Assembly (NCBI GenBank): GCA_024401535.1
Contig: JAKSKX010000001.1
Span: forward strand, 186,001-250,000
Direction: 5' to 3'
DNA from: Paludibacteraceae bacterium
Lineage (GTDB): Bacteria; Bacteroidota; Bacteroidia; Bacteroidales; Paludibacteraceae
DNA length: 64,000 bases
The notes under the pieces were generated by a model, which saw only the letters and a list, made by a program, of their open reading frames with translations, was not told the origin of the DNA and made no database searches. A program made the translations under genes and the position numbers. The first letter of the stretch is position 1, and each line of letters begins with the position of its first letter. Below are positions 1 through 64,000 of this stretch, piece after piece.

Positions 1-44
1 ATACACGTTACTTTTGCAATTGCCTGAAATTTAACTGAAAAAAT

Positions 45-75
45 GTTGCAGTTAATGGGTATTTTTGTAATTTTG
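45..75 (+). promoter_or_regulatory. Bacteroidota-type promoter for the first gene
   Basis: A TTG at 45-47 and TAATTTTG at 68-75 are separated by 20 bases, matching the -33/-7 pattern of Bacteroidota housekeeping promoters. The expected start of transcription is near 82, about 33 bases before the ATG at 115. Confidence 0.6.
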
Positions 76-114
76 TAACGGAAATTTAGAATAACAAGAA
101 CTTATTTACATACA

Positions 115-1728
115 ATGTCTTATATGAGACTTCCAATTATAGCTAAGCTATTACTATGCGAAGTGCTTCTGTTGGCTACAAATACGAATACTTTCGCCAT
201 AGATTCGCGTATAGATACAGAGGACCTTCAACTGATTCCATTTGCGGAAGAGGATAAGATGATTTCTGATTCTGATTCATCTCTTATCAATAATTCCAGT
301 ACAAATTTTGCTGAGTTTGCATGCCAAGATTCTTCTTTTCTTAGAAAGAAAGAATTGTATGATCTTGCAATGCAATGCTATAGACGTTCACGTCTTACAG
401 AAGCTGCATATTATTTTGCAGAAGCAAGAGATGCGGATGATAAGTTATCTGCGAATGACTATCTTTATTTGACAAATTTTGCTCTTCAGCGTCATCGTAA
501 GGCACTTTCTAATATTAGGCATATTTCCCAATATCAGATGTCGTATTTGACAAAGGGACAGCGTTTGAAACTTGGTCTGCAGTCTGAATTGGGTGCTAAT
601 TGTTTCTGGGACGATGGAAAATCTATCCTTTATAGAGATGTTATTTCTCCGTACAATGAACATTACTCTTTGGCTCATCAGAATTCCGGTACCTTGCTTG
701 TTGCTCATGCTGTCGGAAAGTATTCTGTTCTATCGCACTCATTTGATATCCTAGATCATAACATTGATGCTTCTCTTTCTCATTTCGAAAAGACAGATTC
801 CATATATCGTCTTCATTACAATATTTTCCAGTATCGTCAGCGTTGGGATATTCAAGTTGGTAACCATGGATTGTTATCATTATCAGGTGCTGTAGGCTGG
901 AACGTGGATGAGCGTTTCAATTATTCCGACCAGATAAAAGTATGGGGTGGTGCAGAAACTTTGCATATTTTCTGGAATCAGCGTAGAGATCTTGATTTCG
1001 AGACTGATCCGGTTGTTGACCCTTCCTTGGAACCTTCTGAATATGATAATTGGCTAATAAAAACTATAGTCTATTACCGTGAAGGTGTCGTTTCTCAGCA
1101 AGATGCTATTGATAAAATTGACAAGTTACCTCCTTCAATAGTAGAAAACATTTGGAATAGTTATAGGGATAATTGGCATAACGAAGAGCTTGCTAAGTTT
1201 AAGAAACATGTCTCTAATTCCTATTCCCTTGGTCTTGCATACAGATTAGACCTTAAGGAAAATTCTCCTGAAATTTCCTACAATGTTAACAGAAACCAGC
1301 ATAGAGCTTTGCGAACAATGAAGCTTGCAAATACATTCTATGTAAAGGCAAACAGGAATCTGTATTTCACTCCTTTTTTCAGTTACGTATGGAGAGAGGG
1401 TATGGATCATAATCCAATAATAGGAATGACTGTAGGAGGCAAGATTATCCATCCTATCTACTACGAATGCCATTACCAACGAGGTAATACACTGCTTTCG
1501 GCAAGTGATATCGGATATTCTTTCAATACTTTGTACAAAACAACACATGAGGGATGGATTAAGCTAATCATTCCTTTAGTTGATGATTATGGAAAGTTCT
1601 CTATAAGATTCGGTTTCCAAGATTTGTACACTCATGACTATATGATTAACAGATATGGAAAGCTTGTAAACCTAGAGCTCAAGTCTGTTACAATTCCAGT
1701 TAGGTTTACTTATTCACATTGTTTCTAA
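115..1728 (+). CDS. Putative outer-membrane beta-barrel protein with N-terminal TPR-like segment
   Basis: A 537-residue protein that I cannot assign to a named family. It starts with a signal-peptide-like segment (two basic residues then a hydrophobic run, residues 4-29). Residues about 78-140 are helical and resemble a short TPR stretch. From about 170 to the end the pattern is alternating aromatic/polar strands, and the last residue is Phe after a strand-like segment, as in outer-membrane barrels. The next gene (TPR, secreted) follows after 13 bases and is probably co-transcribed. An alternative start is the ATG at 124. Location is inferred; function is unknown. Confidence 0.7.
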   Translation: MSYMRLPIIAKLLLCEVLLLATNTNTFAIDSRIDTEDLQLIPFAEEDKMISDSDSSLINNSSTNFAEFACQDSSFLRKKELYDLAMQCYRRSRLTEAAYYFAEARDADDKLSANDYLYLTNFALQRHRKALSNIRHISQYQMSYLTKGQRLKLGLQSELGANCFWDDGKSILYRDVISPYNEHYSLAHQNSGTLLVAHAVGKYSVLSHSFDILDHNIDASLSHFEKTDSIYRLHYNIFQYRQRWDIQVGNHGLLSLSGAVGWNVDERFNYSDQIKVWGGAETLHIFWNQRRDLDFETDPVVDPSLEPSEYDNWLIKTIVYYREGVVSQQDAIDKIDKLPPSIVENIWNSYRDNWHNEELAKFKKHVSNSYSLGLAYRLDLKENSPEISYNVNRNQHRALRTMKLANTFYVKANRNLYFTPFFSYVWREGMDHNPIIGMTVGGKIIHPIYYECHYQRGNTLLSASDIGYSFNTLYKTTHEGWIKLIIPLVDDYGKFSIRFGFQDLYTHDYMINRYGKLVNLELKSVTIPVRFTYSHCF

Positions 1729-1741
1729 AATTAGTGTAGCT

Positions 1742-2353
1742 ATGAAAAGACGATTTTTATTATTGCTCTTTGCTATACTGAGTTTGTATGTGAAGGCTGA
1801 TGACGAGGACTACGCTTCAAAATTTATACAGAGTTACAAGAAGGAGCAGAGTGGTGATATTCCAGGTGCTATCTCTGTAATGACTACTGTATATACTGAT
1901 TGCTATGAGAAATACATTAGATTGGGAGAGTTGCATTATAGGAATAACGACTATATCTCTGCTTTAAGAAGCTTCCAGCTTGCATTGGAATTTAAGCCGC
2001 GTTCAGTAGAGGCATACCTCCTAGTTGTTCAGGCAGGAGCCAGACTTAAAGATTGGAAATTGGTTGGAGATTCCTACGACAAGATTCTAGACATTGATCC
2101 TGATAACAAGACCGCTCTTTATTATAGAGGTCTTTTGCATTACAACACTAAGCAGTATCAGTTGTCAAAGCAGAAGCTTGACCACTTGATTGAGCTTTAT
2201 CCTTTGGACTATGACGGTGTGATTCTGCTTGCCTGGTGTAATTATCATATTGGATTTAATACTAAAGCAAAGAAACTCTTTCAGCTTGCATTATGCATAA
2301 ATAGTGACAGCAAGTCAGCTAGAGAGGGATTGAAGATGTGCGGAAAGAAATAA
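1742..2353 (+). CDS. Secreted TPR-repeat protein
   Basis: A 203-residue protein with an N-terminal signal peptide (KRR then a leucine-rich core, residues 1-19). At least four tandem TPR-like helical pairs follow, with the usual A/Y/P spacing (for example YISALRSFQLALEFKPRSVE around residues 75-95). It follows the putative barrel protein by 13 bases, so it is likely a periplasmic adaptor partner. TPR proteins mediate protein-protein contacts; the partner is not known. A strong terminator lies about 75 bases downstream. Confidence 0.7.
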   Translation: MKRRFLLLLFAILSLYVKADDEDYASKFIQSYKKEQSGDIPGAISVMTTVYTDCYEKYIRLGELHYRNNDYISALRSFQLALEFKPRSVEAYLLVVQAGARLKDWKLVGDSYDKILDIDPDNKTALYYRGLLHYNTKQYQLSKQKLDHLIELYPLDYDGVILLAWCNYHIGFNTKAKKLFQLALCINSDSKSAREGLKMCGKK

Positions 2354-2426
2354 TTTAGTGTGTAAGACTTAATTATAGCTTCTGCCATCCATGTAAAATA
2401 TATTTTTTGAAGTATATCCATACAAT

Positions 2427-2466
2427 AAAATGCTTCCAATATTGATGTTGGAGGCATTTTATTTTT
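2427..2466 (+). terminator. Rho-independent terminator after the TPR gene
   Basis: A 13-bp stem (2427-2439 with 2448-2460, one G-U pair) with an 8-base loop is followed by a T-rich run. It closes the two-gene unit upstream. It may also stop transcripts arriving from the minus-strand promoter at about 2.94 kb. Confidence 0.8.
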
Positions 2467-2586
2467 TATTGTGATTTTGTTTGTAATTAGTCTTGTATTT
2501 AGATTTTCATATTTGTATTTATTGTACGTTAATGTTTGAATGCAAATTTATTCTTTGCAATTATATCTTCGCAGTTACTAGCATTG

Positions 2587-2647
2587 TTTATCATAGTTGA
2601 GAAATTATATATTCTACTACTTTTGCATTTTATCATAGTTGAGAAAT
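2587..2647. repeat. Pair of 19-base direct repeats, with a third degenerate relative
   Basis: The identical 19-mer TTTATCATAGTTGAGAAAT occurs at 2587-2605 and 2629-2647. A diverged copy (ATCAATGTTGAGAAATT) lies at about 2716-2732. The first two are 42 bases apart. They lie inside the candidate minus-strand RNA. Confidence 0.7.
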
Positions 2648-2718
2648 TTTTATAGTTGTTGTTGTCTAAGCATCTAAACATTTAGATAGTCACAATATAA
2701 TAGTGTTGGCATAAAATC

Positions 2719-2766
2719 AATGTTGAGAAATTAAAGAAGCTATTGCTTGATTAATTCCTCAACATT
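2719..2766. repeat. 48-base inverted repeat (hairpin)
   Basis: A 16-base left arm (2719-2734) pairs with 2751-2766, with one position that is G-U only in the minus-strand RNA. The 16-base centre forms a second 4-bp stem with a tetraloop. No T-run follows on either strand, so it does not look like a terminator. Confidence 0.6.
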
Positions 2767-3200
2767 ATGTGAGTGATAATGTAAAAATGAAATTTGCTTA
2801 GCCTCTCACGAGGATCGACATGAATAGAAAATGTATGTTAAATGATATCCACTTTTGATTTCACAATCATCTTGTGAATAATGATTGATTGTATTTTATT
2901 GAATAACTTCAAAAAATAAGTTCTTTGTTTATGATGCAAAGTTACTCTTTTTTTTGATTTTACAAGTTTTTTTTCAAAAAAAATTAACATTTTAGTAAAG
3001 TTTTTCACATTTTTCTTAGCTTTTCAACAAAAATTGCTGATTGTTGATAACTATTATATTGTTTGTGAATAACATTTATCATTGTATATTACTGCATGTT
3101 TTAATTATTTCTAATTTTGCATTGTTGAATTTTAGAAATACAAAGCTTATTTCTATTATAATTCTTCGCTTATAATAATATAGTATAAATCAATACATCA

Positions 3201-4172
3201 ATGGCACTAGAGATTATTTATCGTACTAAGTTCAGACGTTTAACAAATACAGCCCATTATGCAATTGTTAACGATGTATATAATATGAGCATTGCTAACA
3301 CTCAGTTGTGTGGTAAACTAAACAATGGACTTGAAAGATTAAGAGCAGCTATCGAGAAAGAGCGTGAATATGTTCTTAAAAAGTATGACAAGACTCTTAC
3401 TATTAATCTCAAGAATGCTATTGCTATAGAAAATAAAGCATTTACTGCTGTATATAAGATGCTAAAGTATAAGGCTTCTATTTCTACAGTAAATGATATC
3501 CAGACTGCAGCAAGAAAGCTTGTTGTTACTTTCGATACATACATGAGGGATCGTGGCAAAAAGACTCTTGGAGAATGGATTGGTTCTGAGGCAAGAATGA
3601 TCGAAGAGTGGGGAGGAAATGAAGGCCAAAGACTTTTCGAGAGATTGAACATGACTGACATGATTGGTGAGATAATGAACCAGCATACAAACATGATATC
3701 CATTTACAAGGAAATCAAGCAAAAGATGGTGTCATTCGGTTATACTAAGATAGCTCAATATCGCCAGGAAACAGATGCAGCTATGGCTTTCCTTGCTGCA
3801 AACTATTTGATTCTTGCCAATGATTATGATGTGAATATATCATCTGCTGCTAAAGAAGCAATAGATGGTATCAACTATATGATAGAACAGTTCTCTGAGC
3901 ATATCCAGCCAGTTAGCGAAGATGCAGAGGATGAAAAGAAATCTATTTCTATGACACCAAAGGTTTCTACTGTTCAGTCTAATGGATATTCGGCTACTGT
4001 AGAGGATGAGGAATATTCAATGAAGGAGAATGAACGTGAATCTAACATAATAAACGGTGGTTCTGTTCGTAGCATTAAAAATATTGCTGACAAATATAGC
4101 GATGCTGAGAATCCATTCGAAAATCTCGATAGTACACCTATGACAGAGATTGATGAGAATCTCATTGAATGA
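3201..4172 (+). CDS. DUF6261-family protein
   Basis: A 323-residue, mostly helical protein without a signal peptide or membrane segment. The N-terminal half resembles the Bacteroidota DUF6261 family (start ...YRTKFRRLTNTAHYAIVNDV); this assignment is from memory. Residues 1-235 form the conserved-looking helical region. The C-terminal 85 residues are acidic and low-complexity. A TAATTTTG box at 3112-3119 could be its -7 element. Function is unknown for the family. Confidence 0.6.
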   Translation: MALEIIYRTKFRRLTNTAHYAIVNDVYNMSIANTQLCGKLNNGLERLRAAIEKEREYVLKKYDKTLTINLKNAIAIENKAFTAVYKMLKYKASISTVNDIQTAARKLVVTFDTYMRDRGKKTLGEWIGSEARMIEEWGGNEGQRLFERLNMTDMIGEIMNQHTNMISIYKEIKQKMVSFGYTKIAQYRQETDAAMAFLAANYLILANDYDVNISSAAKEAIDGINYMIEQFSEHIQPVSEDAEDEKKSISMTPKVSTVQSNGYSATVEDEEYSMKENERESNIINGGSVRSIKNIADKYSDAENPFENLDSTPMTEIDENLIE

Positions 4173-4207
4173 TTTGTCATATAGATTAGACAACCAATTT
4201 TTGTAAT

Positions 4208-4335
4208 ATACTTGTGTGGTGGTGAGTAAACTTTAGTTTATTTGCAGTTGAATTCATCACTTATCAAGAAATGGCACAGTTTGAGAAAATCATGCGATTT
4301 TTATTTATTTTTTGCAAAAGCCACCACACAAGTAT
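4208..4335. repeat. 128-base element with 15-base perfect terminal inverted repeats (MITE-like or structured RNA)
   Basis: ATACTTGTGTGGTGG at 4208-4222 is exactly complementary to 4321-4335. The enclosed 98 bases contain a small hairpin (4227-4240) and no convincing gene. A T-rich run follows the right arm. It sits between the DUF6261 gene and the CCA-adding enzyme. It could be a miniature transposable element, an untranslated regulatory structure or an oversized terminator. I see no clear target-site duplication. Confidence 0.5.
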
Positions 4336-4382
4336 TTTTATTTCAATTAACATATAGAACTTATTTATTTCAATATATTAGC

Positions 4383-5843
4383 ATGAACTTTGATTTTTCA
4401 GACATTTTCAAAGACAAGGCAATAAAGCTAGTATCAGAAACAGCTCAGGAAATTGGTATAGATGCTTTTGTTGTCGGTGGTTTCGTTCGTGATCATATTC
4501 TTGGAAGACCGAACAAGGATGTAGATGTTCTGACACTAGGAGCGCAGAGCAGCGAAAGACTTGCTATGGCAGTAAAATCTAAGCTTGGTAAATACTCAAG
4601 TATGTCTATTTTCAAGAACTTTGGAACTGCGCAGGTAAAGAGTCATGATGTTGAAATAGAGTTTGTAACAGCCAGAAAGGAAAGCTATAATAGAGATAGC
4701 AGAAATCCTAAATGTGAACCTGGAAATTTGAGAGACGACTTATCTAGAAGAGACTTTTCTCTAAATGCAATGTGTGTTCGTCTTTGCGACAGAAGTGACG
4801 AATCATTAGATTGTGGAATAGGAACTGGAAAGAAAGGAGAACTAATAGACTTATTCGATGGCCAAAGAGATTTAGAGTGGGGTATTCTAAGAACTCCTCT
4901 TGATCCAGTTGTTACGTTTGATGACGATCCTTTGAGAATGATGAGATGTGTTAGATTTGCATCTCAACTTGGAATGAGTCCAGAGGAGAATACATTCAAT
5001 GCAATCAGAGAGAATGCTGATAGGATAAAAATAATTACTCACGAGCGTATCAAAGATGAGTTTGTTAAGATAATGATGAGCAAGCGACCAAGTGTAGGAT
5101 TATACTTTATGGAGGAAAGTGGACTTATGGAGCAAGTGCTTCCTGATGTTCATGCCCTTGCTGGAATTGAGACAAAAAACGGAAGAGCTCATAAAGATAA
5201 TTTCCTACATACAATGCAGGTTTTGGATAATGTTAGCGAGAAATCTGATAACTTGTTCTTGAGAATTTCTGCTCTATTTCATGATATAGCAAAGCCTCAA
5301 GCAAAGAAGTTTGAGCAAGGTAGAGGATGGACATTCCATAACCACGAGTATTTAGGAGGAAAGATGATGCCGAGAATTTTCAAGCATCTTACTTTGCCTC
5401 TAGGAATGGAACTCGAATATACAAAGAAGATGGTCAGCCTACACATGCGTCCAATATCATTGATAGAGGAAGGAGTTACTGACAGTGCAATTAGAAGACT
5501 TCTTTTTGAAGCTGGAGATGACATTGATGACTTGATGATTCTTTGCGATGCAGACATTACTAGTAACAATGTATTGAAGCGTGAGAAGTTTCATAACAAC
5601 TACAAAATCCTAAGAGAGAAAATGCAGGAGATTGAGGAGAAAGACCATATTAGACTATTTCAGCCTCCTGTATCTGGAAATGACATTATGGAAACTTTCG
5701 GTATTGGTCAATGCAGAGAGATTGGTATCATAAAGGAAGAGATAAAAAATGCTATCTTGGATGGTAAGATTCATAATGAAAGGGAAGAAGCACTTAAGAT
5801 GATGTTCGAGATAGCTGAACGTATAGGATTAAAGAAAGTATAA
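4383..5843 (+). CDS. cca: CCA tRNA nucleotidyltransferase with HD domain
   Basis: Adds or repairs the 3' CCA end of tRNAs. With the ATG at 4383 it is 486 residues, a normal length. A longer frame back to a TTG at 4242 would run through the inverted-repeat element and encodes nothing conserved, so I reject it. The nucleotidyltransferase signature GGFVRDHILGRPNKDVDVL lies at residues 32-50, with the metal-binding DVD at 46-48. The head-domain arginine-rich motif (RRDFSLNAM) follows. A C-terminal HD phosphohydrolase domain begins near residue 300 (ISALFHDIAKP). SusD follows after 17 bases. Confidence 0.93.
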   Translation: MNFDFSDIFKDKAIKLVSETAQEIGIDAFVVGGFVRDHILGRPNKDVDVLTLGAQSSERLAMAVKSKLGKYSSMSIFKNFGTAQVKSHDVEIEFVTARKESYNRDSRNPKCEPGNLRDDLSRRDFSLNAMCVRLCDRSDESLDCGIGTGKKGELIDLFDGQRDLEWGILRTPLDPVVTFDDDPLRMMRCVRFASQLGMSPEENTFNAIRENADRIKIITHERIKDEFVKIMMSKRPSVGLYFMEESGLMEQVLPDVHALAGIETKNGRAHKDNFLHTMQVLDNVSEKSDNLFLRISALFHDIAKPQAKKFEQGRGWTFHNHEYLGGKMMPRIFKHLTLPLGMELEYTKKMVSLHMRPISLIEEGVTDSAIRRLLFEAGDDIDDLMILCDADITSNNVLKREKFHNNYKILREKMQEIEEKDHIRLFQPPVSGNDIMETFGIGQCREIGIIKEEIKNAILDGKIHNEREEALKMMFEIAERIGLKKV

Positions 5844-5860
5844 GGAAACATTTCATATAA

Positions 5861-7576
5861 ATGAAGTTTACAAAATACATACTAGTTATATTTGTTTCGG
5901 CATTATTTGCAGTTTCAGTAAGTTGCGATGATAACTTTGATTCAGAAAGCGAATCTCGTATTACTGAAACAAACATAAGTTCTTCGCCGATACTTGCAGA
6001 GCAAGCTCTTCTAGGAATATATGCAAATATGTCTAAGGGTAGTATGTATGGTAAAAAGCTTTCATACTATTGTTCACTTAATAGTGATATCGAGTGCATA
6101 AGCGGTAATACAGACAATGGAAGACGAGCTATAGCTAGAGGTATCGCAACTGAATATAACACAGAATCAATAGATATTTTAACTAATTGTTATGCTACTA
6201 TAAGAGAGTGTAACAACCTAATTTCAGCTCTTGACAGAGGAATAAGTGAACTAAAAGGTGAACAGCTAAAGAAAATGCTTTCAATAAAAGCAGAAGCAAC
6301 AGTTCTTAGAGCTTTCATTTATCATGATATGATAAGGGTATTTGGAGATATTCCTTATATTACAAATAATTCAAATACAGACAACGAATACTACAAGACA
6401 AAGGAAAATCGTAAAAATATTCTTACAGAAGAGATTGCAAATATAGAAGACTGGATAGAGTATTTAAATAGCGAAGTTGATAGTTTTGAGCGTTTGAATG
6501 TATATTCGTCATATGCTTTGCTTGCTGAGATGTGTTTTACACGTTCTGGTCGTTCAATGATTTCTGACACTGACACAGATAATGATGTAGATGATAAAAT
6601 AGAATATTTGAAGAAGGCAAGATACTATCTTGACAAGATTGTTAGAAGTGGAAAATTTGAACTTGAAAGTAGCTATGAAAATATTTTCAGGAAGTTGATG
6701 AGCTATGATAACAAATCTTCGGAAATATTGTTCGCATTGCCAATGTCAAGAGGCAACAGCGGGGAACTTGGTTATTTCATTTCTACTAAGCATGAAGAAG
6801 GTTCTAAGTATGGATCTACAGAGTGTGGAGTTCTTGCTCCAGTAACATATTTCTATGACTTTGATTGTGATGATTTGCGTAGAGACGTTACTCTTACACT
6901 TCATAAATACACTAAGGACAGTCAGCAGAATTTGGCTGGAATCAACAATATCTCTTTTGGAAAGTTCAGAAGAGAGTGGCTGCAACCAGTGTTCGAAGGT
7001 AAGCAGAAATACACAGGTGTTGATCTTCCTATCATGAGATATTCTGATGTTCTTCTAATGCTTGCTGAGTGCAAATTGGAGATAGAAAACGATATTGATG
7101 GTGCAAAGGAACTTTTAAGAAAAGTAAGAGTAAGGGCGTTCAAATCATCAGATGTTGATATGAAAGTTGACTACTATCTAGGAAAAATGACTACATACTT
7201 GACAACTCTAGATGGAATACGCAAAGAGAGAATGTTTGAATTTGGAGGAGAGAGAAAGCGCAAGTTTGATCTGATGCGTTATGGTACACTTGATAATGCT
7301 CTTTCTGTGTCAAAAGATAGACTTAATAGTTTGAAGGAAAGAAAAGCTGAGTTTGTAGAAGTTCCAGAGAAAATTTATTGGAGACTATCTGATGACAACG
7401 AACATATCAAGTACGCTACAGTTGATGAAAAATCATTTGCCGAAGATTTCGATTTTGACAGTGATGGATTGAAAAATACTAAGTGGTGTAGTGCTGTTTC
7501 AAGCAGTTTTGTAGAAAGAATGTGCGAAAGTAAGGAAAAACTAAAATATTTCTTACCTTTGCCATCAGTTGAATAA
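5861..7576 (+). CDS. SusD/RagB-family outer-membrane lipoprotein (orphan)
   Basis: Surface glycan- or nutrient-binding lipoprotein that normally caps a SusC TonB-dependent porin. It is 571 residues. The lipoprotein signal peptide ends at Cys22 (SVSC), followed by acidic residues. The SusD N-terminal helical pattern (LAEQALLGIYANMS, residues 46-60) and the C-terminal RKERMFEFGGERKRKFDLMRYG signature are clear. No SusC gene lies beside it: it stands between cca and obgE on the same strand. It may pair with a SusC elsewhere. The substrate cannot be inferred. Confidence 0.85.
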   Translation: MKFTKYILVIFVSALFAVSVSCDDNFDSESESRITETNISSSPILAEQALLGIYANMSKGSMYGKKLSYYCSLNSDIECISGNTDNGRRAIARGIATEYNTESIDILTNCYATIRECNNLISALDRGISELKGEQLKKMLSIKAEATVLRAFIYHDMIRVFGDIPYITNNSNTDNEYYKTKENRKNILTEEIANIEDWIEYLNSEVDSFERLNVYSSYALLAEMCFTRSGRSMISDTDTDNDVDDKIEYLKKARYYLDKIVRSGKFELESSYENIFRKLMSYDNKSSEILFALPMSRGNSGELGYFISTKHEEGSKYGSTECGVLAPVTYFYDFDCDDLRRDVTLTLHKYTKDSQQNLAGINNISFGKFRREWLQPVFEGKQKYTGVDLPIMRYSDVLLMLAECKLEIENDIDGAKELLRKVRVRAFKSSDVDMKVDYYLGKMTTYLTTLDGIRKERMFEFGGERKRKFDLMRYGTLDNALSVSKDRLNSLKERKAEFVEVPEKIYWRLSDDNEHIKYATVDEKSFAEDFDFDSDGLKNTKWCSAVSSSFVERMCESKEKLKYFLPLPSVE

Positions 7577-7599
7577 ATAATACTTAAATAAGAATAAAT

Positions 7600-8844
7600 A
7601 TGGCAGAAAGCAATTTTGTGGATTATGTTAAGATTCACGTTAGAAGTGGTCATGGAGGCGGAGGTTCTGCCCATTTACATAGAGAAAAATTTACTCCTAA
7701 GGGTGGTCCTGATGGTGGTGATGGCGGTAGAGGTGGCCACATTATACTTAGAGCTAATAAAAACTATTGGACGCTTCTTCATTTGAAATATGACAGACAC
7801 ATCTTTGCAGGACATGGCGGCAGTGGTAGTCACAGCCGAAGTTTCGGTAAAGATGGAGAGGATAAAATTATCGAAGTTCCTATGGGTACTGTTGTGTATG
7901 ATGCTCAGACAGGAGAATACTTGATGGACGTTACCGAAGATGGTGAGGAGAAGATCCTTTTAAAAGGTGGTCGTGGAGGTCTTGGCAACTGGCACTTCCG
8001 TTCTGCTACCAATAGAACTCCAAGATATGCTCAAAGTGGTGAACCTGCTCAAGAGAAGATAATTATCCTAGAGTTGAAGGTGCTTGCAGATGTAGGTCTT
8101 GTAGGTAAGCCGAATGCAGGTAAGAGTACTTTGCTTTCTTCTATCTCTGCAGCAAAGCCAAAGATTGCTGATTATCCGTTCACTACGCTTGTCCCTAATT
8201 TGGGTATTGTAGCATATAGAGACGGAAAAAGCTTCTGTATGGCAGATATTCCTGGTATTATCGAGGGTGCAAGCGAAGGAAAGGGATTGGGTTATCGATT
8301 CCTTAGACACATCGAGCGAAATGCAGTTCTTTGCTTTATGGTTCCTTGTGATACTGACGACATTATGGAGGAGTACAAACTTCTTCTAAATGAAGTAACT
8401 GCATATAATTCTGAGCTTGCAAACAAGGATAGGATACTATGTTTGACAAAGGCTGATATGCTTGATGATGAGCTTCGTGAAATGATAAAGGAGTCTATAC
8501 CAAGTGATGTCAAGTATTGCATGATTTCTGCAGTTAGCGGAGATGGCCTTCAGCAGTTGAAGGACGAGATTTGGAAGCTAATTCAGAACAATAACAGATT
8601 CGATTTCAGCGAGAAAATTACCCATAGAAATCTTGATGCAGACAGACTTGCACATGACTTTGCAGATGATGATGAAGACTTCACAATTATTGACGAGAAT
8701 CCAGATCCTGATGACTATTACGAGGAGGATTGGGATGAGGAATTCGAGTTCGAGGGTGAAGACGCAGAGAATGAGGAGGATATCGTTTATGAAGATGATG
8801 AAATGGAAATCATAGACGATGATGAAGATGATACTAACAAATAG
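7600..8844 (+). CDS. obgE: Obg-family GTPase ObgE/CgtA
   Basis: Essential GTPase that binds the 50S ribosomal subunit and links ribosome maturation to growth state. It is 414 residues. The glycine-rich Obg fold occupies residues 1-158 (many GG repeats). The G domain starts at about 165 with P-loop GKPNAGKST; the switch II DIPGI and LTKAD motifs follow. The C-terminal 70 residues are strongly acidic (long D/E runs), as seen in Bacteroidota Obg proteins. It follows the SusD gene by 23 bases. Confidence 0.96.
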
Positions 8845-8860
8845 TCAGTTATAATATTTT

Positions 8861-8868
8861 TACCTTTG
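8861..8868 (+). promoter_or_regulatory. Probable -7 element for the 8935 lipoprotein gene
   Basis: TACCTTTG fits the TAnnTTTG consensus and directly precedes the terminator hairpin of obgE. No good -33 box is visible at the usual distance. Confidence 0.35.
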
Positions 8869-8907
8869 TACTTGTCGTATGTTTCTTACTACGACAAGTA
8901 TATTTTT
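8869..8907 (+). terminator. Terminator after obgE
   Basis: A perfect 11-bp stem (8869-8879 with 8890-8900) is followed by a T-rich run. It separates obgE from the next lipoprotein gene. Confidence 0.75.
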
Positions 8908-8934
8908 AATTAAGTTTTGTTATATAAACATATT

Positions 8935-9687
8935 ATGAAGTTCAGAAATTTTGTTTGCTTTTTAGTAATGTTTTTCTCTGCTTGTTCTAGTAATACAATA
9001 AAGGAAGAACAGAAGGATAACAGTGACTCCATATCTATGCTATATCGTCCTATTCAGGAGACCTATACGCCTAGAGTAGTTACAGCAGAGGACTCTTGGG
9101 CAGATACTGTTTATAATGACACATCTAACAAATCTGGTGTGTTTGTTAATGATATTCAGATAAAGAGATTTTGTCCATTAGAGAATGATTTTAGAAAGGC
9201 TTTTCATTGCTTTATTATAAAATATGAAAAGCCTGTGTATTATGAAGAAGTTGATGATTTTGTCTCAGATACCATCAGTGATAACGATGAATGGAGAGAG
9301 ACTATGTATGAGACTGAAGGTATGAGTCTTGTTTATCATTCTCCAGGACCAGGAAATACTGGAAATTGGTATGAGAATTTATTGTCTTGTGTAGGTTTTA
9401 ACTTTTATAGTTCTAAGTATCGTGTTTCAATAAATGGAAAACAAGTGCATGTAGGTATGAGTCAGTCAGAGGTGTTCTCTATTTTCCCTGAGTTGAGTTC
9501 ATATTATGAGTCCTATAACAAAGACAATGAGTCTCCATTTATTGCTGAATTATCAGTTGACTATAGGTTGTATGACAATAATTACGAATTGGATGATTTG
9601 TTTTGTCCTGTAAGATTTGAATTGGATAATGGAGTAGTCAGTTCTATTTCGATAGAGACAAGGTCTTATGACGAAACTAGAGATTGA
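8935..9687 (+). CDS. Hypothetical lipoprotein
   Basis: A 250-residue protein from the ATG at 8935; the upstream ATG at 8917 only adds MLYKHI before the signal peptide. The lipobox ends at Cys18 (FFSAC). The mature part is acidic with tyrosine-rich strands and no motif I recognise. It is followed by a hairpin that overlaps the end of the convergent MFS gene. Function unknown. Confidence 0.65.
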   Translation: MKFRNFVCFLVMFFSACSSNTIKEEQKDNSDSISMLYRPIQETYTPRVVTAEDSWADTVYNDTSNKSGVFVNDIQIKRFCPLENDFRKAFHCFIIKYEKPVYYEEVDDFVSDTISDNDEWRETMYETEGMSLVYHSPGPGNTGNWYENLLSCVGFNFYSSKYRVSINGKQVHVGMSQSEVFSIFPELSSYYESYNKDNESPFIAELSVDYRLYDNNYELDDLFCPVRFELDNGVVSSISIETRSYDETRD

Positions 9688-9701
9688 TTTTTTTTTTCAG
9701 T

Positions 9702-9740
9702 AGCCAATGAAGATTATTTCTTCATTGGCTTATTACTTTT
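9702..9740 (+). terminator. Hairpin terminator overlapping the convergent MFS gene end
   Basis: A perfect 12-bp stem (9702-9713 with 9719-9730) is followed by a moderately T-rich stretch on the plus strand. The right arm lies inside the last codons of the minus-strand MFS gene. Confidence 0.5.
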
Positions 9741-10904
9741 ATTCCATAAAGTATAGGCTAATATTCCCATTGCTATACTTAGTCCGAAGACATAAAGGAA
9801 TGAAGCTCTAAGGCCTAATTCATCTCCTATATATGCTATAAGGAAAGGTCCGAAAAAGAATCCAGTACCGCTGATTGTGTTTACCATCGCAATACCGGCT
9901 CCAGGAGTTACATCCGGCTGACTGCCCGCAAGACTATATATGATTGGTACAACGCAACTCATGCCTATTCCGATGATAAACAATGCGATGCATGAAACTA
10001 TCATAGATGTTGAGCAGGAGAGTAGAGCAAGTCCTGTGACAGTTATAATGCCGCAGATAAACAGAATATATGTTTCAGAAAATCTGCTTCTTACAATATC
10101 TCCCATGAATCTTCCGATTGCCATAAATGTGGCATATATTGCAAGTCCAAGCGGAGCAAGGTTTTGGGCAAGTTCGATAACTTCCTTCATATACATTGTA
10201 CTCCAAGTGTTGATACTTCCCTCGATTATACGGCTAAAAAGTGCAAAGAATGCAATTACAAGCAGTATTCCCTTTGGAAAAAACATCAACTTGAATTTCT
10301 TAGCCTCTCCTTGAGTGTTTCGCTTCTCCCTTATTAGGTATGGGCGTAGAAACAGAAGTTCGAGTATAACACATAGAGAAGCTACGCCAAAGTGTATTTG
10401 TGTAGGTATGTCCAATGAAAGGAACAGAATAGAAACGAGCGCTCCTGTAAGAGTGCCTATGTAATAGATTGCATGGAACTTGCTGAGGATGCTTCGCTTG
10501 TAGGCATGTTCAACCAATATGGAGTTGCCGTTTATAGCATTATCGAACAGTGACACAAAGGCTCCGTATGCCATACAAACTGGGAAAAGCAAATACTTTG
10601 ATGGCATAATGGGTATCAGTGAGAAAGTGATGGCTACAAAGTAGCCCATTTGTGTGAGTTTTTTGCTTCCGTATCTGTTTGCAAGGTTAGAGCAGATTGG
10701 CATGCACAAAAGGCCGCCAATAGCCATGGAAAGCTCCATAACACCCAGACCTAAGTATTTGAAATTGTAAATGCTTTGAAGTGCAGGCATTCTTGAAACT
10801 AACGTCGCAAATGTGAATCCTGCGAAAAAATACATTGTCATTAGTGCATAGCGGGCATGATTTTTTGCCAATCGCAATGCAGAGACACTGTTAGATTGTT
10901 CCAT
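9714..10904 (-). CDS. MFS transporter (YbjJ-like)
   Basis: A 396-residue membrane protein with about twelve hydrophobic helices. The N-terminal region (YFFAGFTFATLVSRMPALQ) and the loop NRYGSKKL between helices 2 and 3 resemble the YbjJ-type branch of the major facilitator superfamily. The substrate is unknown; sugar or drug export are both possible. It is transcribed alone on the minus strand. A TAATTTTG box lies about 55 bases upstream (plus 10959-10966), and a large dyad sits between it and the divergent lipoprotein gene. Confidence 0.8.
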   Translation of the reverse strand: MEQSNSVSALRLAKNHARYALMTMYFFAGFTFATLVSRMPALQSIYNFKYLGLGVMELSMAIGGLLCMPICSNLANRYGSKKLTQMGYFVAITFSLIPIMPSKYLLFPVCMAYGAFVSLFDNAINGNSILVEHAYKRSILSKFHAIYYIGTLTGALVSILFLSLDIPTQIHFGVASLCVILELLFLRPYLIREKRNTQGEAKKFKLMFFPKGILLVIAFFALFSRIIEGSINTWSTMYMKEVIELAQNLAPLGLAIYATFMAIGRFMGDIVRSRFSETYILFICGIITVTGLALLSCSTSMIVSCIALFIIGIGMSCVVPIIYSLAGSQPDVTPGAGIAMVNTISGTGFFFGPFLIAYIGDELGLRASFLYVFGLSIAMGILAYTLWNKSNKPMKK

Positions 10905-10958
10905 TTTCTGAAAACTTTATGAAATAGTTTATAGTTTGTTGTTTTGACTTTCCGACTG

Positions 10959-10966
10959 CAAAATTA
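10959..10966 (-). promoter_or_regulatory. Probable -7 element for the MFS gene
   Basis: The minus strand reads TAATTTTG here, about 55 bases upstream of the MFS start codon. No convincing -33 box is visible. Confidence 0.4.
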
Positions 10967-11019
10967 GTGATAAATCATCAATTCCGGTAGCGGTATAATT
11001 GCTTTTTTCTTGCTTTTTT

Positions 11020-11059
11020 AATCATAGATAGATTTTGTTCGAACAAATAAGCTATGATT
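11020..11059. promoter_or_regulatory. 40-base dyad, candidate operator
   Basis: The core TTTGTTCGAACAAA (11034-11047) is a perfect 14-base palindrome. It is flanked by a second inverted pair, AATCATAG (11020-11027) and CTATGATT (11052-11059). The nested symmetry, in the gap between two divergent genes, resembles a dimeric repressor site. The rest of the 400-base gap (10905-11304) holds only AT-rich sequence and the two promoters. Confidence 0.45.
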
Positions 11060-11266
11060 GTAGCACAATAGTGTTTTTACGCGAAAAAATAAACGTGTTT
11101 TCGGGGTATATTTAATGTTGAAAATGTTTTGGTTTATGATATTTGACCATCAATTTGTTTAATACGTCAAAACGTAAAATACAATTTGGATAGAATAAAG
11201 ATAAATATCAAAAATCTTTGTTTAGAGCACTTGTTATTGGTATGTGTTTACTTTTGCAGGATAATT

Positions 11267-11298
11267 TTTGTATATAAATTAGATTTTGTCTAATTTTG
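11267..11298 (+). promoter_or_regulatory. Bacteroidota-type promoter
   Basis: TTTG at 11267-11270 and TAATTTTG at 11291-11298 are exactly 20 bases apart. The predicted transcription start is near 11304, so the following gene has a very short leader or starts at the in-frame ATG at 11338. Confidence 0.7.
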
Positions 11299-11304
11299 CC
11301 TATT

Positions 11305-11811
11305 ATGACTGGAATTTGTAATAAAATACTTATAGGTATGGCATTGGTAACAATGTTTATCGGTGCCTCTTCGTGTGGTCGCTCGGACGTGACTACAAGC
11401 AAAAAGACTGAGACCAAGACAGTTAAGGATTTCTCCTTTGACTTGCCTGATGACTGGAAATACGAGAAGGACAGTGTGACCGGAGTTGATTTGTTTTTGT
11501 CTTCGGGCAATGACAGTGTGTATATTTTCGTTAATCATACTCAGAGCGAGAGCTGTCTGTCCTTTTTCGCTGAGAACAGATTCCGTTCAATGCTGAACGA
11601 GATAAATAATTTCGATATGGTATCTTCGTTCAAGACCGATACGCTATGCGAGATTGTCTATACTTGCGAGGAGGATGGAATAAAGTTCAAGCAGATATTC
11701 GACATACGTCAGGGAAACAATGGGGTGCTCTATGGAATAACAGGAGACTATACATATGGCGATTCTGCCGAAGTTTCCAATATTATCCGTTCTTTCCAAT
11801 TTAATAATTAA
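11305..11811 (+). CDS. Hypothetical lipoprotein
   Basis: A 168-residue protein from the ATG at 11305, with a hydrophobic signal segment and a lipobox ending in Cys (IGASSC). The in-frame ATG at 11338 would leave a longer leader but removes the positively charged signal-peptide start. The mature part (KDFSFDLPDDWKYEKDS...) resembles small secreted domains that describe a single folded unit, but I do not recognise the family. Only 6 bases separate it from the hydrolase gene downstream, so they are probably co-transcribed. Confidence 0.65.
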   Translation: MTGICNKILIGMALVTMFIGASSCGRSDVTTSKKTETKTVKDFSFDLPDDWKYEKDSVTGVDLFLSSGNDSVYIFVNHTQSESCLSFFAENRFRSMLNEINNFDMVSSFKTDTLCEIVYTCEEDGIKFKQIFDIRQGNNGVLYGITGDYTYGDSAEVSNIIRSFQFNN

Positions 11812-11817
11812 GCGGTT

Positions 11818-12465
11818 ATGTTACAGATTGAGCTGATGGTTTTTAACCAGATTCAGGAGAATACATACATAGTATATTGCAGCGAGACTAAGGAGTGTGC
11901 CATAATTGATGCAGGCTGTCGCTCGAGAATGGAAAAGATAAAGTTCAGAAAGAAGATAGAGGAGCTTGGACTGACACCAAAGCACTTGCTTAACACTCAC
12001 CTGCATTTCGATCATATCTATGGAAACAAGTTTGTGTATGATACTTGGGGATTGTTGACTGAGGCAAGTGAAAAGGACCAGTTCTTTATTGACACATACC
12101 TTGACCAGCTCAATTTATTTGGGTTCCCACAAGAGGAGCAGGCTCCTGGAATTGGCAGAAAATTGAAGAACGGAGATACAATACAGATTGGTAACGAGTC
12201 ACTTATGGTGCTAGAAACTCCTGGACATAGTGCAGGTGGTCTATGTTTCTATTCAGCTAAGGACAAGGTTTGTTTTGTTGGCGACACTATTTTCCGAGAG
12301 TCTGTAGGAAGAACCGACTTCCCTTCAGGCAGCCAGGAGGAAATCATACGCAGCATAGAGAATCAGCTTATGAAACTGCCTGGAGATACTAGACTGCTAT
12401 CGGGACATGGTGAGGAAACAAGCGTGGAACATGAGTTGATGCACAATCCATATCTTAATTTCTAA
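11818..12465 (+). CDS. Metallo-beta-lactamase-fold hydrolase (glyoxalase II-like)
   Basis: A 215-residue cytoplasmic hydrolase. The zinc-binding signature HTHLHFDH is at residues 60-67. The downstream metal ligands appear in LETPGHSAGG (His near 138), FVGDTIF (Asp near 156) and LLSGHGEET (His near 200). The family includes hydroxyacylglutathione hydrolases and other thioester hydrolases. The substrate is not determined. It lies 6 bases upstream of menF, a placement that suggests co-transcription with the menaquinone genes. Confidence 0.85.
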   Translation: MLQIELMVFNQIQENTYIVYCSETKECAIIDAGCRSRMEKIKFRKKIEELGLTPKHLLNTHLHFDHIYGNKFVYDTWGLLTEASEKDQFFIDTYLDQLNLFGFPQEEQAPGIGRKLKNGDTIQIGNESLMVLETPGHSAGGLCFYSAKDKVCFVGDTIFRESVGRTDFPSGSQEEIIRSIENQLMKLPGDTRLLSGHGEETSVEHELMHNPYLNF

Positions 12466-12471
12466 GGGAAA

Positions 12472-13644
12472 ATGAGACTTGTTGACTGGCTTGATGATAT
12501 TGACCCCGATTTTGTTTATAAGTTGAAGAATAGCAATGTTATAGTTGCTATGAAACGATGTGAGAACGGGTGCGGAACATCTGACATTTATACTTGGGAT
12601 GGAAAGCTATATGCTTCATTCATTGAATACGAACGTAGAAGTTTGGATTCTTTTGATGTTTTTGATGGTCCTTACAGATTCAAGTCCTGTTTTAACTCTA
12701 AGAGTAATAATAGCAGCGTTTTATATAATGTTGAGTATAATAAAACGCGTTTGGCTTCTTTCGTAGATAAGGTGAAAGAGCGAAAATCAGAGATTAAATC
12801 CGGCTATGTAGAAAAATTGGTTACATCGTTGACAATATTAAACATTGTTGATAACGATGTGAACTATGTCTCAATGTTTGCAAATGCTATATATTCAAGT
12901 TCTTCGGCAGAGATCGTTTATCTTTTCAGAGATGAAAGTAAAGCGGAATCCGTAGAAGATGTTGTGTGGATGGGTGCAAGTCCGGAGTTACTGTTTAAAA
13001 AGTATCACGATTCTGCTAATTACGAGGCACTTGCCTTAGCCGGTACAATGCCGGCAGATAGTGCTGAAAGCTGGAGCGAGAAGAACATTGAGGAGCATAA
13101 TCTTGTCATCAACCATTTCAAGTACGAGGAAGAAATAAGCAGTACATCCAAAGAGAAGTCATACAATACCTACAAAGTTCAGGAAGTGTCCAGAACAGGA
13201 GAGGTTAAATATGGTAGTATAAAGCATTTGGCTACAGATATATGCTTTAAATATGAAGGAGAACCAAGGGAATTAATAGACATAATTCATCCAACTCCAG
13301 CTGTGTGCGGTTTCCCAAAAGCAAATGCAAAGATAATAATCAAAAAAGATCATTGCGAAAATGACCTCTATGCTGGTGTGCTTGCTATAAACGAGCCTAA
13401 TGGAGACTTTTTCAGTTTTGTAAATTTACGTTGTTTCAAGGCTAATTCCTTTGCCAATAAGTCAGATGTTGCAGGTAAATACCTTCATTTCAGGGTAGGT
13501 GCAGGAATTGTTGTTGATAGCGATGCATACGAAGAGATGCACGAAGTTGTCTCTAAGTATAAGACAGTTAGGGATTTGTTCGGTATCACCGATGACGAGG
13601 CATTGGATAATTGTGCCGACATACTGAAGATAGAAAAAGAATAA
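12472..13644 (+). CDS. menF: Isochorismate synthase
   Basis: Converts chorismate to isochorismate, the first committed step of menaquinone synthesis. It is 390 residues with the chorismate-binding fold in the C-terminal half. Motifs include GASPELLF (about 165), LAGTMPA (about 190) and HPTPAVCGFP (about 275). The C-terminal glycine/alanine-rich strand (FRVGAGIV) is present. The stop codon is 2 bases before the menD start, indicating tight coupling. Confidence 0.9.
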   Translation: MRLVDWLDDIDPDFVYKLKNSNVIVAMKRCENGCGTSDIYTWDGKLYASFIEYERRSLDSFDVFDGPYRFKSCFNSKSNNSSVLYNVEYNKTRLASFVDKVKERKSEIKSGYVEKLVTSLTILNIVDNDVNYVSMFANAIYSSSSAEIVYLFRDESKAESVEDVVWMGASPELLFKKYHDSANYEALALAGTMPADSAESWSEKNIEEHNLVINHFKYEEEISSTSKEKSYNTYKVQEVSRTGEVKYGSIKHLATDICFKYEGEPRELIDIIHPTPAVCGFPKANAKIIIKKDHCENDLYAGVLAINEPNGDFFSFVNLRCFKANSFANKSDVAGKYLHFRVGAGIVVDSDAYEEMHEVVSKYKTVRDLFGITDDEALDNCADILKIEKE

Positions 13645-13646
13645 TT

Positions 13647-15140
13647 ATGGCATATTCCAATAAAAAACATATTCAGCAGTTAGTATATCTGCTCAAGGCT
13701 CATGGTGTTACTGAGGTAGTGTTATGTCCAGGCAGCAGAAATATGCCGATAGTTGAGTCTTTATGTAACGGAGATTTCAATGTCCATCGTGCCTTGGACG
13801 AGAGAAGCGCCGGCTTTATGGCTGTAGGTATGGCGCAGAGTTCAGCTCGTGTAGCTGTATGTGTTACAAGTGGCAGTGCTGTGGCTAACTTGCTCCCATC
13901 GTTGATAGAGGCTAAGTTGCAGGGGCTTGGTATGGTGGTTGTTACAGCTGACAGACCTAAGGAGATGATAGGCCAGATGATGGGGCAGACTATGGATCAA
14001 ACGGGGGCTCTGGCAAGTGCTGTGAAGTATTCCGTTAATGTTGAAGATGACGAGAGTGATGATGGAATGTGGTATGCTAACAGAGAGATAAATGCTGCCT
14101 TGATATCGGCTTACTTTGGTATGAACGGACCGGTGCAGATAAATATGCAGATTAAGGAGCCATTCTTTGAGTGCAAAGAGGATTACTTGGGTAAGTTCAG
14201 AAAGATAGAGTATATCGATGATTTGAAAGCCCTTTGGAATACTTGTAAGCGTCCTCTAGTCGTAGTAGGACAGGGTAGCGGTATGGACTTGAAGGTAGCT
14301 AAGAACATACCCGTATATGTTGAGGTATTGGGCAATTTGGATAGAGCGAAATATAATGTGATATCCGATGAAGACATTGAAAACTATAATCCTGATTTGG
14401 TTGTCTATATAGGCGGTCATATTGTTAGCAAGATAGCTCGAATCTCTATTACCAAGATGAAGCCCAAGTCTGTGGTTAGAATCGGAGAATCGTTGGAATT
14501 TGCCGATACTTTCAAGAGTCTGACTCATGTTGCTGTCAGTAGTTCTTGGGTTGAGTGCCTAAATAAAGAGGTTGATTTTGTGCCTGTTTCGGCTTTATAC
14601 AAGGACGGTGTCTATCCTTCGGTATATGCAGACTTTTTGAAGAATATAAAGCCTAATTCGACCGTTTTTGTAGCTAATTCCACTTCAGTACGAGCCATTG
14701 ACTATGCGTACAGCCATTTGAGAGAAACAAGAGACAAAGGATTGCGCTTTATGTGCAACAGAGGTGTTAATGGCATTGAAGGTTCATTGTCTGCAGCTGT
14801 TGGTTATGCCAGTCTGTATCCAAATGAAACTACATACATCGTAATAGGAGATTTGAGTTTCTTCTATGATGTAAGTTCGTTGTGGAGTGTGGGAAATAAC
14901 CTGAGAATTCTGCTTGTAAACGATGGCAGAGGCTCAATCTTTTCAAGACTAAAAGGTTTGGAGCAGACAGATACTGTTCAAAAATTTGTTTCTGAGTCGC
15001 ATGAGTTTTGTGCTGAGGGTATAGCATCCACATATAAGCTTGAATATGCCTCTAAAAACGGCTGTGCTGACGAGTTGACTTGGAAGTGGTATAATGACAC
15101 TAAAAAAGATAAATCAAAGCTTCTAGAGGTGTTTCTGTAG
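13647..15140 (+). CDS. menD: SEPHCHC synthase (2-succinyl-5-enolpyruvyl-6-hydroxy-3-cyclohexene-1-carboxylate synthase)
   Basis: Thiamine-diphosphate enzyme that adds 2-oxoglutarate to isochorismate, the second menaquinone step. I choose the ATG at 13647 (497 residues); a longer frame starts inside menF and is unlikely. Visible motifs are LCPGSRNMPI (about 27-36), DERSAGFMAVGMA (about 55), the TPP-binding GDLSFFYD (about 405) and NDGRGSIF (about 430). In relatives the next gene is usually menB, but here a separate locus follows and menB is at 30.8 kb. Confidence 0.93.
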   Translation: MAYSNKKHIQQLVYLLKAHGVTEVVLCPGSRNMPIVESLCNGDFNVHRALDERSAGFMAVGMAQSSARVAVCVTSGSAVANLLPSLIEAKLQGLGMVVVTADRPKEMIGQMMGQTMDQTGALASAVKYSVNVEDDESDDGMWYANREINAALISAYFGMNGPVQINMQIKEPFFECKEDYLGKFRKIEYIDDLKALWNTCKRPLVVVGQGSGMDLKVAKNIPVYVEVLGNLDRAKYNVISDEDIENYNPDLVVYIGGHIVSKIARISITKMKPKSVVRIGESLEFADTFKSLTHVAVSSSWVECLNKEVDFVPVSALYKDGVYPSVYADFLKNIKPNSTVFVANSTSVRAIDYAYSHLRETRDKGLRFMCNRGVNGIEGSLSAAVGYASLYPNETTYIVIGDLSFFYDVSSLWSVGNNLRILLVNDGRGSIFSRLKGLEQTDTVQKFVSESHEFCAEGIASTYKLEYASKNGCADELTWKWYNDTKKDKSKLLEVFL

Positions 15141-15244
15141 CTGTTTAGGTGTGCTAGGTTTATGTGAAATTTATTATAGTAAATGAAAGGATTCCGAGCG
15201 ACTACATGACAGGACAAATAAGAGTTTGTTGACCATGAAATTAA

Positions 15245-15379
15245 CACGACAGCGTATATCGTTATGTTGGTTATCCAGTTTCAAAGTTCATTCTTTTACA
15301 TAATGGAAAGTTCAAGCAAGTTATGAATACTGAGCCAAAGACTAAAAAAGAAATTGGTGAGATATATTTGGGAAAATAA
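15245..15379 (+). pseudogene. C-terminal gene remnant of unknown origin
   Basis: An open frame of 44 codons without a start codon ends in TAA at 15377-15379. It reads like the tail of a real protein (for example SKFILLHNGKFKQVMNTEP), and an in-frame stop precedes it at 15242-15244. It lies just after menD, where the conserved men gene order is broken. I cannot name the family. Confidence 0.3.
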
Positions 15380-15433
15380 AATCTGTCAACAAGAATTACC
15401 GAAGAAATATGGACGTCGTTGTAGGAAAAAGAA

Positions 15434-15676
15434 TTAGTTATTCTTATACTTTCTTATGAATAACCATAGTAGAGCCATTATAATGTTAAAAAATATACCA
15501 AAATAGATTATAAATATTTGCTGATCACTAATACATGGAGGGCAATCTGAATCATTTATACATGGTTCACATAATGGTTGATAGTCAATATATAACCATA
15601 GAAGGATTGCATTAGGAATAAAAAAACATAATAGTTTCTTAATTATTGTGATATTCAATATCAATTTCATATTCAA
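15434..15676 (-). CDS. Small two-helix membrane protein with Cys-rich loop
   Basis: An 80-residue protein with two hydrophobic helices (about residues 10-30 and 50-72). Between them lies a short loop with four cysteines (CEPCINDSDCPPC). Basic residues at the C-terminus (RKYKNN) suggest the ends are cytoplasmic and the loop is outside. The Cys spacing suggests disulfides or metal binding, but I recognise no family. It stands alone between menD and the leu operon. Confidence 0.45.
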   Translation of the reverse strand: MNMKLILNITIIKKLLCFFIPNAILLWLYIDYQPLCEPCINDSDCPPCISDQQIFIIYFGIFFNIIMALLWLFIRKYKNN

Positions 15677-15771
15677 ATTTTGAAATTACACTTTCCGTAT
15701 AAGGGACTTGAGCATGTTGCACCACTCAATTTGATCTATAGGTCTAATTTTTTATCTAATATCAAAGAATT

Positions 15772-15815
15772 AAAGATATCATTGCAGTCTAAACTGCAAT
15801 GATATCTTTATTTAT
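15772..15815. terminator. Bidirectional terminator downstream of leuB
   Basis: A perfect 17-bp stem (15772-15788 with 15793-15809) with a 4-base loop has T-rich flanks. It terminates the minus-strand leu operon, whose last gene ends at 15894. Confidence 0.8.
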
Positions 15816-15893
15816 TAATTCTGTTTTTAAGAAATCTAAAATGTAAAGTAATGATTACTATTTTATGTTTCTCTTAAAACAAAAGTATTTGAC

Positions 15894-16955
15894 TTAAGCC
15901 TTCTTGATCCAATCAACCAACCAAGCGCCAACTTCCTTTGTGCCATACTTTGCACCGCCGGCAACCTGGATCTCTGGAGTACGAACATTCTGGTCCAAAG
16001 ATGCGTCAACAGCCTTGCGGATTAGCTCGCCTTCCTTCTTAAGATCGAAGTACTCAAATAGCATAGCTACTGAAAGCACCTGAGCAAGAGGGTTAGCTAT
16101 ATTTAATCCCTTAGCCTGTGGCCAAGAACCGTGAATTGGCTCGAATACAGGAGTATGCTCACCAGTAGAAGCTGATGGAAGAAGTCCCATAGAACCAGTG
16201 ATACAAGAACCCTCGTCAGTAAGGATATCACCGAAAGTGTTCTCTGTTACCATAACATCGAAGAACTTAGGCTCCTGAATCATACGCATAGCAGCGTTAT
16301 CAACGTACATGAAGTCTGTAGTTACGTCAGGGTAGTTTGGTGCCATCTCCTGTGCAACCTTTCTCCATAGACGAGAAGAAGCAAGCACGTTAGCCTTGTC
16401 AACCACTGTAAGGTGCTTGTTACGCTTGCGAGCGTAGTCGTATGCAACCTTTAGGATTCTCTCGATTTCTGGACGAGTATATGCGTTTGTATCGTATGCC
16501 TTGTTGTCATCCTGGTATTTCTCTCCGAAGTACATACCACCAGTAAGCTCACGGATACAGATGAAATCAGCACCCTTAACCAACTCATCCTTTAGAGGAG
16601 ACTTATGAACTAGACAATCGAATGTCTGTACTGGACGGATGTTAGCGAATAGACCAAGTTTCTTTCTCATAGCAAGAAGGCCCTGCTCTGGACGTACCTT
16701 AGCTGATGGATTGTTGTCGAACTTTGGATCACCTACAGCAGAGAAAAGAACTGCATCTGCAGCCATACACTTGTTGAAAGTGTCCTCTGGGAAAGGATCA
16801 CCTACCTCGTCGATAGCGTGAGCGCCGCAAATAGCATACTCATAGCTAACCTTGTGTCCGAACTTCTCGCACACTGCAGTCATTACATCAACTCCTACAG
16901 CTGAAATCTCTGGTCCGATTCCGTCACCAGCAAGAACTGCTACCTTTAATTCCAT
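15894..16955 (-). CDS. leuB: 3-isopropylmalate dehydrogenase
   Basis: Oxidises 3-isopropylmalate to 2-ketoisocaproate with NAD, and can also act on the methylmalate intermediate of the citramalate route. It is 353 residues, a normal length. It starts with the GDGIGPE motif (residues 10-16). [11 protein letters not shown] (about 135) contains the conserved Arg and Tyr. The [12 protein letters not shown] region (about 238) carries the metal-binding Asp residues, and GSAP-like HGSWPQ follows. It is the last gene of the leuA-leuCD-cimA-leuB operon, 36 bases after cimA. Confidence 0.95.
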
Positions 16956-16991
16956 GTTTTATTTCGAATTTTAGATTTATTATTCTGAAAA

Positions 16992-18503
16992 TTACATTGT
17001 TTCAATCAAGTTCAACATCTTGACAGTTGCCTTAATTGCAGCTTCTGTTTGGTCTGCATCCAATCCGTGAGTCTTGAACACCTTGTTCTTGAACTTCCAA
17101 GTGATTGTGTTGTGAACCAAAGCGTCGGTGTTTCCTCCCGGAGGAATAACGACAGAGTAGTCAAGCAATTCCGGAGTTTCCTTGCCAAGTTCCTTGTAAA
17201 CCTTCCATAGAGCCTTCGAGAATGCATCGTATTGACCGTCTCCAGCTTCTGTCTGCTGGTATTTCTTGCCGTCTATCTCTATCAGTATGGTTGCTACCGG
17301 ACGAAGGTTGTGGGTTAGAGTCAAAGCATAGTTTATAATCTTGATTGTCTGCTCTACCTCTCCGTGTCCAAGCACATCCTTTATGATGAATGGCAGGTCT
17401 TCGGGTGTTACAAGCTGTTTCTTGTCTCCAAGCTCGATGATTCTTTGAGTCACCTTAATCATGGACTTTTCATCCATTTCAATACCCAAAGCCTCAAGGT
17501 TCTTGCGGATATTAGCCTTTCCAGAAGTCTTTCCTAGAGCGTATTCACGCTTTCTTCCAAATCTTTCCGGGCGTAGTTCGTTGCAGTATAGGTTGTTCTT
17601 AGAGTCACCATCTGCATGAACACCTGCCACCTGAGTGAAGACATTGTCTCCGATAATTGGCTTGTTTGCTGGAATTCTAATACCTGAGTATGTCTCTACA
17701 AGCTTAGAGACATCGTACATCTTCTCCTCGTTAATCTTGGTCTTGATTCCGAGTTGGTCATGTAGTGTCGCAAGTACGCTTGTTAGGGGAGCGTTTCCTG
17801 CTCTCTCTCCAAGTCCGTTGATAGTAGTATGGATACCGCTGATACCGGAATTAACAGCTGTAAATACGTTTGCCACTGCAAGGTCGTAGTCATTATGAGC
17901 ATGGAAGTCGAACTTCAGCTCCGGATATCTTTCCACCATCTGATGGCAGAAATCGGCTGTCTGCAAAGGGTTAAGTATGCCAAGTGTGTCTGGCAGCATA
18001 AACCTTTTTACGCCCTCGGAACGAAGGGAATCAACCATATCAAACACATAGTCCGGAGAATTCTTCATTCCGTTGCTCCAGTCCTCAAGATAAAGGTTTA
18101 CAGATATCTTCATCTTGTGTGCCTGATCTATAGCCCTCTTAATGTCGTCAATATGCTCCTGTGGAGTCTTTCTCAACTGTTCAGTGACATGGCGCAAAGA
18201 ACCCTTGGTAAGCAGGTTTATCACCTTTCCGCCAACGCCAGAGATCCAGTTAAGTGAAGTTTCACCGTCAACAAAGCCCAGCACCTCGATTTTGTCGATG
18301 TAGCCGGCCTTGTCCGCCCATTCCGTAATTTTCTTTACGGTCTGGTATTCCCCTTCAGAAACCCTTGCCGAAGCAATTTCTATTCTGTCAACACCTAATT
18401 CAGAGAGCAAGAATTTGGCAATGCCGAGCTTTTCCTGTTGAGAGAAAGAGACACCGGATGTCTGTTCTCCGTCTCTCAGCGTTGTGTCCATTATTTCGAT
18501 CAT
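16992..18503 (-). CDS. cimA: (R)-citramalate synthase-like enzyme (LeuA superfamily)
   Basis: Condenses acetyl-CoA with pyruvate (citramalate, for isoleucine) or with 2-ketoisovalerate (isopropylmalate). It is 503 residues with the TIM-barrel start [20 protein letters not shown] (residues 6-25). The LRDGEQT..VSFS form and ERFGRKREYALGK (about 300) match, from memory, the Leptospira citramalate synthase rather than canonical LeuA. The metal-binding HAHNDYDLA and GLGERAGNAP motifs are present. A C-terminal LeuA dimer/regulatory domain spans about 390-503. A true LeuA is encoded upstream in the same operon, so a second function is plausible. Substrate is inferred. Confidence 0.75.
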   Translation of the reverse strand: MIEIMDTTLRDGEQTSGVSFSQQEKLGIAKFLLSELGVDRIEIASARVSEGEYQTVKKITEWADKAGYIDKIEVLGFVDGETSLNWISGVGGKVINLLTKGSLRHVTEQLRKTPQEHIDDIKRAIDQAHKMKISVNLYLEDWSNGMKNSPDYVFDMVDSLRSEGVKRFMLPDTLGILNPLQTADFCHQMVERYPELKFDFHAHNDYDLAVANVFTAVNSGISGIHTTINGLGERAGNAPLTSVLATLHDQLGIKTKINEEKMYDVSKLVETYSGIRIPANKPIIGDNVFTQVAGVHADGDSKNNLYCNELRPERFGRKREYALGKTSGKANIRKNLEALGIEMDEKSMIKVTQRIIELGDKKQLVTPEDLPFIIKDVLGHGEVEQTIKIINYALTLTHNLRPVATILIEIDGKKYQQTEAGDGQYDAFSKALWKVYKELGKETPELLDYSVVIPPGGNTDALVHNTITWKFKNKVFKTHGLDADQTEAAIKATVKMLNLIETM

Positions 18504-18524
18504 ACCCTTACTCTCAAAATATGA

Positions 18525-20639
18525 TTACTTATTTTCGAAAGACTCAATCTTGTCCTTGTTAGACAACAAGTAGTCAATATCGTCAAAACCGTTCAACAGA
18601 CAGTGCTTCTTGTATCCGTTGATATCGAACTTTTCTGAGTGTCCTGTAGCCTCGTTAGTTACAGTCTGGTTAGGAACGTCAACAGTAACTATTGTGTTGG
18701 CATCCTTCTCTACTGAGGCAAGTAGCTCCTGACGGAATTCCTCGCTAACGATTACAGGCAATACGAAGCAGTTAAGCAGGTTGTTTCTGTGGATATCAGC
18801 GAATGATGAAGTGATAACCACACGGATTCCGTATCCTGCGATAGCCCATGCTGCGTGCTCACGTGATGAACCTGAACCCCAGTTCTTACCACCGATGATA
18901 ATCTCTCTCTTGCCCTCTGCAGGAGTCTCGTTGAATGGAGCGATGTTCATTACGAAATCAGCTACTGGCTTGTTGTTAGCGTCGAAGCGGATATCGTGCA
19001 TGAAGGCGTCTCCATAGAACTTAGGGTCACGTGTTGTGAACGCCAAGTAACGTGCAGGGATGATATTGTCTGTGTTGTTGTTGTCTATGTTGATTGGCAA
19101 GCATGTAGATTTAACTACGTTGAATGCCTTGTGTACTGACTTTGCCTCGTCATCAGCCTTTGGTGCTGTTGTCGAGCCGAAAGCACAGTTAGGGCAGTCC
19201 TGAGGCTTGCTAACTACCTTTGTAACCTCTGCAGCCTTGATAGGGGAAATCTCCATTGTACGTGGGTCTGTAACCTTACCAGTGATTGCACTGGCTGCCA
19301 CTGTAAGCGGAGAAGCCAAGATTGTACGAGCGCCTGGACCCTGACGACCTACGAAGTTACGGTTGGATGTAGAGATTGACAACTTTCCTGCAGGTACCTT
19401 GTCTGGGTTCATGGCCAAACATGACGAGCATGATGGTAGGCGTAGCTCGAAACCAGCCTCAGTAAGAATCTTGTCGATTCCCTCCTCAATAATCTGCTGG
19501 CGAACCAACCATGAGCCTGGAACCAACCAAGCCACTACGTTAGGAGCCTTCTTCTTTCCCTTGACAACCGATGCGAAAGCACGGAAGTCCTCGATACGTC
19601 CGTTTGTACATGCACCAAGGAAGCAGTAGTCAACAGGTGTGCCCTCTAGCTTCTGGCCTGGCTGGAACTGCATGTAGTCAAGCTGAGACTTCAACTGAGC
19701 TGCTTCGGCCTCGCTCATGCCGTCGTATGTTGGGATAGTGCCGTCGATTGCGATACCGGCACCTGGGTTAGTTCCGAATGTGATTCTAGGCTTGATGTCC
19801 TCTGCCTTGAATGTCAATTCCTTGTCGAATACAGCGTTGTCGTCGCTCTTCAACTGACGCCACTTAGCAACTGCTGCATCCCACTCTGCACCCTTAGGAG
19901 CGTACTCACGATCCTTTAGGTATGCGAATGTAGTCTCGTCAGGTGCGATAAGACCTGCACGGGAACCCATCTCGATAGAAAGGTTAGATAGAGTCAAACG
20001 ACCCTCCATGCTCATGTTGCGGATAGCGGAACCGGCATACTCGACTGCGTAGCCAGTAGCTCCTGAAGTTGTAACCTGAGCCATGATATATAGAGCAACG
20101 TCCTTGGCAGTCACACCTGGCTGAAGTTCGCCCTCGATGTTGATGCGCATAGTCTTTGGCTTGCTCTGAAGGATACACTGTGATGCAAGTACCTGGGCAA
20201 CCTCTGATGTACCGATACCCATTGCAATGGCACCCACAGCACCGTGAGTAGATGTATGAGAGTCACCGCATACGATAGTCATTCCTGGCAATGATAGACC
20301 TTTCTCTGGACCTACAACGTGGATGATACCGTTGTCCTTAGTACCCATGGCGAAGTGCTTGATACCGAACTGTGCGCAGTTCGATGAAAGGGTATTGACC
20401 TGCTTGCATCCGATTGGGTCGCTAATCTCCTTCTGCTGGTCAGACGGAGTGTTGTGGTCTGGCATTGCTACGACATGGTCAGGACGGAAAGCCTTGATTC
20501 CCTTGTCTCGCAATGTGTCAAAAGCCTGAGGTGAAGTAACCTCGTGACAGTATAGACGATCAATGTACAATTGAGTTGGGCCATCCTGTACGTTCTGCAC
20601 AACATGAGAATCCCAAATCTTGTCAAAAAGTGTATTCAT
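18525..20639 (-). CDS. leuCD: Fused isopropylmalate isomerase (LeuC-LeuD fusion)
   Basis: Isomerises 2- to 3-isopropylmalate, and citramalate in the parallel route. A single 704-residue frame joins the large subunit (residues 1 to about 465) to the small subunit (about 505-704). LeuC features are [10 protein letters not shown] (about 129) and the 4Fe-4S cysteines in GACTNGR and SCSSC. LeuD features are [13 protein letters not shown] (about 525) and [13 protein letters not shown] (about 600). A 40-residue linker contains CPNCAFGS. The two subunits are normally separate genes, and no stop or frameshift separates them here. It follows leuA by 23 bases. Confidence 0.93.
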
Positions 20640-20662
20640 ATTTCGTTTTATTCTTTTATTCC

Positions 20663-22159
20663 TTAGTTCTTGAATTTGTTGATAGCGTCGATGTATGCGT
20701 CTATAGTAGCCGATACGATGTCTGTATTAGCCGCAAATCCGTAGTAGATGACACCCTCTGTCTCCACCTGCACGTGTACCTTGCAGGCATCGTCAGAGCC
20801 TCTTGTGATTGCCTGGATAAGCAACTCCTTCAACTCCATCTTTCTGTCGATAATCTTCTTTAGAGCCTTTACAGCCGCATCTACCGGACCGTTGCCCGAA
20901 GCTGTGGCCTCGAACTTCTCGCCTGCGATGTCAAGTCCGATGATAGCTACCGGAGTCACACCCACGCCCGAAGTTGTCTGCAAGTACTCAAGCTTGATGT
21001 GGTGAGTGCTTGTGCGCTCCTGACCTGCAAGCATCAATATGTCGTCGTCGCAAATCTCCTTCTTCTGGTCTGCCAAGCGTAGGAACGCCTCGTATATAGA
21101 GTTAAGTCTCTCGCCCTCGACCTCTACGCCAAGAACTGACAATCTGTGGCGTACTGCTGCGCGTCCGCTTCTGGCAGTCAATACGATGGAGTTGTCGTCG
21201 ATACCCACATCCTTAGGGTCCATGATCTCGTAAGTCTGTAGGTTCTTCAACACACCGTCCTGATGTATTCCCGAAGAGTGTGCGAAAGCGTTCTTGCCTA
21301 CGATAGCCTTGTTAGGCTGTACCGGCATGTTCATCAAGTTTGAAACCAACCTTGAAGTAGAAGCTATCTTCTGAGTGTTGATGTTAGTGTCGATGTCAAG
21401 GTGCTTGTGGCACTTCAAGATCATTGCAACCTCCTCAAGTGAAGTGTTACCTGCACGCTCGCCGATACCGTTGATAGTCACCTCGACCTGTCTGATACCG
21501 TTCATCACACCTGAAATTGTGTTTGCAGTAGCCATACCCAAGTCGTTGTGGCAGTGGCTCGAAATGATTGCCTTGTCGATTCCGTCCACGTGGTCGAACA
21601 AGTACTTGATCTTCTCTCCGTACTCCGAAGGCAAGCAGTATCCTGTAGTGTCCGGGATGTTCACTACGGTTGCTCCGGCCTTGATGACCTCCTCGACAAC
21701 CTTGGCCAAGTACTCGTTGTCAGTACGTCCTGCGTCCTCGCAGTAGAACTCCACATCCTCTACGTACTTGCGCGCATACTTTACAGCTGCGACTGCACGT
21801 TCGATGATTTCCTCTCTTGTCGAGTTGAACTTATACTTTATATGGCTGTCGCTTGTACCGATACCTGTGTGGATACGTTTCCTCTTTGCGTACTTCAATG
21901 CGTCAACAGCCACGTCTATATCCTTCTGCACACTGCGAGTCAATGCGCATATAGTCGGCCAAGTCACAGCCTTTGATATTTCCACTACAGAATTGAAGTC
22001 GCCTGGGCTCGAGATAGGGAAGCCTGCCTCGATGACATCCACACCCAATGTTTCAAGAGCCTTTGCTACCTGAATCTTCTCTATAGTATTTAACTGACAT
22101 CCTGGGACCTGTTCTCCGTCTCTTAATGTCGTATCAAAAATATACAATCTATCAGCCAT
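20663..22159 (-). CDS. leuA: 2-isopropylmalate synthase
   Basis: First enzyme of leucine synthesis: condenses acetyl-CoA with 2-ketoisovalerate. I choose the ATG at 22159 ([20 protein letters not shown]), giving 498 residues. The upstream in-frame ATG at 22216 would fall inside the attenuator hairpin region. The catalytic motif [16 protein letters not shown] starts at residue 9. [10 protein letters not shown] and [11 protein letters not shown] follow, and the C-terminal leucine-sensing domain covers about 380-498 ([12 protein letters not shown]). It is the first structural gene after the leader peptide. Confidence 0.95.
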
Positions 22160-22202
22160 AAGAATTAGTTTTTTAAGTTTAATGTGTCCGAGATATAAAA
22201 GA

Positions 22203-22242
22203 ATAGAGCTTTTCACATCCGATCTAGAAGTGAGAAAGCTCT
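22203..22242 (-). terminator. Attenuator hairpin of the leu operon
   Basis: On the minus strand, AGAGCTTTCTCAC (plus 22230-22242) pairs with GTGAAAAGCTCT (plus 22205-22216), leaving a 1x2 internal loop. A U-rich run (ATTCTTTTA) follows. It lies between the leader peptide stop and the leuA start. Upstream, the Leu codons CTACTACT can pair with AGTAGT just after the leader stop, giving a competing or pausing hairpin. Confidence 0.7.
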
Positions 22243-22286
22243 AACTGTTGTCTTATTGAATTATTTGACCACACACATCCTCACTA

Positions 22287-22346
22287 CTAAAATCCCAGTA
22301 GTAGCAGCTTAATAATAAGAATATATGCAGCAGAAATATTTTTCAT
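22287..22346 (-). CDS. leuL: Leader peptide of the leu-cim operon, rich in Ile and Leu
   Basis: A 19-residue ORF starts at the ATG at 22346 (minus) and ends in TAG. It reads MKNISAAYILIIKLLLLGF. It contains four consecutive Leu codons and an Ile-Leu-Ile-Ile run, which is the expected sensor for charged tRNA-Leu and tRNA-Ile. A purine-rich AAAGGAAA lies just upstream. It sits between the operon promoter and the attenuator hairpin. The role as an attenuation leader is inferred from this arrangement. Confidence 0.8.
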   Translation of the reverse strand: MKNISAAYILIIKLLLLGF

Positions 22347-22407
22347 TGTTTCCTTTATATCTCTCTAAAAAATTTTGTTGTAACGCCTAACTGTTCATTA
22401 GACGATG

Positions 22408-22438
22408 CAAAATTATAAATAATCTGTTAAAAAACAAA
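22408..22438 (-). promoter_or_regulatory. Promoter of the leu-cim operon
   Basis: The minus strand carries TTTG (plus 22435-22438), 19 bases, then TAATTTTG (plus 22408-22415). This is a near-perfect Bacteroidota promoter. Transcription should start near 22401, leaving a leader RNA of about 240 bases before leuA. Confidence 0.85.
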
Positions 22439-22469
22439 ATAATTCGTACTTTTTTATACCAATTGCTTT

Positions 22470-23100
22470 TGAATTGTTATCCAGAAAGGTTTCGGGGCGG
22501 ACGGACTGGACCCAAGGCGGTCCGTTTGCCGCATTCTTTTCGCTGCATTTCCCTATCGTTTTGCACCACAAAGTTAGTGAAAAATTCCGAGACTGCCAAG
22601 CTTTTTGCCGTGTAGTTTTGATATTTTTTCGCTTTTTTCTGCCTCTGCGTTTGTCTTTTCGGCTCTTTTTGGAGAGAGCCGAAAACAGCGTTTCGTCCGT
22701 CGCCTTTGTTTCGTTATGGAGAGGTGTCAGCTCCTTTTCCTTTCGGCTTTTGGAACAACCTTGACGGGAAAGGTTGTTCCGGTTTTTCCGCGCGTCCGCT
22801 CCGCCTTCGGATTGCGGGTGGTGCGAGCTTCCCCGAAGAAGCTCGCAGCCTCCTTGCCCTTTGGCGGAAGGGCGGCGGTCAGGAGCTTGTCTAAAGCTAT
22901 AACTCTAGCAAGTATAATATATTTTAATATATATTATACTGCTTAGAGTAGCTTGTCAAGCTCCCCGGTTCCCGCCCTGTGTCGGGCGGAGCTTCGGACG
23001 GGGCGGTGAAGCTCGCCCCATCCATTTGAAAATTTTATGAAAAGAAGAAAAATTTTGAAAGAAAGAAGTCGCACGACTTTTTTTCAAAGTCGTGCAACTA
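22470..23100. mobile_element. GC-rich hairpin belt, probable conjugative-element remnant
   Basis: This 630-base stretch is clearly GC-richer than its surroundings and has no convincing gene. It contains stacked hairpins: an 11-bp stem at 22656-22685, an 11-bp stem at 22752-22780, a 9-bp stem at 22823-22846, an 83-base imperfect dyad at 22882-22964 and a 10-bp stem at 23071-23095. The style recalls non-coding ends of Bacteroides conjugative transposons, which I state from memory only. No integrase or mobilisation gene is present. It abuts the leu promoter on one side and the cassette array on the other. Confidence 0.45.
22882..22964. repeat. 83-base imperfect inverted repeat
   Basis: The ends GGAGCTTG (22882-22889) and CAAGCTCC (22957-22964) are complementary. 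The centre is an AT-rich dyad (AAGTATAATATAT against ATATATTATACT) with few mismatches. It is the largest structure in the GC-rich belt and could be a protein-binding or processing site. Confidence 0.55.
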
Positions 23101-23113
23101 TTAGGGAGTTTTG

Positions 23114-23145
23114 TTTGGAAGTTTCGCGTTTGTTTGCTATCTTTG
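23114..23145 (+). promoter_or_regulatory. Promoter reading into the cassette array
   Basis: TTTG at 23114-23117 and TATCTTTG at 23138-23145 are 20 bases apart. The first small ORF of the array starts about 35 bases further on. Confidence 0.75.
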
Positions 23146-23179
23146 CATCATCGTTTGAAAATTCTAAACTTGATTTTTT

Positions 23180-23326
23180 ATGAAACATTTGGGTACTGCG
23201 GAACATCTGCAGGAACATACGGGCATGAGCGTGTTCATGTGCAACACATTCACAATTCAGCAAGGGTACATATTCGTTATGCTGTTGGGCGAAGCGCAAA
23301 GTGTCGTCAGACAACTTTGTGCGTAA
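23180..23326 (+). CDS. Small ORF at head of cassette array (48 residues)
   Basis: A 48-residue ORF starting MKHLGTAEHL and ending in SVVRQLCA, placed directly after a good promoter. Its tail (IFVMLLGEAQSVVRQ) recurs at 25043-25100 as IFTMLLGKVQSVVRQ, so the tail is a duplicated coding-like segment. The stop codon lies in the repeated leader that precedes the next ORF. It could be a translated upstream ORF or a gene remnant. Function unknown. Confidence 0.4.
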   Translation: MKHLGTAEHLQEHTGMSVFMCNTFTIQQGYIFVMLLGEAQSVVRQLCA

Positions 23327-23359
23327 TTTTTGAATTTATTAACTATTTAAAAATAAAAG
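23313..23359 (+). repeat. Cassette leader repeat, copy 1
   Basis: The segment AACTTTGTGCGTAATTTTTG and the following AT-rich stretch TTATTAACTATTTAAA precede the ORF at 23366. Near-identical copies stand before the ORFs at 23952, 24373 and 25140, at 23901-23949, 24321-24366 and 25079-25125. Confidence 0.85.
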
Positions 23360-23365
23360 AGTATT

Positions 23366-23617
23366 ATGCTGCCATACTTGAAAGAAGATGGTAGTTTGGA
23401 TGTGGAGAGAATCAACAAACTACCTTATGAAAAATACATGGATATGATGGGTGCATTAACAGAATCACAAGTTAATGAGTACCTTTCTACTTTATCAATT
23501 ACAGAGTCACAAGAACCTGTACAAACAGTTTTTGTTGATTACGATATGAATGATGAGAGGTGTGGTGTTGATGCTGATGTTTTACTTAATAAAATGCGAA
23601 AGAAATATGGTTTGTAA
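23366..23617 (+). CDS. Small acidic hypothetical protein of the cassette array
   Basis: An 83-residue acidic protein (MLPYLKEDGSLDVERINKLP...) without signal peptide or membrane segment. I recall similar short Bacteroidota proteins with a Y-L-x-x-D-G-S-L start, but have no function for them. It is preceded by leader repeat copy 1. The next, frameshifted ORF begins 2 bases after its stop. Size, charge and context would fit an immunity or antitoxin-like protein; this is inference. Confidence 0.5.
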   Translation: MLPYLKEDGSLDVERINKLPYEKYMDMMGALTESQVNEYLSTLSITESQEPVQTVFVDYDMNDERCGVDADVLLNKMRKKYGL

Positions 23618-23619
23618 TA

Positions 23620-23771
23620 ATGAAATGTTATTTATCAAATGAAATGTATGAGCCTCTAAAATTAGAAGTTTATTTTTCTGATGTAATATCTAAAAAAACG
23701 AAGATGTTATAGCCTACAATCAAGATAATTTGGATGATTTAAATGAATGGCTACAATATATCATATACTAA
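23620..23771 (+). pseudogene. Frameshifted small gene with A7 slippery run
   Basis: An ATG 2 bases after the previous stop opens a frame (MKCYLSNEMYEPLKLEVYFS...) that stops at 23710-23712, after a run of seven A (23693-23699 region). A -1 shift on that run continues in a coherent frame (EDVIAYNQDNLDDLNEWLQYIIY) to a TAA at 23769-23771. Beyond that stop the same frame keeps reading protein-like into the 3' repeat (NGNYTLVELLAQDYRSS). So this is either a decayed gene or, less likely, one using slippage. Confidence 0.45.
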
Positions 23772-23777
23772 AAAAAT

Positions 23778-23949
23778 GGTAATTATACACTTGTTGAATT
23801 ATTAGCACAAGACTACCGTAGCTCCTGATTGTTTGTGCTGAAAACATTGATAATCAAGATGTTTTATATTTGTTCACATCTCTGGAGATGTTTAGTGGTG
23901 TTGAACTTTGTGCGTAATTTTTGAATTTGTTAACTATTTAAATAAAAGA
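23778..23949 (+). repeat. Intergenic repeat copy A (gene-tail remnant plus leader)
   Basis: About 170 bases that recur almost unchanged at 24200-24366 (copy B) and in degenerate form at 24855-24950 (copy C). In two frames it reads like the broken C-terminal part of a protein (NYTLVELLAQDYRSS and LLIVCAENIDNQDVLYLFTS). It ends in the leader repeat. It also contains small hairpins (AGCACAA/TTGTGCT and ACATCTC/GAGATGT). Confidence 0.85.
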
Positions 23950-23951
23950 AA

Positions 23952-24182
23952 ATGAATAATAATACTTTATTTATGCTGACTGAAGAAGAAATGAAATTAC
24001 ATGAAGAATTTCATCAATGTCAAAATGAAGAAGAATTAGAAGAGTTTATGAAAAAAGTAGAGATTTTAAATGAATCTCGTGAAAATAATGAGATTCCTCA
24101 TCTTAATATGACATTAGAAGAATATTGTACAAAGTTTAATTCAGTACCATATGAGGAAATTAGAAGAAAGATGAATATTTGA
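23952..24182 (+). CDS. Small acidic helical protein of the cassette array
   Basis: A 76-residue, strongly acidic and helical protein (MNNNTLFMLTEEEMKLHEEF...) with many E residues. It is flanked by repeat copies A and B, with leader repeat 2 directly before its ATG. Unrelated in sequence to its neighbours in the array. Function unknown; immunity-like by size, charge and position only. Confidence 0.5.
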   Translation: MNNNTLFMLTEEEMKLHEEFHQCQNEEELEEFMKKVEILNESRENNEIPHLNMTLEEYCTKFNSVPYEEIRRKMNI

Positions 24183-24199
24183 TGTTGTCAATTTAATTA

Positions 24200-24366
24200 G
24201 GTAATTATACACTTGTTGAATTATTAGCACAAGACTACCGTAGCTCCTGATTGTTTGTGCTGAAAATATTGATAATCAAGATGTTTCATATTTGTTCACA
24301 TCTCTGGAGATGTTTAGTGATGTTGAACTTTGTGCATAATTCTGGGATTTATTAACTATAATTAAA
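24200..24366 (+). repeat. Intergenic repeat copy B
   Basis: Near-identical to 23778-23949, with scattered substitutions (for example GTGGTG to GTGATG near its end). It separates the 76-residue ORF from the 157-residue ORF. Confidence 0.85.
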
Positions 24367-24372
24367 GTAATT

Positions 24373-24846
24373 ATGATTATTAGAAAAGTAACACAGGAAG
24401 ATTTGCCGATGATTGCAAAACTATCAAAAGACAAGAGTCTTAAAGATAGAGCAGATATATGTTTGGAATATAGCAGAATATGTTTGGATGAAGATAATAC
24501 TATTCTTGCTTTTGCTTTAGTTAAAGAAAGTTTATTGGACGACTATTTTAACGGAGAGATACCTGTTGATGATTCAGAAGATTTGAATGATGAAGATTAT
24601 GAAGAAGGTGATGAATTATGGTTAGTAGAGCATTTGATATATTTTAAAGATAGGCAATATGAAGTGATTTCTTCATATTTGAAAAAAAATTATAATTCTG
24701 ATATTCTTTATAAAGTTTTATCAGAACTCGAAGTAAATAAATCTGGTTGTCCTATAGGTTTAATTTGGTCTAAAAAAGATATAAATAGTACATTCTTTTA
24801 TAATTTTAATAATTATGTATGGGTGTCAGTTCCTTTTGTTGATTAA
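24373..24846 (+). CDS. Acidic hypothetical protein, possible degenerate GNAT fold
   Basis: A 157-residue acidic protein. The first 25 residues (MIIRKVTQEDLPMIAKLSKD) resemble the start of GNAT N-acetyltransferases. However, the acetyl-CoA loop (Q/R-x-x-G-x-G/A) is not visible and the middle is an acidic insertion (residues 56-80). It may therefore be a non-catalytic relative. It is preceded by leader repeat 3 and followed by the degenerate repeat copy C. Confidence 0.5.
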   Translation: MIIRKVTQEDLPMIAKLSKDKSLKDRADICLEYSRICLDEDNTILAFALVKESLLDDYFNGEIPVDDSEDLNDEDYEEGDELWLVEHLIYFKDRQYEVISSYLKKNYNSDILYKVLSELEVNKSGCPIGLIWSKKDINSTFFYNFNNYVWVSVPFVD

Positions 24847-24854
24847 AAAACTAT

Positions 24855-24950
24855 GGTAATTATACACTTGTTGTCCAAATCGTATAATTATTAGCATAAG
24901 ACTACCATAATCTTGATTGTTTTGGTACTGAATACATTAATAATCAGGAT
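24855..24950 (+). repeat. Intergenic repeat copy C, degenerate
   Basis: Starts with the same GGTAATTATACACTTGTTG as copies A and B but carries an insertion and many substitutions. It then runs into an independent promoter (TTG 24956-24958, 20 bases, TATCTTTG 24979-24986). No gene lies between 24847 and 25139. Confidence 0.6.
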
Positions 24951-24955
24951 TTTTA

Positions 24956-24986
24956 TTGACGGTTTCATAATAATTCGCTATCTTTG
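24956..24986 (+). promoter_or_regulatory. Second promoter inside the cassette array
   Basis: TTG at 24956-24958 and TATCTTTG at 24979-24986 are 20 bases apart. It drives the 71-residue ORF at 25140 through a leader that again contains the MLLG..QSVVRQ tail and the leader repeat. Confidence 0.65.
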
Positions 24987-25139
24987 CTGAAGTGTGTAAT
25001 AACACACGAAAACTAAAAGCAGGTGATATATTTACAATGCTATTAGGGAAGGTGCAAAGTGTAGTTAGGCAAAACGATGTTGAACTTAGTGCATAATTTT
25101 TGAAATAATTAACTATTTAAAAGAAATAATACATAGAGT

Positions 25140-25355
25140 ATGAAAAAAAGTATTGGCAATTTTTTGTTAGAGGGGTGGACACCAACTCCTGTTGAACAAG
25201 CATTGATGGATGGTACATTTGATAAGTTACTAATCGAATCAGTTGATACAGATGGAGATGATATACCAAGTGATTTTTTGGAAGTACAAGATTTTGATAC
25301 TGCTATGGAAGAAATTAAATCTGAAATAGATAAATGGCAGGCAGAAGAATTATAA
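25140..25355 (+). CDS. Small acidic protein of the cassette array
   Basis: A 71-residue acidic protein (MKKSIGNFLLEGWTPTPVEQ...) with no signal peptide. Leader repeat 4 ends about 15 bases before its ATG. Like its array neighbours it has no recognisable domain. The last cassette of the repeat-joined series; the genes after it lack the leader. Confidence 0.5.
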   Translation: MKKSIGNFLLEGWTPTPVEQALMDGTFDKLLIESVDTDGDDIPSDFLEVQDFDTAMEEIKSEIDKWQAEEL

Positions 25356-25432
25356 CTAACAGAGCGAAAGAAAGTATAAGAAATCTATACCAGATAAGTA
25401 CACGAAAGAGCATCCAAAGAAAACAAGAAACT

Positions 25433-25936
25433 ATGAACAGAGCGTTGAAATACTTGGTTGGCACTATGGCTATGCTGCCGAGCCTCTTGGTGGCGGAGGC
25501 AGAGGAACAGCACTACATCCTTACCGGAGATGGATTGCAGAAGGCAGACAGCGGCTACGAAGATGTGCGGTTTCTTACCGAGGAGGAGGTTCTTGGATGG
25601 TGCGCACAAGAACCCGACTCGTTGAAGGACGAGGCATATACAAAGTACGGATTCACATGGCATTCAATATACGAGAGTATGAAAAGGGATTCGTTCGCAT
25701 ACGTTCCTTTTACTGTGGAGAAGTATGAGTATGAGTATCATAGGGATAGACACCATTTAAAAGAATTCATGACATGGCACAGAGATGTGTGTGACTGTCC
25801 GTTCGAGGAGCTGATAATTGTTCACTATCGTTCTCCGCAGTGGACATGGAACGCTTTGGCTGGCAGAGAGGGGTTGCTCCCTATCTGCAGAAAACACAAG
25901 AAGCAGTTCAGAATAATGTTGTGGAGTATGAATTAA
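25433..25936 (+). CDS. Secreted hypothetical protein, WTW/GREG family, copy 1
   Basis: A 167-residue protein from the ATG at 25433; the longer frame to 25334 overlaps the previous gene. A signal-peptide-like start (residues 1-20) is followed by the motif LTEEEVLGW and a C-terminal block SPQWTWNALAGREGLLPICR. A second, related gene follows directly. The C-terminal block resembles a Bacteroidota family with a W-T-W..L-x-GREG pattern, known to me only as hypothetical. Confidence 0.6.
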   Translation: MNRALKYLVGTMAMLPSLLVAEAEEQHYILTGDGLQKADSGYEDVRFLTEEEVLGWCAQEPDSLKDEAYTKYGFTWHSIYESMKRDSFAYVPFTVEKYEYEYHRDRHHLKEFMTWHRDVCDCPFEELIIVHYRSPQWTWNALAGREGLLPICRKHKKQFRIMLWSMN

Positions 25937-25948
25937 GCTCTTTTGTGT

Positions 25949-26524
25949 ATGATGAAACGGATTTTATGTGTTGTGTCCATACTGTCTAGCCTCTTGCCGG
26001 CATCTGCCCATGATTCGCTGAAAGAGAGGGTAGAGGAGCATTTGAAAATGGTAGAGAGGTATCGTCAGGAGAGAAGCTATGAGGTAGAGCCGGGAATATA
26101 TCGTGTTGAATATCCAGACGATGACGAACTTGAAATAAAGGATATAGAGATTATCTATCTGCCGGAAGAAGAGGTGCTTGGGTGGACTGAAATCGAGCCT
26201 GATTCGTTGTTGGACGAATACATGGGAGTCTGTGGATTCAACTGGTGCGGAATATACGAATGTATGAGCAGGGATTCGTTTGCCTGCATACCTTTTGACG
26301 AGGAACTGTATTTCAGTGGAATTTACGGAACGAAAGTTTTCAGACGAAAATTTGAGAAGTCGAGGGAAAGGAAAGGATGTAACTGTCCGTTAGATGAACT
26401 TGTGCTTGTCTATTACAATTCTCCGCAATGGACTTGGCCTGCACTTGTGGGCAGAGAGGGACTTCTGCCAATCTGCCGCAAGCACAAGTTTCAGTTTAAG
26501 CTGAGAACCTGGAAGATGAGCTGA
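25949..26524 (+). CDS. Secreted hypothetical protein, WTW/GREG family, copy 2
   Basis: A 191-residue paralog of the preceding gene, 12 bases downstream. It has a clear signal peptide (RILCVVSILSSLLPASAHD). Shared segments are LPEEEVLGW, EPDSLLDEY, CNCPLDELVLVYYNSPQWTW and GREGLLPICRKHKFQF. The conserved cysteines (CNCP and PICRK) suggest a disulfide or metal site. The Met start could also be at 25952. Function unknown. Confidence 0.65.
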   Translation: MMKRILCVVSILSSLLPASAHDSLKERVEEHLKMVERYRQERSYEVEPGIYRVEYPDDDELEIKDIEIIYLPEEEVLGWTEIEPDSLLDEYMGVCGFNWCGIYECMSRDSFACIPFDEELYFSGIYGTKVFRRKFEKSRERKGCNCPLDELVLVYYNSPQWTWPALVGREGLLPICRKHKFQFKLRTWKMS

Positions 26525-26810
26525 CGGAATGTGGGAATCTGTGGGAAACTACTGTAAAATCTTGTGTTTTGTTCAAATACTGGGCTGGAATTTCTTTCCA
26601 GACATTTGGAATGTTTTCCAATTCTTTCTAATTTTTTTGTAAATTGGAAAGAATTATATACATTTTGATGCGCCAGATAATACCACAAACAGATATCTAT
26701 TACCATCATAGTGGCACATATTATGTGTAACATACAATTTTTTACAGTTAAAGATTGCAATATGTGTTAATTTTATTACCTTTGTATTTTAATTTTTAAC
26801 ATTTATTAAA

Positions 26811-28118
26811 ATGGTTAAGGATGTATTAAAGTTTATAGATTTGTTCGCTGGTATAGGTGGAATAAGGCTAGGATTAGAACAAGCTGCAAAGGAAGCTGGT
26901 TTTACGCCTATGTGTGTATTTACATCTGAAATCAAAGAGCACGCTATAGCCATATTAAAACAGAATCATCCTAAAGATAAAATTACTGGTGATATTACTA
27001 AGGTAGATGCTGATACTATTCCAGATTTTGATATATTGTGTGGTGGGTTTCCTTGCCAAGCATTTAGTGCGGCTGGTAATAGGGATGGATTTGCAGATAC
27101 TAGAGGTACTTTGTTTTTTGATGTAGAAAGAATTATAAGAACTAAGACTCCAAAAGGATTTATACTTGAAAATGTTGAAGGACTAGTAAATCACGATGGG
27201 GGTAATACCTTAGAGGTAATACTTTCTAATCTGGATGCTGCTGGCTATTGGGTATCACATAAGGTATTAAATTCCGTAGATTTCGGTGTGCCACAAGAAA
27301 GAAAGCGTATATATTTTGTGGGGGTCAGAAAGGATTTATGTAAAGAAGCAATATCTTTAGATGCATTCCCTAAAAAGAAAGCCACTTTAGAAAAAGTATT
27401 AGAATCTGGTAAACCTACATCTGCTTCTCCTTTTGTAACACTTCTACTTAATCTTTTTACAGTAGAAGAATTAGCTGGTAAAGCTATTAAGGATAAGCGT
27501 GGTGGTGAATCAAATATACATAGTTGGGATTTACAATTAAAAGGACCTGTAAGCACTGAAGAAAAAGAATTACTTAATCTTCTTATGACAGAAAGAAGAA
27601 AAAAGAAATGGGCTGAAATCATTGGTATAAAGTGGATGGATGGTATGCCTTTAACAAAAGGACAAATAGAAACCTTCTACCAGAATGATAATTTACAAGC
27701 TATGTTAGATGATTTAACTAATAAAGGCTATGTGAGATTTGAACACCCTAAGAAACAAATAACGGAAGAACACATAGCCCCTAATGGGGAAAAAGTAACC
27801 ACTACTAGAAGGGTAAGTGATACTAGTAAACCCAAAGGGTATAATATAGTAGCTGGTAAACTTAGCTACGAAGTGGGTAAGGTATTATCCCCTAATGAAG
27901 TAGCCCCCACATTAGTAGCAACAGATATGCAACACCTATTTGTAGGTGATAATGGCGGTCTGCGTACCCTTACATTAAGGGAAGGGTTAAGATTATTTGG
28001 TTATCCAGAATCCTTTAAGTTTGACATAAAAGAAAAGGATGGTTTTGATTTGCTTGGTAATACAGTAGTAGTACCTGTTATCAAAGCAGTAGCTTCACGA
28101 TTAGTAGATAAGATTTAG
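26811..28118 (+). CDS. DNA (cytosine-5) methyltransferase, type II R-M
   Basis: Methylates cytosine C5 in a specific DNA site to protect the host from the paired endonuclease. It is 435 residues with all the ordered C5-MTase motifs: FIDLFAGIGGIRLGLE (I, about 8-23), GGFPCQAFSAAG with catalytic Cys (IV, about 80), ENVEG (VI), QERKRIYFVG (VIII) and LGNTVVVPV (X, about 416). The variable target-recognition region is about 190-360. The neighbouring NgoBV-like endonuclease points to a GGNNCC target, by analogy only. A TACCTTTG box at 26778-26785 is a possible -7 element. Confidence 0.93.
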   Translation: MVKDVLKFIDLFAGIGGIRLGLEQAAKEAGFTPMCVFTSEIKEHAIAILKQNHPKDKITGDITKVDADTIPDFDILCGGFPCQAFSAAGNRDGFADTRGTLFFDVERIIRTKTPKGFILENVEGLVNHDGGNTLEVILSNLDAAGYWVSHKVLNSVDFGVPQERKRIYFVGVRKDLCKEAISLDAFPKKKATLEKVLESGKPTSASPFVTLLLNLFTVEELAGKAIKDKRGGESNIHSWDLQLKGPVSTEEKELLNLLMTERRKKKWAEIIGIKWMDGMPLTKGQIETFYQNDNLQAMLDDLTNKGYVRFEHPKKQITEEHIAPNGEKVTTTRRVSDTSKPKGYNIVAGKLSYEVGKVLSPNEVAPTLVATDMQHLFVGDNGGLRTLTLREGLRLFGYPESFKFDIKEKDGFDLLGNTVVVPVIKAVASRLVDKI

Positions 28119-28147
28119 TATGTTTTTCTTTTTTCGATAATAACGAT

Positions 28148-28915
28148 ATGGTGCAAAAAGTAACAGCTGAAGAAATTTTTGATGCCCTACGGAATGAGTT
28201 TACTTTTGTAGGTACTGAAGGCTATATTAAATTCAATCTAAGAGATTTTGATATAGTAGTAGAGCAAAATAATGTAGTAGGTAACATTCTTGAAGAATGG
28301 TTAGCTAAATGGTTTACAGAAAAGAATTTTGAAAACATTCACAATCACAAACAGTGCTCCCCTGATTTCTGGTTAGATAAAGATAACCTTAATGAAGGAT
28401 GGATGGAAGTAAAGTCTTTTACTGGAAGCCCTAATTTTGATATAGGAGCATTCCGTGGATACATAAACGAGATAGTAGAAAATCCGTGGAAACTACACGC
28501 TAAGTATCTTCTTATAAAATATAGAATGGAAGAAGAAGGCGGTCTGGTAGTTATAGAAGATTTCTGGCTAAAGAATGTATGGGAAATTAGTTGTACGAGC
28601 AGTAATTGGCCTGTAAAGGTACAGTACCGTAATAAGGTTATTAACAATATTAGACCTGCTACTTGGTATTCAGATAATACAGATTACCCTACCTTTGAAT
28701 GCCTAGAGGATTTTCTGGCTGCATTAGAACAAACCATTTACGATTATCATGATACTAGATCTACCATTGCAGAAAATTGGGCTAAAAAACTATGTGCCAA
28801 TTATAAGAAGTACTATGGTAAAGACCTGATATTACCTAGATGGATGGATGTAAAACACAAATATCCAAAGAAGCTAACAAAAGCAGAATTAAAGGCACTT
28901 GCAAAAAAAGAATAG
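28148..28915 (+). CDS. NgoBV-like type II restriction endonuclease
   Basis: Partner of the methyltransferase 29 bases upstream; expected to cut unmethylated DNA. It is 255 residues. The stretch VGNILEEWLAKWF (about 41-53), the putative catalytic core SPDFWL ... WMEVKSFTG (PD...EVK pattern, about 73-95) and the block WLKNVWEISCTSSNWPVKVQ (about 139-158) match the NgoBV family as I remember it (Pfam RE_NgoBV, site GGNNCC). The PD-(D/E)xK-type residues are visible. Assignment is from memory. Confidence 0.75.
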   Translation: MVQKVTAEEIFDALRNEFTFVGTEGYIKFNLRDFDIVVEQNNVVGNILEEWLAKWFTEKNFENIHNHKQCSPDFWLDKDNLNEGWMEVKSFTGSPNFDIGAFRGYINEIVENPWKLHAKYLLIKYRMEEEGGLVVIEDFWLKNVWEISCTSSNWPVKVQYRNKVINNIRPATWYSDNTDYPTFECLEDFLAALEQTIYDYHDTRSTIAENWAKKLCANYKKYYGKDLILPRWMDVKHKYPKKLTKAELKALAKKE

Positions 28916-28924
28916 CGGTAAATA

Positions 28925-28984
28925 ATGAAACTAGCAATAATAGGAAGCCGTATCTGTCCACCACTGGAATGTATATGGGTTTAA
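28925..28984 (+). pseudogene. Truncated start of a SLOG/DUF2493-like gene
   Basis: A 19-codon frame begins MKLAIIGSRI, the usual N-terminus of DUF2493/SLOG nucleotide-binding proteins, then stops at 28982-28984. The rest of such a gene is absent. It lies 9 bases after the endonuclease stop, so it may mark a deletion or insertion junction at the end of the R-M island. The remaining sequence to 29095 shows no gene. Confidence 0.35.
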
Positions 28985-29094
28985 TAGTTATAGTTATAAA
29001 AAATAATGCTCCGACATTTGATAATTTTACTCCCTAAACCGTTGCATATCTCCGTGAAAATTAGTTTCTTTGCATATGATACCTATTATAATTG

Positions 29095-29131
29095 CAAAAA
29101 AAATGGGAGTGCCGGAATTATGGCACTCCCA
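29095..29131 (-). terminator. Terminator of the superoxide reductase gene
   Basis: A perfect 10-bp stem (29104-29113 with 29122-29131) is followed on the minus strand by a run of eight T. It lies about 70 bases beyond the stop codon of the gene. Confidence 0.8.
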
Positions 29132-29198
29132 CCGGTTTACAGCCTGATTGTGGTTGCTGTTGGGTGTGTTTGGATTACAACCACGGGCATAGGCTTAG

Positions 29199-29609
29199 TC
29201 AGAAATATACCTGTTCACACAGGTTGGAAAACTCTGTCATCCACAGGCCGTGGAGGTTGCAGTACTCGTAAGCGGCAACGAGTCTGTCCTCTTCGTCAAT
29301 GACAAATGTGGTTTGAGGCAAGTCTCCCGACTTGAGCTTCCTGAACTGAAATCCGTTTGTGGTCTGGATGACGATGAATTCAATGTGGTGGGCGTCTGTC
29401 GAAGGGTGGATTACCGACGACACGGTAACCGTAACCTTGTTGCCCTCGCGCTTTACAACAGGCAGGTGCTTCTCTCCCAGTCCGTCAGTCTTTTGGGGTG
29501 TCAGTTCCTCCATCTTCTCGTTGCAGCAGGTTACGGTACCGAACCCATTTACTGCTTTGACGAACACGTTTCCGCAAGTGTTGCATCTGAAAAACTTTAG
29601 TGTCTCCAT
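29199..29609 (-). CDS. dfx: Superoxide reductase (desulfoferrodoxin)
   Basis: Reduces superoxide to peroxide in anaerobes without making oxygen. From METLKFFRC it is 136 residues; two further in-frame residues upstream are unlikely. The desulforedoxin-like iron site is CNTC plus TCC (about residues 9-29). The catalytic iron site comprises the EKHLP glutamate-lysine-histidine (about 47), HHIEF (about 74) and the C-terminal YCNLHGLW (about 115). It faces an AraC regulator across a divergent promoter region. Confidence 0.93.
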   Translation of the reverse strand: METLKFFRCNTCGNVFVKAVNGFGTVTCCNEKMEELTPQKTDGLGEKHLPVVKREGNKVTVTVSSVIHPSTDAHHIEFIVIQTTNGFQFRKLKSGDLPQTTFVIDEEDRLVAAYEYCNLHGLWMTEFSNLCEQVYF

Positions 29610-29647
29610 AAGCATGAATTTATGTTGATGTTTTTGTTTTGACGATG

Positions 29648-29655
29648 CAAAGGTA
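29648..29655 (-). promoter_or_regulatory. Probable -7 element for dfx
   Basis: The minus strand reads TACCTTTG here, about 40 bases upstream of the dfx start. A TTG lies 22 bases further upstream (plus 29678-29680). Confidence 0.5.
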
Positions 29656-29752
29656 GGTGTATAATCCTCTTGAAAATCAATAAAAAAGGGAAATAGAATG
29701 GTAAAAAAGGGAATAGGTTACGATAGTGAAACCCATATTCCCGGAAATGCCA

Positions 29753-29760
29753 TAACTTTG
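29753..29760 (+). promoter_or_regulatory. Probable -7 element for the AraC gene
   Basis: TAACTTTG lies 24 bases before the ATG at 29785. Its position inside the longer upstream frame argues that translation starts at 29785 and not at 29698. Confidence 0.5.
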
Positions 29761-29784
29761 CATCCGATTACCAATATATACACT

Positions 29785-30678
29785 ATGGAAAAGATGAAGG
29801 AAACGTACTATCGGTACGATATGGTATGCGATAGCCTTGGAGAAAAGATTGTAGAGGTTACCCGTCTGCCGGAGTTCTTTGACTCAGCCCAAGAGGTCGT
29901 CAGGCAGCATGTCCACCCGTTCTATGAGGTGGTGTGGTTCACCGAGGGCGAAGGGCGGTGCAGGGTTGACTTCAACGAATACCCGATAGGTCGTGATATG
30001 GTGTTTTTCATCGCTCCGGGACAGGTGCATTCGCTCGACAGCACCGTTGACAGAAGCCGTTGCCGAGGCTATGTGCTGAAGGTCAGCAGCGGACTGCTGA
30101 GGAGCGAGGCGCTGTCGGACAACGGGTCGCTGCTGAAATACAACGTGTTCAACGCTCATGACAGGCTGCCGTACATAAGGCTCGGGCAGAAGGCTAGCGA
30201 CGCACTGACACGCATAATAGAGGGCGTGTCTAGGGAGCTTGCCAGTCCGGAGGCTATAGGCCATGTGGAGTACCTGAGGTCGCTTGTGAAGATGCTGATA
30301 ATACAGTTCGAGCGAAGCTATAACCCGGATGAAGAACAGCTGTTTTCCCCGAGCAAGCTTTCGCACAGGGCGTTCCTCTCGTTCCGCAGGGATGTGGAGC
30401 ATAATTTCCGCAGGATGCACTCCGTCAAGGAGTATGCCGGAATGCTGAACGTGACGACCAAGACACTTGCCAACTATGTTTCGGAATGCTCGTCGTTCAC
30501 TCCGCTCGAGATTATAAACAACAGAATAACGCTCGAGGCCAAGCGACTGCTACGTTTTTCCGACTATATGGTCAAGGAGATATCCTTTGAGCTGGGGTTC
30601 GAGGACCCTTCGTATTTCGTCAAGTTTTTCAAGCGTCAGTCGGGGTATTCTCCGGCGGAATACCGTACGCTTGAATAA
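29785..30678 (+). CDS. AraC-family transcriptional regulator
   Basis: A 297-residue regulator from the ATG at 29785. The N-terminal cupin sensing region contains [19 protein letters not shown] (about 40-58). The C-terminal AraC double helix-turn-helix spans about 215-297 ([20 protein letters not shown] and [20 protein letters not shown]). It is divergent from dfx and immediately upstream of menB. It may control either, but the effector is not known. Confidence 0.9.
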
Positions 30679-30734
30679 TGCGGCTCGATGACATTTTTAG
30701 GCGCAAAAACGGGCGATTATTCGGAAAAAATCAC

Positions 30735-30742
30735 TATCTTTG
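30735..30742 (+). promoter_or_regulatory. Probable -7 element for menB-menC-menE
   Basis: TATCTTTG lies 25 bases before the chosen menB ATG at 30768, inside a longer upstream frame that starts at 30678. This supports the internal start. Confidence 0.5.
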
Positions 30743-30767
30743 TACCAGATTTCAAACACAGAGATAC

Positions 30768-31583
30768 ATGAGAAACTGGGAAACAATAAAGGAATATAGG
30801 GAGATCATTTTCGATTTCTACGGTGGTATAGGTCGAATCACAATAAACCGTGAGCGATACAGAAACGCTTTCACTCCGCTTACAACAGCAGAGATGAGCG
30901 ACGCACTACGCATCTGCCGCGAGGATGCGAGAATCAACGTCGTTGTACTCACGGGAGCCGGAGACATGGCATTCTGTGCCGGCGGAGACATGCACTGCAA
31001 GGGGCATGGCGGATACATAGACGAGGGCGGTGTGCCACGTCTTTCGGTACTTGACGTGCAGAAGCAGATACGTTCGCTTCCAAAGCCCGTTATAGCGGCT
31101 GTGAACGGCTATGCCATAGGCGGAGGCCATGTGCTTCACGTTGTGTGCGACCTCAGTATAGCGAGCGAGAACGCCATATTCGGCCAGACAGGACCTAAGG
31201 TGGGTTCGTTCGATGCAGGTTTCGGATCGAGCTACCTAGCCTCTGTAATAGGCCAGAAAAGGGCAAGAGAGATATGGTTCATGTGCCGACAGTACGATGC
31301 AAAGCAGGCTCTTGACTGGGGATTGGTGAACTGCGTGGTGCCTTTGGACAAGCTTGAGGACGAGTACGTGGCATGGGCAGAGAGAATGCAGGAGCTTTCT
31401 CCTTTGGCACTTAGAATGATAAAGAGGGGACTTAACGCCGAGCTTGACGGTCAGGTCGGAATCCAGGAGTTTGCCGGAGACATGACTATGCTGTACTACT
31501 GTCTTGACGAGGCTCAAGAGGGCGGAAAGGCATTTTTGGAGAAGAGAAAGCCGGATTTCTCGAAGTACCCTAAATTCCCGTAA
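30768..31583 (+). CDS. menB: 1,4-dihydroxy-2-naphthoyl-CoA synthase
   Basis: Closes the second ring of menaquinone from o-succinylbenzoyl-CoA. It is 271 residues from the ATG at 30768, which matches the family start ([13 protein letters not shown]). Crotonase-fold features: [15 protein letters not shown] (about 66-80, oxyanion hole), [21 protein letters not shown] (about 108) and [17 protein letters not shown] (about 140). The C-terminal [13 protein letters not shown] is characteristic of MenB. It is the first gene of a menB-menC-menE unit. Confidence 0.95.
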
Positions 31584-31616
31584 ACATCAGGTTTCATCGC
31601 TAAAATCTAACTGGAA

Positions 31617-32639
31617 ATGTCTAAAGTCAAGGTTTCGGTATCACCATACAGACTCGTGTTCAACGAGCGTGTGTTCACCTCAAGAGGATCTCTGGACGAC
31701 CATACAGTCTATTATGTCGAGATTAGGGACGACGAGGGACGCTGCGGAGTGGGAGAGTGCGCACCGCTGTACGGCCTCAGTCCGGAGTACGGTGACGGAC
31801 TGTACGAGCGTCTGGTCAAGCTTGCCGGTGAGTACGAGAAGCACGGAGATATGGACAGGATGGACTTCACGAACCTGTCGTCAGCAAAATTCGCCTTCGA
31901 GTGCGCAGAGATGCAGTTCAGACGCAACAGCAGGGTGATTTACGACACACCCTATTGCCGTGGAGAGGAAGGCCAGCCCATAAACGGACTTGTGTGGATG
32001 GGCGAGATAGAGGTCATGCTAAGAAGGGCAAGGGAGAAGTACGACCTTGGCTTCAGATGTCTGAAGTTCAAGATAGGAAGCAAGGACTTCAACAGAGAGA
32101 TGGAGCTGCTGAGAGCCATGCGCAGCGAGTTCGGAAACACGATAACCATGCGTGTCGATGCAAACTGCGCCTATTCACCGGACTTTTACATGAACGAAGT
32201 CGAGCCAGTTCTGTATTCACTCGGAATACATTCCATAGAGCAGCCGGTAAAGGTGGCTGACGAGGACGGACTAAGGAGGTGCTGTGCGGAAAGCAGGGTG
32301 GACATAGCTCTGGACGAGTCGCTGATAGGTACCAAAAGCACCGATGAAATGGAGCGTATGCTTGACTATATAAAGCCGAAGTACGTAATACTGAAACCGA
32401 CTCTGTGCGGTGGCATAGGCGGTGCGGAAAGCTGGATAAGGGCTGCAAAGGAAAGAGGCATGGGCTATTGGGCAACCTCTGCACTTGAAAGCAACATTGG
32501 TCTGCACGCAATAGCGCAGTGGGCTTCAACCATAGGCGTGTCCATACCTCAAGGACTCGGCACAGGCATGATTTACAGCAACAACATTGACATGGGGTTG
32601 AGAATCGAGGGGGAAAAAATATGGATGAAATCGTTATAA
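31617..32639 (+). CDS. menC: o-Succinylbenzoate synthase
   Basis: Dehydrates SHCHC to o-succinylbenzoate in menaquinone synthesis. It is a 340-residue enolase-superfamily protein. The capping domain is residues 1-110. The barrel carries KFKIGSKDF (catalytic Lys region, about 145), MRVDANCAY (metal Asp, about 175), a glutamate near 202 (EQPV), LDES (about 232) and ILKPTLCGG (catalytic Lys, about 256). It overlaps menE by 19 bases, so their translation is likely coupled. Confidence 0.92.
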   Translation: MSKVKVSVSPYRLVFNERVFTSRGSLDDHTVYYVEIRDDEGRCGVGECAPLYGLSPEYGDGLYERLVKLAGEYEKHGDMDRMDFTNLSSAKFAFECAEMQFRRNSRVIYDTPYCRGEEGQPINGLVWMGEIEVMLRRAREKYDLGFRCLKFKIGSKDFNREMELLRAMRSEFGNTITMRVDANCAYSPDFYMNEVEPVLYSLGIHSIEQPVKVADEDGLRRCCAESRVDIALDESLIGTKSTDEMERMLDYIKPKYVILKPTLCGGIGGAESWIRAAKERGMGYWATSALESNIGLHAIAQWASTIGVSIPQGLGTGMIYSNNIDMGLRIEGEKIWMKSL

Positions 32640-33649
32640 ACGGTACGAAATACACCAGGGAAAACCTTTCGGAAATAGGAAATCCCGAAGTGAGGGAGTT
32701 CCTAGAGGAGTGGTTCTCTGACTCGGATACGGTAAACCTGCACACGTCCGGCTCTACGGGTACACCGAAGCTCATAGTGGCTGAAAAGTCAAGGATGGTG
32801 GCAAGCGCAAGGATGACCATAGAGTACCTTGGACTGAAGCGTGGAGACAGCGCACTGCTATGTATGCCGGTAAGGTACATAGCAGGCAAGATGATGGTCG
32901 TGAGGGCTGTCGTCGGAGGTCTGGACCTGCTTCTTGGTGATGTGTCGGGAAATCCGCTTGAAAACGAGGACAGGCATATTGACTTTGCGGCAATGGTACC
33001 GCTTCAAGTCTATAACTCGGTACAGAAAGAGAAGGACAGGTTCGAGAATATGGGCAAGGTGATAATCGGAGGCGGTGCCATAGACAAGGGGCTGGAGGAG
33101 TCCCTTTCAAGGCTTTCCAACGAGATTTATGCCACATACGGAATGACCGAGACTCTTTCCCACATAGCTATGCGCAGAGTGAACGGAGAGTGCAGAAGCG
33201 AATACTTTTCTCCGATGAAATGTGTGGAAACGGGTGTGTCAAGTGAAGGCTGCCTGTCAATATACGCACCGAATATATGTGCCGAAAGGCTGCAGACAAA
33301 CGACATAGTGGAAATGAATCCCGACTGCACTTTCCGAATATTGGGCAGAAAGGACAACGTGGTATGCTCCGGAGGAATCAAGCTTCAGATAGAGCAGATA
33401 GAGGGCAAGCTTGAGGGTGTGATAGCTCAAAACTACGCCTTTTCATCGCAGAAGGACGAGAGGCTGGGTGAAAGGCTTGTGCTTGTCATAGAGGGCGCAG
33501 AAGGGACTGAAATAACCCATGAAACGCTTGCAAAACACCTGTCAAAGTACGAGATGCCAAAATCTGTGATACACGTCAGTGAAATACCAAGAACCGAAAG
33601 CGGAAAAATCGCAAGGGCCAGACTGAGGGAGCTGATAGCGAAGATGTAG
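32621..33649 (+). CDS. menE: o-Succinylbenzoate-CoA ligase
   Basis: Activates o-succinylbenzoate with ATP and CoA. It is a 342-residue acyl-adenylate enzyme, short as in Bacteroidota MenE. Motifs: LHTSGSTGTPKLI (P-loop, about 39-51), YATYGMTETLSH (about 168), RILGRKDNVVCSGG (about 232) and the C-terminal lysine motif in ESGKIARARL (about 325). It starts inside menC. Confidence 0.92.
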   Translation: MDEIVINGTKYTRENLSEIGNPEVREFLEEWFSDSDTVNLHTSGSTGTPKLIVAEKSRMVASARMTIEYLGLKRGDSALLCMPVRYIAGKMMVVRAVVGGLDLLLGDVSGNPLENEDRHIDFAAMVPLQVYNSVQKEKDRFENMGKVIIGGGAIDKGLEESLSRLSNEIYATYGMTETLSHIAMRRVNGECRSEYFSPMKCVETGVSSEGCLSIYAPNICAERLQTNDIVEMNPDCTFRILGRKDNVVCSGGIKLQIEQIEGKLEGVIAQNYAFSSQKDERLGERLVLVIEGAEGTEITHETLAKHLSKYEMPKSVIHVSEIPRTESGKIARARLRELIAKM

Positions 33650-33719
33650 GCTATTATGCAGAAATTTGAAAATTTTGAACTTCTTTAATTTTTTTTGCCT
33701 GTTTTGTTGAAAAATACCT

Positions 33720-33727
33720 TATATTTG
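33720..33727 (+). promoter_or_regulatory. Probable -7 element for the 33754 lipoprotein
   Basis: TATATTTG fits the consensus, with TTTG 22 bases upstream at 33694-33697. The ATG lies 26 bases downstream. Confidence 0.5.
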
Positions 33728-33753
33728 CATCGTTGAACGTTATTTTTATTCTT

Positions 33754-34212
33754 ATGAGGAAATTTTTTTATGCTTTATCTTGTGTGACAGCATCCATATT
33801 TATGACAGGGTGCGACGATGTTATGGTTGACTGGGGTCCGGTCGATGTGGTCATCTATGCGGATGATGCACAGGGAAACGACATCATCAAGGCTGATATG
33901 CCGGGAACGACCTTGACATTCAAGGGCAAGTCATATAGCGTGACTTCGCAGACTAGAGCCTATAAGCCCAATTTCCAGGGACTGGTATTTGTTCAGGGAG
34001 ACTCATTGTCCAAGAACTACCTGTGGTTCGGCGAGATTGACGGAGCGGCAGACATGGACGAGGATATGGTCTTGACATGGTCAGACGGTTCAAAGAATGT
34101 TATTCACTACCACTGCTCGGACCACAAGGAGGGCAGGAGGTCAAGCTGCAAGAGAAGCTGGAAGCTGGACGGAGCGAGCCATAAGGACGGTGTGTTCCAT
34201 TTCGTGAAATGA
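33754..34212 (+). CDS. Small hypothetical lipoprotein
   Basis: A 152-residue protein from the ATG at 33754; the frame extends upstream only to a TTG. The lipoprotein signal ends at Cys20 (IFMTGC). The mature part starts with a beta-rich domain (VDVVIYADDAQGND) and ends in a Lys/Cys/Ser-rich segment (SCKRSWKLDGASHKD). I do not recognise the family. A terminator follows directly. Confidence 0.65.
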   Translation: MRKFFYALSCVTASIFMTGCDDVMVDWGPVDVVIYADDAQGNDIIKADMPGTTLTFKGKSYSVTSQTRAYKPNFQGLVFVQGDSLSKNYLWFGEIDGAADMDEDMVLTWSDGSKNVIHYHCSDHKEGRRSSCKRSWKLDGASHKDGVFHFVK

Positions 34213-34236
34213 CACTACAACAAACTATGTATAAGA

Positions 34237-34280
34237 GAAATACCCCGAATGAGAAATCATTTCGGGGTGTTTCTTTTTTT
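34237..34280 (+). terminator. Terminator after the lipoprotein gene
   Basis: A 13-bp stem (34237-34249 with 34261-34273, one G-U) is followed by a run of T. Confidence 0.8.
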
Positions 34281-34290
34281 ATGGCAAATG

Positions 34291-34322
34291 TTTGGCAGAG
34301 TGAAAAATTATCGCTAACTTTG
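34291..34322 (+). promoter_or_regulatory. Promoter of the glycosidase gene
   Basis: TTTG at 34291-34294 and TAACTTTG at 34315-34322 are 20 bases apart, about 50 bases before the ATG at 34373. Confidence 0.8.
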
Positions 34323-34372
34323 TAGTACCTAATGATATATGACACACTTAACTCAAAAACTAATAATAAACC

Positions 34373-36289
34373 ATGAAAAAACTATTAGGAACAACAAGTC
34401 TGTTGTTGCTTGCTTCTGCGCTATCGCAGAATTTGTACTCTGCAGCCACACTGACTGTGGATTTGGCAGACAGCATCCGTCCGGTTACACATTGTGCGTC
34501 GGGATCTCTCTACGGAATGACAGAGACGCTTCCGAGTGACATTCCCGGACTGGTGAACCCTTTGAAGTGCAGCATGTTCTGTCTGCCACCCGAGGGAGGA
34601 CGTCAGAACCAGCACCTGTTCGGAGACGGCTTCATTGTGGCAGAGCGACTAAAAGGCACGAACGCCAAGGTTCAGATAACTTTTCCCGACCTGCTTCCAT
34701 ATTGGCCGTACCAGTGGCCCGGACAGCAGTCATGGCTTAACTCCGTAGAGAAGTACCTTGACAAGAAGGTTGAGGGCAAATACGACAACATAGACAGCTA
34801 TGTCATCTGGAACGAGCCTGACGGAACATGGAAGGATGCCAACGGAAGCCTGTACACAACTGTGTGGAAACCTACGTACGACCTTATCCGCAGAAAGGAT
34901 CCGGGAACAAAGATTGTAGGTCCCTGCATCGCGTACTACCATCACGACAGAATGTACAATTTTCTGAAGTTCTGCAAGGAGAACAACTGTGTTCCTGACC
35001 TGATATGCTGGCACCAGTGGGGTAGCGGAGGATTCATCGGAGCTGTTGAGGATGTGCGCAAGGTGATGAAGGAACTGGGCATTTCTGACCGTCCGTTCTG
35101 CATCAACGAATACTGTGCAGGTTCGGACGACGCAAACAAGAAGTATGAGGGCTGTCCAGGCTATTCAGTTCCGTTCATAGCTAAATTCGAGCGCAATAAC
35201 GTGGAAAGCGCTACGATATCATGGTGGTTTACAGGCCTGCCAGGTCGTTTGGGAAGCCTTCTGACGTCTAATAACCAGAAGGGAGGCGGATGGTGGCTGT
35301 ACAAGTGGTACGGCGACATGGAGGGCTATATGGCTATGGTAACTCCGCCTAACGACAAGAGCGACGGAGTGGATGGCTTTGCAGCGGTTGACAGGAACCG
35401 CAACTGTGCAAGCCTCGTTCTTGGAGGCAACACACTTGGCGATGTGAATGTAGTGTTCAAAGGACTTCCAGAGTTTCTTGGAGGCAAGGTCAAGGTCAAG
35501 ATAGAGCGAGTGAAATGGGAGGACAAGGACAAGGCTGTAAACGGCACTGACCTTATTTCAGAGACAGAAATGGTCTTAAATGGCTCTACTCTCACTGTAC
35601 CCGTCAATATCGAGAGCAAGCTATATGGCTATCGTGTGTTCATGACTCCTATAGACGTACCACAGACTCCATTCGGTGACAAGGCGGCTGCAGTGCCTGG
35701 TGTTATCGAGGCAGAGAACTATGATGTGGCAGGTCCAGGATTCTCTTATCTTGACAATGACGACGAAAACAAGGGCGGTAGCTATCGCGAGGACGGAGTT
35801 GACATCGTTGAGGGTGGAACAGGCTATGCAGTCGGCTACACAGAGAAGGGAGAATGGCTGGAATATACAGTAAACGTAGAGGCAACAGATGAATACAAAG
35901 TATATGCCAACGTGTCCAATTCAAACGAGCTGGACGGTTTTGGCATCTATGTTGACGGCAAACTTGTAACCGATTCATACAAGATTCCACAGACATGCGA
36001 GGACTGGAGTGTGTATAAAAAGGTGCCGGTTGCAGAGTTCCCAATGGAAAAGGGCGAGCATATAATAAAGCTCGAGATTGTAGGAAGCTATGTGAACATA
36101 GACTATCTGGAGTTTGTCCCCAAGGGTTTGGCTCATGGAGTGGACTTGATAAACAGTGACTGCGATTCTGACTATATCTACTATGACGTAAACGGAAAGG
36201 TGGTAGGCAGGGAGAGTCTGCAGAAGGACAATGTCTATACAAGGGTATCTAAAAAGACAAATGTAACTACCAAGTTCATAAACAGGTAG
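34373..36289 (+). CDS. Secreted clan GH-A glycosidase (GH39-like) with CBM6
   Basis: Predicted exo- or endo-acting glycan hydrolase, exported by a signal peptide (residues 1-24). It is 638 residues. The catalytic domain has the clan GH-A acid/base in VIWNEPDG (Glu148) and a likely nucleophile in INEYC (Glu246). This arrangement resembles GH39. A beta-sandwich follows, then a CBM6-type carbohydrate-binding module at about 444-580 (VIEAENYDVAGPGF, GEWLEYTVNV, VNIDYLEF). A 50-residue tail ends the protein. It has no SusC/D neighbours. The family and substrate need a profile search. Confidence 0.75.
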   Translation: MKKLLGTTSLLLLASALSQNLYSAATLTVDLADSIRPVTHCASGSLYGMTETLPSDIPGLVNPLKCSMFCLPPEGGRQNQHLFGDGFIVAERLKGTNAKVQITFPDLLPYWPYQWPGQQSWLNSVEKYLDKKVEGKYDNIDSYVIWNEPDGTWKDANGSLYTTVWKPTYDLIRRKDPGTKIVGPCIAYYHHDRMYNFLKFCKENNCVPDLICWHQWGSGGFIGAVEDVRKVMKELGISDRPFCINEYCAGSDDANKKYEGCPGYSVPFIAKFERNNVESATISWWFTGLPGRLGSLLTSNNQKGGGWWLYKWYGDMEGYMAMVTPPNDKSDGVDGFAAVDRNRNCASLVLGGNTLGDVNVVFKGLPEFLGGKVKVKIERVKWEDKDKAVNGTDLISETEMVLNGSTLTVPVNIESKLYGYRVFMTPIDVPQTPFGDKAAAVPGVIEAENYDVAGPGFSYLDNDDENKGGSYREDGVDIVEGGTGYAVGYTEKGEWLEYTVNVEATDEYKVYANVSNSNELDGFGIYVDGKLVTDSYKIPQTCEDWSVYKKVPVAEFPMEKGEHIIKLEIVGSYVNIDYLEFVPKGLAHGVDLINSDCDSDYIYYDVNGKVVGRESLQKDNVYTRVSKKTNVTTKFINR

Positions 36290-36309
36290 TATGTAGCACT
36301 ATGACAGAC

Positions 36310-36346
36310 AACAAAATGGGATGGTGCAGTACCATCCCATTTTGTT
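36310..36346. terminator. Bidirectional terminator between glycosidase and thioesterase
   Basis: A perfect 16-bp stem (36310-36325 with 36331-36346) with a 5-base loop has A-rich and T-rich flanks. It serves the convergent genes on both sides. Confidence 0.85.
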
Positions 36347-36362
36347 CTTTATATGTGTGATA

Positions 36363-36833
36363 TTACTCCTCTAGTTCGCAACTAGTGAATCCGTATTCCT
36401 TCTCGGATTTGTCCTTGGGTATGACATAATAGACAGCTTCGGCAGAAGCGCATAAGACACCGTCCGGACTGTATAGCTCGATGTGAAGCGCTACGAATGT
36501 CCTTAAATCCTTGACAAATTTGGCCTTTAGTGTTACCTTGTCCCAGTTCGAAGAAACCGTTTTTATGAATTTGACATCAAGCTTTGAAGTTACCGTTGCT
36601 GCCTGTTTGAAGTAGTAAACCCACCATGCTCCGGTCTCGTCAAGCATAAGAGACTGTATTCCTCCGTGAACAACACCGTTCCATCCGTCAAAGTGTGGGG
36701 CAGTGTTCCATATACCAACAACTTCCTCTCCGTCAACATAGAACTCCATCTTTAATCCGTTTGGATTAGTGGGAGAACAACCAATGCAGTCATAGTCTTC
36801 TGCTCCTAACCACGGACTTTTAATTCTTTTCAT
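36363..36833 (-). CDS. Hotdog-fold thioesterase (PaaI type)
   Basis: A 156-residue acyl-CoA thioesterase candidate. The hotdog motif VHGGIQSLMLDETGAW (about 64-79) includes the HGG turn and the helix Asp that are catalytic in the family. No signal peptide. In menaquinone synthesis a hotdog thioesterase hydrolyses DHNA-CoA; its closeness to menB-C-E makes that a reasonable guess, but other acyl-CoAs are equally possible. A TAACTTTG box is at plus 36851-36858. Confidence 0.75.
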   Translation of the reverse strand: MKRIKSPWLGAEDYDCIGCSPTNPNGLKMEFYVDGEEVVGIWNTAPHFDGWNGVVHGGIQSLMLDETGAWWVYYFKQAATVTSKLDVKFIKTVSSNWDKVTLKAKFVKDLRTFVALHIELYSPDGVLCASAEAVYYVIPKDKSEKEYGFTSCELEE

Positions 36834-37071
36834 AGTTCTTATTTTTTTTGCAAAGTTAGGAATTATTTGATTTTTGAAATGAGATAGCTATAAGTAATTT
36901 TAAATGTGCCACTTTTTGTTTTGATGTAAATTTGTTGATTTGTAACAAACATTAGCCTTGTTACTTAAGAAATGCAAATTTTAGTGCAGTTTTTGTGATA
37001 ATTTTAATTCAAAGATGTGGAAAGGTTTAAAAAAGAAAGGGGAAAAAGTGTTTTCATAAAAATATTATTGT

Positions 37072-37079
37072 TATTTTTG
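37072..37079 (+). promoter_or_regulatory. Probable -7 element for the oad operon
   Basis: TATTTTTG lies 32 bases upstream of the oadG ATG. The region upstream (36859-37071) is AT-rich with no gene. Confidence 0.4.
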
Positions 37080-37111
37080 CAACAAAGTATGTAATAATTT
37101 AATTAAAGATC

Positions 37112-37387
37112 ATGGAACAATTGAGTTTAGATCACATGGGTGAGGCTCTCAGTTTGATGGCTATAGGAATGACTACAGTGTTTGTAGTTCTTTCTCTGGT
37201 TATTGCTTTGGGAAATTTGCTTGTTGCATTTGTCAACAAGTATTGTCCTGAGGAGGAGAAGCCAGCAACTCCCAAGTCAGCAGCTTCATCTTCGAGTGTT
37301 AGTCCAAAGGTTGCCGCTGTTATAAACGCTGCTATCCAGCATAAGTTTGCAGGTAAGGCAATGGTAGAGAAAATAGAGAAAATATAA
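37112..37387 (+). CDS. oadG: Oxaloacetate decarboxylase gamma chain-like
   Basis: Small membrane subunit that assembles the sodium-pumping decarboxylase. It is 91 residues with one transmembrane helix (about 14-40), a proline/serine-rich linker and a basic C-terminus. Its place directly before the alpha (13 bases) and beta subunits supports the call. The sequence itself is too short for more. Confidence 0.8.
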   Translation: MEQLSLDHMGEALSLMAIGMTTVFVVLSLVIALGNLLVAFVNKYCPEEEKPATPKSAASSSSVSPKVAAVINAAIQHKFAGKAMVEKIEKI

Positions 37388-37400
37388 GAAAAACAGATAT

Positions 37401-39245
37401 ATGGCTAAAGAGGTAAAATTCTCTCTTGTTTTTAGAGATATGTGGCAGGCAGCTGGCAAGTATGTGCCAAGAGTTGACCAGTTGGTTAAAGTAGCTCCTG
37501 CAATCATCAAGATGGGTTGTTTTGACCGAGTGGAAACTAATGGTGGAGGTTTCGAGCAGGTAAACCTTTTGTTCGGAGAGAACCCTAACAACGCAGTTCG
37601 TCAGTGGACCAAGCCTTTCCACGAGGCAGGAATCCAGACTCACATGCTTGACCGTGCGCTTAACGGTTTGAGAATGAGTCCTGTTCCAGCAGACGTGCGT
37701 AAGCTATTCTATAAGGTAAAGAAGGCGCAGGGTACTGACATCACTCGTATTTTCTGTGGTCTTAACGATTCAAGAAACGTAATTCCTTCAATCCAGTATT
37801 CAAAGGAGGCTGGCATGATCGCTCAGGCTTCTCTTTGTATCACAAGCTCACCTATACACACTGTAGATTACTACGTGGATTTGGCAAAGAAGTTCATCGA
37901 GGCAGGTTGTGATGAGATCTGTTTGAAGGATATGGCAGGTATCGGACGTCCAGTATTCCTAGGTGAGTTGACTCGCAAGATTAAGGAGATCAAGGATATC
38001 ACAATCCAGTATCACAGCCACGCAGGTCCTGGTTTCAACATGGCTTCAATCCTTGAGGTTTGTAAGGCAGGCTGTGACTATGTTGACGTAGGTATGGAGC
38101 CTCTATCTTGGGGTACAGGTCATGCAGACATCATCGCTGTTCAGGAGATGTTGAAGGATGCTGGTTTCAAGGTTAAGGACATCAATATGGCAGCATACAT
38201 GGAGGTTCGTACTCTAGTTCAGGAGATGATGGACGACTTCCTTGGTTACTACATCCCTGCTCGTAATCGACAGATGAATTCACTTCTTATCGGTCCAGGA
38301 CTTCCTGGCGGTATGATGGGTTCTTTGATGGCTGACCTTGAGAGTAACCTTGAGTCTATAAATAAGTGGAAGGAGAAGAACGGCAAGCCAAAGATGAGCC
38401 AGGACGAGCTTCTAATCAAGTTGTTCGATGAGGTGAAGTATGTATGGCCTATGATGGGTTATCCATGTCTAGTAACTCCATTCTCTCAGTACGTTAAGAA
38501 CATGGCGTTGATGAACGTTATGCAGATGGAGAAGGGTAAGGAGAGATGGTCTTTGATTGCTGACGATATCTGGGATATGATGCTAGGCAAGTCTGGTAAG
38601 TTGCCAGGCGAGTTGGCTCCAGAGCTTGTTGCCAAGGCCAAGGAGCTAGGCAAGGAGTTCCATACAGAGGATCCACAGAGCAACTATCCTGATGCACTTG
38701 ACACATTCCGTGAGGAAATGAAGAAGGAGGGTTGGGACTTCGGTAAGGATGACGAGGAGTTGTTCGAGCTTGCAATGCACCCACAGCAGTACCGCGCCAT
38801 GAAGAGCGGTAAGGCAAAGGCTGATTTCGAGGCTGACTTGGCTGAGAGAAAGGCTAAGAAGCAGAATGCTGGCGGTTCTGCAGCTATTACTGGTCCTCAG
38901 ACTCTAACAGTCGAGGTTGAAGGTCAGAAGTATCTTGTTACAATTGGTCCTAACGACGGCAAGTCTGCTCCAGCTCAGGCATCTTCGGCAGCGGCTTCTG
39001 CAGCACCAGGCGAGGGCGAGCCATTGACTTCACCACTTGAGGGTAAGTTCTATTTGGTAAAGAACTCTGGAGACACAGCCGTAAAGGTTGGAGACACTGT
39101 AAAGAAGGGACAGATCGTTTGCTACGTAGAGGCAATGAAGACATTCAATGCTATCGCAGCAGAGTGTGACGGAGTAGTGACAGAGATCTGCTACCAGAGT
39201 GGTTCTTCTGTATCTGAGGACGATGTACTAATGAAAATTAAATAG
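37401..39245 (+). CDS. oadA: Oxaloacetate decarboxylase alpha chain (biotin carboxyltransferase)
   Basis: Transfers the carboxyl group of oxaloacetate to biotin, giving pyruvate. It is 614 residues: an HMGL-type carboxyltransferase TIM barrel (1-300) with CLKDMAGIGRP, the conserved carboxylase domain (300-470), an Ala/Pro-rich linker (about 515-545) and a biotinyl domain with EAMKTFN, Lys580 being the biotin site. The biotin then passes to the membrane beta subunit. It could also serve a methylmalonyl-CoA decarboxylase, but the barrel motif favours a pyruvate/oxaloacetate substrate. Confidence 0.92.
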   Translation: MAKEVKFSLVFRDMWQAAGKYVPRVDQLVKVAPAIIKMGCFDRVETNGGGFEQVNLLFGENPNNAVRQWTKPFHEAGIQTHMLDRALNGLRMSPVPADVRKLFYKVKKAQGTDITRIFCGLNDSRNVIPSIQYSKEAGMIAQASLCITSSPIHTVDYYVDLAKKFIEAGCDEICLKDMAGIGRPVFLGELTRKIKEIKDITIQYHSHAGPGFNMASILEVCKAGCDYVDVGMEPLSWGTGHADIIAVQEMLKDAGFKVKDINMAAYMEVRTLVQEMMDDFLGYYIPARNRQMNSLLIGPGLPGGMMGSLMADLESNLESINKWKEKNGKPKMSQDELLIKLFDEVKYVWPMMGYPCLVTPFSQYVKNMALMNVMQMEKGKERWSLIADDIWDMMLGKSGKLPGELAPELVAKAKELGKEFHTEDPQSNYPDALDTFREEMKKEGWDFGKDDEELFELAMHPQQYRAMKSGKAKADFEADLAERKAKKQNAGGSAAITGPQTLTVEVEGQKYLVTIGPNDGKSAPAQASSAAASAAPGEGEPLTSPLEGKFYLVKNSGDTAVKVGDTVKKGQIVCYVEAMKTFNAIAAECDGVVTEICYQSGSSVSEDDVLMKIK

Positions 39246-39253
39246 TCTGAAGT

Positions 39254-40537
39254 ATGGATTTTGGAAAGATATATGAAATGACGGCTATCGGTGACATTAT
39301 AGCTCATCCCGGCTTTCTTGCAATGTATTTGCTGGCATTCGTCTTGCTATATTGCGGAATCAAGAAGGGATATGAGCCGTTGCTACTGATACCTATCGCA
39401 TTCGGAGTTTTACTCGCAAATTTCCCTGGTGGAAATATGGGAGTTTACGGAGCAATCAACGAGACTATCAATGGCGTGGACTATCATAACGTGATTAAGT
39501 TGTCAGATGGTAGTTTCTGGTGCAATTCAGAAGGTATTCCATATAATGTATATGAGGTGAGTCTTCCTCTTATTGCACATGATTTGGGATTGATGAACTA
39601 TCTTTACTATGCATTGATTAAGTCAGGTCTTCTTCCTCCTATTATCTTTATGGGTGTTGGTGCCTTGACAGACTTTGGTCCTATGCTAAGAAACATGAAG
39701 CTTGCTATCTTTGGTGCAGGTGCTCAGTTCGGTATCTTTGCTGTACTTTTGATTGCAGGTGGATTGGGTATTTTTGAGATGAAGCAGGCAGCTGCGCTTT
39801 CAATCATCGGTGGTGCTGATGGTCCTACAGCTATCTTTACAACAATTAAATTGGCTCCAGAGTTGCTTGGTCCTATCGCAATTGCTGCATACTCATATAT
39901 GGCGTTGGTACCAGTGATTATTCCTTTGGTTGTTAAGATGTTGTGTTCTGAGAAGGAGTTGAAGATCAACATGAAGGAGCAGGATAAGCTTTATCCTTCA
40001 TCACAGGAGATGAAGAATATGCGAGTGTTGAAGATTCTTTTCCCAATTGCAGTAATCTGTATAGTTGGTATCTTGGTTAAGGATGCTGTTCCATTGGTAG
40101 GTATGTTGATGTTCGGTAACCTTATCAAGGAGATTGGATCAAGTACTAATCGTATTTTCGATGCTGCTTCAAATGGTATCATGAATGCGGCTACTATCTT
40201 TCTAGGACTTTCAGTGGGTGCGACTATGACAGTTGATGCATTCCTTAATTGGCAGACAATTGGAATCGTAGCGGGAGGTTTCGTTGCATTTGGTCTTTCA
40301 ATAGCAGGAGGTATCTGTCTTGTAAAGGTTTACAACATCTTCTCTAAGAAGAAAATCAATCCGCTTATCGGTGCTACAGGCTTGTCTGCCGTTCCTATGG
40401 CGTCACGTGTGGCAAATGATATCGCTTTGAAGTATGATTCAAGAAACCATGTATTGAACTACTGTATGTCATCTAATGTTGCTGGTGTGATAGGTTCAGC
40501 TGTAGCAGCTGGTATTCTTATCAAATTCTTGGGATAA
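39254..40537 (+). CDS. oadB: Sodium-translocating decarboxylase beta chain
   Basis: Decarboxylates carboxybiotin and exports Na+ across the inner membrane. It is 427 residues with about nine to eleven transmembrane helices. The conserved GGADGPTAIF (about 190-199) carries the key Asp of this family, and SNVAGVIGSAVAAG (about 409) is near the end. It follows oadA by 8 bases and completes oadGAB. Confidence 0.94.
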   Translation: MDFGKIYEMTAIGDIIAHPGFLAMYLLAFVLLYCGIKKGYEPLLLIPIAFGVLLANFPGGNMGVYGAINETINGVDYHNVIKLSDGSFWCNSEGIPYNVYEVSLPLIAHDLGLMNYLYYALIKSGLLPPIIFMGVGALTDFGPMLRNMKLAIFGAGAQFGIFAVLLIAGGLGIFEMKQAAALSIIGGADGPTAIFTTIKLAPELLGPIAIAAYSYMALVPVIIPLVVKMLCSEKELKINMKEQDKLYPSSQEMKNMRVLKILFPIAVICIVGILVKDAVPLVGMLMFGNLIKEIGSSTNRIFDAASNGIMNAATIFLGLSVGATMTVDAFLNWQTIGIVAGGFVAFGLSIAGGICLVKVYNIFSKKKINPLIGATGLSAVPMASRVANDIALKYDSRNHVLNYCMSSNVAGVIGSAVAAGILIKFLG

Positions 40538-40554
40538 CATTATTTTGAAAACAT

Positions 40555-40600
40555 AAAAAGAAAGAGTTGCGGGCTGTCTCGCAACTCTTTCTTTTTATGT
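40555..40600 (+). terminator. Terminator of the oad operon
   Basis: A perfect 17-bp stem (40555-40571 with 40580-40596) contains its own T-run in the right arm. The gap to 40819 holds nothing else that I can name. Confidence 0.85.
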
Positions 40601-40819
40601 GTAGTTTGACGAGTGGACGGTAAAAATAATAGAAAATTATGTATTTTGGTAACTGTTTATTATTTAGTTAAATATGAAAGTTTTGTTTTTTTTCTCTTTA
40701 CTTTATTTTGTTATGTGGTAAAAAAGCATTAATATTGGAGTATCTAAGCAAATTGTATAGTTTTTGTTTAGTGATAGAAATAAAAGGATTGAAAAACGGT
40801 TATAAAAGGAATAGTGAGT

Positions 40820-42331
40820 ATGGACAAGGATGATGTAAAAATATTGGAGCAAAAGGGCATATCGCCAGAACAATTCCAGGCTCAAATAGATAGTTTCAAA
40901 AACGGATTTCCTTTTCTTGTAGTAGAGAAGCCTGCTGTTGTAGGTGACGGTATTTTGTCGGTTTGTGATGCTGATAAGGAGAAGTATATTTCCAAGTGGA
41001 GAACATATCTTCTTACTCATGACGTAGTAAAGTTTACTCCGGCTTCTGGTGCTGCAAGTAGAATGTTCAAGAATTTGTTTGAATTCAAGAATAGAGGAGG
41101 AGAGCCTCAAACTGATTTCGAGAGAAAGTTTATTGAGGAGTTGACAAAATTTGCCTTCTATGATGAGTTGAACAAGAAGTGTCAGAAGAATGAGGGCAAG
41201 ACAGTGTTGAGACTTATTTCTGAAAAAAAGTTCGATTGTATTTTGGAGAATCTATTGGGAGAAAAGGGGCTAAATTACCAGTTCCTTCCTAAAGGATTGC
41301 TTCTATTCCATAAAACAAAGGAAGGTCCTAGAACTCCATTTGAGGAGCATTTGGTAGAGGGTGCTCTATACGCTAAAGCAAATTCTGGTAAAGTAAAGTT
41401 GCACTATACCGTTTCAGAGGAGCATATGGAGTATTTTGAGGCTCTAAAGAAGAAGAAACTTCCAGATTACGAATATAATTTCGGTACTGAATATAATATT
41501 TCATTTTCTGTACAAAGCCACAGTACAGATACAGTGGCTGTTGATTCTAATAACGAACCATTCCGTGACAAGGATGGCAAGATAGTATTCCGCCCAGGTG
41601 GACACGGTGCTTTGATACAGAATTTGAATAAGATCGATTCTGACGTCATTTTCATCAAAAATATAGACAATGTTGTACCTGATGCGTTAAAGCAGCCAAC
41701 GGTCGAATATAAGGCTATTTTAGCAGGTATTTTGGTTTCTTATCAGGAGAAGATATTTGGATATTTGTCTAAGTTGAGAAAGGGTAGTATATCTAATGAT
41801 GATTTGAAGGAAATTGATGATTTCGTGCAGAATATTTTGAAGGTAAAGCCTGCCGGTTCAACGCTTTATATCAGCAATAGAGTAGAGTTCCTCAAGTCTA
41901 AACTTAATCGTCCACTAAGGGTTTGTGGTATGGTAAAAAATGAAGGTGAGCCTGGAGGAGGTCCTTTCTTTGCTCATAATGATGATGGTAGTATTTCTCT
42001 TCAGATTCTTGAGAGCGCTCAATTTGATCCAAGTAATGAGTCTCAAATGAAGATATTAAGCCAGTCAACTCATTTTAATCCAGTTGATTTGGTATGCGCA
42101 GTAAAGGATATTGATGGAAAGAAATTTGACTTGACTAAGTATGTTGACTATAATACTGGCTTCATATCTTCTAAAAGCAAGGACGGAAGGGAGTTGAAGG
42201 CATTGGAGCTTCCTGGACTTTGGAATGGCGCTATGTCTGATTGGAATACTATTTTTGTAGAGGTGCCTGTCGATACATTTAATCCAGTCAAAACAGTTAA
42301 TGACTTGCTACGTAAAGAGCACCAGGTATAA
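40820..42331 (+). CDS. DUF4301-family protein
   Basis: A 503-residue soluble protein from the ATG at 40820 (a GTG is two codons upstream). It matches, from memory, the Bacteroidota DUF4301 family, including KFTPASGAASRMFK (about 74-87) and FRPGGHGALI (about 254). The fold resembles sugar-nucleotidyltransferases in having a GG.GTR-like core, but I cannot confirm that. Function unknown. It is a single-gene unit closed by a terminator. Confidence 0.8.
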   Translation: MDKDDVKILEQKGISPEQFQAQIDSFKNGFPFLVVEKPAVVGDGILSVCDADKEKYISKWRTYLLTHDVVKFTPASGAASRMFKNLFEFKNRGGEPQTDFERKFIEELTKFAFYDELNKKCQKNEGKTVLRLISEKKFDCILENLLGEKGLNYQFLPKGLLLFHKTKEGPRTPFEEHLVEGALYAKANSGKVKLHYTVSEEHMEYFEALKKKKLPDYEYNFGTEYNISFSVQSHSTDTVAVDSNNEPFRDKDGKIVFRPGGHGALIQNLNKIDSDVIFIKNIDNVVPDALKQPTVEYKAILAGILVSYQEKIFGYLSKLRKGSISNDDLKEIDDFVQNILKVKPAGSTLYISNRVEFLKSKLNRPLRVCGMVKNEGEPGGGPFFAHNDDGSISLQILESAQFDPSNESQMKILSQSTHFNPVDLVCAVKDIDGKKFDLTKYVDYNTGFISSKSKDGRELKALELPGLWNGAMSDWNTIFVEVPVDTFNPVKTVNDLLRKEHQV

Positions 42332-42351
42332 CGTTATTTCGCGATATATAT

Positions 42352-42397
42352 ATAAAGAAAGAGGGTATATATGAAGTATATATTCCCTCTTTCTTTA
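42352..42397 (+). terminator. Terminator after the DUF4301 gene
   Basis: A long near-perfect stem (AAAGAAAGAGGG at 42355-42366 pairing with CCCTCTTTCTTT ending at 42396) ends in T-rich sequence. Confidence 0.8.
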
Positions 42398-42413
42398 TTT
42401 GTTAATTGCTGTT

Positions 42414-43072
42414 TTATTCAGTCTTTACCAATTTTTCATGGTAATGGAAAAGGTCGTTTAGACCTTTTCTGAAATCCAAAAGATTTTTAAGTATTGGATT
42501 TTTGTAGCCTTTGTCAAAAGATATTGTGTATGTTTCTTTTGTAACTTCCCAGTCCTCTCCCATTTTTTGTGCTGAAGTCGCTTTTTTTTCCATGCAGTAA
42601 AAATTAGTGTAATATGAAGCCCAATTCATACTGGATGCAATATATTCCTCGAACGAACCAAGTTGTACTCCATTGTCCATTATGTTCAAATGGTATTTGG
42701 ATTCATGTTGGCTGTGCGAGTACGAGATTATGAGTATTCCTCCGCCAGCCTTGACATCAAGCTGGTCGATGTATGGTCATCTATTCCCTCGATTTTAGCT
42801 GAGTTCCCAAACAAACAGTCAAGGTTTTCTGCTACTTTAATGTATTTGCCTTCTCGAGTCTTATTTACAATCACGATGCCTCGTTCATCTTTGTCTGGAT
42901 TATAGACAAAGATTGCAAACGAAGATTCAATCTTCTTGCTTGAATAGCCAAGTTCATAAGTCTCTTCAATTTTCAATCCTTTAGTGACAAAGACTTTTGG
43001 TTCTATATCTAATTCTGCTATCGCATGAAGTGATGACAGAGTTAATGCTAATATTAGAATGGTGATGTAGTA
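42414..43072 (-). pseudogene. Secreted-protein gene broken by a frameshift
   Basis: Two consecutive minus-strand frames belong to one gene. The first half runs from about 43072 (signal-like ITILILALTLSSLHAIAELD, lacking an ATG) through KTREGKYIKVAENLDCLFGN. At about 42775-42780 a one-base shift is needed to continue as PYIDQLDVKAGGGILIISYS and then NGVQLGSFEEYIASSMNW to the stop at 42414. The reconstructed product is about 215 residues. Without the shift the first frame stops early at 42728. A sequencing error is possible. The family is not recognised. Confidence 0.55.
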
Positions 43073-43132
43073 TTAATTAATATACAATTTAACATAATGT
43101 CAATTATATATAATAGATAATTTTAGAGAAGT

Positions 43133-43339
43133 TTAATACTTTATCTTATTTCTGTTAGCACGCTTTTTTCTATATTGTTCTTTCATTTTTGCGGAACCAG
43201 AACCATGTGTGCCTTTGATATAGGAAGTCTTCTTGGCCTTAGTCTTTACTTTCTGTTCCTTGTTTGGATTTGCAGGTTCAGAAGACTTCGACTTTTTAAA
43301 GACAATTCCATTAAGTAAGATATCATCAATATTATCCAT
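43133..43339 (-). CDS. Small basic hypothetical protein
   Basis: A 68-residue lysine-rich protein from the ATG at 43339 (MDNIDDILLNGIVF), 22 bases after the lepA stop. The C-terminal half is strongly basic (KKTSYIKGTHGSGSAKMKEQ), which suggests RNA or ribosome binding. It is likely co-transcribed with lepA. No domain recognised. Confidence 0.5.
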   Translation of the reverse strand: MDNIDDILLNGIVFKKSKSSEPANPNKEQKVKTKAKKTSYIKGTHGSGSAKMKEQYRKKRANRNKIKY

Positions 43340-43361
43340 AAATGTGATAAGTTTACAAATG

Positions 43362-45173
43362 TTAATCAAGTTTTAGAACCTCGAGGAATGCTTTCTGTGG
43401 CACTTCAACTGTGCCGATCTGCTTCATACGTTTTTTACCTTTCTTCTGCTTTTCAAGAAGCTTACGCTTACGTGATATATCACCTCCGTAACACTTCGCT
43501 GTCACATCCTTGCGGACAGCCTTGATAGTTTCCCTAGCGATGATCTTTGCACCTATGGCAGCCTGAATGGCAACTTCGAACTGCTGACGAGGAATCAAGT
43601 CTTTAAGCTTTTCGCACATACGCTTTCCAAGTGTATATGCATTGTCAATATGAGTAAGAGTTGACAAGGCATCCACAGCCTCACCGTTAAGCAAAACATC
43701 AAGTTTTATGAGCTTGGATTCACGCATTTCGCTTGGATGATAATCAAATGACGCATATCCTTTAGAGATACTTTTTAGCTTATCATAGAAGTCAAAAACT
43801 ATCTCGCCTAGAGGCATATTATATATCAGTTCTACCCTATTTCCTGATATATAGTCTTGTCTGACAAGTTCTCCTCTTTTTCCAAGACAAAGTGACATAA
43901 TAGGACCGATATAGTCGGCTGCCGTGATGATTGAAGCACGGATATATGGTTCCTCAATATGGTCTATTAGAGTCAATTCCGGTAGTCCAGACGGATTGTG
44001 TACCTCTATCATTTCCCCTTTCTTGGTATAGACATTATAGCGCACGTTTGGAACAGTCGTAATAACGTCCATATTGAATTCGCGGTCAAGTCTTTCCTGA
44101 ATGATTTCCATGTGAAGCATACCTAGGAAACCGCATCTGAAGCCGAATCCAAGAGCAAGAGATGACTCTGCCTGGAATGTTAGTGAGGCATCATTAAGCT
44201 GAAGCTTTTCCATAGATGCACGCAGGTTCTCGAAATCCTCAGTTTCAATAGGATAAACTCCAGCATATACCATTGGCTTTACTTCCTCGAATCCCTCGAT
44301 AGCGTTTTCGCAAGGATTATCTACATGAGTGATTGTATCTCCAACCTTTACTTCTGTACTAGTCTTTATACCAGAAATGATGTATCCCACATTACCTGCA
44401 GAAATACTCTTTCTAGGCTCCATATCAAGGCGAAGAATACCTATTTCGTCTGCAAGATATTCCTTCTCTGTCGCAACAAACTTTACATTTTCCCCAGGTT
44501 TAAGAGTACCGTTTACAACCTTAAAATAGGCTATAATTCCTCGGAAAGGGTTAAATATAGAGTCGAAAATCAAGCACTGTAAAGGAGCATTTGGATCTCC
44601 TACTGGAGGAGCTATCCTCTCCACAATAGCATGAAGAATGTTCTCGACGCCCTCTCCTGTTTTTCCACTGGCTCTTATGATTTCTTCTCTCTTGCAGCCC
44701 AAAAGGTCTATAATCTGGTCTTCAACCTCTTCTGGCATCGCTCCCGGGAGGTCAATTTTGTTCAATACAGGAATGATCTCAAGGTCATGCTCAAGTGCCA
44801 TGTATAGGTTCGAGATTGTCTGTGCCTGAATACCCTGAGAAGCGTCAACTATAAGCAAAGCGCCCTCGCACGCTGCAATGGAACGGGATACTTCGTAGCT
44901 GAAGTCCACATGTCCAGGAGTGTCAAGAAGGTTCAGCACATATTTGTCTTTTGACTTGAATTCTTCCTTGTCTCCAGTATATGTATAGTCCATTTGGATT
45001 GCATGGCTCTTGATAGTGATTCCACGCTCTCTTTCCAATTCCATATCATCGAGCACCTGTGCCTGCAAATCTTTTCCTGTAACGGTCTTAGTCATCTCAA
45101 GCAGACGGTCTGCCAAAGTACTTTTACCATGGTCGATATGGGCGATAATGCAGAAATTTCTTATATTCTTCAT
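43362..45173 (-). CDS. lepA: Elongation factor 4 (LepA)
   Basis: Ribosome-associated translational GTPase that helps back-translocation and initiation. It is 603 residues, normal length. The P-loop [14 protein letters not shown] is at residues 11-24, DTPGHVDF at about 84 and NKIDLPGA at about 138. The EF4-specific C-terminal domain ends with the basic GKKRMKQIG segment. A TAAATTTG box sits just upstream (plus 45194-45201). Confidence 0.97.
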
Positions 45174-45193
45174 CTAAAATAATTAATTTTCTG

Positions 45194-45201
45194 CAAATTT
45201 A
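45194..45201 (-). promoter_or_regulatory. Probable -7 element for lepA
   Basis: The minus strand reads TAAATTTG 20 bases before the lepA start, back-to-back with a TACATTTG box on the plus strand for the next gene. Confidence 0.45.
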
Positions 45202-45213
45202 ATCTTTTTTTTC

Positions 45214-45221
45214 TACATTTG
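45214..45221 (+). promoter_or_regulatory. Probable -7 element for the TPR gene
   Basis: TACATTTG at 45214-45221 is 55 bases upstream of the ATG at 45277. Confidence 0.45.
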
Positions 45222-45276
45222 CATTATTCGAAAATACTTAATTTGTACATTCAGTTACATTTAGTGATGTTTGGAT

Positions 45277-47427
45277 ATGAAGGAAGATGTAATAAAACTA
45301 TATAGGACCGTATGCAAATACGTTTTGAATGACATACCGGCCCAAGCTGTTGTTTCCTTGAGGGAAATGATTGTTTGCGCCGAGAGGGAAACATCCAAGG
45401 ACTTGTCTCCAATGTTAAATTTGCTAGAAAAGGAAGAGATGAATTTGATGTCTTTCTATTCATATACTATAGATAAAGATTTATCGTTGGATAATCCAAT
45501 TTTTACAAAAGTAAAAAGAAATTTATTGTCAATAGCAGACAAGGTAAAGACGTCAATGTACAGTGATGTGTTCAAAGAAAGGAATTTGTTGGACTTTACG
45601 GAAAATATATCAGTCATAAAGGACTATTACAAGGCCAAAACACTTTCAAGCGTATTGAGCGGAAGCGGTATAGGAACTTCGACCCAATGCGACATAAGAC
45701 AGAGGGATTTTGCTACAATCAAAGTGTTTGACTTTATACGTTCCGCCTATTATCTTACCGAACAAGAAAGTTTGGAGATTTTGAATGTACTTAGGGGTGA
45801 GTCTGTTAGAGAGAGAGAGAAGGCCTTGATAGTGTCTGCTTTGATGCTGTCCTTGATAAAGGAGTTTGACGAATACAAAGTTAGGATTCTGCTTGACGTT
45901 GCAGACCTAGGTAAGCATGTTCTAGTGAGGGCTAAGGTTGCACTGCTTCTCGCCATGTACCTCTATAACGAGAGGTTGAAACTAAATGAGGGCTTATACG
46001 GCCTGTTGGCCCGGGAAGTTGATGACAACAGGGATTTATATATAGACATCTATGTCCAGCTTGTGAAGTCAAAATATACGGGCAAGTCAGGCTCAATTCT
46101 TAATGATCTGGCAAGTACAATTTCAAGTGACAAGGATTTATCCAGCAGAATAATAGACCATAAGCTCACGTTGGACGAGGATGATGCATTGTTCTCTAAG
46201 GTAACAGACAAGATAAGCGGTTATCTGGACAGGCAGAATAATGGCGAGGACGTGAACTTCTCTTCCCAGCTCTATATTCAGAACGAGCCTTTCTTCGCAA
46301 ATATATATGCTTTTTTCCTACCGTTTTCTCTTGAGGAAAGCAAGGTGTTCGAGGAGTTCGGTGAGGTTACAAAAGAAAACGAAAGCAAGTATTATTTCAT
46401 ATACTCCAATACATATTTGTGTGACGTTGACAAGTTCCACACCCTTTTCTCGTTGAAGAAGATGGGAGATATGCTTGGTCAGGCAATTAAAGGTATTCCG
46501 AAGGATATGGTAATTCCATTTGATAATGTTGAGCTGTGCACCAAGGACCTTTTGAGGAACTATATATTCAACATGTATCGCTTCTACTATTTCTGTGTGG
46601 CCGCTAATTCATATAAGAATCCATTTCTTTCGTCTTTACAAATGTATAAGCTGGATGTCTTAAGCGGAATGTCCAAAGAAAATGTAAACTCAATTACTAA
46701 CATATATTATGTTAACGGAGCTTATGAGGATATTGTCGAGATAATAAACAGAAACGAGTCAGTGTGTGGAGGAGAGCTCTTCCTTCGCAAACGAGGTGTA
46801 GCTCTGCACCGCCTTACGAGGTATTCTGACGCATTGTTGGACCTCGAGAGTGCTAACTTGATACATGAAAGGGCTTCCACCCTGTTTACTTTGTCAGACT
46901 GTTACGAGGCGATAGGCAACAAGAAGAAGGCATTGGAATGCCTTGAAAATGCTTTGAAGCTTAAGGACAACGACTACAAGGCCAAGATCAAGCTTGCCGA
47001 ACTGTATATAGGTCTTGGAAAAGAGAAACTGGCACTCGACACATTAAGCTATCTTGACTATGAATTGTCGGAGAGTGATAATGCAGAGGATTTTGAGAAG
47101 GTAAGGGACATGTTCGTAAGTTTCGATCGTTCAATGGTCAGACATCACCTGGAGAAAGCAGATATTCAAGCAGCAAGGGAGTATATGGAACATTTAGAGG
47201 GGCATTTAGCCACTTATATGAACGAGGAAGACCACATTCTTGCCTCTCATTTGAAACTCGCCTCAGATGGCTATAAAGCGGCAAAGCAGAGCTACCTTGC
47301 CGCTACCAGGTCTTCGGATGTCATATGCCGTTGTTTTGAGTCAGACAGCCAGCTTCTGTCATCAATGGGAATAGACAAGGCCAAGCAGCTGATGTACCTT
47401 AACGACATAATATTGTCTATGGTCTAG
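45277..47427 (+). CDS. Large TPR-containing protein
   Basis: A 716-residue protein from the ATG at 45277. The first 450 residues are helical with no named domain. From about 500 to 620 there are several TPR repeats (for example SDCYEAIGNKKKALECLENA), then a helical tail. No signal peptide or membrane helix, so it is cytoplasmic. Its last four bases overlap the convergent XRE gene. Function unknown. Confidence 0.7.
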   Translation: MKEDVIKLYRTVCKYVLNDIPAQAVVSLREMIVCAERETSKDLSPMLNLLEKEEMNLMSFYSYTIDKDLSLDNPIFTKVKRNLLSIADKVKTSMYSDVFKERNLLDFTENISVIKDYYKAKTLSSVLSGSGIGTSTQCDIRQRDFATIKVFDFIRSAYYLTEQESLEILNVLRGESVREREKALIVSALMLSLIKEFDEYKVRILLDVADLGKHVLVRAKVALLLAMYLYNERLKLNEGLYGLLAREVDDNRDLYIDIYVQLVKSKYTGKSGSILNDLASTISSDKDLSSRIIDHKLTLDEDDALFSKVTDKISGYLDRQNNGEDVNFSSQLYIQNEPFFANIYAFFLPFSLEESKVFEEFGEVTKENESKYYFIYSNTYLCDVDKFHTLFSLKKMGDMLGQAIKGIPKDMVIPFDNVELCTKDLLRNYIFNMYRFYYFCVAANSYKNPFLSSLQMYKLDVLSGMSKENVNSITNIYYVNGAYEDIVEIINRNESVCGGELFLRKRGVALHRLTRYSDALLDLESANLIHERASTLFTLSDCYEAIGNKKKALECLENALKLKDNDYKAKIKLAELYIGLGKEKLALDTLSYLDYELSESDNAEDFEKVRDMFVSFDRSMVRHHLEKADIQAAREYMEHLEGHLATYMNEEDHILASHLKLASDGYKAAKQSYLAATRSSDVICRCFESDSQLLSSMGIDKAKQLMYLNDIILSMV

Positions 47428-47912
47428 ATGCGTTTCATCTCATATTCAGAAAAGGTGTTGTCCGTATAAAGAACAATGACCTTTTTGACCTGCTTTTCAG
47501 CAGAGACCGGCGTACTAGAAGGTTCCGTTTCAGGAGCCTTTTTTTGTGCATTGCCATCCGTTTCTTCCGTTTTTCCGTCTTCTTGATGACCTTTTTTATA
47601 GTATGGAGCCTGTGCTTCCGCTTCTGTTACAACCTCTGCCTTAGTTTTAGTATCGTCATCTAGTTCAAATAGTGCCGGCTGGCTGTATTCGGTAGTTTTA
47701 GGTGTGTTATACATGCTACCTTCACCACGGACAAGCCATTCGTACCTTAGGCCAGGAAAAGCCCTTAGGATCTTGTCAACAATGTCAAGGCTTGGTTTGT
47801 TTCTACCGCTAGTAATATGTGAAACCTGTGCTGGCTGTATATCTATCTTATTTGCAAACGTAGTCGGACTAAGATTTGCAGAATCCATTATCTTTAATAT
47901 TCTATCTTTCAC
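47424..47912 (-). CDS. XRE-family helix-turn-helix regulator
   Basis: A 162-residue regulator. Residues 1-60 form a Cro/C1-type HTH (LSPTTFANKIDIQPAQVSHI, with the recognition helix around 27-38). The C-terminal 100 residues are acidic and low-complexity, with a short beta-like end (KVIVLYTDNTFSEYEMKRI). It overlaps the TPR gene by 4 bases tail to tail. A TACCTTTG box is at plus 47944-47951. Such regulators are common single genes in Bacteroides; targets are unknown. Confidence 0.85.
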   Translation of the reverse strand: MKDRILKIMDSANLSPTTFANKIDIQPAQVSHITSGRNKPSLDIVDKILRAFPGLRYEWLVRGEGSMYNTPKTTEYSQPALFELDDDTKTKAEVVTEAEAQAPYYKKGHQEDGKTEETDGNAQKKAPETEPSSTPVSAEKQVKKVIVLYTDNTFSEYEMKRI

Positions 47913-47951
47913 TGTAAAGTCTTTTAATAATCTAAATTCGCTGCAAAGGTA

Positions 47952-48930
47952 ATAACTTTATTTTTGTAATTATAATTTTAAATGGTATTTTTAAAAGATG
48001 CAACTTGTAAAGGATAATAAAATATACAATTATAAAATTGTAAGATTGTATATTTTTCTTTTACCCTTATTAAAATTTACAATATTTAGGACAATTTACA
48101 CTCTAGTCTAGTATTCAGTTTTTTATATATTTCAATTATATATTTATATTTCGTTTATAATTTACTGATATTTACTAATATAATGTGCATTTGTAGTTGT
48201 ATTTAATCAATTATTCATTTATATTCCATATTACTCTAATTATCTAATTTTATTCTTTAAATTATATCAGTCAATTTATTGATAATGTGTGAGTATAGCC
48301 ATTATATAATATAAATTATTATAATATAATATCTAACTTTAGCAATTTGTAAAGCAGACTATGATTTCTTGCTTTTTAAGTGTTTTGTTAAATTTTGTAA
48401 ATAATTGAATTTAAAAAAATTATTTACAAAGTTATAATATTTACGGTTTAAAAATATTAAATTGTATTTTATAATTATAAAATATTCCCCTTTTCTCGAG
48501 TGCTCTAAAAATAATCGTTTATGCACTACTCTATTTTTAAATTGTCAAGTGTGTGGTGAATCTATTACATCCTTTTAGTTTTGTATTCGTTTATTTTATG
48601 TTAAATTTATAGTTTGATTGTTTTTGTGATTAAATCATTCTTAATTGGCAAAACGCAAGTATCTTTTTCTCGGTAAAGTTTCATAGCTTATTTTCCAAGT
48701 CTATGAATCTTCTTTATCTTATTCTTGAAAGTTCATTGTATTCTGTATTTTTTATGATGTTTAAAAAAAGGCTAAAATAGTTTTATTTCTTTTGTTTGTT
48801 CTTATTTCTTACTGTCAATGGAATTAGATTAAAACGTTTGTTTATATTGCCAGTTTGAAAAATTATGTTTGTGCATGACATATATATTTCTTTGGTTTCG
48901 CATTTGTCAATAGAATACCCTATTTATTAT
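47952..48930. other. Gene-free, very AT-rich gap
   Basis: About 980 bases between the XRE promoter and the Nudix promoter contain no ORF of note. The base composition is extremely AT-rich, well beyond other gaps in the window. The only clear structure is a perfect 13-base inverted repeat (48394-48406 with 48418-48430). No DnaA-box cluster, tRNA or repeat array was seen. A promoter for the Nudix gene closes it. Confidence 0.6.
48394..48430. repeat. 13-base perfect inverted repeat in the AT-rich gap
   Basis: TTTGTAAATAATT at 48394-48406 is complementary to 48418-48430 across an 11-base loop. No T-run follows, so it is not a typical terminator. Confidence 0.55.
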
Positions 48931-48936
48931 GAATAT

Positions 48937-48967
48937 TTTGAATGCAATACAACAAATTGTAATTTTG
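48937..48967 (+). promoter_or_regulatory. Promoter of the Nudix gene
   Basis: TTTG at 48937-48940 and TAATTTTG at 48960-48967 are 19 bases apart. The transcript would begin near 48974, which excludes the upstream start codon at 48929 for the Nudix protein. Confidence 0.8.
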
Positions 48968-48991
48968 CTCGGAATATTTAGAGAAATTATT

Positions 48992-49435
48992 ATGGAATAC
49001 ACATATAGATATCCCAGACCGGCAGTTACTGCCGATTGCATAGTGATTACACGTGATGCAGACCCCAAGGTGCTCCTTATTCAGCGAGGCAATGAGCCTT
49101 ACAGAGGATATTGGGCATTTCCGGGCGGCTTTATGGACATGGACGAAACTACCGAACAGTGCGCTGTCCGTGAGATGATGGAGGAAACAGGACTGGATGT
49201 ATCTGAACTGAAGCAGATTGGTTGCTATTCAAAAGTGGATAGGGATCCGAGAGGCAGGACCATTACTGTCGCATACCTTGTCGTTATAGCTTCTCCTGTT
49301 CCTGTCAGGGGGCAGGATGATGCCGCAAAGGCGGAATGGTTTTCTTTGTCCGCCATCCCGAAGCTTGCTTTTGACCACGACGAGATAATTTCAGACGCTA
49401 TCAGTCTGTATAACTCGCTATATAATAGTAAATAA
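48992..49435 (+). CDS. Nudix hydrolase
   Basis: Hydrolyses nucleoside diphosphates linked to another group (for example oxidised nucleotides, NADH or ADP-sugars). It is 147 residues from the ATG at 48992, chosen because the promoter lies inside the longer frame. The Nudix box spans about residues 44-66 (GGFMDMDETTEQCAVREMME continuing to the glycine and leucine of the box). The substrate is unknown. It stands alone upstream of dnaX. Confidence 0.92.
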   Translation: MEYTYRYPRPAVTADCIVITRDADPKVLLIQRGNEPYRGYWAFPGGFMDMDETTEQCAVREMMEETGLDVSELKQIGCYSKVDRDPRGRTITVAYLVVIASPVPVRGQDDAAKAEWFSLSAIPKLAFDHDEIISDAISLYNSLYNSK

Positions 49436-49501
49436 ATAAGATGTGGAGTTTCAAATAGTGTGAAAAATAAGAAATAGTGCCGGATGTTTTCATTTTTTTA
49501 C

Positions 49502-49509
49502 TAACTTTG
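49502..49509 (+). promoter_or_regulatory. Probable -7 element for dnaX
   Basis: TAACTTTG lies 32 bases before the dnaX TTG start. Confidence 0.5.
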
Positions 49510-49541
49510 CATACGAATAGAAAACATAACATTTTTTCGCT

Positions 49542-51302
49542 TTGGATTTTATAGTTTCAGCAAGAAAATATAGGCCACAGACATTTCAGAGTGTGGTCGG
49601 ACAGAAGTCTCTGACATCTACTTTGAAGAACGCTATACAGACTGACAGACTTGCTTCTGCCTATCTGTTCTGCGGTCCCAGGGGGTGCGGAAAAACCACT
49701 TGTGCAAGAATCTTTGCAAAAACTATAAACTGCGAGAACCGAACAGCAGATGGCGAAAGTTGTGGTGAGTGCGAGAGCTGCAGGGCTTTTGCCGAGGGAC
49801 GAAGCATGAATATCCACGAACTCGATGCGGCCAGCAACAACTCTGTTGACGATATTCGCGGCCTCATTGAGAAAGTTATGGTGCCGCCCCAGATAGGAAC
49901 GAAGAGCGTGTATATAATTGACGAGGTGCACATGCTGTCAACCCAGGCATTCAATGCGTTCCTCAAGACACTAGAGGAGCCGCCCAAATATGCGATCTTC
50001 ATCCTTGCGACAACAGAGAAGCACAAGGTGCTGCCAACAATCCTTTCCCGATGTCAGATATATGATTTCCAGCGAATGACGATGCAGGATACCATAGACC
50101 ACCTTATGGGGATTGCGGAGAAGGAGGGAATCAGTGCCGTGCCCGAGGCTATGGCTGTCATAGCTCAGAAGGCTGACGGAGGAATGCGAGACGCATTGTC
50201 CATATTTGACCAGGTTGTAGCGTGCTGCGGAAACGAGCTGACATACGACCGTGTGATAGCTAACCTTGGAATACTTGCTGACGAATATTTCTTTAAGATG
50301 ACTGCGGCTTTGAGTCGAGCTGAATACAAGAATGCGGTGGTGCTGCTTGACGAGGTGCTCCGTACCGGATACGATGCAGGTAACTTCATGTCAGGACTCT
50401 CCCTTCATCTCAGGAATGTGCTGATGGCAAAGGATTCCAAGACTGTCGAGCTGCTAGATGTCAGCCAGAACCTGAAGCAGGAGTACCAGGAGCAGGCTCA
50501 GGAATGTAGCGAGAGCTTTCTGTACAAGGCATTGAGGCTGGCGAACGACTGTGACTTGAACTATCGTCAGGCCAAAAACAAGCGTCTGCTTGTGGAGCTT
50601 GCCTTGATTCGCATCTGCAGGACTGCGGACGAAAAAAAAAAACTGAATGACGAGGAGCTAGAGTATCTTTGGGACGATCCGGACATTGACCTTTGGGCTG
50701 ATTTCGAGATACTTTTCAGGATAAAGAGTGTTATTACGCCCGTTGTGAACAATAGCACTACCGGTGCGGCTGTCCAGAATATGGTTGCCGCAACTGACGG
50801 TTCAGGTAGCATGGCAACTGCCGCTACCCCATCAAAACCATTGAAGACAATAAAGCAGGGAGAGATTATAGGCACAAGGCTTGTTCAGGAGCAAGTGTCC
50901 CAAGTGCAGGTTGTTTCTGCGGTACAAGTTACTGAGAGGGAGGCTGTCACTCAGGAGAAGCTTATGTCCGTAATAAAGGAGATGCTGGAAAAGATTCGGG
51001 ATCAGAAGTTATTCTATGCTGCAATTAACAATGCCGTGATAACTCTTGATGAGGAAGTTATAAACATCGGTGTTATAAGCAAGGCCGACCTGCAGATGCT
51101 CAGTCCAACATTCAAGGAGTGGTTCAAGGGGGGGCTTCGTGCAGGACTTCATAACAGCTATCTTGAGATCAGCTATTTCAGGCAGGAGTTGAGCGACGAC
51201 ACCAAGGTACAGACGGAGTCTGAGCTCTTGAAGGACCTGCTTAATGATAGTCCTCTTTTCAAGAAACTGTTTGACGCTCTGGAGCTGGAGCTTGACATGT
51301 AA
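49542..51302 (+). CDS. dnaX: DNA polymerase III subunit gamma/tau
   Basis: Clamp-loader ATPase of the replisome. It is 586 residues and begins with the standard VSARKYRPQTFQSVVGQ. The first codon is TTG: an in-frame stop lies five codons upstream and the next ATG is about 86 codons in, so TTG is the only start that gives a whole protein. Walker A GPRGCGKTT is at 45-53. The zinc cysteines are in CENRTADGESCGECESC, and DEVHML (Walker B) is at about 127. The C-terminal 200 residues are the variable tau region. Confidence 0.95.
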   Translation: MDFIVSARKYRPQTFQSVVGQKSLTSTLKNAIQTDRLASAYLFCGPRGCGKTTCARIFAKTINCENRTADGESCGECESCRAFAEGRSMNIHELDAASNNSVDDIRGLIEKVMVPPQIGTKSVYIIDEVHMLSTQAFNAFLKTLEEPPKYAIFILATTEKHKVLPTILSRCQIYDFQRMTMQDTIDHLMGIAEKEGISAVPEAMAVIAQKADGGMRDALSIFDQVVACCGNELTYDRVIANLGILADEYFFKMTAALSRAEYKNAVVLLDEVLRTGYDAGNFMSGLSLHLRNVLMAKDSKTVELLDVSQNLKQEYQEQAQECSESFLYKALRLANDCDLNYRQAKNKRLLVELALIRICRTADEKKKLNDEELEYLWDDPDIDLWADFEILFRIKSVITPVVNNSTTGAAVQNMVAATDGSGSMATAATPSKPLKTIKQGEIIGTRLVQEQVSQVQVVSAVQVTEREAVTQEKLMSVIKEMLEKIRDQKLFYAAINNAVITLDEEVINIGVISKADLQMLSPTFKEWFKGGLRAGLHNSYLEISYFRQELSDDTKVQTESELLKDLLNDSPLFKKLFDALELELDM

Positions 51303-51341
51303 TATTCAATAATGTATAATAACTAGCAACAATATATAGTC

Positions 51342-53276
51342 GTGATATCCATAAATAATCTTTCGGTAAACTTTGGTGGCAGGGATTTGCTCGAGGAAAT
51401 ATCTTTCGTAGTAAACGATAAGGACAGAATAGCCCTTGTCGGTAGGAATGGAGCCGGAAAGTCAACAATGCTGAAGCTGATAGCAGGACTTCAGAAGCCA
51501 ACAAGCGGAGAAGTGTCAATACCTAAGGGTGTTAAGGTAGGATACCTTCCACAGCATATGATTCACGAGGACGGACTTACCGTAAGGCAGGAGGCAGAAA
51601 AGGCTTTCGCATTTCTGTTCGAGTTGCAGGCAGAGATCGAGTCGTTGGGTATGACAATTGCCGGAAGAGACGATTATGAGAGTGAAGAATATTTGAAGCT
51701 GACAGAGCGTCTGGCAGAAGCAACGGAAAAGCATCATATTCTAGGAGGCTCCAACTTTCAGGGAAACATAGAGAGAACACTCCTTGGTCTGGGTTTCAAC
51801 AGAAACGATTTCGACAGACAGACAAGCGAGTTCAGCGGAGGTTGGAGAATGAGAGTCGAGCTTGCCAAGATATTACTTCAGAAACCTGACATTTTGCTTC
51901 TTGACGAGCCTACTAACCACCTTGATATCGAGAGTGTGTGCTGGCTTGAGAACTTTCTGAAAACCTGCGGTGCGGCAGTCGTTCTAGTCAGCCATGACAG
52001 GGCGTTTCTAGACAATGTGACAAACCGTACAATTGAGATTTCATTGGGCAGAATCTATGACTACAAGGCCAATTACTCGCACTATGTGGAGCTGAGAAAG
52101 GAACGCCGCGAACAACAGATACGAGCATTCGAAAATCAGCAGAAACAGATAGCCGATACCGAGGATTTTATTGAGCGATTCAGGTACAAGGCAACAAAAA
52201 GCGTCCAGGTGCAGAGTCGAATAAAAATGCTTGATAAAATTGAGCGAATAGAGGTTGATATGGAGGATAACAGTGCCCTTCACTTGAAATTTCCTCCCGC
52301 TCCTCATTCCGGATCTGTGTCTGTTGAATGCAAGTCGCTGACAAAGAAATATGACGAACAGGTCGTTCTAGAAAACCTTGATATGGTTATCAAAAGAGGT
52401 GAAAAAGTAGCATTTGTCGGCAAGAATGGAGAGGGAAAATCTACCCTTGTGAAATGTATCATGGGGCAGATTCCATATGAGGGAGAACTCAAGCTGGGAC
52501 ACCTTGTCAAGATAGGATATTTTGCCCAGAACCAGGCTTCGCTTTTGGATGAAAACCTGACAGTATTTGATACCATAGATCGTGTTGCCGTAGGTGAGAT
52601 CAGAACAAGAATAAAGGACATTCTCGGAGCATTCATGTTCGGAGGAGAGGCATCCGAAAAAAAGGTTAAGGTGTTGAGCGGAGGTGAGCGAACACGTCTT
52701 GCTATGATACAGCTTTTACTTCAGCCTGTAAACTTTCTTGTACTAGATGAGCCTACAAATCATTTGGACATGCTTACCAAAGATGTTTTGAAGGAGGCTA
52801 TCAAGGCGTTCGACGGAACCGTTATCGTTGTGTCACATGACCGTGAATTTCTTGACGGTTTGGTTGAAAAGACTTATGAGTTCACAAACCATAAGGCTGT
52901 AGAGCACCTTGGTGGTATATATGAGTTCCTGAAGAGTAAGAATTTTGGTGAGTTGAGAGAGATAGAACTTTCTCAATCCCCTACAAAGTCTTCGACAGAG
53001 GACATCAAAACGCCATCAGACAGCAAACTTTCCTATGAAGCTCAGAAAGAGAGGATGAAGAAAGTAAGAAAGGCAGAGAAGGCTGTTGAGGACAATGAGA
53101 AGGAAATTGCCGAATTGGAGGCCAAAGTGGCAGAGATCGAGGAAAAACTTTCTGCTGCCGATGCTGACCACTCCACTCTTCTTCCGGAATACGAGAAATG
53201 CAAGAAGCGTCTTGATGAGGCGATGTATGAATGGGAAATTCTTTCGGATGAGCTTGAGAAAGTGAAAAATAGCTAA
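51342..53276 (+). CDS. ABC-F family ATPase
   Basis: Ribosome-associated ATPase of the ABC-F type (Uup/EttA-like), without membrane segments. It is 644 residues and starts with GTG. Two ABC domains: Walker A GRNGAGKST (about 34-42) and GKNGEGKST (about 357-365), signatures FSGGWRMRVELA and LSGGERTRLAMI, and LLDEPTNHLD/VLDEPTNHLD. The inter-domain arm (about 230-310) and a C-terminal coiled coil (about 570-640) are present. It may rescue stalled ribosomes; antibiotic protection is possible but not shown. Confidence 0.94.
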   Translation: MISINNLSVNFGGRDLLEEISFVVNDKDRIALVGRNGAGKSTMLKLIAGLQKPTSGEVSIPKGVKVGYLPQHMIHEDGLTVRQEAEKAFAFLFELQAEIESLGMTIAGRDDYESEEYLKLTERLAEATEKHHILGGSNFQGNIERTLLGLGFNRNDFDRQTSEFSGGWRMRVELAKILLQKPDILLLDEPTNHLDIESVCWLENFLKTCGAAVVLVSHDRAFLDNVTNRTIEISLGRIYDYKANYSHYVELRKERREQQIRAFENQQKQIADTEDFIERFRYKATKSVQVQSRIKMLDKIERIEVDMEDNSALHLKFPPAPHSGSVSVECKSLTKKYDEQVVLENLDMVIKRGEKVAFVGKNGEGKSTLVKCIMGQIPYEGELKLGHLVKIGYFAQNQASLLDENLTVFDTIDRVAVGEIRTRIKDILGAFMFGGEASEKKVKVLSGGERTRLAMIQLLLQPVNFLVLDEPTNHLDMLTKDVLKEAIKAFDGTVIVVSHDREFLDGLVEKTYEFTNHKAVEHLGGIYEFLKSKNFGELREIELSQSPTKSSTEDIKTPSDSKLSYEAQKERMKKVRKAEKAVEDNEKEIAELEAKVAEIEEKLSAADADHSTLLPEYEKCKKRLDEAMYEWEILSDELEKVKNS

Positions 53277-53284
53277 ATATTTAC

Positions 53285-53292
53285 TATATTTG
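53285..53292 (+). promoter_or_regulatory. Probable -7 element for rlmB and genes downstream
   Basis: TATATTTG lies 19 bases before the rlmB ATG. Confidence 0.4.
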
Positions 53293-53311
53293 CAGGCAAA
53301 TAATTACTTGT

Positions 53312-54055
53312 ATGAAGGAAAACGAAATGATATTTGGCATACGTGCCATTATAGAAGCTATACAGTCGGATAAAGAGATTGACAAGATCATTCTCAAAAA
53401 GGATCTACAGAGCGAACTATCGCATGAACTTTTTGAAGTTCTGAGAAACTATCCATTGATTCAGGTGCAGAGGGTTCCGCTCGAGAGAATCAACAGATAT
53501 ACAAGAAAGAACCATCAGGGAGCAATAGCGTTTGTATCCCAGACTAAATATCAAAGAGTTGAGGACCTTGTCCAGAACATTTTCGAGGAAGGCAGGGATC
53601 CTTTCTTTGTGATACTTGACGGTGTCACAGACGTTAGGAATTTCGGTGCTATAGCGCGTACTTGCGAATGTGCCGGAGTTGATGCCATTGTAATTCCTAC
53701 CCGAGGAAGTGTAAGTGTGGGTGCAGATGCCATCAAAACATCAGCAGGCGCCTTGCATACCCTTCCTGTTTGTAAGGAGAAGAATATAGCGCAGACTGTC
53801 AAGTACTTGAGAGCTTGTGGTGTAAAGGTTGTAGCCGCTACAGAAAAGGGCGACAAGCTATATACCAAGACAGAGTTGTCCGGACCTATAGCTATCGTTA
53901 TGGGAGCCGAGGACACAGGTGTGAGTCCTGAAGTTCTGCGAGGTTGTGACGCCTTGGTAAAAATTCCTATTCTTGGCAAGATTTCTAGTTTGAATGTTGG
54001 CGTTGCTGCCGGAGTTATGATTTACGAGGCTGTGCGCCAAAAAGGAGACAAGTAA
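53312..54055 (+). CDS. rlmB: 23S rRNA 2'-O-methyltransferase, RlmB-type
   Basis: SpoU (SPOUT) methyltransferase that methylates a guanosine 2'-OH in 23S rRNA. It is 247 residues. The substrate-binding domain is residues 1-75. The SPOUT motifs are VTDVRNFGAIARTCECAG (about 106), IVMGAEDTGVS (about 196) and ISSLNVGVAAGVMIYE (about 226). The target nucleotide is assigned by family only. It starts a tight run of genes (gaps of 2-20 bases) ending in rsmE and a TetR gene. Confidence 0.9.
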   Translation: MKENEMIFGIRAIIEAIQSDKEIDKIILKKDLQSELSHELFEVLRNYPLIQVQRVPLERINRYTRKNHQGAIAFVSQTKYQRVEDLVQNIFEEGRDPFFVILDGVTDVRNFGAIARTCECAGVDAIVIPTRGSVSVGADAIKTSAGALHTLPVCKEKNIAQTVKYLRACGVKVVAATEKGDKLYTKTELSGPIAIVMGAEDTGVSPEVLRGCDALVKIPILGKISSLNVGVAAGVMIYEAVRQKGDK

Positions 54056-54060
54056 TAGCT

Positions 54061-54738
54061 ATGGAGGTATTATACGAAGATAATCATCTGATTATTGTCA
54101 ATAAGACATGTCGAGAGATTGTGCAAGGAGATAAGACTGGAGACAGGACTCTGCTTGATGAAATAAAAGATTATCTTAAGACAAAGTATAATAAGCCGGG
54201 TAATGTTTTTCTTGGACTTACCCATAGACTTGACCGTCCTACAAGTGGGCTTGTTGTGTTTGCAAAAACTAGCAAGGCTCTGGAGAGAATGAATGCACTT
54301 TTTGCAAATCATGATGTGCGCAAGACATATTGGGCTATAGTCAAAGAAGTTCCGCCAGCAGCAGAAATGCATCTTGAGAACTATTTGAGGAGAAACGAGA
54401 AGCAGAACAAGAGCTATGTGGCCAAAAATAAAGACAAGGACGCCCAACTTGCTATCCTGGACTTTCAGATGATTGCGAGCAGTGACAGGTACCATTTGTT
54501 GAGTGTGAACCTTCATACAGGTCGCCATCATCAGATCAGATGCCAGTTGGCTCATATAGGATGTCCGATAAAGGGGGATTTGAAGTATGGTTTCGCGCGT
54601 TCCAATCCTGATGGAGGCATTTCCCTTCATGCTCGACATATAGAGTTCGAACATCCTGTAACGCACGAAACTGTATCTGTAACAGCTCCTGTTCCTAATG
54701 ACAATCTTTGGAAAGAGTTTGAAAAGAGTGTTGGATAA
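54061..54738 (+). CDS. RluA-family pseudouridine synthase
   Basis: Converts a uridine to pseudouridine in rRNA or tRNA. It is 225 residues, with the catalytic motif THRLDRPTSGLVVFAKT (about 56-72), Asp60 being the nucleophile. HLHTGRHHQIRCQLAHIG (about 157) is the other conserved motif. No S4 domain is visible, so it is a short RluA type. Target unknown. Confidence 0.9.
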   Translation: MEVLYEDNHLIIVNKTCREIVQGDKTGDRTLLDEIKDYLKTKYNKPGNVFLGLTHRLDRPTSGLVVFAKTSKALERMNALFANHDVRKTYWAIVKEVPPAAEMHLENYLRRNEKQNKSYVAKNKDKDAQLAILDFQMIASSDRYHLLSVNLHTGRHHQIRCQLAHIGCPIKGDLKYGFARSNPDGGISLHARHIEFEHPVTHETVSVTAPVPNDNLWKEFEKSVG

Positions 54739-54755
54739 CTGATATTCAATTATAT

Positions 54756-56582
54756 ATGCCAAAGGAATATAGACTTACTGATTTTCTTCCTACTACCAAG
54801 AAGGAAACTGATTTAAGAGGATGGGACGAAGTTGATGTTGTCTTGTTCTCTGGTGATGCGTATGTCGATCACCCTTCCTTTGCAGGAGCTGTAGTAGGCA
54901 GATGCCTGGAGTCGTATGGTTTGAGGGTGGCTTTGGTTCCTCAACCGGATTGGCATGGAGACTATAGGGATTTCAAGAAGTTCGGAAAGCCAAGGATGTT
55001 CTTTGCTGTAAGTTCCGGATGTATGGACTCAATGGTTAACCATTATACAGCAGGACTTAGAAAAAGAAGTGACGATGCATATTCACCTGACGGAAGGGCT
55101 GGTCTTAGGCCAGACCGATGCACTACGGTTTATACAAGGATATTAAAGGAGCTTTATCCTGACGTTCCTGTCGTCATAGGTGGGCTTGAGGCAAGTTTGA
55201 GAAGGTTGACCCATTACGATTATTGGGACGATGTGCTTATGCCAACTATTCTTGCAACTTGTGGTGCCGACTTGCTGATATACGGAATGGGAGAACTTCC
55301 GTTAAAGGAGATATCAGAGAGATGCCTTAAAGGAGAAAGCATCTTTGATATGCATGATGTTCCACAGACATCCTATATAATCGAAGGAGACGAAATACCT
55401 GATTACAAGGGAGAATCGTTTGAATTGTACCCGCATGCAGAATGTGTCAAGGACAAGATGAAGCAGGCGAAGAATTTCCGAGTAATCGAAGAGGAAAGCA
55501 ATAAAATGGAAGCACAGCGATTGATTCAGCGAATTGACAAGAATCACGTCACTGTGGTAAATCCTCCGTATCCGGTTATGGAAAGCAAAGACCTTGACAG
55601 GTCATTTGATTTGCCTTATACCAGACTCCCCCACCCAAAATACAAAGGCAAGAGAATTCCTGCCTATGACATGATCAAGTTCAGTATAAACATCCACAGA
55701 GGTTGCTTTGGCGGTTGTTCTTTTTGTGCCATCAGCGCCCATCAAGGCAAGCATATTACTTCCAGAAGCAAGGAAAGTATTATGCGCGAGGTAAAGGAAG
55801 TTTGCAACCATCCTGAATTCAAGGGCTATCTATCGGATTTGGGAGGTCCAAGTGCCAATATGTACGAAATGAGGGGACGTAATCAGGAACTGTGTAAAAA
55901 GTGCAAAAGACCTAGTTGCGCTTTCCCAAAAGTGTGTCCTAATATGAATACGGACCATTCTTCGCTTATTGCTTTGTACAAGGAGGTGGACAAGTTGAAG
56001 GAGATAAAAAAGTCATTTATTGGCAGCGGAGTACGCTATGACCTGCTTCTTCACGAGGACAAGGATCCTAAGGCAAATGAAAGTCATAGAATTTATACAG
56101 AAGAGTTGATAACTAATCATGTAAGTGGTCGTTTGAAAGTCGCACCTGAACACACAGAGGATGGTGTTCTTTGTCTTATAAGAAAGCCAAGTTTTTCTTT
56201 GTTCGAGAAATTCAAGAAGGAATTTGACAGAGTCTGCGGTAAGGCAGGCCTAAGGCAGCAGATAATTCCATATTTTATCAGTTCGCATCCTGGTTGCCAT
56301 CGTGTTGATATGGCCATGCTAGCGGCTCGTACAAAAGCCATGGGATTTAATTTGGAGCAAGTTCAGGATTTTACACCAACTCCTATGACCTTTGCCACAG
56401 AGATGTACTATACTGGAATAAATCCATATACTTTGGAAAAAGTATATACGCCTAGGACCAAGAAGGATAAAGAGGATCAAAAGAAGTTCTTCTTCTGGTA
56501 CAAAAAGGAGTATAAACAAGAGATAATAAGAGATTTAAAGAGCTTGGGAAGAGCTGATATAATTAAAAAGCTATTCGGATAA
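54756..56582 (+). CDS. YgiQ-family radical SAM protein
   Basis: A 608-residue radical SAM enzyme of unknown chemistry. The cluster-binding motif is CFGGCSFC (C-x3-C-x2-C, about 323-330) in the middle of the protein. Before it lies a B12-binding-like N-terminal domain (VDVVLFSGDAYVDHPSFAGA, about 26-45). The C-terminal DUF3362-type region contains VYTPRTKKDKEDQK. Length and layout match YgiQ proteins. It is followed after 2 bases by the phosphoesterase. Confidence 0.92.
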   Translation: MPKEYRLTDFLPTTKKETDLRGWDEVDVVLFSGDAYVDHPSFAGAVVGRCLESYGLRVALVPQPDWHGDYRDFKKFGKPRMFFAVSSGCMDSMVNHYTAGLRKRSDDAYSPDGRAGLRPDRCTTVYTRILKELYPDVPVVIGGLEASLRRLTHYDYWDDVLMPTILATCGADLLIYGMGELPLKEISERCLKGESIFDMHDVPQTSYIIEGDEIPDYKGESFELYPHAECVKDKMKQAKNFRVIEEESNKMEAQRLIQRIDKNHVTVVNPPYPVMESKDLDRSFDLPYTRLPHPKYKGKRIPAYDMIKFSINIHRGCFGGCSFCAISAHQGKHITSRSKESIMREVKEVCNHPEFKGYLSDLGGPSANMYEMRGRNQELCKKCKRPSCAFPKVCPNMNTDHSSLIALYKEVDKLKEIKKSFIGSGVRYDLLLHEDKDPKANESHRIYTEELITNHVSGRLKVAPEHTEDGVLCLIRKPSFSLFEKFKKEFDRVCGKAGLRQQIIPYFISSHPGCHRVDMAMLAARTKAMGFNLEQVQDFTPTPMTFATEMYYTGINPYTLEKVYTPRTKKDKEDQKKFFFWYKKEYKQEIIRDLKSLGRADIIKKLFG

Positions 56583-56584
56583 GT

Positions 56585-57739
56585 ATGCATTCAGTTGTGT
56601 TTATAGTAATAAGTCTGATTTTGATATTGATTGAAGTCTTTTTCTATAAGAGACTTAAACCAAAGATTTCAAAGGTAAAGAGTGGAGCCATAGAAAATTT
56701 TATTATAAGACTGATTTGTACTCAATGGTTGGTCTTGTTTGCTATGTTGGTCAGTGTATTCAGGTTTTTTCATAGTACTGACATCAACACACAATATCAC
56801 GCGCAGGTGATAGCAGGAGTTATACTGGCTATGCTTTTGTCAAAGATCATTTTCATTCTATTTGATCTTTTTGCCAAGAGATGGTCCTGGATACCTGCTG
56901 TGATAGTGTTCTTTTCATTTATCTATGGCATGGTGTTCGGTCGATTCAACTTCGAGAAGAAGGAATATACAGTAGAGCTAAACAAGGAAGCATTCAAAGA
57001 CTATAAAATAATCCATCTAACAGATTTCCATAGTGTTAGTTTGCGTTCAGCTAGTATGAAACGTCACATGGCTCTTGCAGATATGATTAATTCAGAAGAT
57101 GCTGATTTGATAGTGTTTACAGGTGATATTGTTACACTTACATCTGCAGAACTGGATGATTTTGTATGTTTCTTTTCAAATCTAAAATCTAAGGATGGTA
57201 AATTAGCCATTCTCGGCAATCACGATTACGGAGACTATTATAAGTGGAATTCTAAGCAAGAAAGGGATGCCAACCTTGAGTCATTGAAACAGAAAATCAA
57301 GAAATGCGGTTTTAATCTTTTGTGTAACGAGAATGTAAAGATATATAGGGGTGGAGACTCCCTTTGTGTTGTTGGAATAGAGAATTGGGGCCGTCCCCCT
57401 TTTCCTCAGTATTCTGATATAAAGACTGCCGAAGCTGGTATTTCCCAAGATGAGCCTGCAATACTACTATCCCATGATCCCGACTATTGGCAGTACCAGT
57501 TGGGAAAGGATTCAGACCATAACTACCCTCTTACTCTATCTGGTCATACACATGCCATGCAGATAGGTGTTCAGTATGGAGACAGGGGATTTTCCCCATC
57601 GTCATGGAAGTTTGATTGCTGGTTCGGTGAGTACAAGAATGGCAAACAGACTTTGATAGTCAGTAAAGGTGTCGGAGGTTCCGGAATCCCATTCAGATTG
57701 GGAATGTCTCCGGAATATGGTGTTATTCGTATAAAATAA
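56585..57739 (+). CDS. Membrane-anchored metallophosphoesterase
   Basis: A 384-residue protein with four hydrophobic helices in the first 125 residues and a calcineurin-like phosphoesterase domain from about 140. Metal ligands are visible: LTDFHS (about 142), FTGDIV (about 178), GNHDYG (about 212) and SGHTHAMQIG (about 319). It resembles the YkuE/YaeI group, which hydrolyses UDP-diacylglucosamine-type lipids in some species; the substrate here is not known. Confidence 0.88.
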   Translation: MHSVVFIVISLILILIEVFFYKRLKPKISKVKSGAIENFIIRLICTQWLVLFAMLVSVFRFFHSTDINTQYHAQVIAGVILAMLLSKIIFILFDLFAKRWSWIPAVIVFFSFIYGMVFGRFNFEKKEYTVELNKEAFKDYKIIHLTDFHSVSLRSASMKRHMALADMINSEDADLIVFTGDIVTLTSAELDDFVCFFSNLKSKDGKLAILGNHDYGDYYKWNSKQERDANLESLKQKIKKCGFNLLCNENVKIYRGGDSLCVVGIENWGRPPFPQYSDIKTAEAGISQDEPAILLSHDPDYWQYQLGKDSDHNYPLTLSGHTHAMQIGVQYGDRGFSPSSWKFDCWFGEYKNGKQTLIVSKGVGGSGIPFRLGMSPEYGVIRIK

Positions 57740-57751
57740 AACTTAGAAATA

Positions 57752-58300
57752 ATGGATGCAAGTCAATATATTGACCAGTATGAACAAAAACTGCATGAAT
57801 ATCTATGGAAGTCATTGCAGAGTAAGGATCTAGTTGATTCCATGGAGCCGGATGTCACAGATTTCGAGTCTGTCTGGCAGCAGGTTTGCACTTCCTACAT
57901 TCCTGATGGAGTTCGTGAATTTGAAGGCTATCCAACTGTTTCGGTTGGTTGGATGATGTATGTGGGAATGGCTTTGGCTTCACTATGGGACAAAGACTGG
58001 GAAAATACATTGAAGCAGCCTGATATATATACAGCATTGAGGGACACGAGAGGTTATGACCTCATGGATGAGTATATCAGTGAAATAATTCTTGGTTTAA
58101 ATTCAGAGGAAAGCAAGCAGCTTGCAAAAATCTTGGGAGAGTGTTCGCAGTCTGCTGTTCATTCATTGCAGAGGGAACAGTTCGAAGCTGGCAGTCCGCT
58201 TGCCTTTCATGCCTATGTTCGTACACTTCACCAGATGTACCTAATAGGAGTATCAGTGCAGCTGTTCAAAATGGGTTACAGAATGAAAAAAATGGAGTAA
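57752..58300 (+). CDS. Hypothetical protein conserved in Bacteroidota
   Basis: A 182-residue helical protein without a signal peptide. The middle (FEGYPTVSVGWMMYVGMALASLWD) is Gly/Trp-rich and could be membrane-associated. I know no function. It follows the phosphoesterase by 12 bases and is followed by a membrane protein. Confidence 0.6.
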   Translation: MDASQYIDQYEQKLHEYLWKSLQSKDLVDSMEPDVTDFESVWQQVCTSYIPDGVREFEGYPTVSVGWMMYVGMALASLWDKDWENTLKQPDIYTALRDTRGYDLMDEYISEIILGLNSEESKQLAKILGECSQSAVHSLQREQFEAGSPLAFHAYVRTLHQMYLIGVSVQLFKMGYRMKKME

Positions 58301-58312
58301 TACCTTGTGGTT

Positions 58313-58777
58313 ATGATGTTCGGTATCATATTAGCTTTTATAGTCTGTATAGGAACTGGATTTTTGTGTGCTTATGCAAACAGAGTCATGTTTCTTGTAA
58401 CTGACAAGAATGAGCGTCAGTTTCCTTGTTTGGGAATTGTCACGTTGTTTATATCTTTATTCGTGAATATTTTTTTTATGGTTCTTGCTGATTACCAGTA
58501 TTCAAAATTCATGAGTTGGATATTGCAGCGATTTGTTCTGCCTGCAATTTATTTGGTGTTGTTCAAGACATTCTTCATTACATCTTTTACATTCCTTTCA
58601 GTTATGCTTCTTAACTTTTTCTTGTACAAGAAGGTCAAGTGGTTCAATACGGTGAAGATGAGAAAGTATGAATTGCTGCTTACGGTTACAATATATACAT
58701 TGTCCTATGGTATTTCAGGAGAGTATCTGTTCAAACCTTTGGTCAGGTATTTAGTAAGAACGTATATCAAATACTAA
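58313..58777 (+). CDS. Small integral membrane protein
   Basis: A 154-residue protein from the ATG at 58313 (a GTG two codons upstream is the alternative). About four hydrophobic helices are seen (about 1-22, 38-62, 74-105, 120-138). Function unknown. Its stop overlaps the next ATG (TAATG), showing translational coupling. Confidence 0.6.
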   Translation: MMFGIILAFIVCIGTGFLCAYANRVMFLVTDKNERQFPCLGIVTLFISLFVNIFFMVLADYQYSKFMSWILQRFVLPAIYLVLFKTFFITSFTFLSVMLLNFFLYKKVKWFNTVKMRKYELLLTVTIYTLSYGISGEYLFKPLVRYLVRTYIKY

Positions 58778-59088
58778 TGAGGAAAGCATTTACATTTATC
58801 TTGCCATTTATTGTCAGTGTTTCCATCTATTCAAGGGATATTTCGATACATGGAATGGCAGTAGATTCGGTTGGAAATCCTTTGGCATATACAGATATCT
58901 TGCTGAAAGGTTCAAATCTGAAGATAATGTCTGACGCTGCTGGAAAGTTCGATGTCAAGGTTACCCCGTTACAGAGAATAACATTTCTATGGTGTAACTA
59001 TAAGCCTGTTCGCACTCGTATAATGCGCTCTAAGGAAGTTAAGGTTATAATGTCGGTAAATAAATCATCAATAATAAAAATTAAATAA
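58777..59088 (+). CDS. Secreted carboxypeptidase-regulatory-like (beta-sandwich) domain protein
   Basis: A 103-residue protein with a signal peptide (RKAFTFILPFIVSVSIYS). The rest resembles the CarboxypepD_reg-like fold found at the N-terminus of SusC proteins (AVDSVGNPLAYTDILLKGSN and DAAGKFDVKV). Here the domain is free-standing. It overlaps the upstream gene by one base and is followed by rsmE after 2 bases. Confidence 0.7.
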   Translation: MRKAFTFILPFIVSVSIYSRDISIHGMAVDSVGNPLAYTDILLKGSNLKIMSDAAGKFDVKVTPLQRITFLWCNYKPVRTRIMRSKEVKVIMSVNKSSIIKIK

Positions 59089-59090
59089 AT

Positions 59091-59801
59091 ATGGCTATTT
59101 TTTATGCTCCAGATATACTCGAAACCGGTACATTGAACGAAGAGGAAAGCAATCATTGTGTTAAGGTTCTAAGGATGAAGGCCGGAGATGATTTGGAAAT
59201 TGTTGATGGTATAGGCAACTATTATAAAGCTAAGATTTCTAATCCACATCACAAGAAATGTGCGGTTGACATCCTAGAGACCATATCAGAATATAGTAAA
59301 AGAAACTATAAGGTTCATCTCGCTATTGCTCCAACCAAGAATATTGACCGTTTGGAATGGTTTGCGGAAAAGGCTACAGAAATCGGTGTGGACGAAATTT
59401 CAATATTGATCTGTGACCATTCTGAACGAAAGGTTGTAAAGAATGACCGTCTTGAAAAGATATTGGTTTCTGCAATGAAACAAAGTAAGAAAGCATATCT
59501 CCCTAGGCTAAACGAACAGGTTTCGTTCACTAATTTCATGAAACAGGACTTCGGAAATTCTAGGCTTTTTATATGTCATTGCATTGATCAGGACAAGAAA
59601 ATACTTTCTCATGAGTATCATTCTAAGCAGGACGCTGTAATCCTTATAGGACCGGAAGGTGACTTTAGCGAAGATGAGGTAGAAAAAGCCATAAATAAAG
59701 GCTTCGTCCCGGTATCACTAGGAGAATCAAGATTGCGTACAGAAACTGCAGGAGTGGCTGCTGTACATACAATTTCTGTAATTAACGAACTTAATATATA
59801 G
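59091..59801 (+). CDS. rsmE: 16S rRNA (uracil-1498-N3)-methyltransferase
   Basis: Methylates U1498 of 16S rRNA. It is a 236-residue SPOUT protein. Visible features are APTKNIDRLEWFAEKATEIG (about 82), LIGPEGDFSEDEVEKA (about 184) and SLGESRLRTETAGVAAVHTI (about 206), all typical of RsmE. It lies within the RNA-modification gene run. Confidence 0.93.
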   Translation: MAIFYAPDILETGTLNEEESNHCVKVLRMKAGDDLEIVDGIGNYYKAKISNPHHKKCAVDILETISEYSKRNYKVHLAIAPTKNIDRLEWFAEKATEIGVDEISILICDHSERKVVKNDRLEKILVSAMKQSKKAYLPRLNEQVSFTNFMKQDFGNSRLFICHCIDQDKKILSHEYHSKQDAVILIGPEGDFSEDEVEKAINKGFVPVSLGESRLRTETAGVAAVHTISVINELNI

Positions 59802-59805
59802 CATT

Positions 59806-60387
59806 ATGGTTATAAAAACTAAGGATGTTCTTATAGATGTGGCTCGCTCTTTGTTCGCAACAAAGGGATTTGCCAATACGTCTATGAACGATATAGCTAA
59901 TGCTTCAAACAAAGGTAGAAGAACACTATACACTTACTTCAAAAGCAAGGAGGATGTCTTCTATGCTGTCATTCAGATGGAGACTATGACAATTCGTGAA
60001 CGCTTGAAACTTGTGACAATGGAGAAGAAACCGCCTATCGACAAGCTCATGAATTATGTATTTGTAAGACTTAAGGAAGTTAGAGAGGTGGTTATAAGAA
60101 ACGGTGGTTTGGAAGCTGAGTTTTTTCAGAACCAGAACCTTGTGGAACGTGTACGCCACAGACTTGACTTTGCAGAGAGAAACTATTTGAAACAGATACT
60201 TGAGGAGGGTAAGGCCGATGGTTCTATGGTTGTGGGTGATACTACCCTTGCCGCACTGATTATCCATAGTGCACTCAAGGGAATGGAGCTACCCTATGTT
60301 CGTGGTGAGCTTGCTATTTCGCTTAATGCAAACAAGAAGGAGATTTATGACTTCCTTTGCAATGGTTTTTCTATTAGAAAGCAATAG
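59806..60387 (+). CDS. TetR-family transcriptional regulator
   Basis: A 193-residue regulator. The HTH covers residues 10-55 (ARSLFATKGFANTSMNDIAN and GRRTLYTYFKSKEDVFYAVI). The C-terminal region is the variable ligand-binding domain. It ends the gene run; no efflux or metabolic gene lies beside it, so its target is unknown. Confidence 0.9.
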   Translation: MVIKTKDVLIDVARSLFATKGFANTSMNDIANASNKGRRTLYTYFKSKEDVFYAVIQMETMTIRERLKLVTMEKKPPIDKLMNYVFVRLKEVREVVIRNGGLEAEFFQNQNLVERVRHRLDFAERNYLKQILEEGKADGSMVVGDTTLAALIIHSALKGMELPYVRGELAISLNANKKEIYDFLCNGFSIRKQ

Positions 60388-60517
60388 TGTGTTGTATTTT
60401 CAGAATCTTCTGCTTGTATTTTTTGATCATAGACATATCATTTGACTATAAACAAATGTAATTTTTGTTGTGATTTGGAATTATGATTGATATACGCATA
60501 TATCTTCTTTCATGAAG

Positions 60518-60573
60518 TATATCTAAAGGAAAAGGACATTAGAGATTTCTAATGTCCTTTTCCTTTAGATATA
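60518..60573. terminator. 26-bp perfect hairpin between tetR-family gene and metH
   Basis: 60518-60543 is fully complementary to 60548-60573 with a 4-base loop. It lies between convergent genes and probably serves both, although the flanking T-runs are weak. The stem is unusually long for a terminator. The rest of 60388-60689 holds no gene. Confidence 0.6.
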
Positions 60574-60689
60574 ATTTCAAAAAGCGAAAATCCTTTTTGA
60601 CAGTATGCTATTGAAATCGAAATGTTTCAGATGAATATATTTTACATCAAACTGATAAATGCAGGATGTTGACGCAATACCAATTCATT

Positions 60690-63600
60690 TTATATATAAA
60701 AATACTCAGATTCTTCGTTTGCTATGTATATACCGCTAACCGAGGCTTGCGGGTACATTGCTCCGTTTTCTGTAAGAGTGATACCAATCTTAGAGAAATC
60801 AATAAGCTTGGCAAGGTTGAACATCTCCTTCTGGCTTGGTAAAGATGGATAGCCGATGGCTGGACGTATTCCCTTGTAGTGAGCTTTGAACATCTCTTTG
60901 ATTGAAAGATCCTCGTCCTTGGCATATCCCCAAAGTTCCTTTCTTACTTTTTCGTGGACAAATTCGGATGAAGCTTCTGCCAGACGATCTGCTATACTTT
61001 GTAGAAGAAGGGCCTTGTACTGGTCATTGTTTGCTTTCAATTCCTCTATCTCCTTTATAAAGCTTTCGGAAATTGTTATGGCAAATACACCGATGTGATC
61101 ATTTTGGGGACTTGGTGCTACGAAATCGCATAATGAGATAGCTTCACATTTGTCATTCAGTTTCTGTTGGCGAGGAGTGTTTATGCATACTACTCCGTTG
61201 CTGCCAACTGCATTTATGCCAGACTCTGTTCCGTTTGCCTCGTGGAAAGAAACTATTGCACGCATAGTGTGCCTGTCCTTTATTGTTTCTAGTACCTGCA
61301 AGGCATCATTATAGACATCTTCTGCCTCTGGTGTACCTTGTTTAACGCCCCATAAGTGATAGAAATATATCCAGTTTATATATGGAATAATGTCGCATAT
61401 ATTTATATTGTCAATCACACGTTCCCCTAAATAAGAAGGTGCGCAAGGAGTTGTCCTATTAAAGTCAATTTTCTTTCTGTGCTCTATTAGGGTTTCGTTG
61501 TTTGTCTCTGTAACCTGTTTCTTTTCCAATTGTTGTCTGAGCTGTTCTTGTTCGAACTTCAGGCACGCAATGGTATGGTTGCGCTCAGAACTCATTAGCT
61601 GGCTGGCAATCACTGGATTTTGTGCCGCATCATGTACCCAGAAAACAGGGCCATCGTATTCTGGAGCAATTTTTGCAGCTGTATGTATTGCCGATGTTGT
61701 GGCTCCTCCTATAAAGATAGGTTTGTTTACACCTGCTTTTTTCAATGCAGCCGCTGTTATTCGCATCTCTTCAAGTGAAGGCGTGATAAGTCCGCTTAGT
61801 CCGATGAAATCAACATTTTTTTTGATAGCAGTTTCAACTATAGTTTCTGCTGGGACCATAACGCCCAAGTCAATGACATTGAATCCATTACAACTCAACA
61901 CTACACCTGCTATGTTTTTGCCAATATCATGTACGTCACCCTTTACTGTTGCGAAGAGATATTTAGGAAGGTCGTTGTTCTGTGTGCTACCCTGCTCTTG
62001 CGGAGGCATAAGAATGTTTACGGCCTCTTTCATGGTTCGTGCTGTTTTAACAACTTGAGGAAGGAACATTTTTCCTGCGGCAAAGAGATCTCCAACTTTC
62101 TGCATACCGTCCATTAGTGGTCCTTCGACAATGGCTGCGACTGATGGGTATTTTTCTTTGGCCTCTGCCAGCATTTGTTCTAGTCCGGCAGATTCTCCAA
62201 GTCTTAAAGCTTCTGCGATCTTTTCCTCTACACTCAGTTCAACTTTAGGAGTGTTATCCTGTTTTTTGTCCTCCTTCTTGCTTTCAACAGACTGTGCTAC
62301 TGTTAGAAGTTGTTCAACGGCATCTTCACTGCGGTTGAATATCAAGTCTTCAATAGCGTGTCTTAGTTCGCTTGGAATATCTTCGTAATTAATTTTTGTC
62401 GAAGGGTTGACAATACCCATATCCATTCCGACCATTTGGGCATGGTGTAAGAATACCGAGTGGATAGTCTCTCTCAAATAGTTGTTTCCACGGAATGCGA
62501 ATGACAAGTTACTTACACCACCGCTGACTTTAGCGTGAGGCAGATTGTTATGTATCCATTCTGTAGCACGTATAAAGTCTATTCCGTATAGTGCGTGTTC
62601 CGCAATACCAGTACCTATAGTAAGGATATTGGGGTCGAAAATAATATCCTCCGGAGGGAAATTCAGTTTAGTTGTAAGCAGATCGTATGCACGCTTGCAA
62701 ATGCTGATTTTTGAATCGTACGTAGTTGCCTGTCCGTTCTCGTCAAAAGCCATTACAACCAAAGCGGCTCCACTTTTTCTGATTTTTTCTGCTTTTTCCA
62801 GGAATATGGCTTCTCCTTCCTTTAGAGATAGAGAGTTTACTATACATTTTCCTTGGCAATTCTTTAGGGCGCTCTCTATTACATTGAATCGAGAGGAGTC
62901 TATCATCCAAGGCAGACGAGCTATTTCGGGATCAGATGCCATGAGTCTTAGGAATGTGACCATCTCAGCTTCTGCATCGAGCATACCGTCATCCATGTTG
63001 ACATCAATAATGTGAGCTCCGTCTCTGACTTGCTTGCGTGCAATCGAAAGAGCCTCGTCATAGTTTTTCTCGCTGATAAGCCTTAGGAACTTTTTACTTC
63101 CGGCCACGTTGCATCGCTCTCCTACGTTCATGAACTTTCCCGGTTCAGGAGTAAAGGTGTCCAGACCAGCAAGCCATTGGTCGTTATTTTTATCAGTTGG
63201 CAAAACAGGTGCGTAGTTCTGTACCAGCTGGTTAATTTTGCTGATATGCTCCGGCGAACTACCGCAACATCCACCAATAATGTTAACAAGTCCTTTTTCA
63301 AGAAATTCTTTGACGGCTTCTGCCATAAGTTCTGGAGACTCGGAGTAATTTCCGTCAACATCAGGAAATCCTGCATTGGGATGTGCACTGACATAACACG
63401 GAACTGTTTCTTTAATCTTTTCAAGAAACGGCTGCATGTCTCTGGCTCCAAAGGAACAGTTAAGACCAATGCTGATAACAATATCATTGATATAGTGTTT
63501 TACTGACAGAATAAAGGCTTCAATAGTTTGTCCGCTTAGCATTCTGCCTGCCGCATCCGCAATAGTAACACTAAGCATTACTGGAATCTTTTTCCCTAAT

Positions 63601-64000
63601 GTTTCGAATACTTCTCTTGCTGCCTCAAGAGCAGCTTTTGTGTTCAAAGTATCGAAAATAGTTTCCATAAGCAGGACATCCACTCCTCCGTCAATTAGGG
63701 CGGCTATTTGCTCCTTATATGCATTTTTGAATTCATCGAAGTCAACATCTCGTTGTGCAGGATTGTCAACATCTTGGGACATCGAAGCTGTTTTGCTAGT
63801 TGGGCCTATACTTCCTGCGACAAATCTTGGTCTGTCCGGAGTAATCTGTGACATCTTGTCAGCTTCAGCTCTGGCAAGCTGCGCAGAGATGTAATTATAT
63901 TCTCTAACTCGATCTTCGCACTTATATTCAGCCTGAGATATACGTTGGGCACTAAATGTGTTAGTACTAATAATATCTGCTCCTGCTTCAAGATAAAGGC
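60690..64000 (-). CDS. metH: Cobalamin-dependent methionine synthase (5' end outside window)
   Basis: Transfers a methyl group from methyltetrahydrofolate to homocysteine through B12. About 1102 codons are inside the window; the start is beyond 64000. The in-frame sequence continues past the internal ATG at 63854 (EAGADIISTNTFSAQRISQ). The homocysteine domain has the zinc ligands in GGCCGSSP. The folate domain (from FMNVGERCNVAGSKKF), the B12 domain with GDVHDIGKNI (lower-ligand His) and the C-terminal activation domain (RPAIGYPSLPSQKE) follow in order. It is a complete domain set, so a normal MetH. Confidence 0.96.
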   Translation of the reverse strand, partial: LYLEAGADIISTNTFSAQRISQAEYKCEDRVREYNYISAQLARAEADKMSQITPDRPRFVAGSIGPTSKTASMSQDVDNPAQRDVDFDEFKNAYKEQIAALIDGGVDVLLMETIFDTLNTKAALEAAREVFETLGKKIPVMLSVTIADAAGRMLSGQTIEAFILSVKHYINDIVISIGLNCSFGARDMQPFLEKIKETVPCYVSAHPNAGFPDVDGNYSESPELMAEAVKEFLEKGLVNIIGGCCGSSPEHISKINQLVQNYAPVLPTDKNNDQWLAGLDTFTPEPGKFMNVGERCNVAGSKKFLRLISEKNYDEALSIARKQVRDGAHIIDVNMDDGMLDAEAEMVTFLRLMASDPEIARLPWMIDSSRFNVIESALKNCQGKCIVNSLSLKEGEAIFLEKAEKIRKSGAALVVMAFDENGQATTYDSKISICKRAYDLLTTKLNFPPEDIIFDPNILTIGTGIAEHALYGIDFIRATEWIHNNLPHAKVSGGVSNLSFAFRGNNYLRETIHSVFLHHAQMVGMDMGIVNPSTKINYEDIPSELRHAIEDLIFNRSEDAVEQLLTVAQSVESKKEDKKQDNTPKVELSVEEKIAEALRLGESAGLEQMLAEAKEKYPSVAAIVEGPLMDGMQKVGDLFAAGKMFLPQVVKTARTMKEAVNILMPPQEQGSTQNNDLPKYLFATVKGDVHDIGKNIAGVVLSCNGFNVIDLGVMVPAETIVETAIKKNVDFIGLSGLITPSLEEMRITAAALKKAGVNKPIFIGGATTSAIHTAAKIAPEYDGPVFWVHDAAQNPVIASQLMSSERNHTIACLKFEQEQLRQQLEKKQVTETNNETLIEHRKKIDFNRTTPCAPSYLGERVIDNINICDIIPYINWIYFYHLWGVKQGTPEAEDVYNDALQVLETIKDRHTMRAIVSFHEANGTESGINAVGSNGVVCINTPRQQKLNDKCEAISLCDFVAPSPQNDHIGVFAITISESFIKEIEELKANNDQYKALLLQSIADRLAEASSEFVHEKVRKELWGYAKDEDLSIKEMFKAHYKGIRPAIGYPSLPSQKEMFNLAKLIDFSKIGITLTENGAMYPQASVSGIYIANEESEYFYI

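Follow-up and report, generated by a model that had tools for sequence, protein, structure and literature searches.

An array of small acidic genes in a Paludibacteraceae bacterium, probably stacked from left ends of a transposase-less IS1595-family transposon lineage

The locus examined here lies in a 64,000-nucleotide stretch of DNA (the window) and raises the question of why four small ORFs should each follow the same leader. The initial annotation likened the arrangement to arrays of immunity genes. Our analysis suggested that the array is probably a stack of left ends from a single IS1595-family transposon lineage that lacks a transposase gene and carries different cargo in each case (decayed mobile insertion cassettes, MICs), and such a stack of mobile gene cassettes was more likely than a toxin-immunity array. 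A stack of MICs is known in kind; the family and the stacking are new.

Leader copies and cargo in the window

All window features described below are on the + strand. A 52-nt leader was present in four copies, at 23308, 23899, 24321, and 25078; relative to the copy at 23899, which served as the reference, the others were 81%, 71%, and 85% identical, respectively. With up to three mismatches allowed, a 23-base leader core matched the window three times (missing the first copy) against 0.00 expected from 100 shuffles, and GGTAATTATACACTTGTTG matched three times against 0.03 expected from 100 shuffles. Copies and shuffles agreed that the same leader stands ahead of four small ORFs far above chance, as the initial annotation had stated, and its near-identical copies A and B were found as a 160-nt pair (23778-23937 and 24200-24359) with 95% identity. 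Copy C (24855-25139), which it had called decayed, was the most complete of the copies.

Copy C began with the terminal repeat GGTAATTATACACTTGTTGTCC (24855..24876, 0 mismatches), followed by a predicted stem-loop (24910..24950, by RNA folding against shuffles), a promoter-like sequence (24957..24987, TTGACGG...TATCTTTGC, by alignment), a transposase-tail remnant of about 30 codons (24998..25096, NNTRKLKAGDIFTMLLGKVQSVVRQNDVELSA and a stop), and the cargo. The remnant matched the tail at contig C2 with an E-value of 7e-13. Folding z-scores were -2.3 for copy C, -2.9 for the element at contig C4, and -0.2 for copy A; a stem like that of copy C was predicted in C4 and was absent from the prediction for copy A. 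Left ends A (23778..23951) and B (24200..24372) retained a shortened terminal repeat plus remnants and shared their losses; by alignment, each lacked 12 bp, among them the final three terminal-repeat bases, along with both promoter-like motifs and the greater part of the tail peptide. Leader copy 1 (23180..23326) was a 48-aa ORF ending in MLLGEAQSVVRQLCA and a stop, which we read as an internally deleted transposase remnant; it matched the leaders of C2, the window's own contig C1, and C10 with E-values of 1.2e-5, 0.0038, and 0.0039, and the reverse search gave 8.9e-5. Upstream, another promoter-like sequence (23114..23147), read by eye, also ended in TATCTTTGC, and the region 23114-23191 aligned weakly with the C4 element's promoter/start region (70.6%, E 0.004 in a tiny database). 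The TATCTTTGC of the downstream promoter-like sequence was common to C4, C10, and C2 in the alignment. Both sequences were matched by eye to a Bacteroidales consensus and may function as promoters. The terminal-repeat scan found no inverted partner for the window copies, only same-facing copies, and therefore no target duplication was readable in the window.

The cargo comprised ORF1 (23366..23617, 83 aa), ORF2 (23952..24182, 76 aa), ORF3 (24373..24846, 157 aa), and ORF4 (25140..25355, 71 aa). They had been described as mostly acidic; all four were, with computed pI values of 4.05-4.64. None matched Pfam or NCBIfam at the curated cut-off (lowest Pfam E 0.0064, for ORF2), PHROGs gave no E-value better than 0.067, PADLOC returned nothing, and a PDB sequence search gave best E-values of 0.22 (ORF3), 1.9 (ORF1), and 0.91 (ORF4). 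Across the family's other genomes (357 of 358), ORF3 had no convincing relative (one match, E 0.008, 32% over 60 aa). Searches against plasmids found no match to ORF1, ORF3, or ORF4 at E ≤ 1, nor to window DNA 24200-25130 at E ≤ 1e-5. Directly behind ORF1 lay a 30-aa ORF (23620..23712) that looked broken, and a second frame (25334..25432 for its start) overlapped the end of ORF4 and ran into the next module; neither had a Pfam match. A toxin-antitoxin reading of ORF1 and ORF4 with these partner frames, drawn from layout alone, was rejected: Pfam returned no family for the four pieces searched separately. The next module, a two-gene unit (25433..26524), was 93% identical to a stretch in another genus (G301:C67:1286-2373), and the similarity stopped within 2 bp of the coding ends.

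The same ends elsewhere in the genome

The terminal repeat had 13 matches in the genome (up to three mismatches, A and B included), and the backwards pattern had none. Inverted pairs of it bounded a 1169-bp two-gene unit at contig C37 and MITE-like elements of 117-130 bp at C16, C57, and C1:130 kb. These pairs began with GG, except for the C1:130 kb element, which had GA on one side. Target duplications with 8/8 identical bases flanked the elements at C37 (TAAATTTA) and C16 (ATATTATA), i.e., two of the six elements (seven pairings, with C4 counted twice), while four had none; two all-AT 8-mers agreed by chance in 1359 of 200000 draws. Published accounts give 8-bp target duplications for the IS1595 family (PMC8101967, PMC12561309) and a terminal GG for the related Merlin elements (PMC8101967). 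Several end scans relied on a best-match regular expression, which may pass over weaker matches; when 26 loci were rescanned for the terminal repeat with mismatches simply counted, no further inverted pair appeared at up to five mismatches. At C37, inverted ends enclose cargo but no transposase gene and a target duplication is present, as in a MIC; the window has three same-facing left ends without a partner.

The leader was also found elsewhere in the genome, each time in front of other genes, and so is not confined to the window. Leaders like that of copy C preceded different open frames on C10, C4, and C2, and the left ends aligned in repeat, stem, promoter, and tail wherever these were not deleted. 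At C4, a transposase N-terminus took the place of the tail behind a like left end. At C10, a right end was found, consisting of a terminator-like hairpin (z -6.9, none of 200 shuffles as strong) and the inverted terminal repeat. Viral scans returned no locus with the terminal repeat and confirmed no relative for ORF1, ORF3, or the C37 protein C37b, and neither C37 protein matched phage records at E ≤ 1. Among eight small cargo proteins (ORF3 left out), 6 of 28 pairs reached p < 0.03 (200 shuffles each), a similarity that appears too weak to call a family, except for the shared start of C37a and C37b.

These features are consistent with a cassette whose left end, when most complete, would carry the terminal repeat, the stem-loop, a promoter-like sequence, residual transposase codons, TTAACTATTTAAA, and the cargo, and whose right end would carry the terminator-like hairpin and inverted repeat seen at C10. 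An IS1595 transposase supplied in trans would act on both ends, and the cassette would carry a promoter and a terminator of its own as it moved. Right ends are missing from the window, where three left ends stand head to tail; ORF1-3 could therefore be read from the first promoter and ORF4 from the second. Cargo would most likely be exchanged by recombination or deletion between left ends, and the cargo may be expressed and selected.

The strongest alternative was passive debris, in which unequal crossing-over duplicated one IS1595 remnant, the ORFs arose by chance or are decaying, and no cassette was ever exchanged. The identical losses in A and B, the absence of right ends, and the two broken-looking partner frames would all be expected of debris. 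It is nevertheless unlikely, as like leaders precede different open frames at C10, C4, and C2, C37 holds other genes between the same repeats, and the four window ORFs are intact (they offered no homologues for a selection test).

Relation to IS1595 transposases

The transposase comparison set comprised seven loci, with a transposase frame found in five. Peptides of C2, C10, and copy C matched the C-terminus of the B. faecis IS1595 transposase better than any of 500 shuffles each, a match that was partly selected because a search with the leader had retrieved this protein in the first place (E 3). The 36-aa fragment of C4, free of that selection, matched the N-terminus of the B. faecis transposase (0/500 shuffles as good) and that of P. 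massiliensis (1/1000). Against the C-terminus of the transposase in G300, whose gene contains an internal stop and continues past the contig end, none of 5000 shuffles was as good as C2 or C10, and 22 of 5000 were as good as copy C. The leader tails did not match the other four transposases of the set (p 0.076-0.96) or that of P. massiliensis (564 to 937 of 1000 shuffles scored as well), and the C4 fragment did not match the same four (p 0.14-0.52). Copy 1 had no direct match to IS1595 transposases (B. faecis set, P. massiliensis, G300), nor did copy A to that of G300, and Pfam and NCBIfam did not recognise the remnants. DDE_Tnp_IS1595 (PF12762) had no match in the organism's own genome (91.5% complete) and was present in 5 of 13 other genomes searched, including G300, G301, and G302. 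A relative of another genus combined an IS1595 transposase of similar tail with a similar end and cargo bearing an N-terminal tag seen here.

Similar ends accompanied several IS1595 transposases. In G302, inverted ends GGAATTATMCACTTTARACTTGT spanned 3.1 kb and fit only with a one-base gap, and Treponema succinifaciens had like ends, GGAATTATCCCCTC, in inverted orientation. In P. massiliensis, GGTAATTATATAC lay 168 bp before the transposase gene, and in G300 a like end, GGTAATTATATAGGG, lay beyond the transposase gene and cargo; these two had 6 mismatches to the 22-base repeat, a level at which chance gives 2.2 matches per 100 kb. The inverted-repeat searches in G302 and T. succinifaciens and the right-end search in P. 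massiliensis relied on best-match regular-expression scanning. Beside the B. faecis and B. finegoldii transposases, no such end was detected. An IS5-family parent was rejected, as the transposase fragment that lies beside this repeat in G301 is part of an IS5-type element whose own ends are different (TTAAGAA...). IS66 was considered solely because its ends begin with GTAA.

Known systems and implications

The initial annotation was right about a repeated unit before different genes; its immunity-gene array gained no positive support, as the cargo lacks recognisable relatives and the contig has no tyrosine recombinase. In a Bacteroidales array for recombinase-associated interbacterial defence (rAID), co-oriented small orphan immunity genes with conserved intergenic spacers are shuffled by a tyrosine recombinase. 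As in the arrays described in PMC12247911, the genes here are short and co-oriented, with a conserved intergenic motif and related hosts. They are also acidic, and in the relative G301 an SMI1/KNR4 gene lies some 400 bp away from this terminal repeat. Such an array is nonetheless very improbable here: PF00589 had no match on contig C1 (four elsewhere in the genome), which also leaves no integron integrase near the array and led us to reject an integrase basis; no immunity-type domain was found in ORF1-4, where an unrecognised immunity family would escape; and the motif resembles the end of a transposon. Regulation of the downstream genes by a translated leader or a structured RNA is the least credible reading, for all that a conserved short ORF precedes the cargo and a stem-loop is predicted in copies C and C4, since nothing in 22900-25500 reached the Rfam gathering score, the peptide matches the tails of transposases, A and B lack most of it, and the stem of copy A did not exceed shuffles.

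The stack of transposase-less left ends resembles MIC231 and other MICs, for which PMC3913671 and PMC3129680 describe inverted ends but no transposase gene, cargo unrelated to transposition, a target duplication, and own expression signals. MIC231 belongs to IS231 in Bacillus cereus, whereas the ends here are of IS1595 type and in Bacteroidota, several left ends are stacked without right ends, and the cargo has no known relatives. The IS1595-family tIS, such as tISCpe8 and MTnSag1 (PMC5704250), likewise pair relatives of IS1595-type transposases with passenger genes; unlike them, only a tail or N-terminal stub of the transposase remains here, and the cargo consists of small genes without known relatives.

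What appeared to be an immunity-gene array is thus likely a transposon-derived cassette array, for which the moving part, its ends, and the likely helper transposase family can be named. We offer, as a speculative and rather doubtful extension, that transposase-less IS1595 ends might form a gene-capture platform in gut-type Bacteroidota, in which moving promoter and terminator ends sample short phage and toxin-antitoxin genes and assemble operon-like stacks; DDE transposon ends would thereby reach, without an integrase, a result resembling that of integrons. The array also counsels caution, as a conserved "leader" ahead of uncharacterised small genes may be the tail of a transposase. Should mobilisation of the ends in trans still occur, a single simple DDE transposon lineage would be carrying small genes with their own promoters, some of which resemble genes on a viral contig, through gut-type Bacteroidota.

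Leader copies and their terminal repeat

Re-analysis of the window sequence bore out the repeats and ORFs of the initial annotation. The four leader copies (1, A, B and C, upstream of ORF1 to ORF4, which encode 83, 76, 157 and 71 aa) began at 23308, 23899, 24321 and 25078 in a repeat search of the window, and A and B were 95% identical across 160 nt. Three copies were opened by GGTAATTATACACTTGTTG (23778, 24200 and 24855, every one on the + strand; chance expectation 0.03). Copy C had been described as decayed, but alignment showed it to be the most complete: it comprised, in order, the 22-bp terminal repeat, a stem-loop, TTGACGG...TATCTTTGC, around 30 codons of conserved peptide, TTAACTATTTAAA and ORF4, whereas A and B no longer had the promoter-like motifs and retained little of the peptide. 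At 24855-24892, the terminal repeat and the bases that follow it (GGTAATTATAC...GTATAATTATT) formed an imperfect palindrome, a predicted hairpin.

The 22-bp repeat occurred with up to 3 mismatches at 13 places (8 forward, 5 reverse, A and B included) in the source genome, a 2.96-Mb assembly of 69 contigs in which the window is C1:186001-250000; the pattern read backwards, a control in the same genome, gave 0 places, and one of the 13, on contig C23, may be a chance match. On contig C37, an inverted pair of repeats surrounded 1169 bp containing two genes, with identical 8-bp flanks (TAAATTTA), and on C16 a pair surrounded 130 bp, with flanks ATATTATA. No matching flanks were found at C4, C57 or C1:130 kb of the same genome, or at one element of another genome, G302. 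Target duplication was seen in two of six elements (seven pairings, C4 having two left partners); two all-A/T 8-mers would agree by chance in 0.7% of draws.

Leaders resembling copy C preceded other genes on C10, C4 and C2. The left repeat on C10 was decayed by alignment, no repeat was found next to the leader on C2 with up to 6 mismatches allowed, and C4 carried a transposase N-terminus where other leaders have the tail. The C37 element had terminal repeats in common with the leader elements, with the leader present only as a weak trace (47 bases, 79%). In a separate stretch, L029 (6491-6900), a diverged end with 4 mismatches lay approximately 400 bp upstream of a gene that by eye resembled a type I restriction methylase.

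With one comparison genome per species, 5 of the 358 genomes of the family, the source genome counted, carried the terminal repeat with no more than 1 mismatch. When a mildly degenerate version of the repeat was matched exactly across a species-genome collection, it gave 4 loci, all in MAGs titled Paludibacteraceae; two of these came from horse feces and one from sheep rumen, and the fourth had no stated source. In two of the four other family genomes, G315 and G324, the sequences flanking the repeat were identical and a search allowing up to 6 mismatches found no partner end, so these copies may reflect a coincidence within a conserved gene.

Leader peptide and candidate parent elements

The C2 and C10 leader peptides read ...FRYNTRKLKAG(E/D)IFTMLL(G/V)KVQSVVRQHDVELCA and that of copy C ...NNTRKLKAGDIFTMLLGKVQSVVRQNDVELSA, each followed by a stop, with silent changes separating the three copies. 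At E <= 0.001, the peptide was found in 1 of 393 sampled genomes of the order, the source genome, and among 61 relatives it reached E < 0.01 in the source genome alone (seven others, E of at least 0.018). Its earliest match to an IS1595 transposase (E 3) was on a B. faecis plasmid. When the C-terminus of that transposase was compared with the C2, C10 and copy C peptides, 0 of 500 shuffles were as good in each case, and the same held for the C4 fragment MKLFESFNSLFEL... against residues 7-30 of this protein, which had been chosen without use of that fragment. The copy 1 peptide did not match it (p 0.096), and four other transposases in the same comparison matched none of the five peptides (p of at least 0.076). 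The C4 fragment also matched the N-terminus of a P. massiliensis transposase (1 of 1000 shuffles as good), which the leader tails did not match. G300, which belongs to a related but different genus, carries an IS1595 transposase gene that is interrupted by an internal stop, lies at a contig end and terminates in YRWNTRKASESERFSDMFNKSIGLIVTWSELKLCKVA and a stop; its tail matched C2 and C10 (0 of 5000 shuffles as good) and copy C (22 of 5000), and did not match copies 1 and A. As an N-terminus is kept behind one left end and a C-terminus behind others, these fragments point to internal deletions of one transposase gene. None was recognized by the HMM libraries searched, which weakens the case for transposase remnants and does not remove it.

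No IS1595 transposase was found in the source genome. Contig C2 of G302 carries an IS1595 element (L097, 1634-4779) with inverted ends GGAATTATMCACTTTARACTTGT, which fit the window repeat only with a one-base gap, and flanks that form a 9-bp repeat (TAATTTTTT) if the boundary is moved one base outward; it contains a transposase with PF12762, then a SocA/Panacea antitoxin-type gene. Such genes (PF13274; L097 2623-3099 and L098 8510-9001) lie directly behind both G302 IS1595 transposases. A Treponema succinifaciens plasmid carries a related transposase with inverted GGAATTATCCCCTC. In P. massiliensis, GGTAATTATATAC lies 168 bp before the IS1595 transposase start, and a search for the right end found none; in G300, GGTAATTATATAGGG is located past both the transposase and its cargo. 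The P. massiliensis and G300 ends each have 6 mismatches to the window repeat over 22 bases. Chance gives 2.2 matches per 100 kb at that threshold, so these ends are supported by position, not score. No like end adjoined the B. faecis or B. finegoldii transposases within the stretches read. Duplications of 8 bp are described for the IS1595 family, whose relatives, the Merlin elements, have terminal GG (PMC8101967); for ISApl4, the 8-bp repeats are described as A/T-rich (PMC12561309).

Cargo genes

The ORFs had been described as mostly acidic; all four are (pI 4.05-4.64). Neither ORF1-4 nor the C2, C4, C10 and C37 cargo exceeded curated Pfam cut-offs, the sole matches in this 17-protein set being the downstream methylase and endonuclease genes. 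No cargo match passed curated NCBIfam cut-offs among 10 proteins, and the best PHROGs/PADLOC matches were weak (E 3.3e-4 for C37a and 2.3e-4 for C37b, the two C37 proteins; 10 proteins each). ORF3 had no convincing relative across 357 other family genomes. Because the cargo had no curated or convincing match, the proposal that these are immunity genes gained no positive support. Short, broken-looking frames, one behind ORF1 and one overlapping ORF4, gave these ORFs a layout like toxin-antitoxin pairs, but with no family match.

Downstream of the array lie a C5-cytosine methylase and NgoBV-type restriction endonuclease pair (26811-28915) and a two-gene module (25433-26524) that is 93% identical, between genera, to L036 1286-2375 of genome G301. 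The similarity is bounded by the coding ends, with unrelated DNA on either side, and in G301 a copy of the terminal repeat is found 60 bp away from the module. Also near a terminal repeat in G301 are an SMI1/KNR4 (SUKH) gene and a DUF6985 gene (L036, 2833-5984), a region that would be more in keeping with an immunity locus than the window is.

C37a and C37b both begin MKQ.(I/V)RLTES, and a similar start occurs on a 170-aa protein in the neighboring unit of C4. The G300 cargo includes MKQTIRLNESELKRMIAESVRRVLRE, to which C37a (0 of 2000 shuffles as good), C37b (1 of 2000) and the C4 protein (1 of 2000) were similar and the C2 protein was not (417 of 2000). On one IMG/VR contig, four of five consecutive small genes carry a common N-terminal tag (approximately M...IRLTES.LH.IV..SV..(I/V)L.E), and similar starts occur on proteins within or adjoining elements with these ends; together these loci are L110 2408-4721, L102 3001-3507, L024 6493-7445 and L023 6581-7093. 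The tag often ends in L-x-E, which is reminiscent of the capsid-targeting peptides that T4-type prohead proteases cleave. The G300 cargo protein has a counterpart of 80% identity on this IMG/VR contig; PHROGs did not confirm that the contig is viral. Given that protein and those tagged genes, some cargo in this lineage may be of phage origin.

Relation to known mobile elements

Mobile insertion cassettes (MICs) are described as having inverted repeats, no nearby transposase gene and usually a target duplication, and MIC231 as mobilized in trans by IS231A (PMC3913671); transporter ISs are IS copies with passenger genes (PMC3129680), and IS1595-type examples are reported (PMC5704250). No title among the matches listed concerned IS1595-type MICs in Bacteroidales, in literature covered without most subscription journals. 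The C37 element has the structure of a MIC, with ends probably of IS1595 type. The window array is not a full MIC because its right ends are missing; a description as stacked left ends of MICs suits it best. A recombinase-associated interbacterial defense array, as characterized in PMC12247911, would place immunity genes in series, but the contig has no recombinase and no immunity domains were found in the cargo, making such an array very improbable here. We consider it likely that the array consists of stacked IS1595-family left ends whose transposase gene was lost, with different cargo behind each; our confidence goes no higher because the G300 and P. massiliensis ends each carry 6 mismatches and just two of the transposases compared were matched by the tails. 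Under this explanation, we infer that the leader promoters would be used, that the elements would be mobilized and that their cargo would be exchanged.
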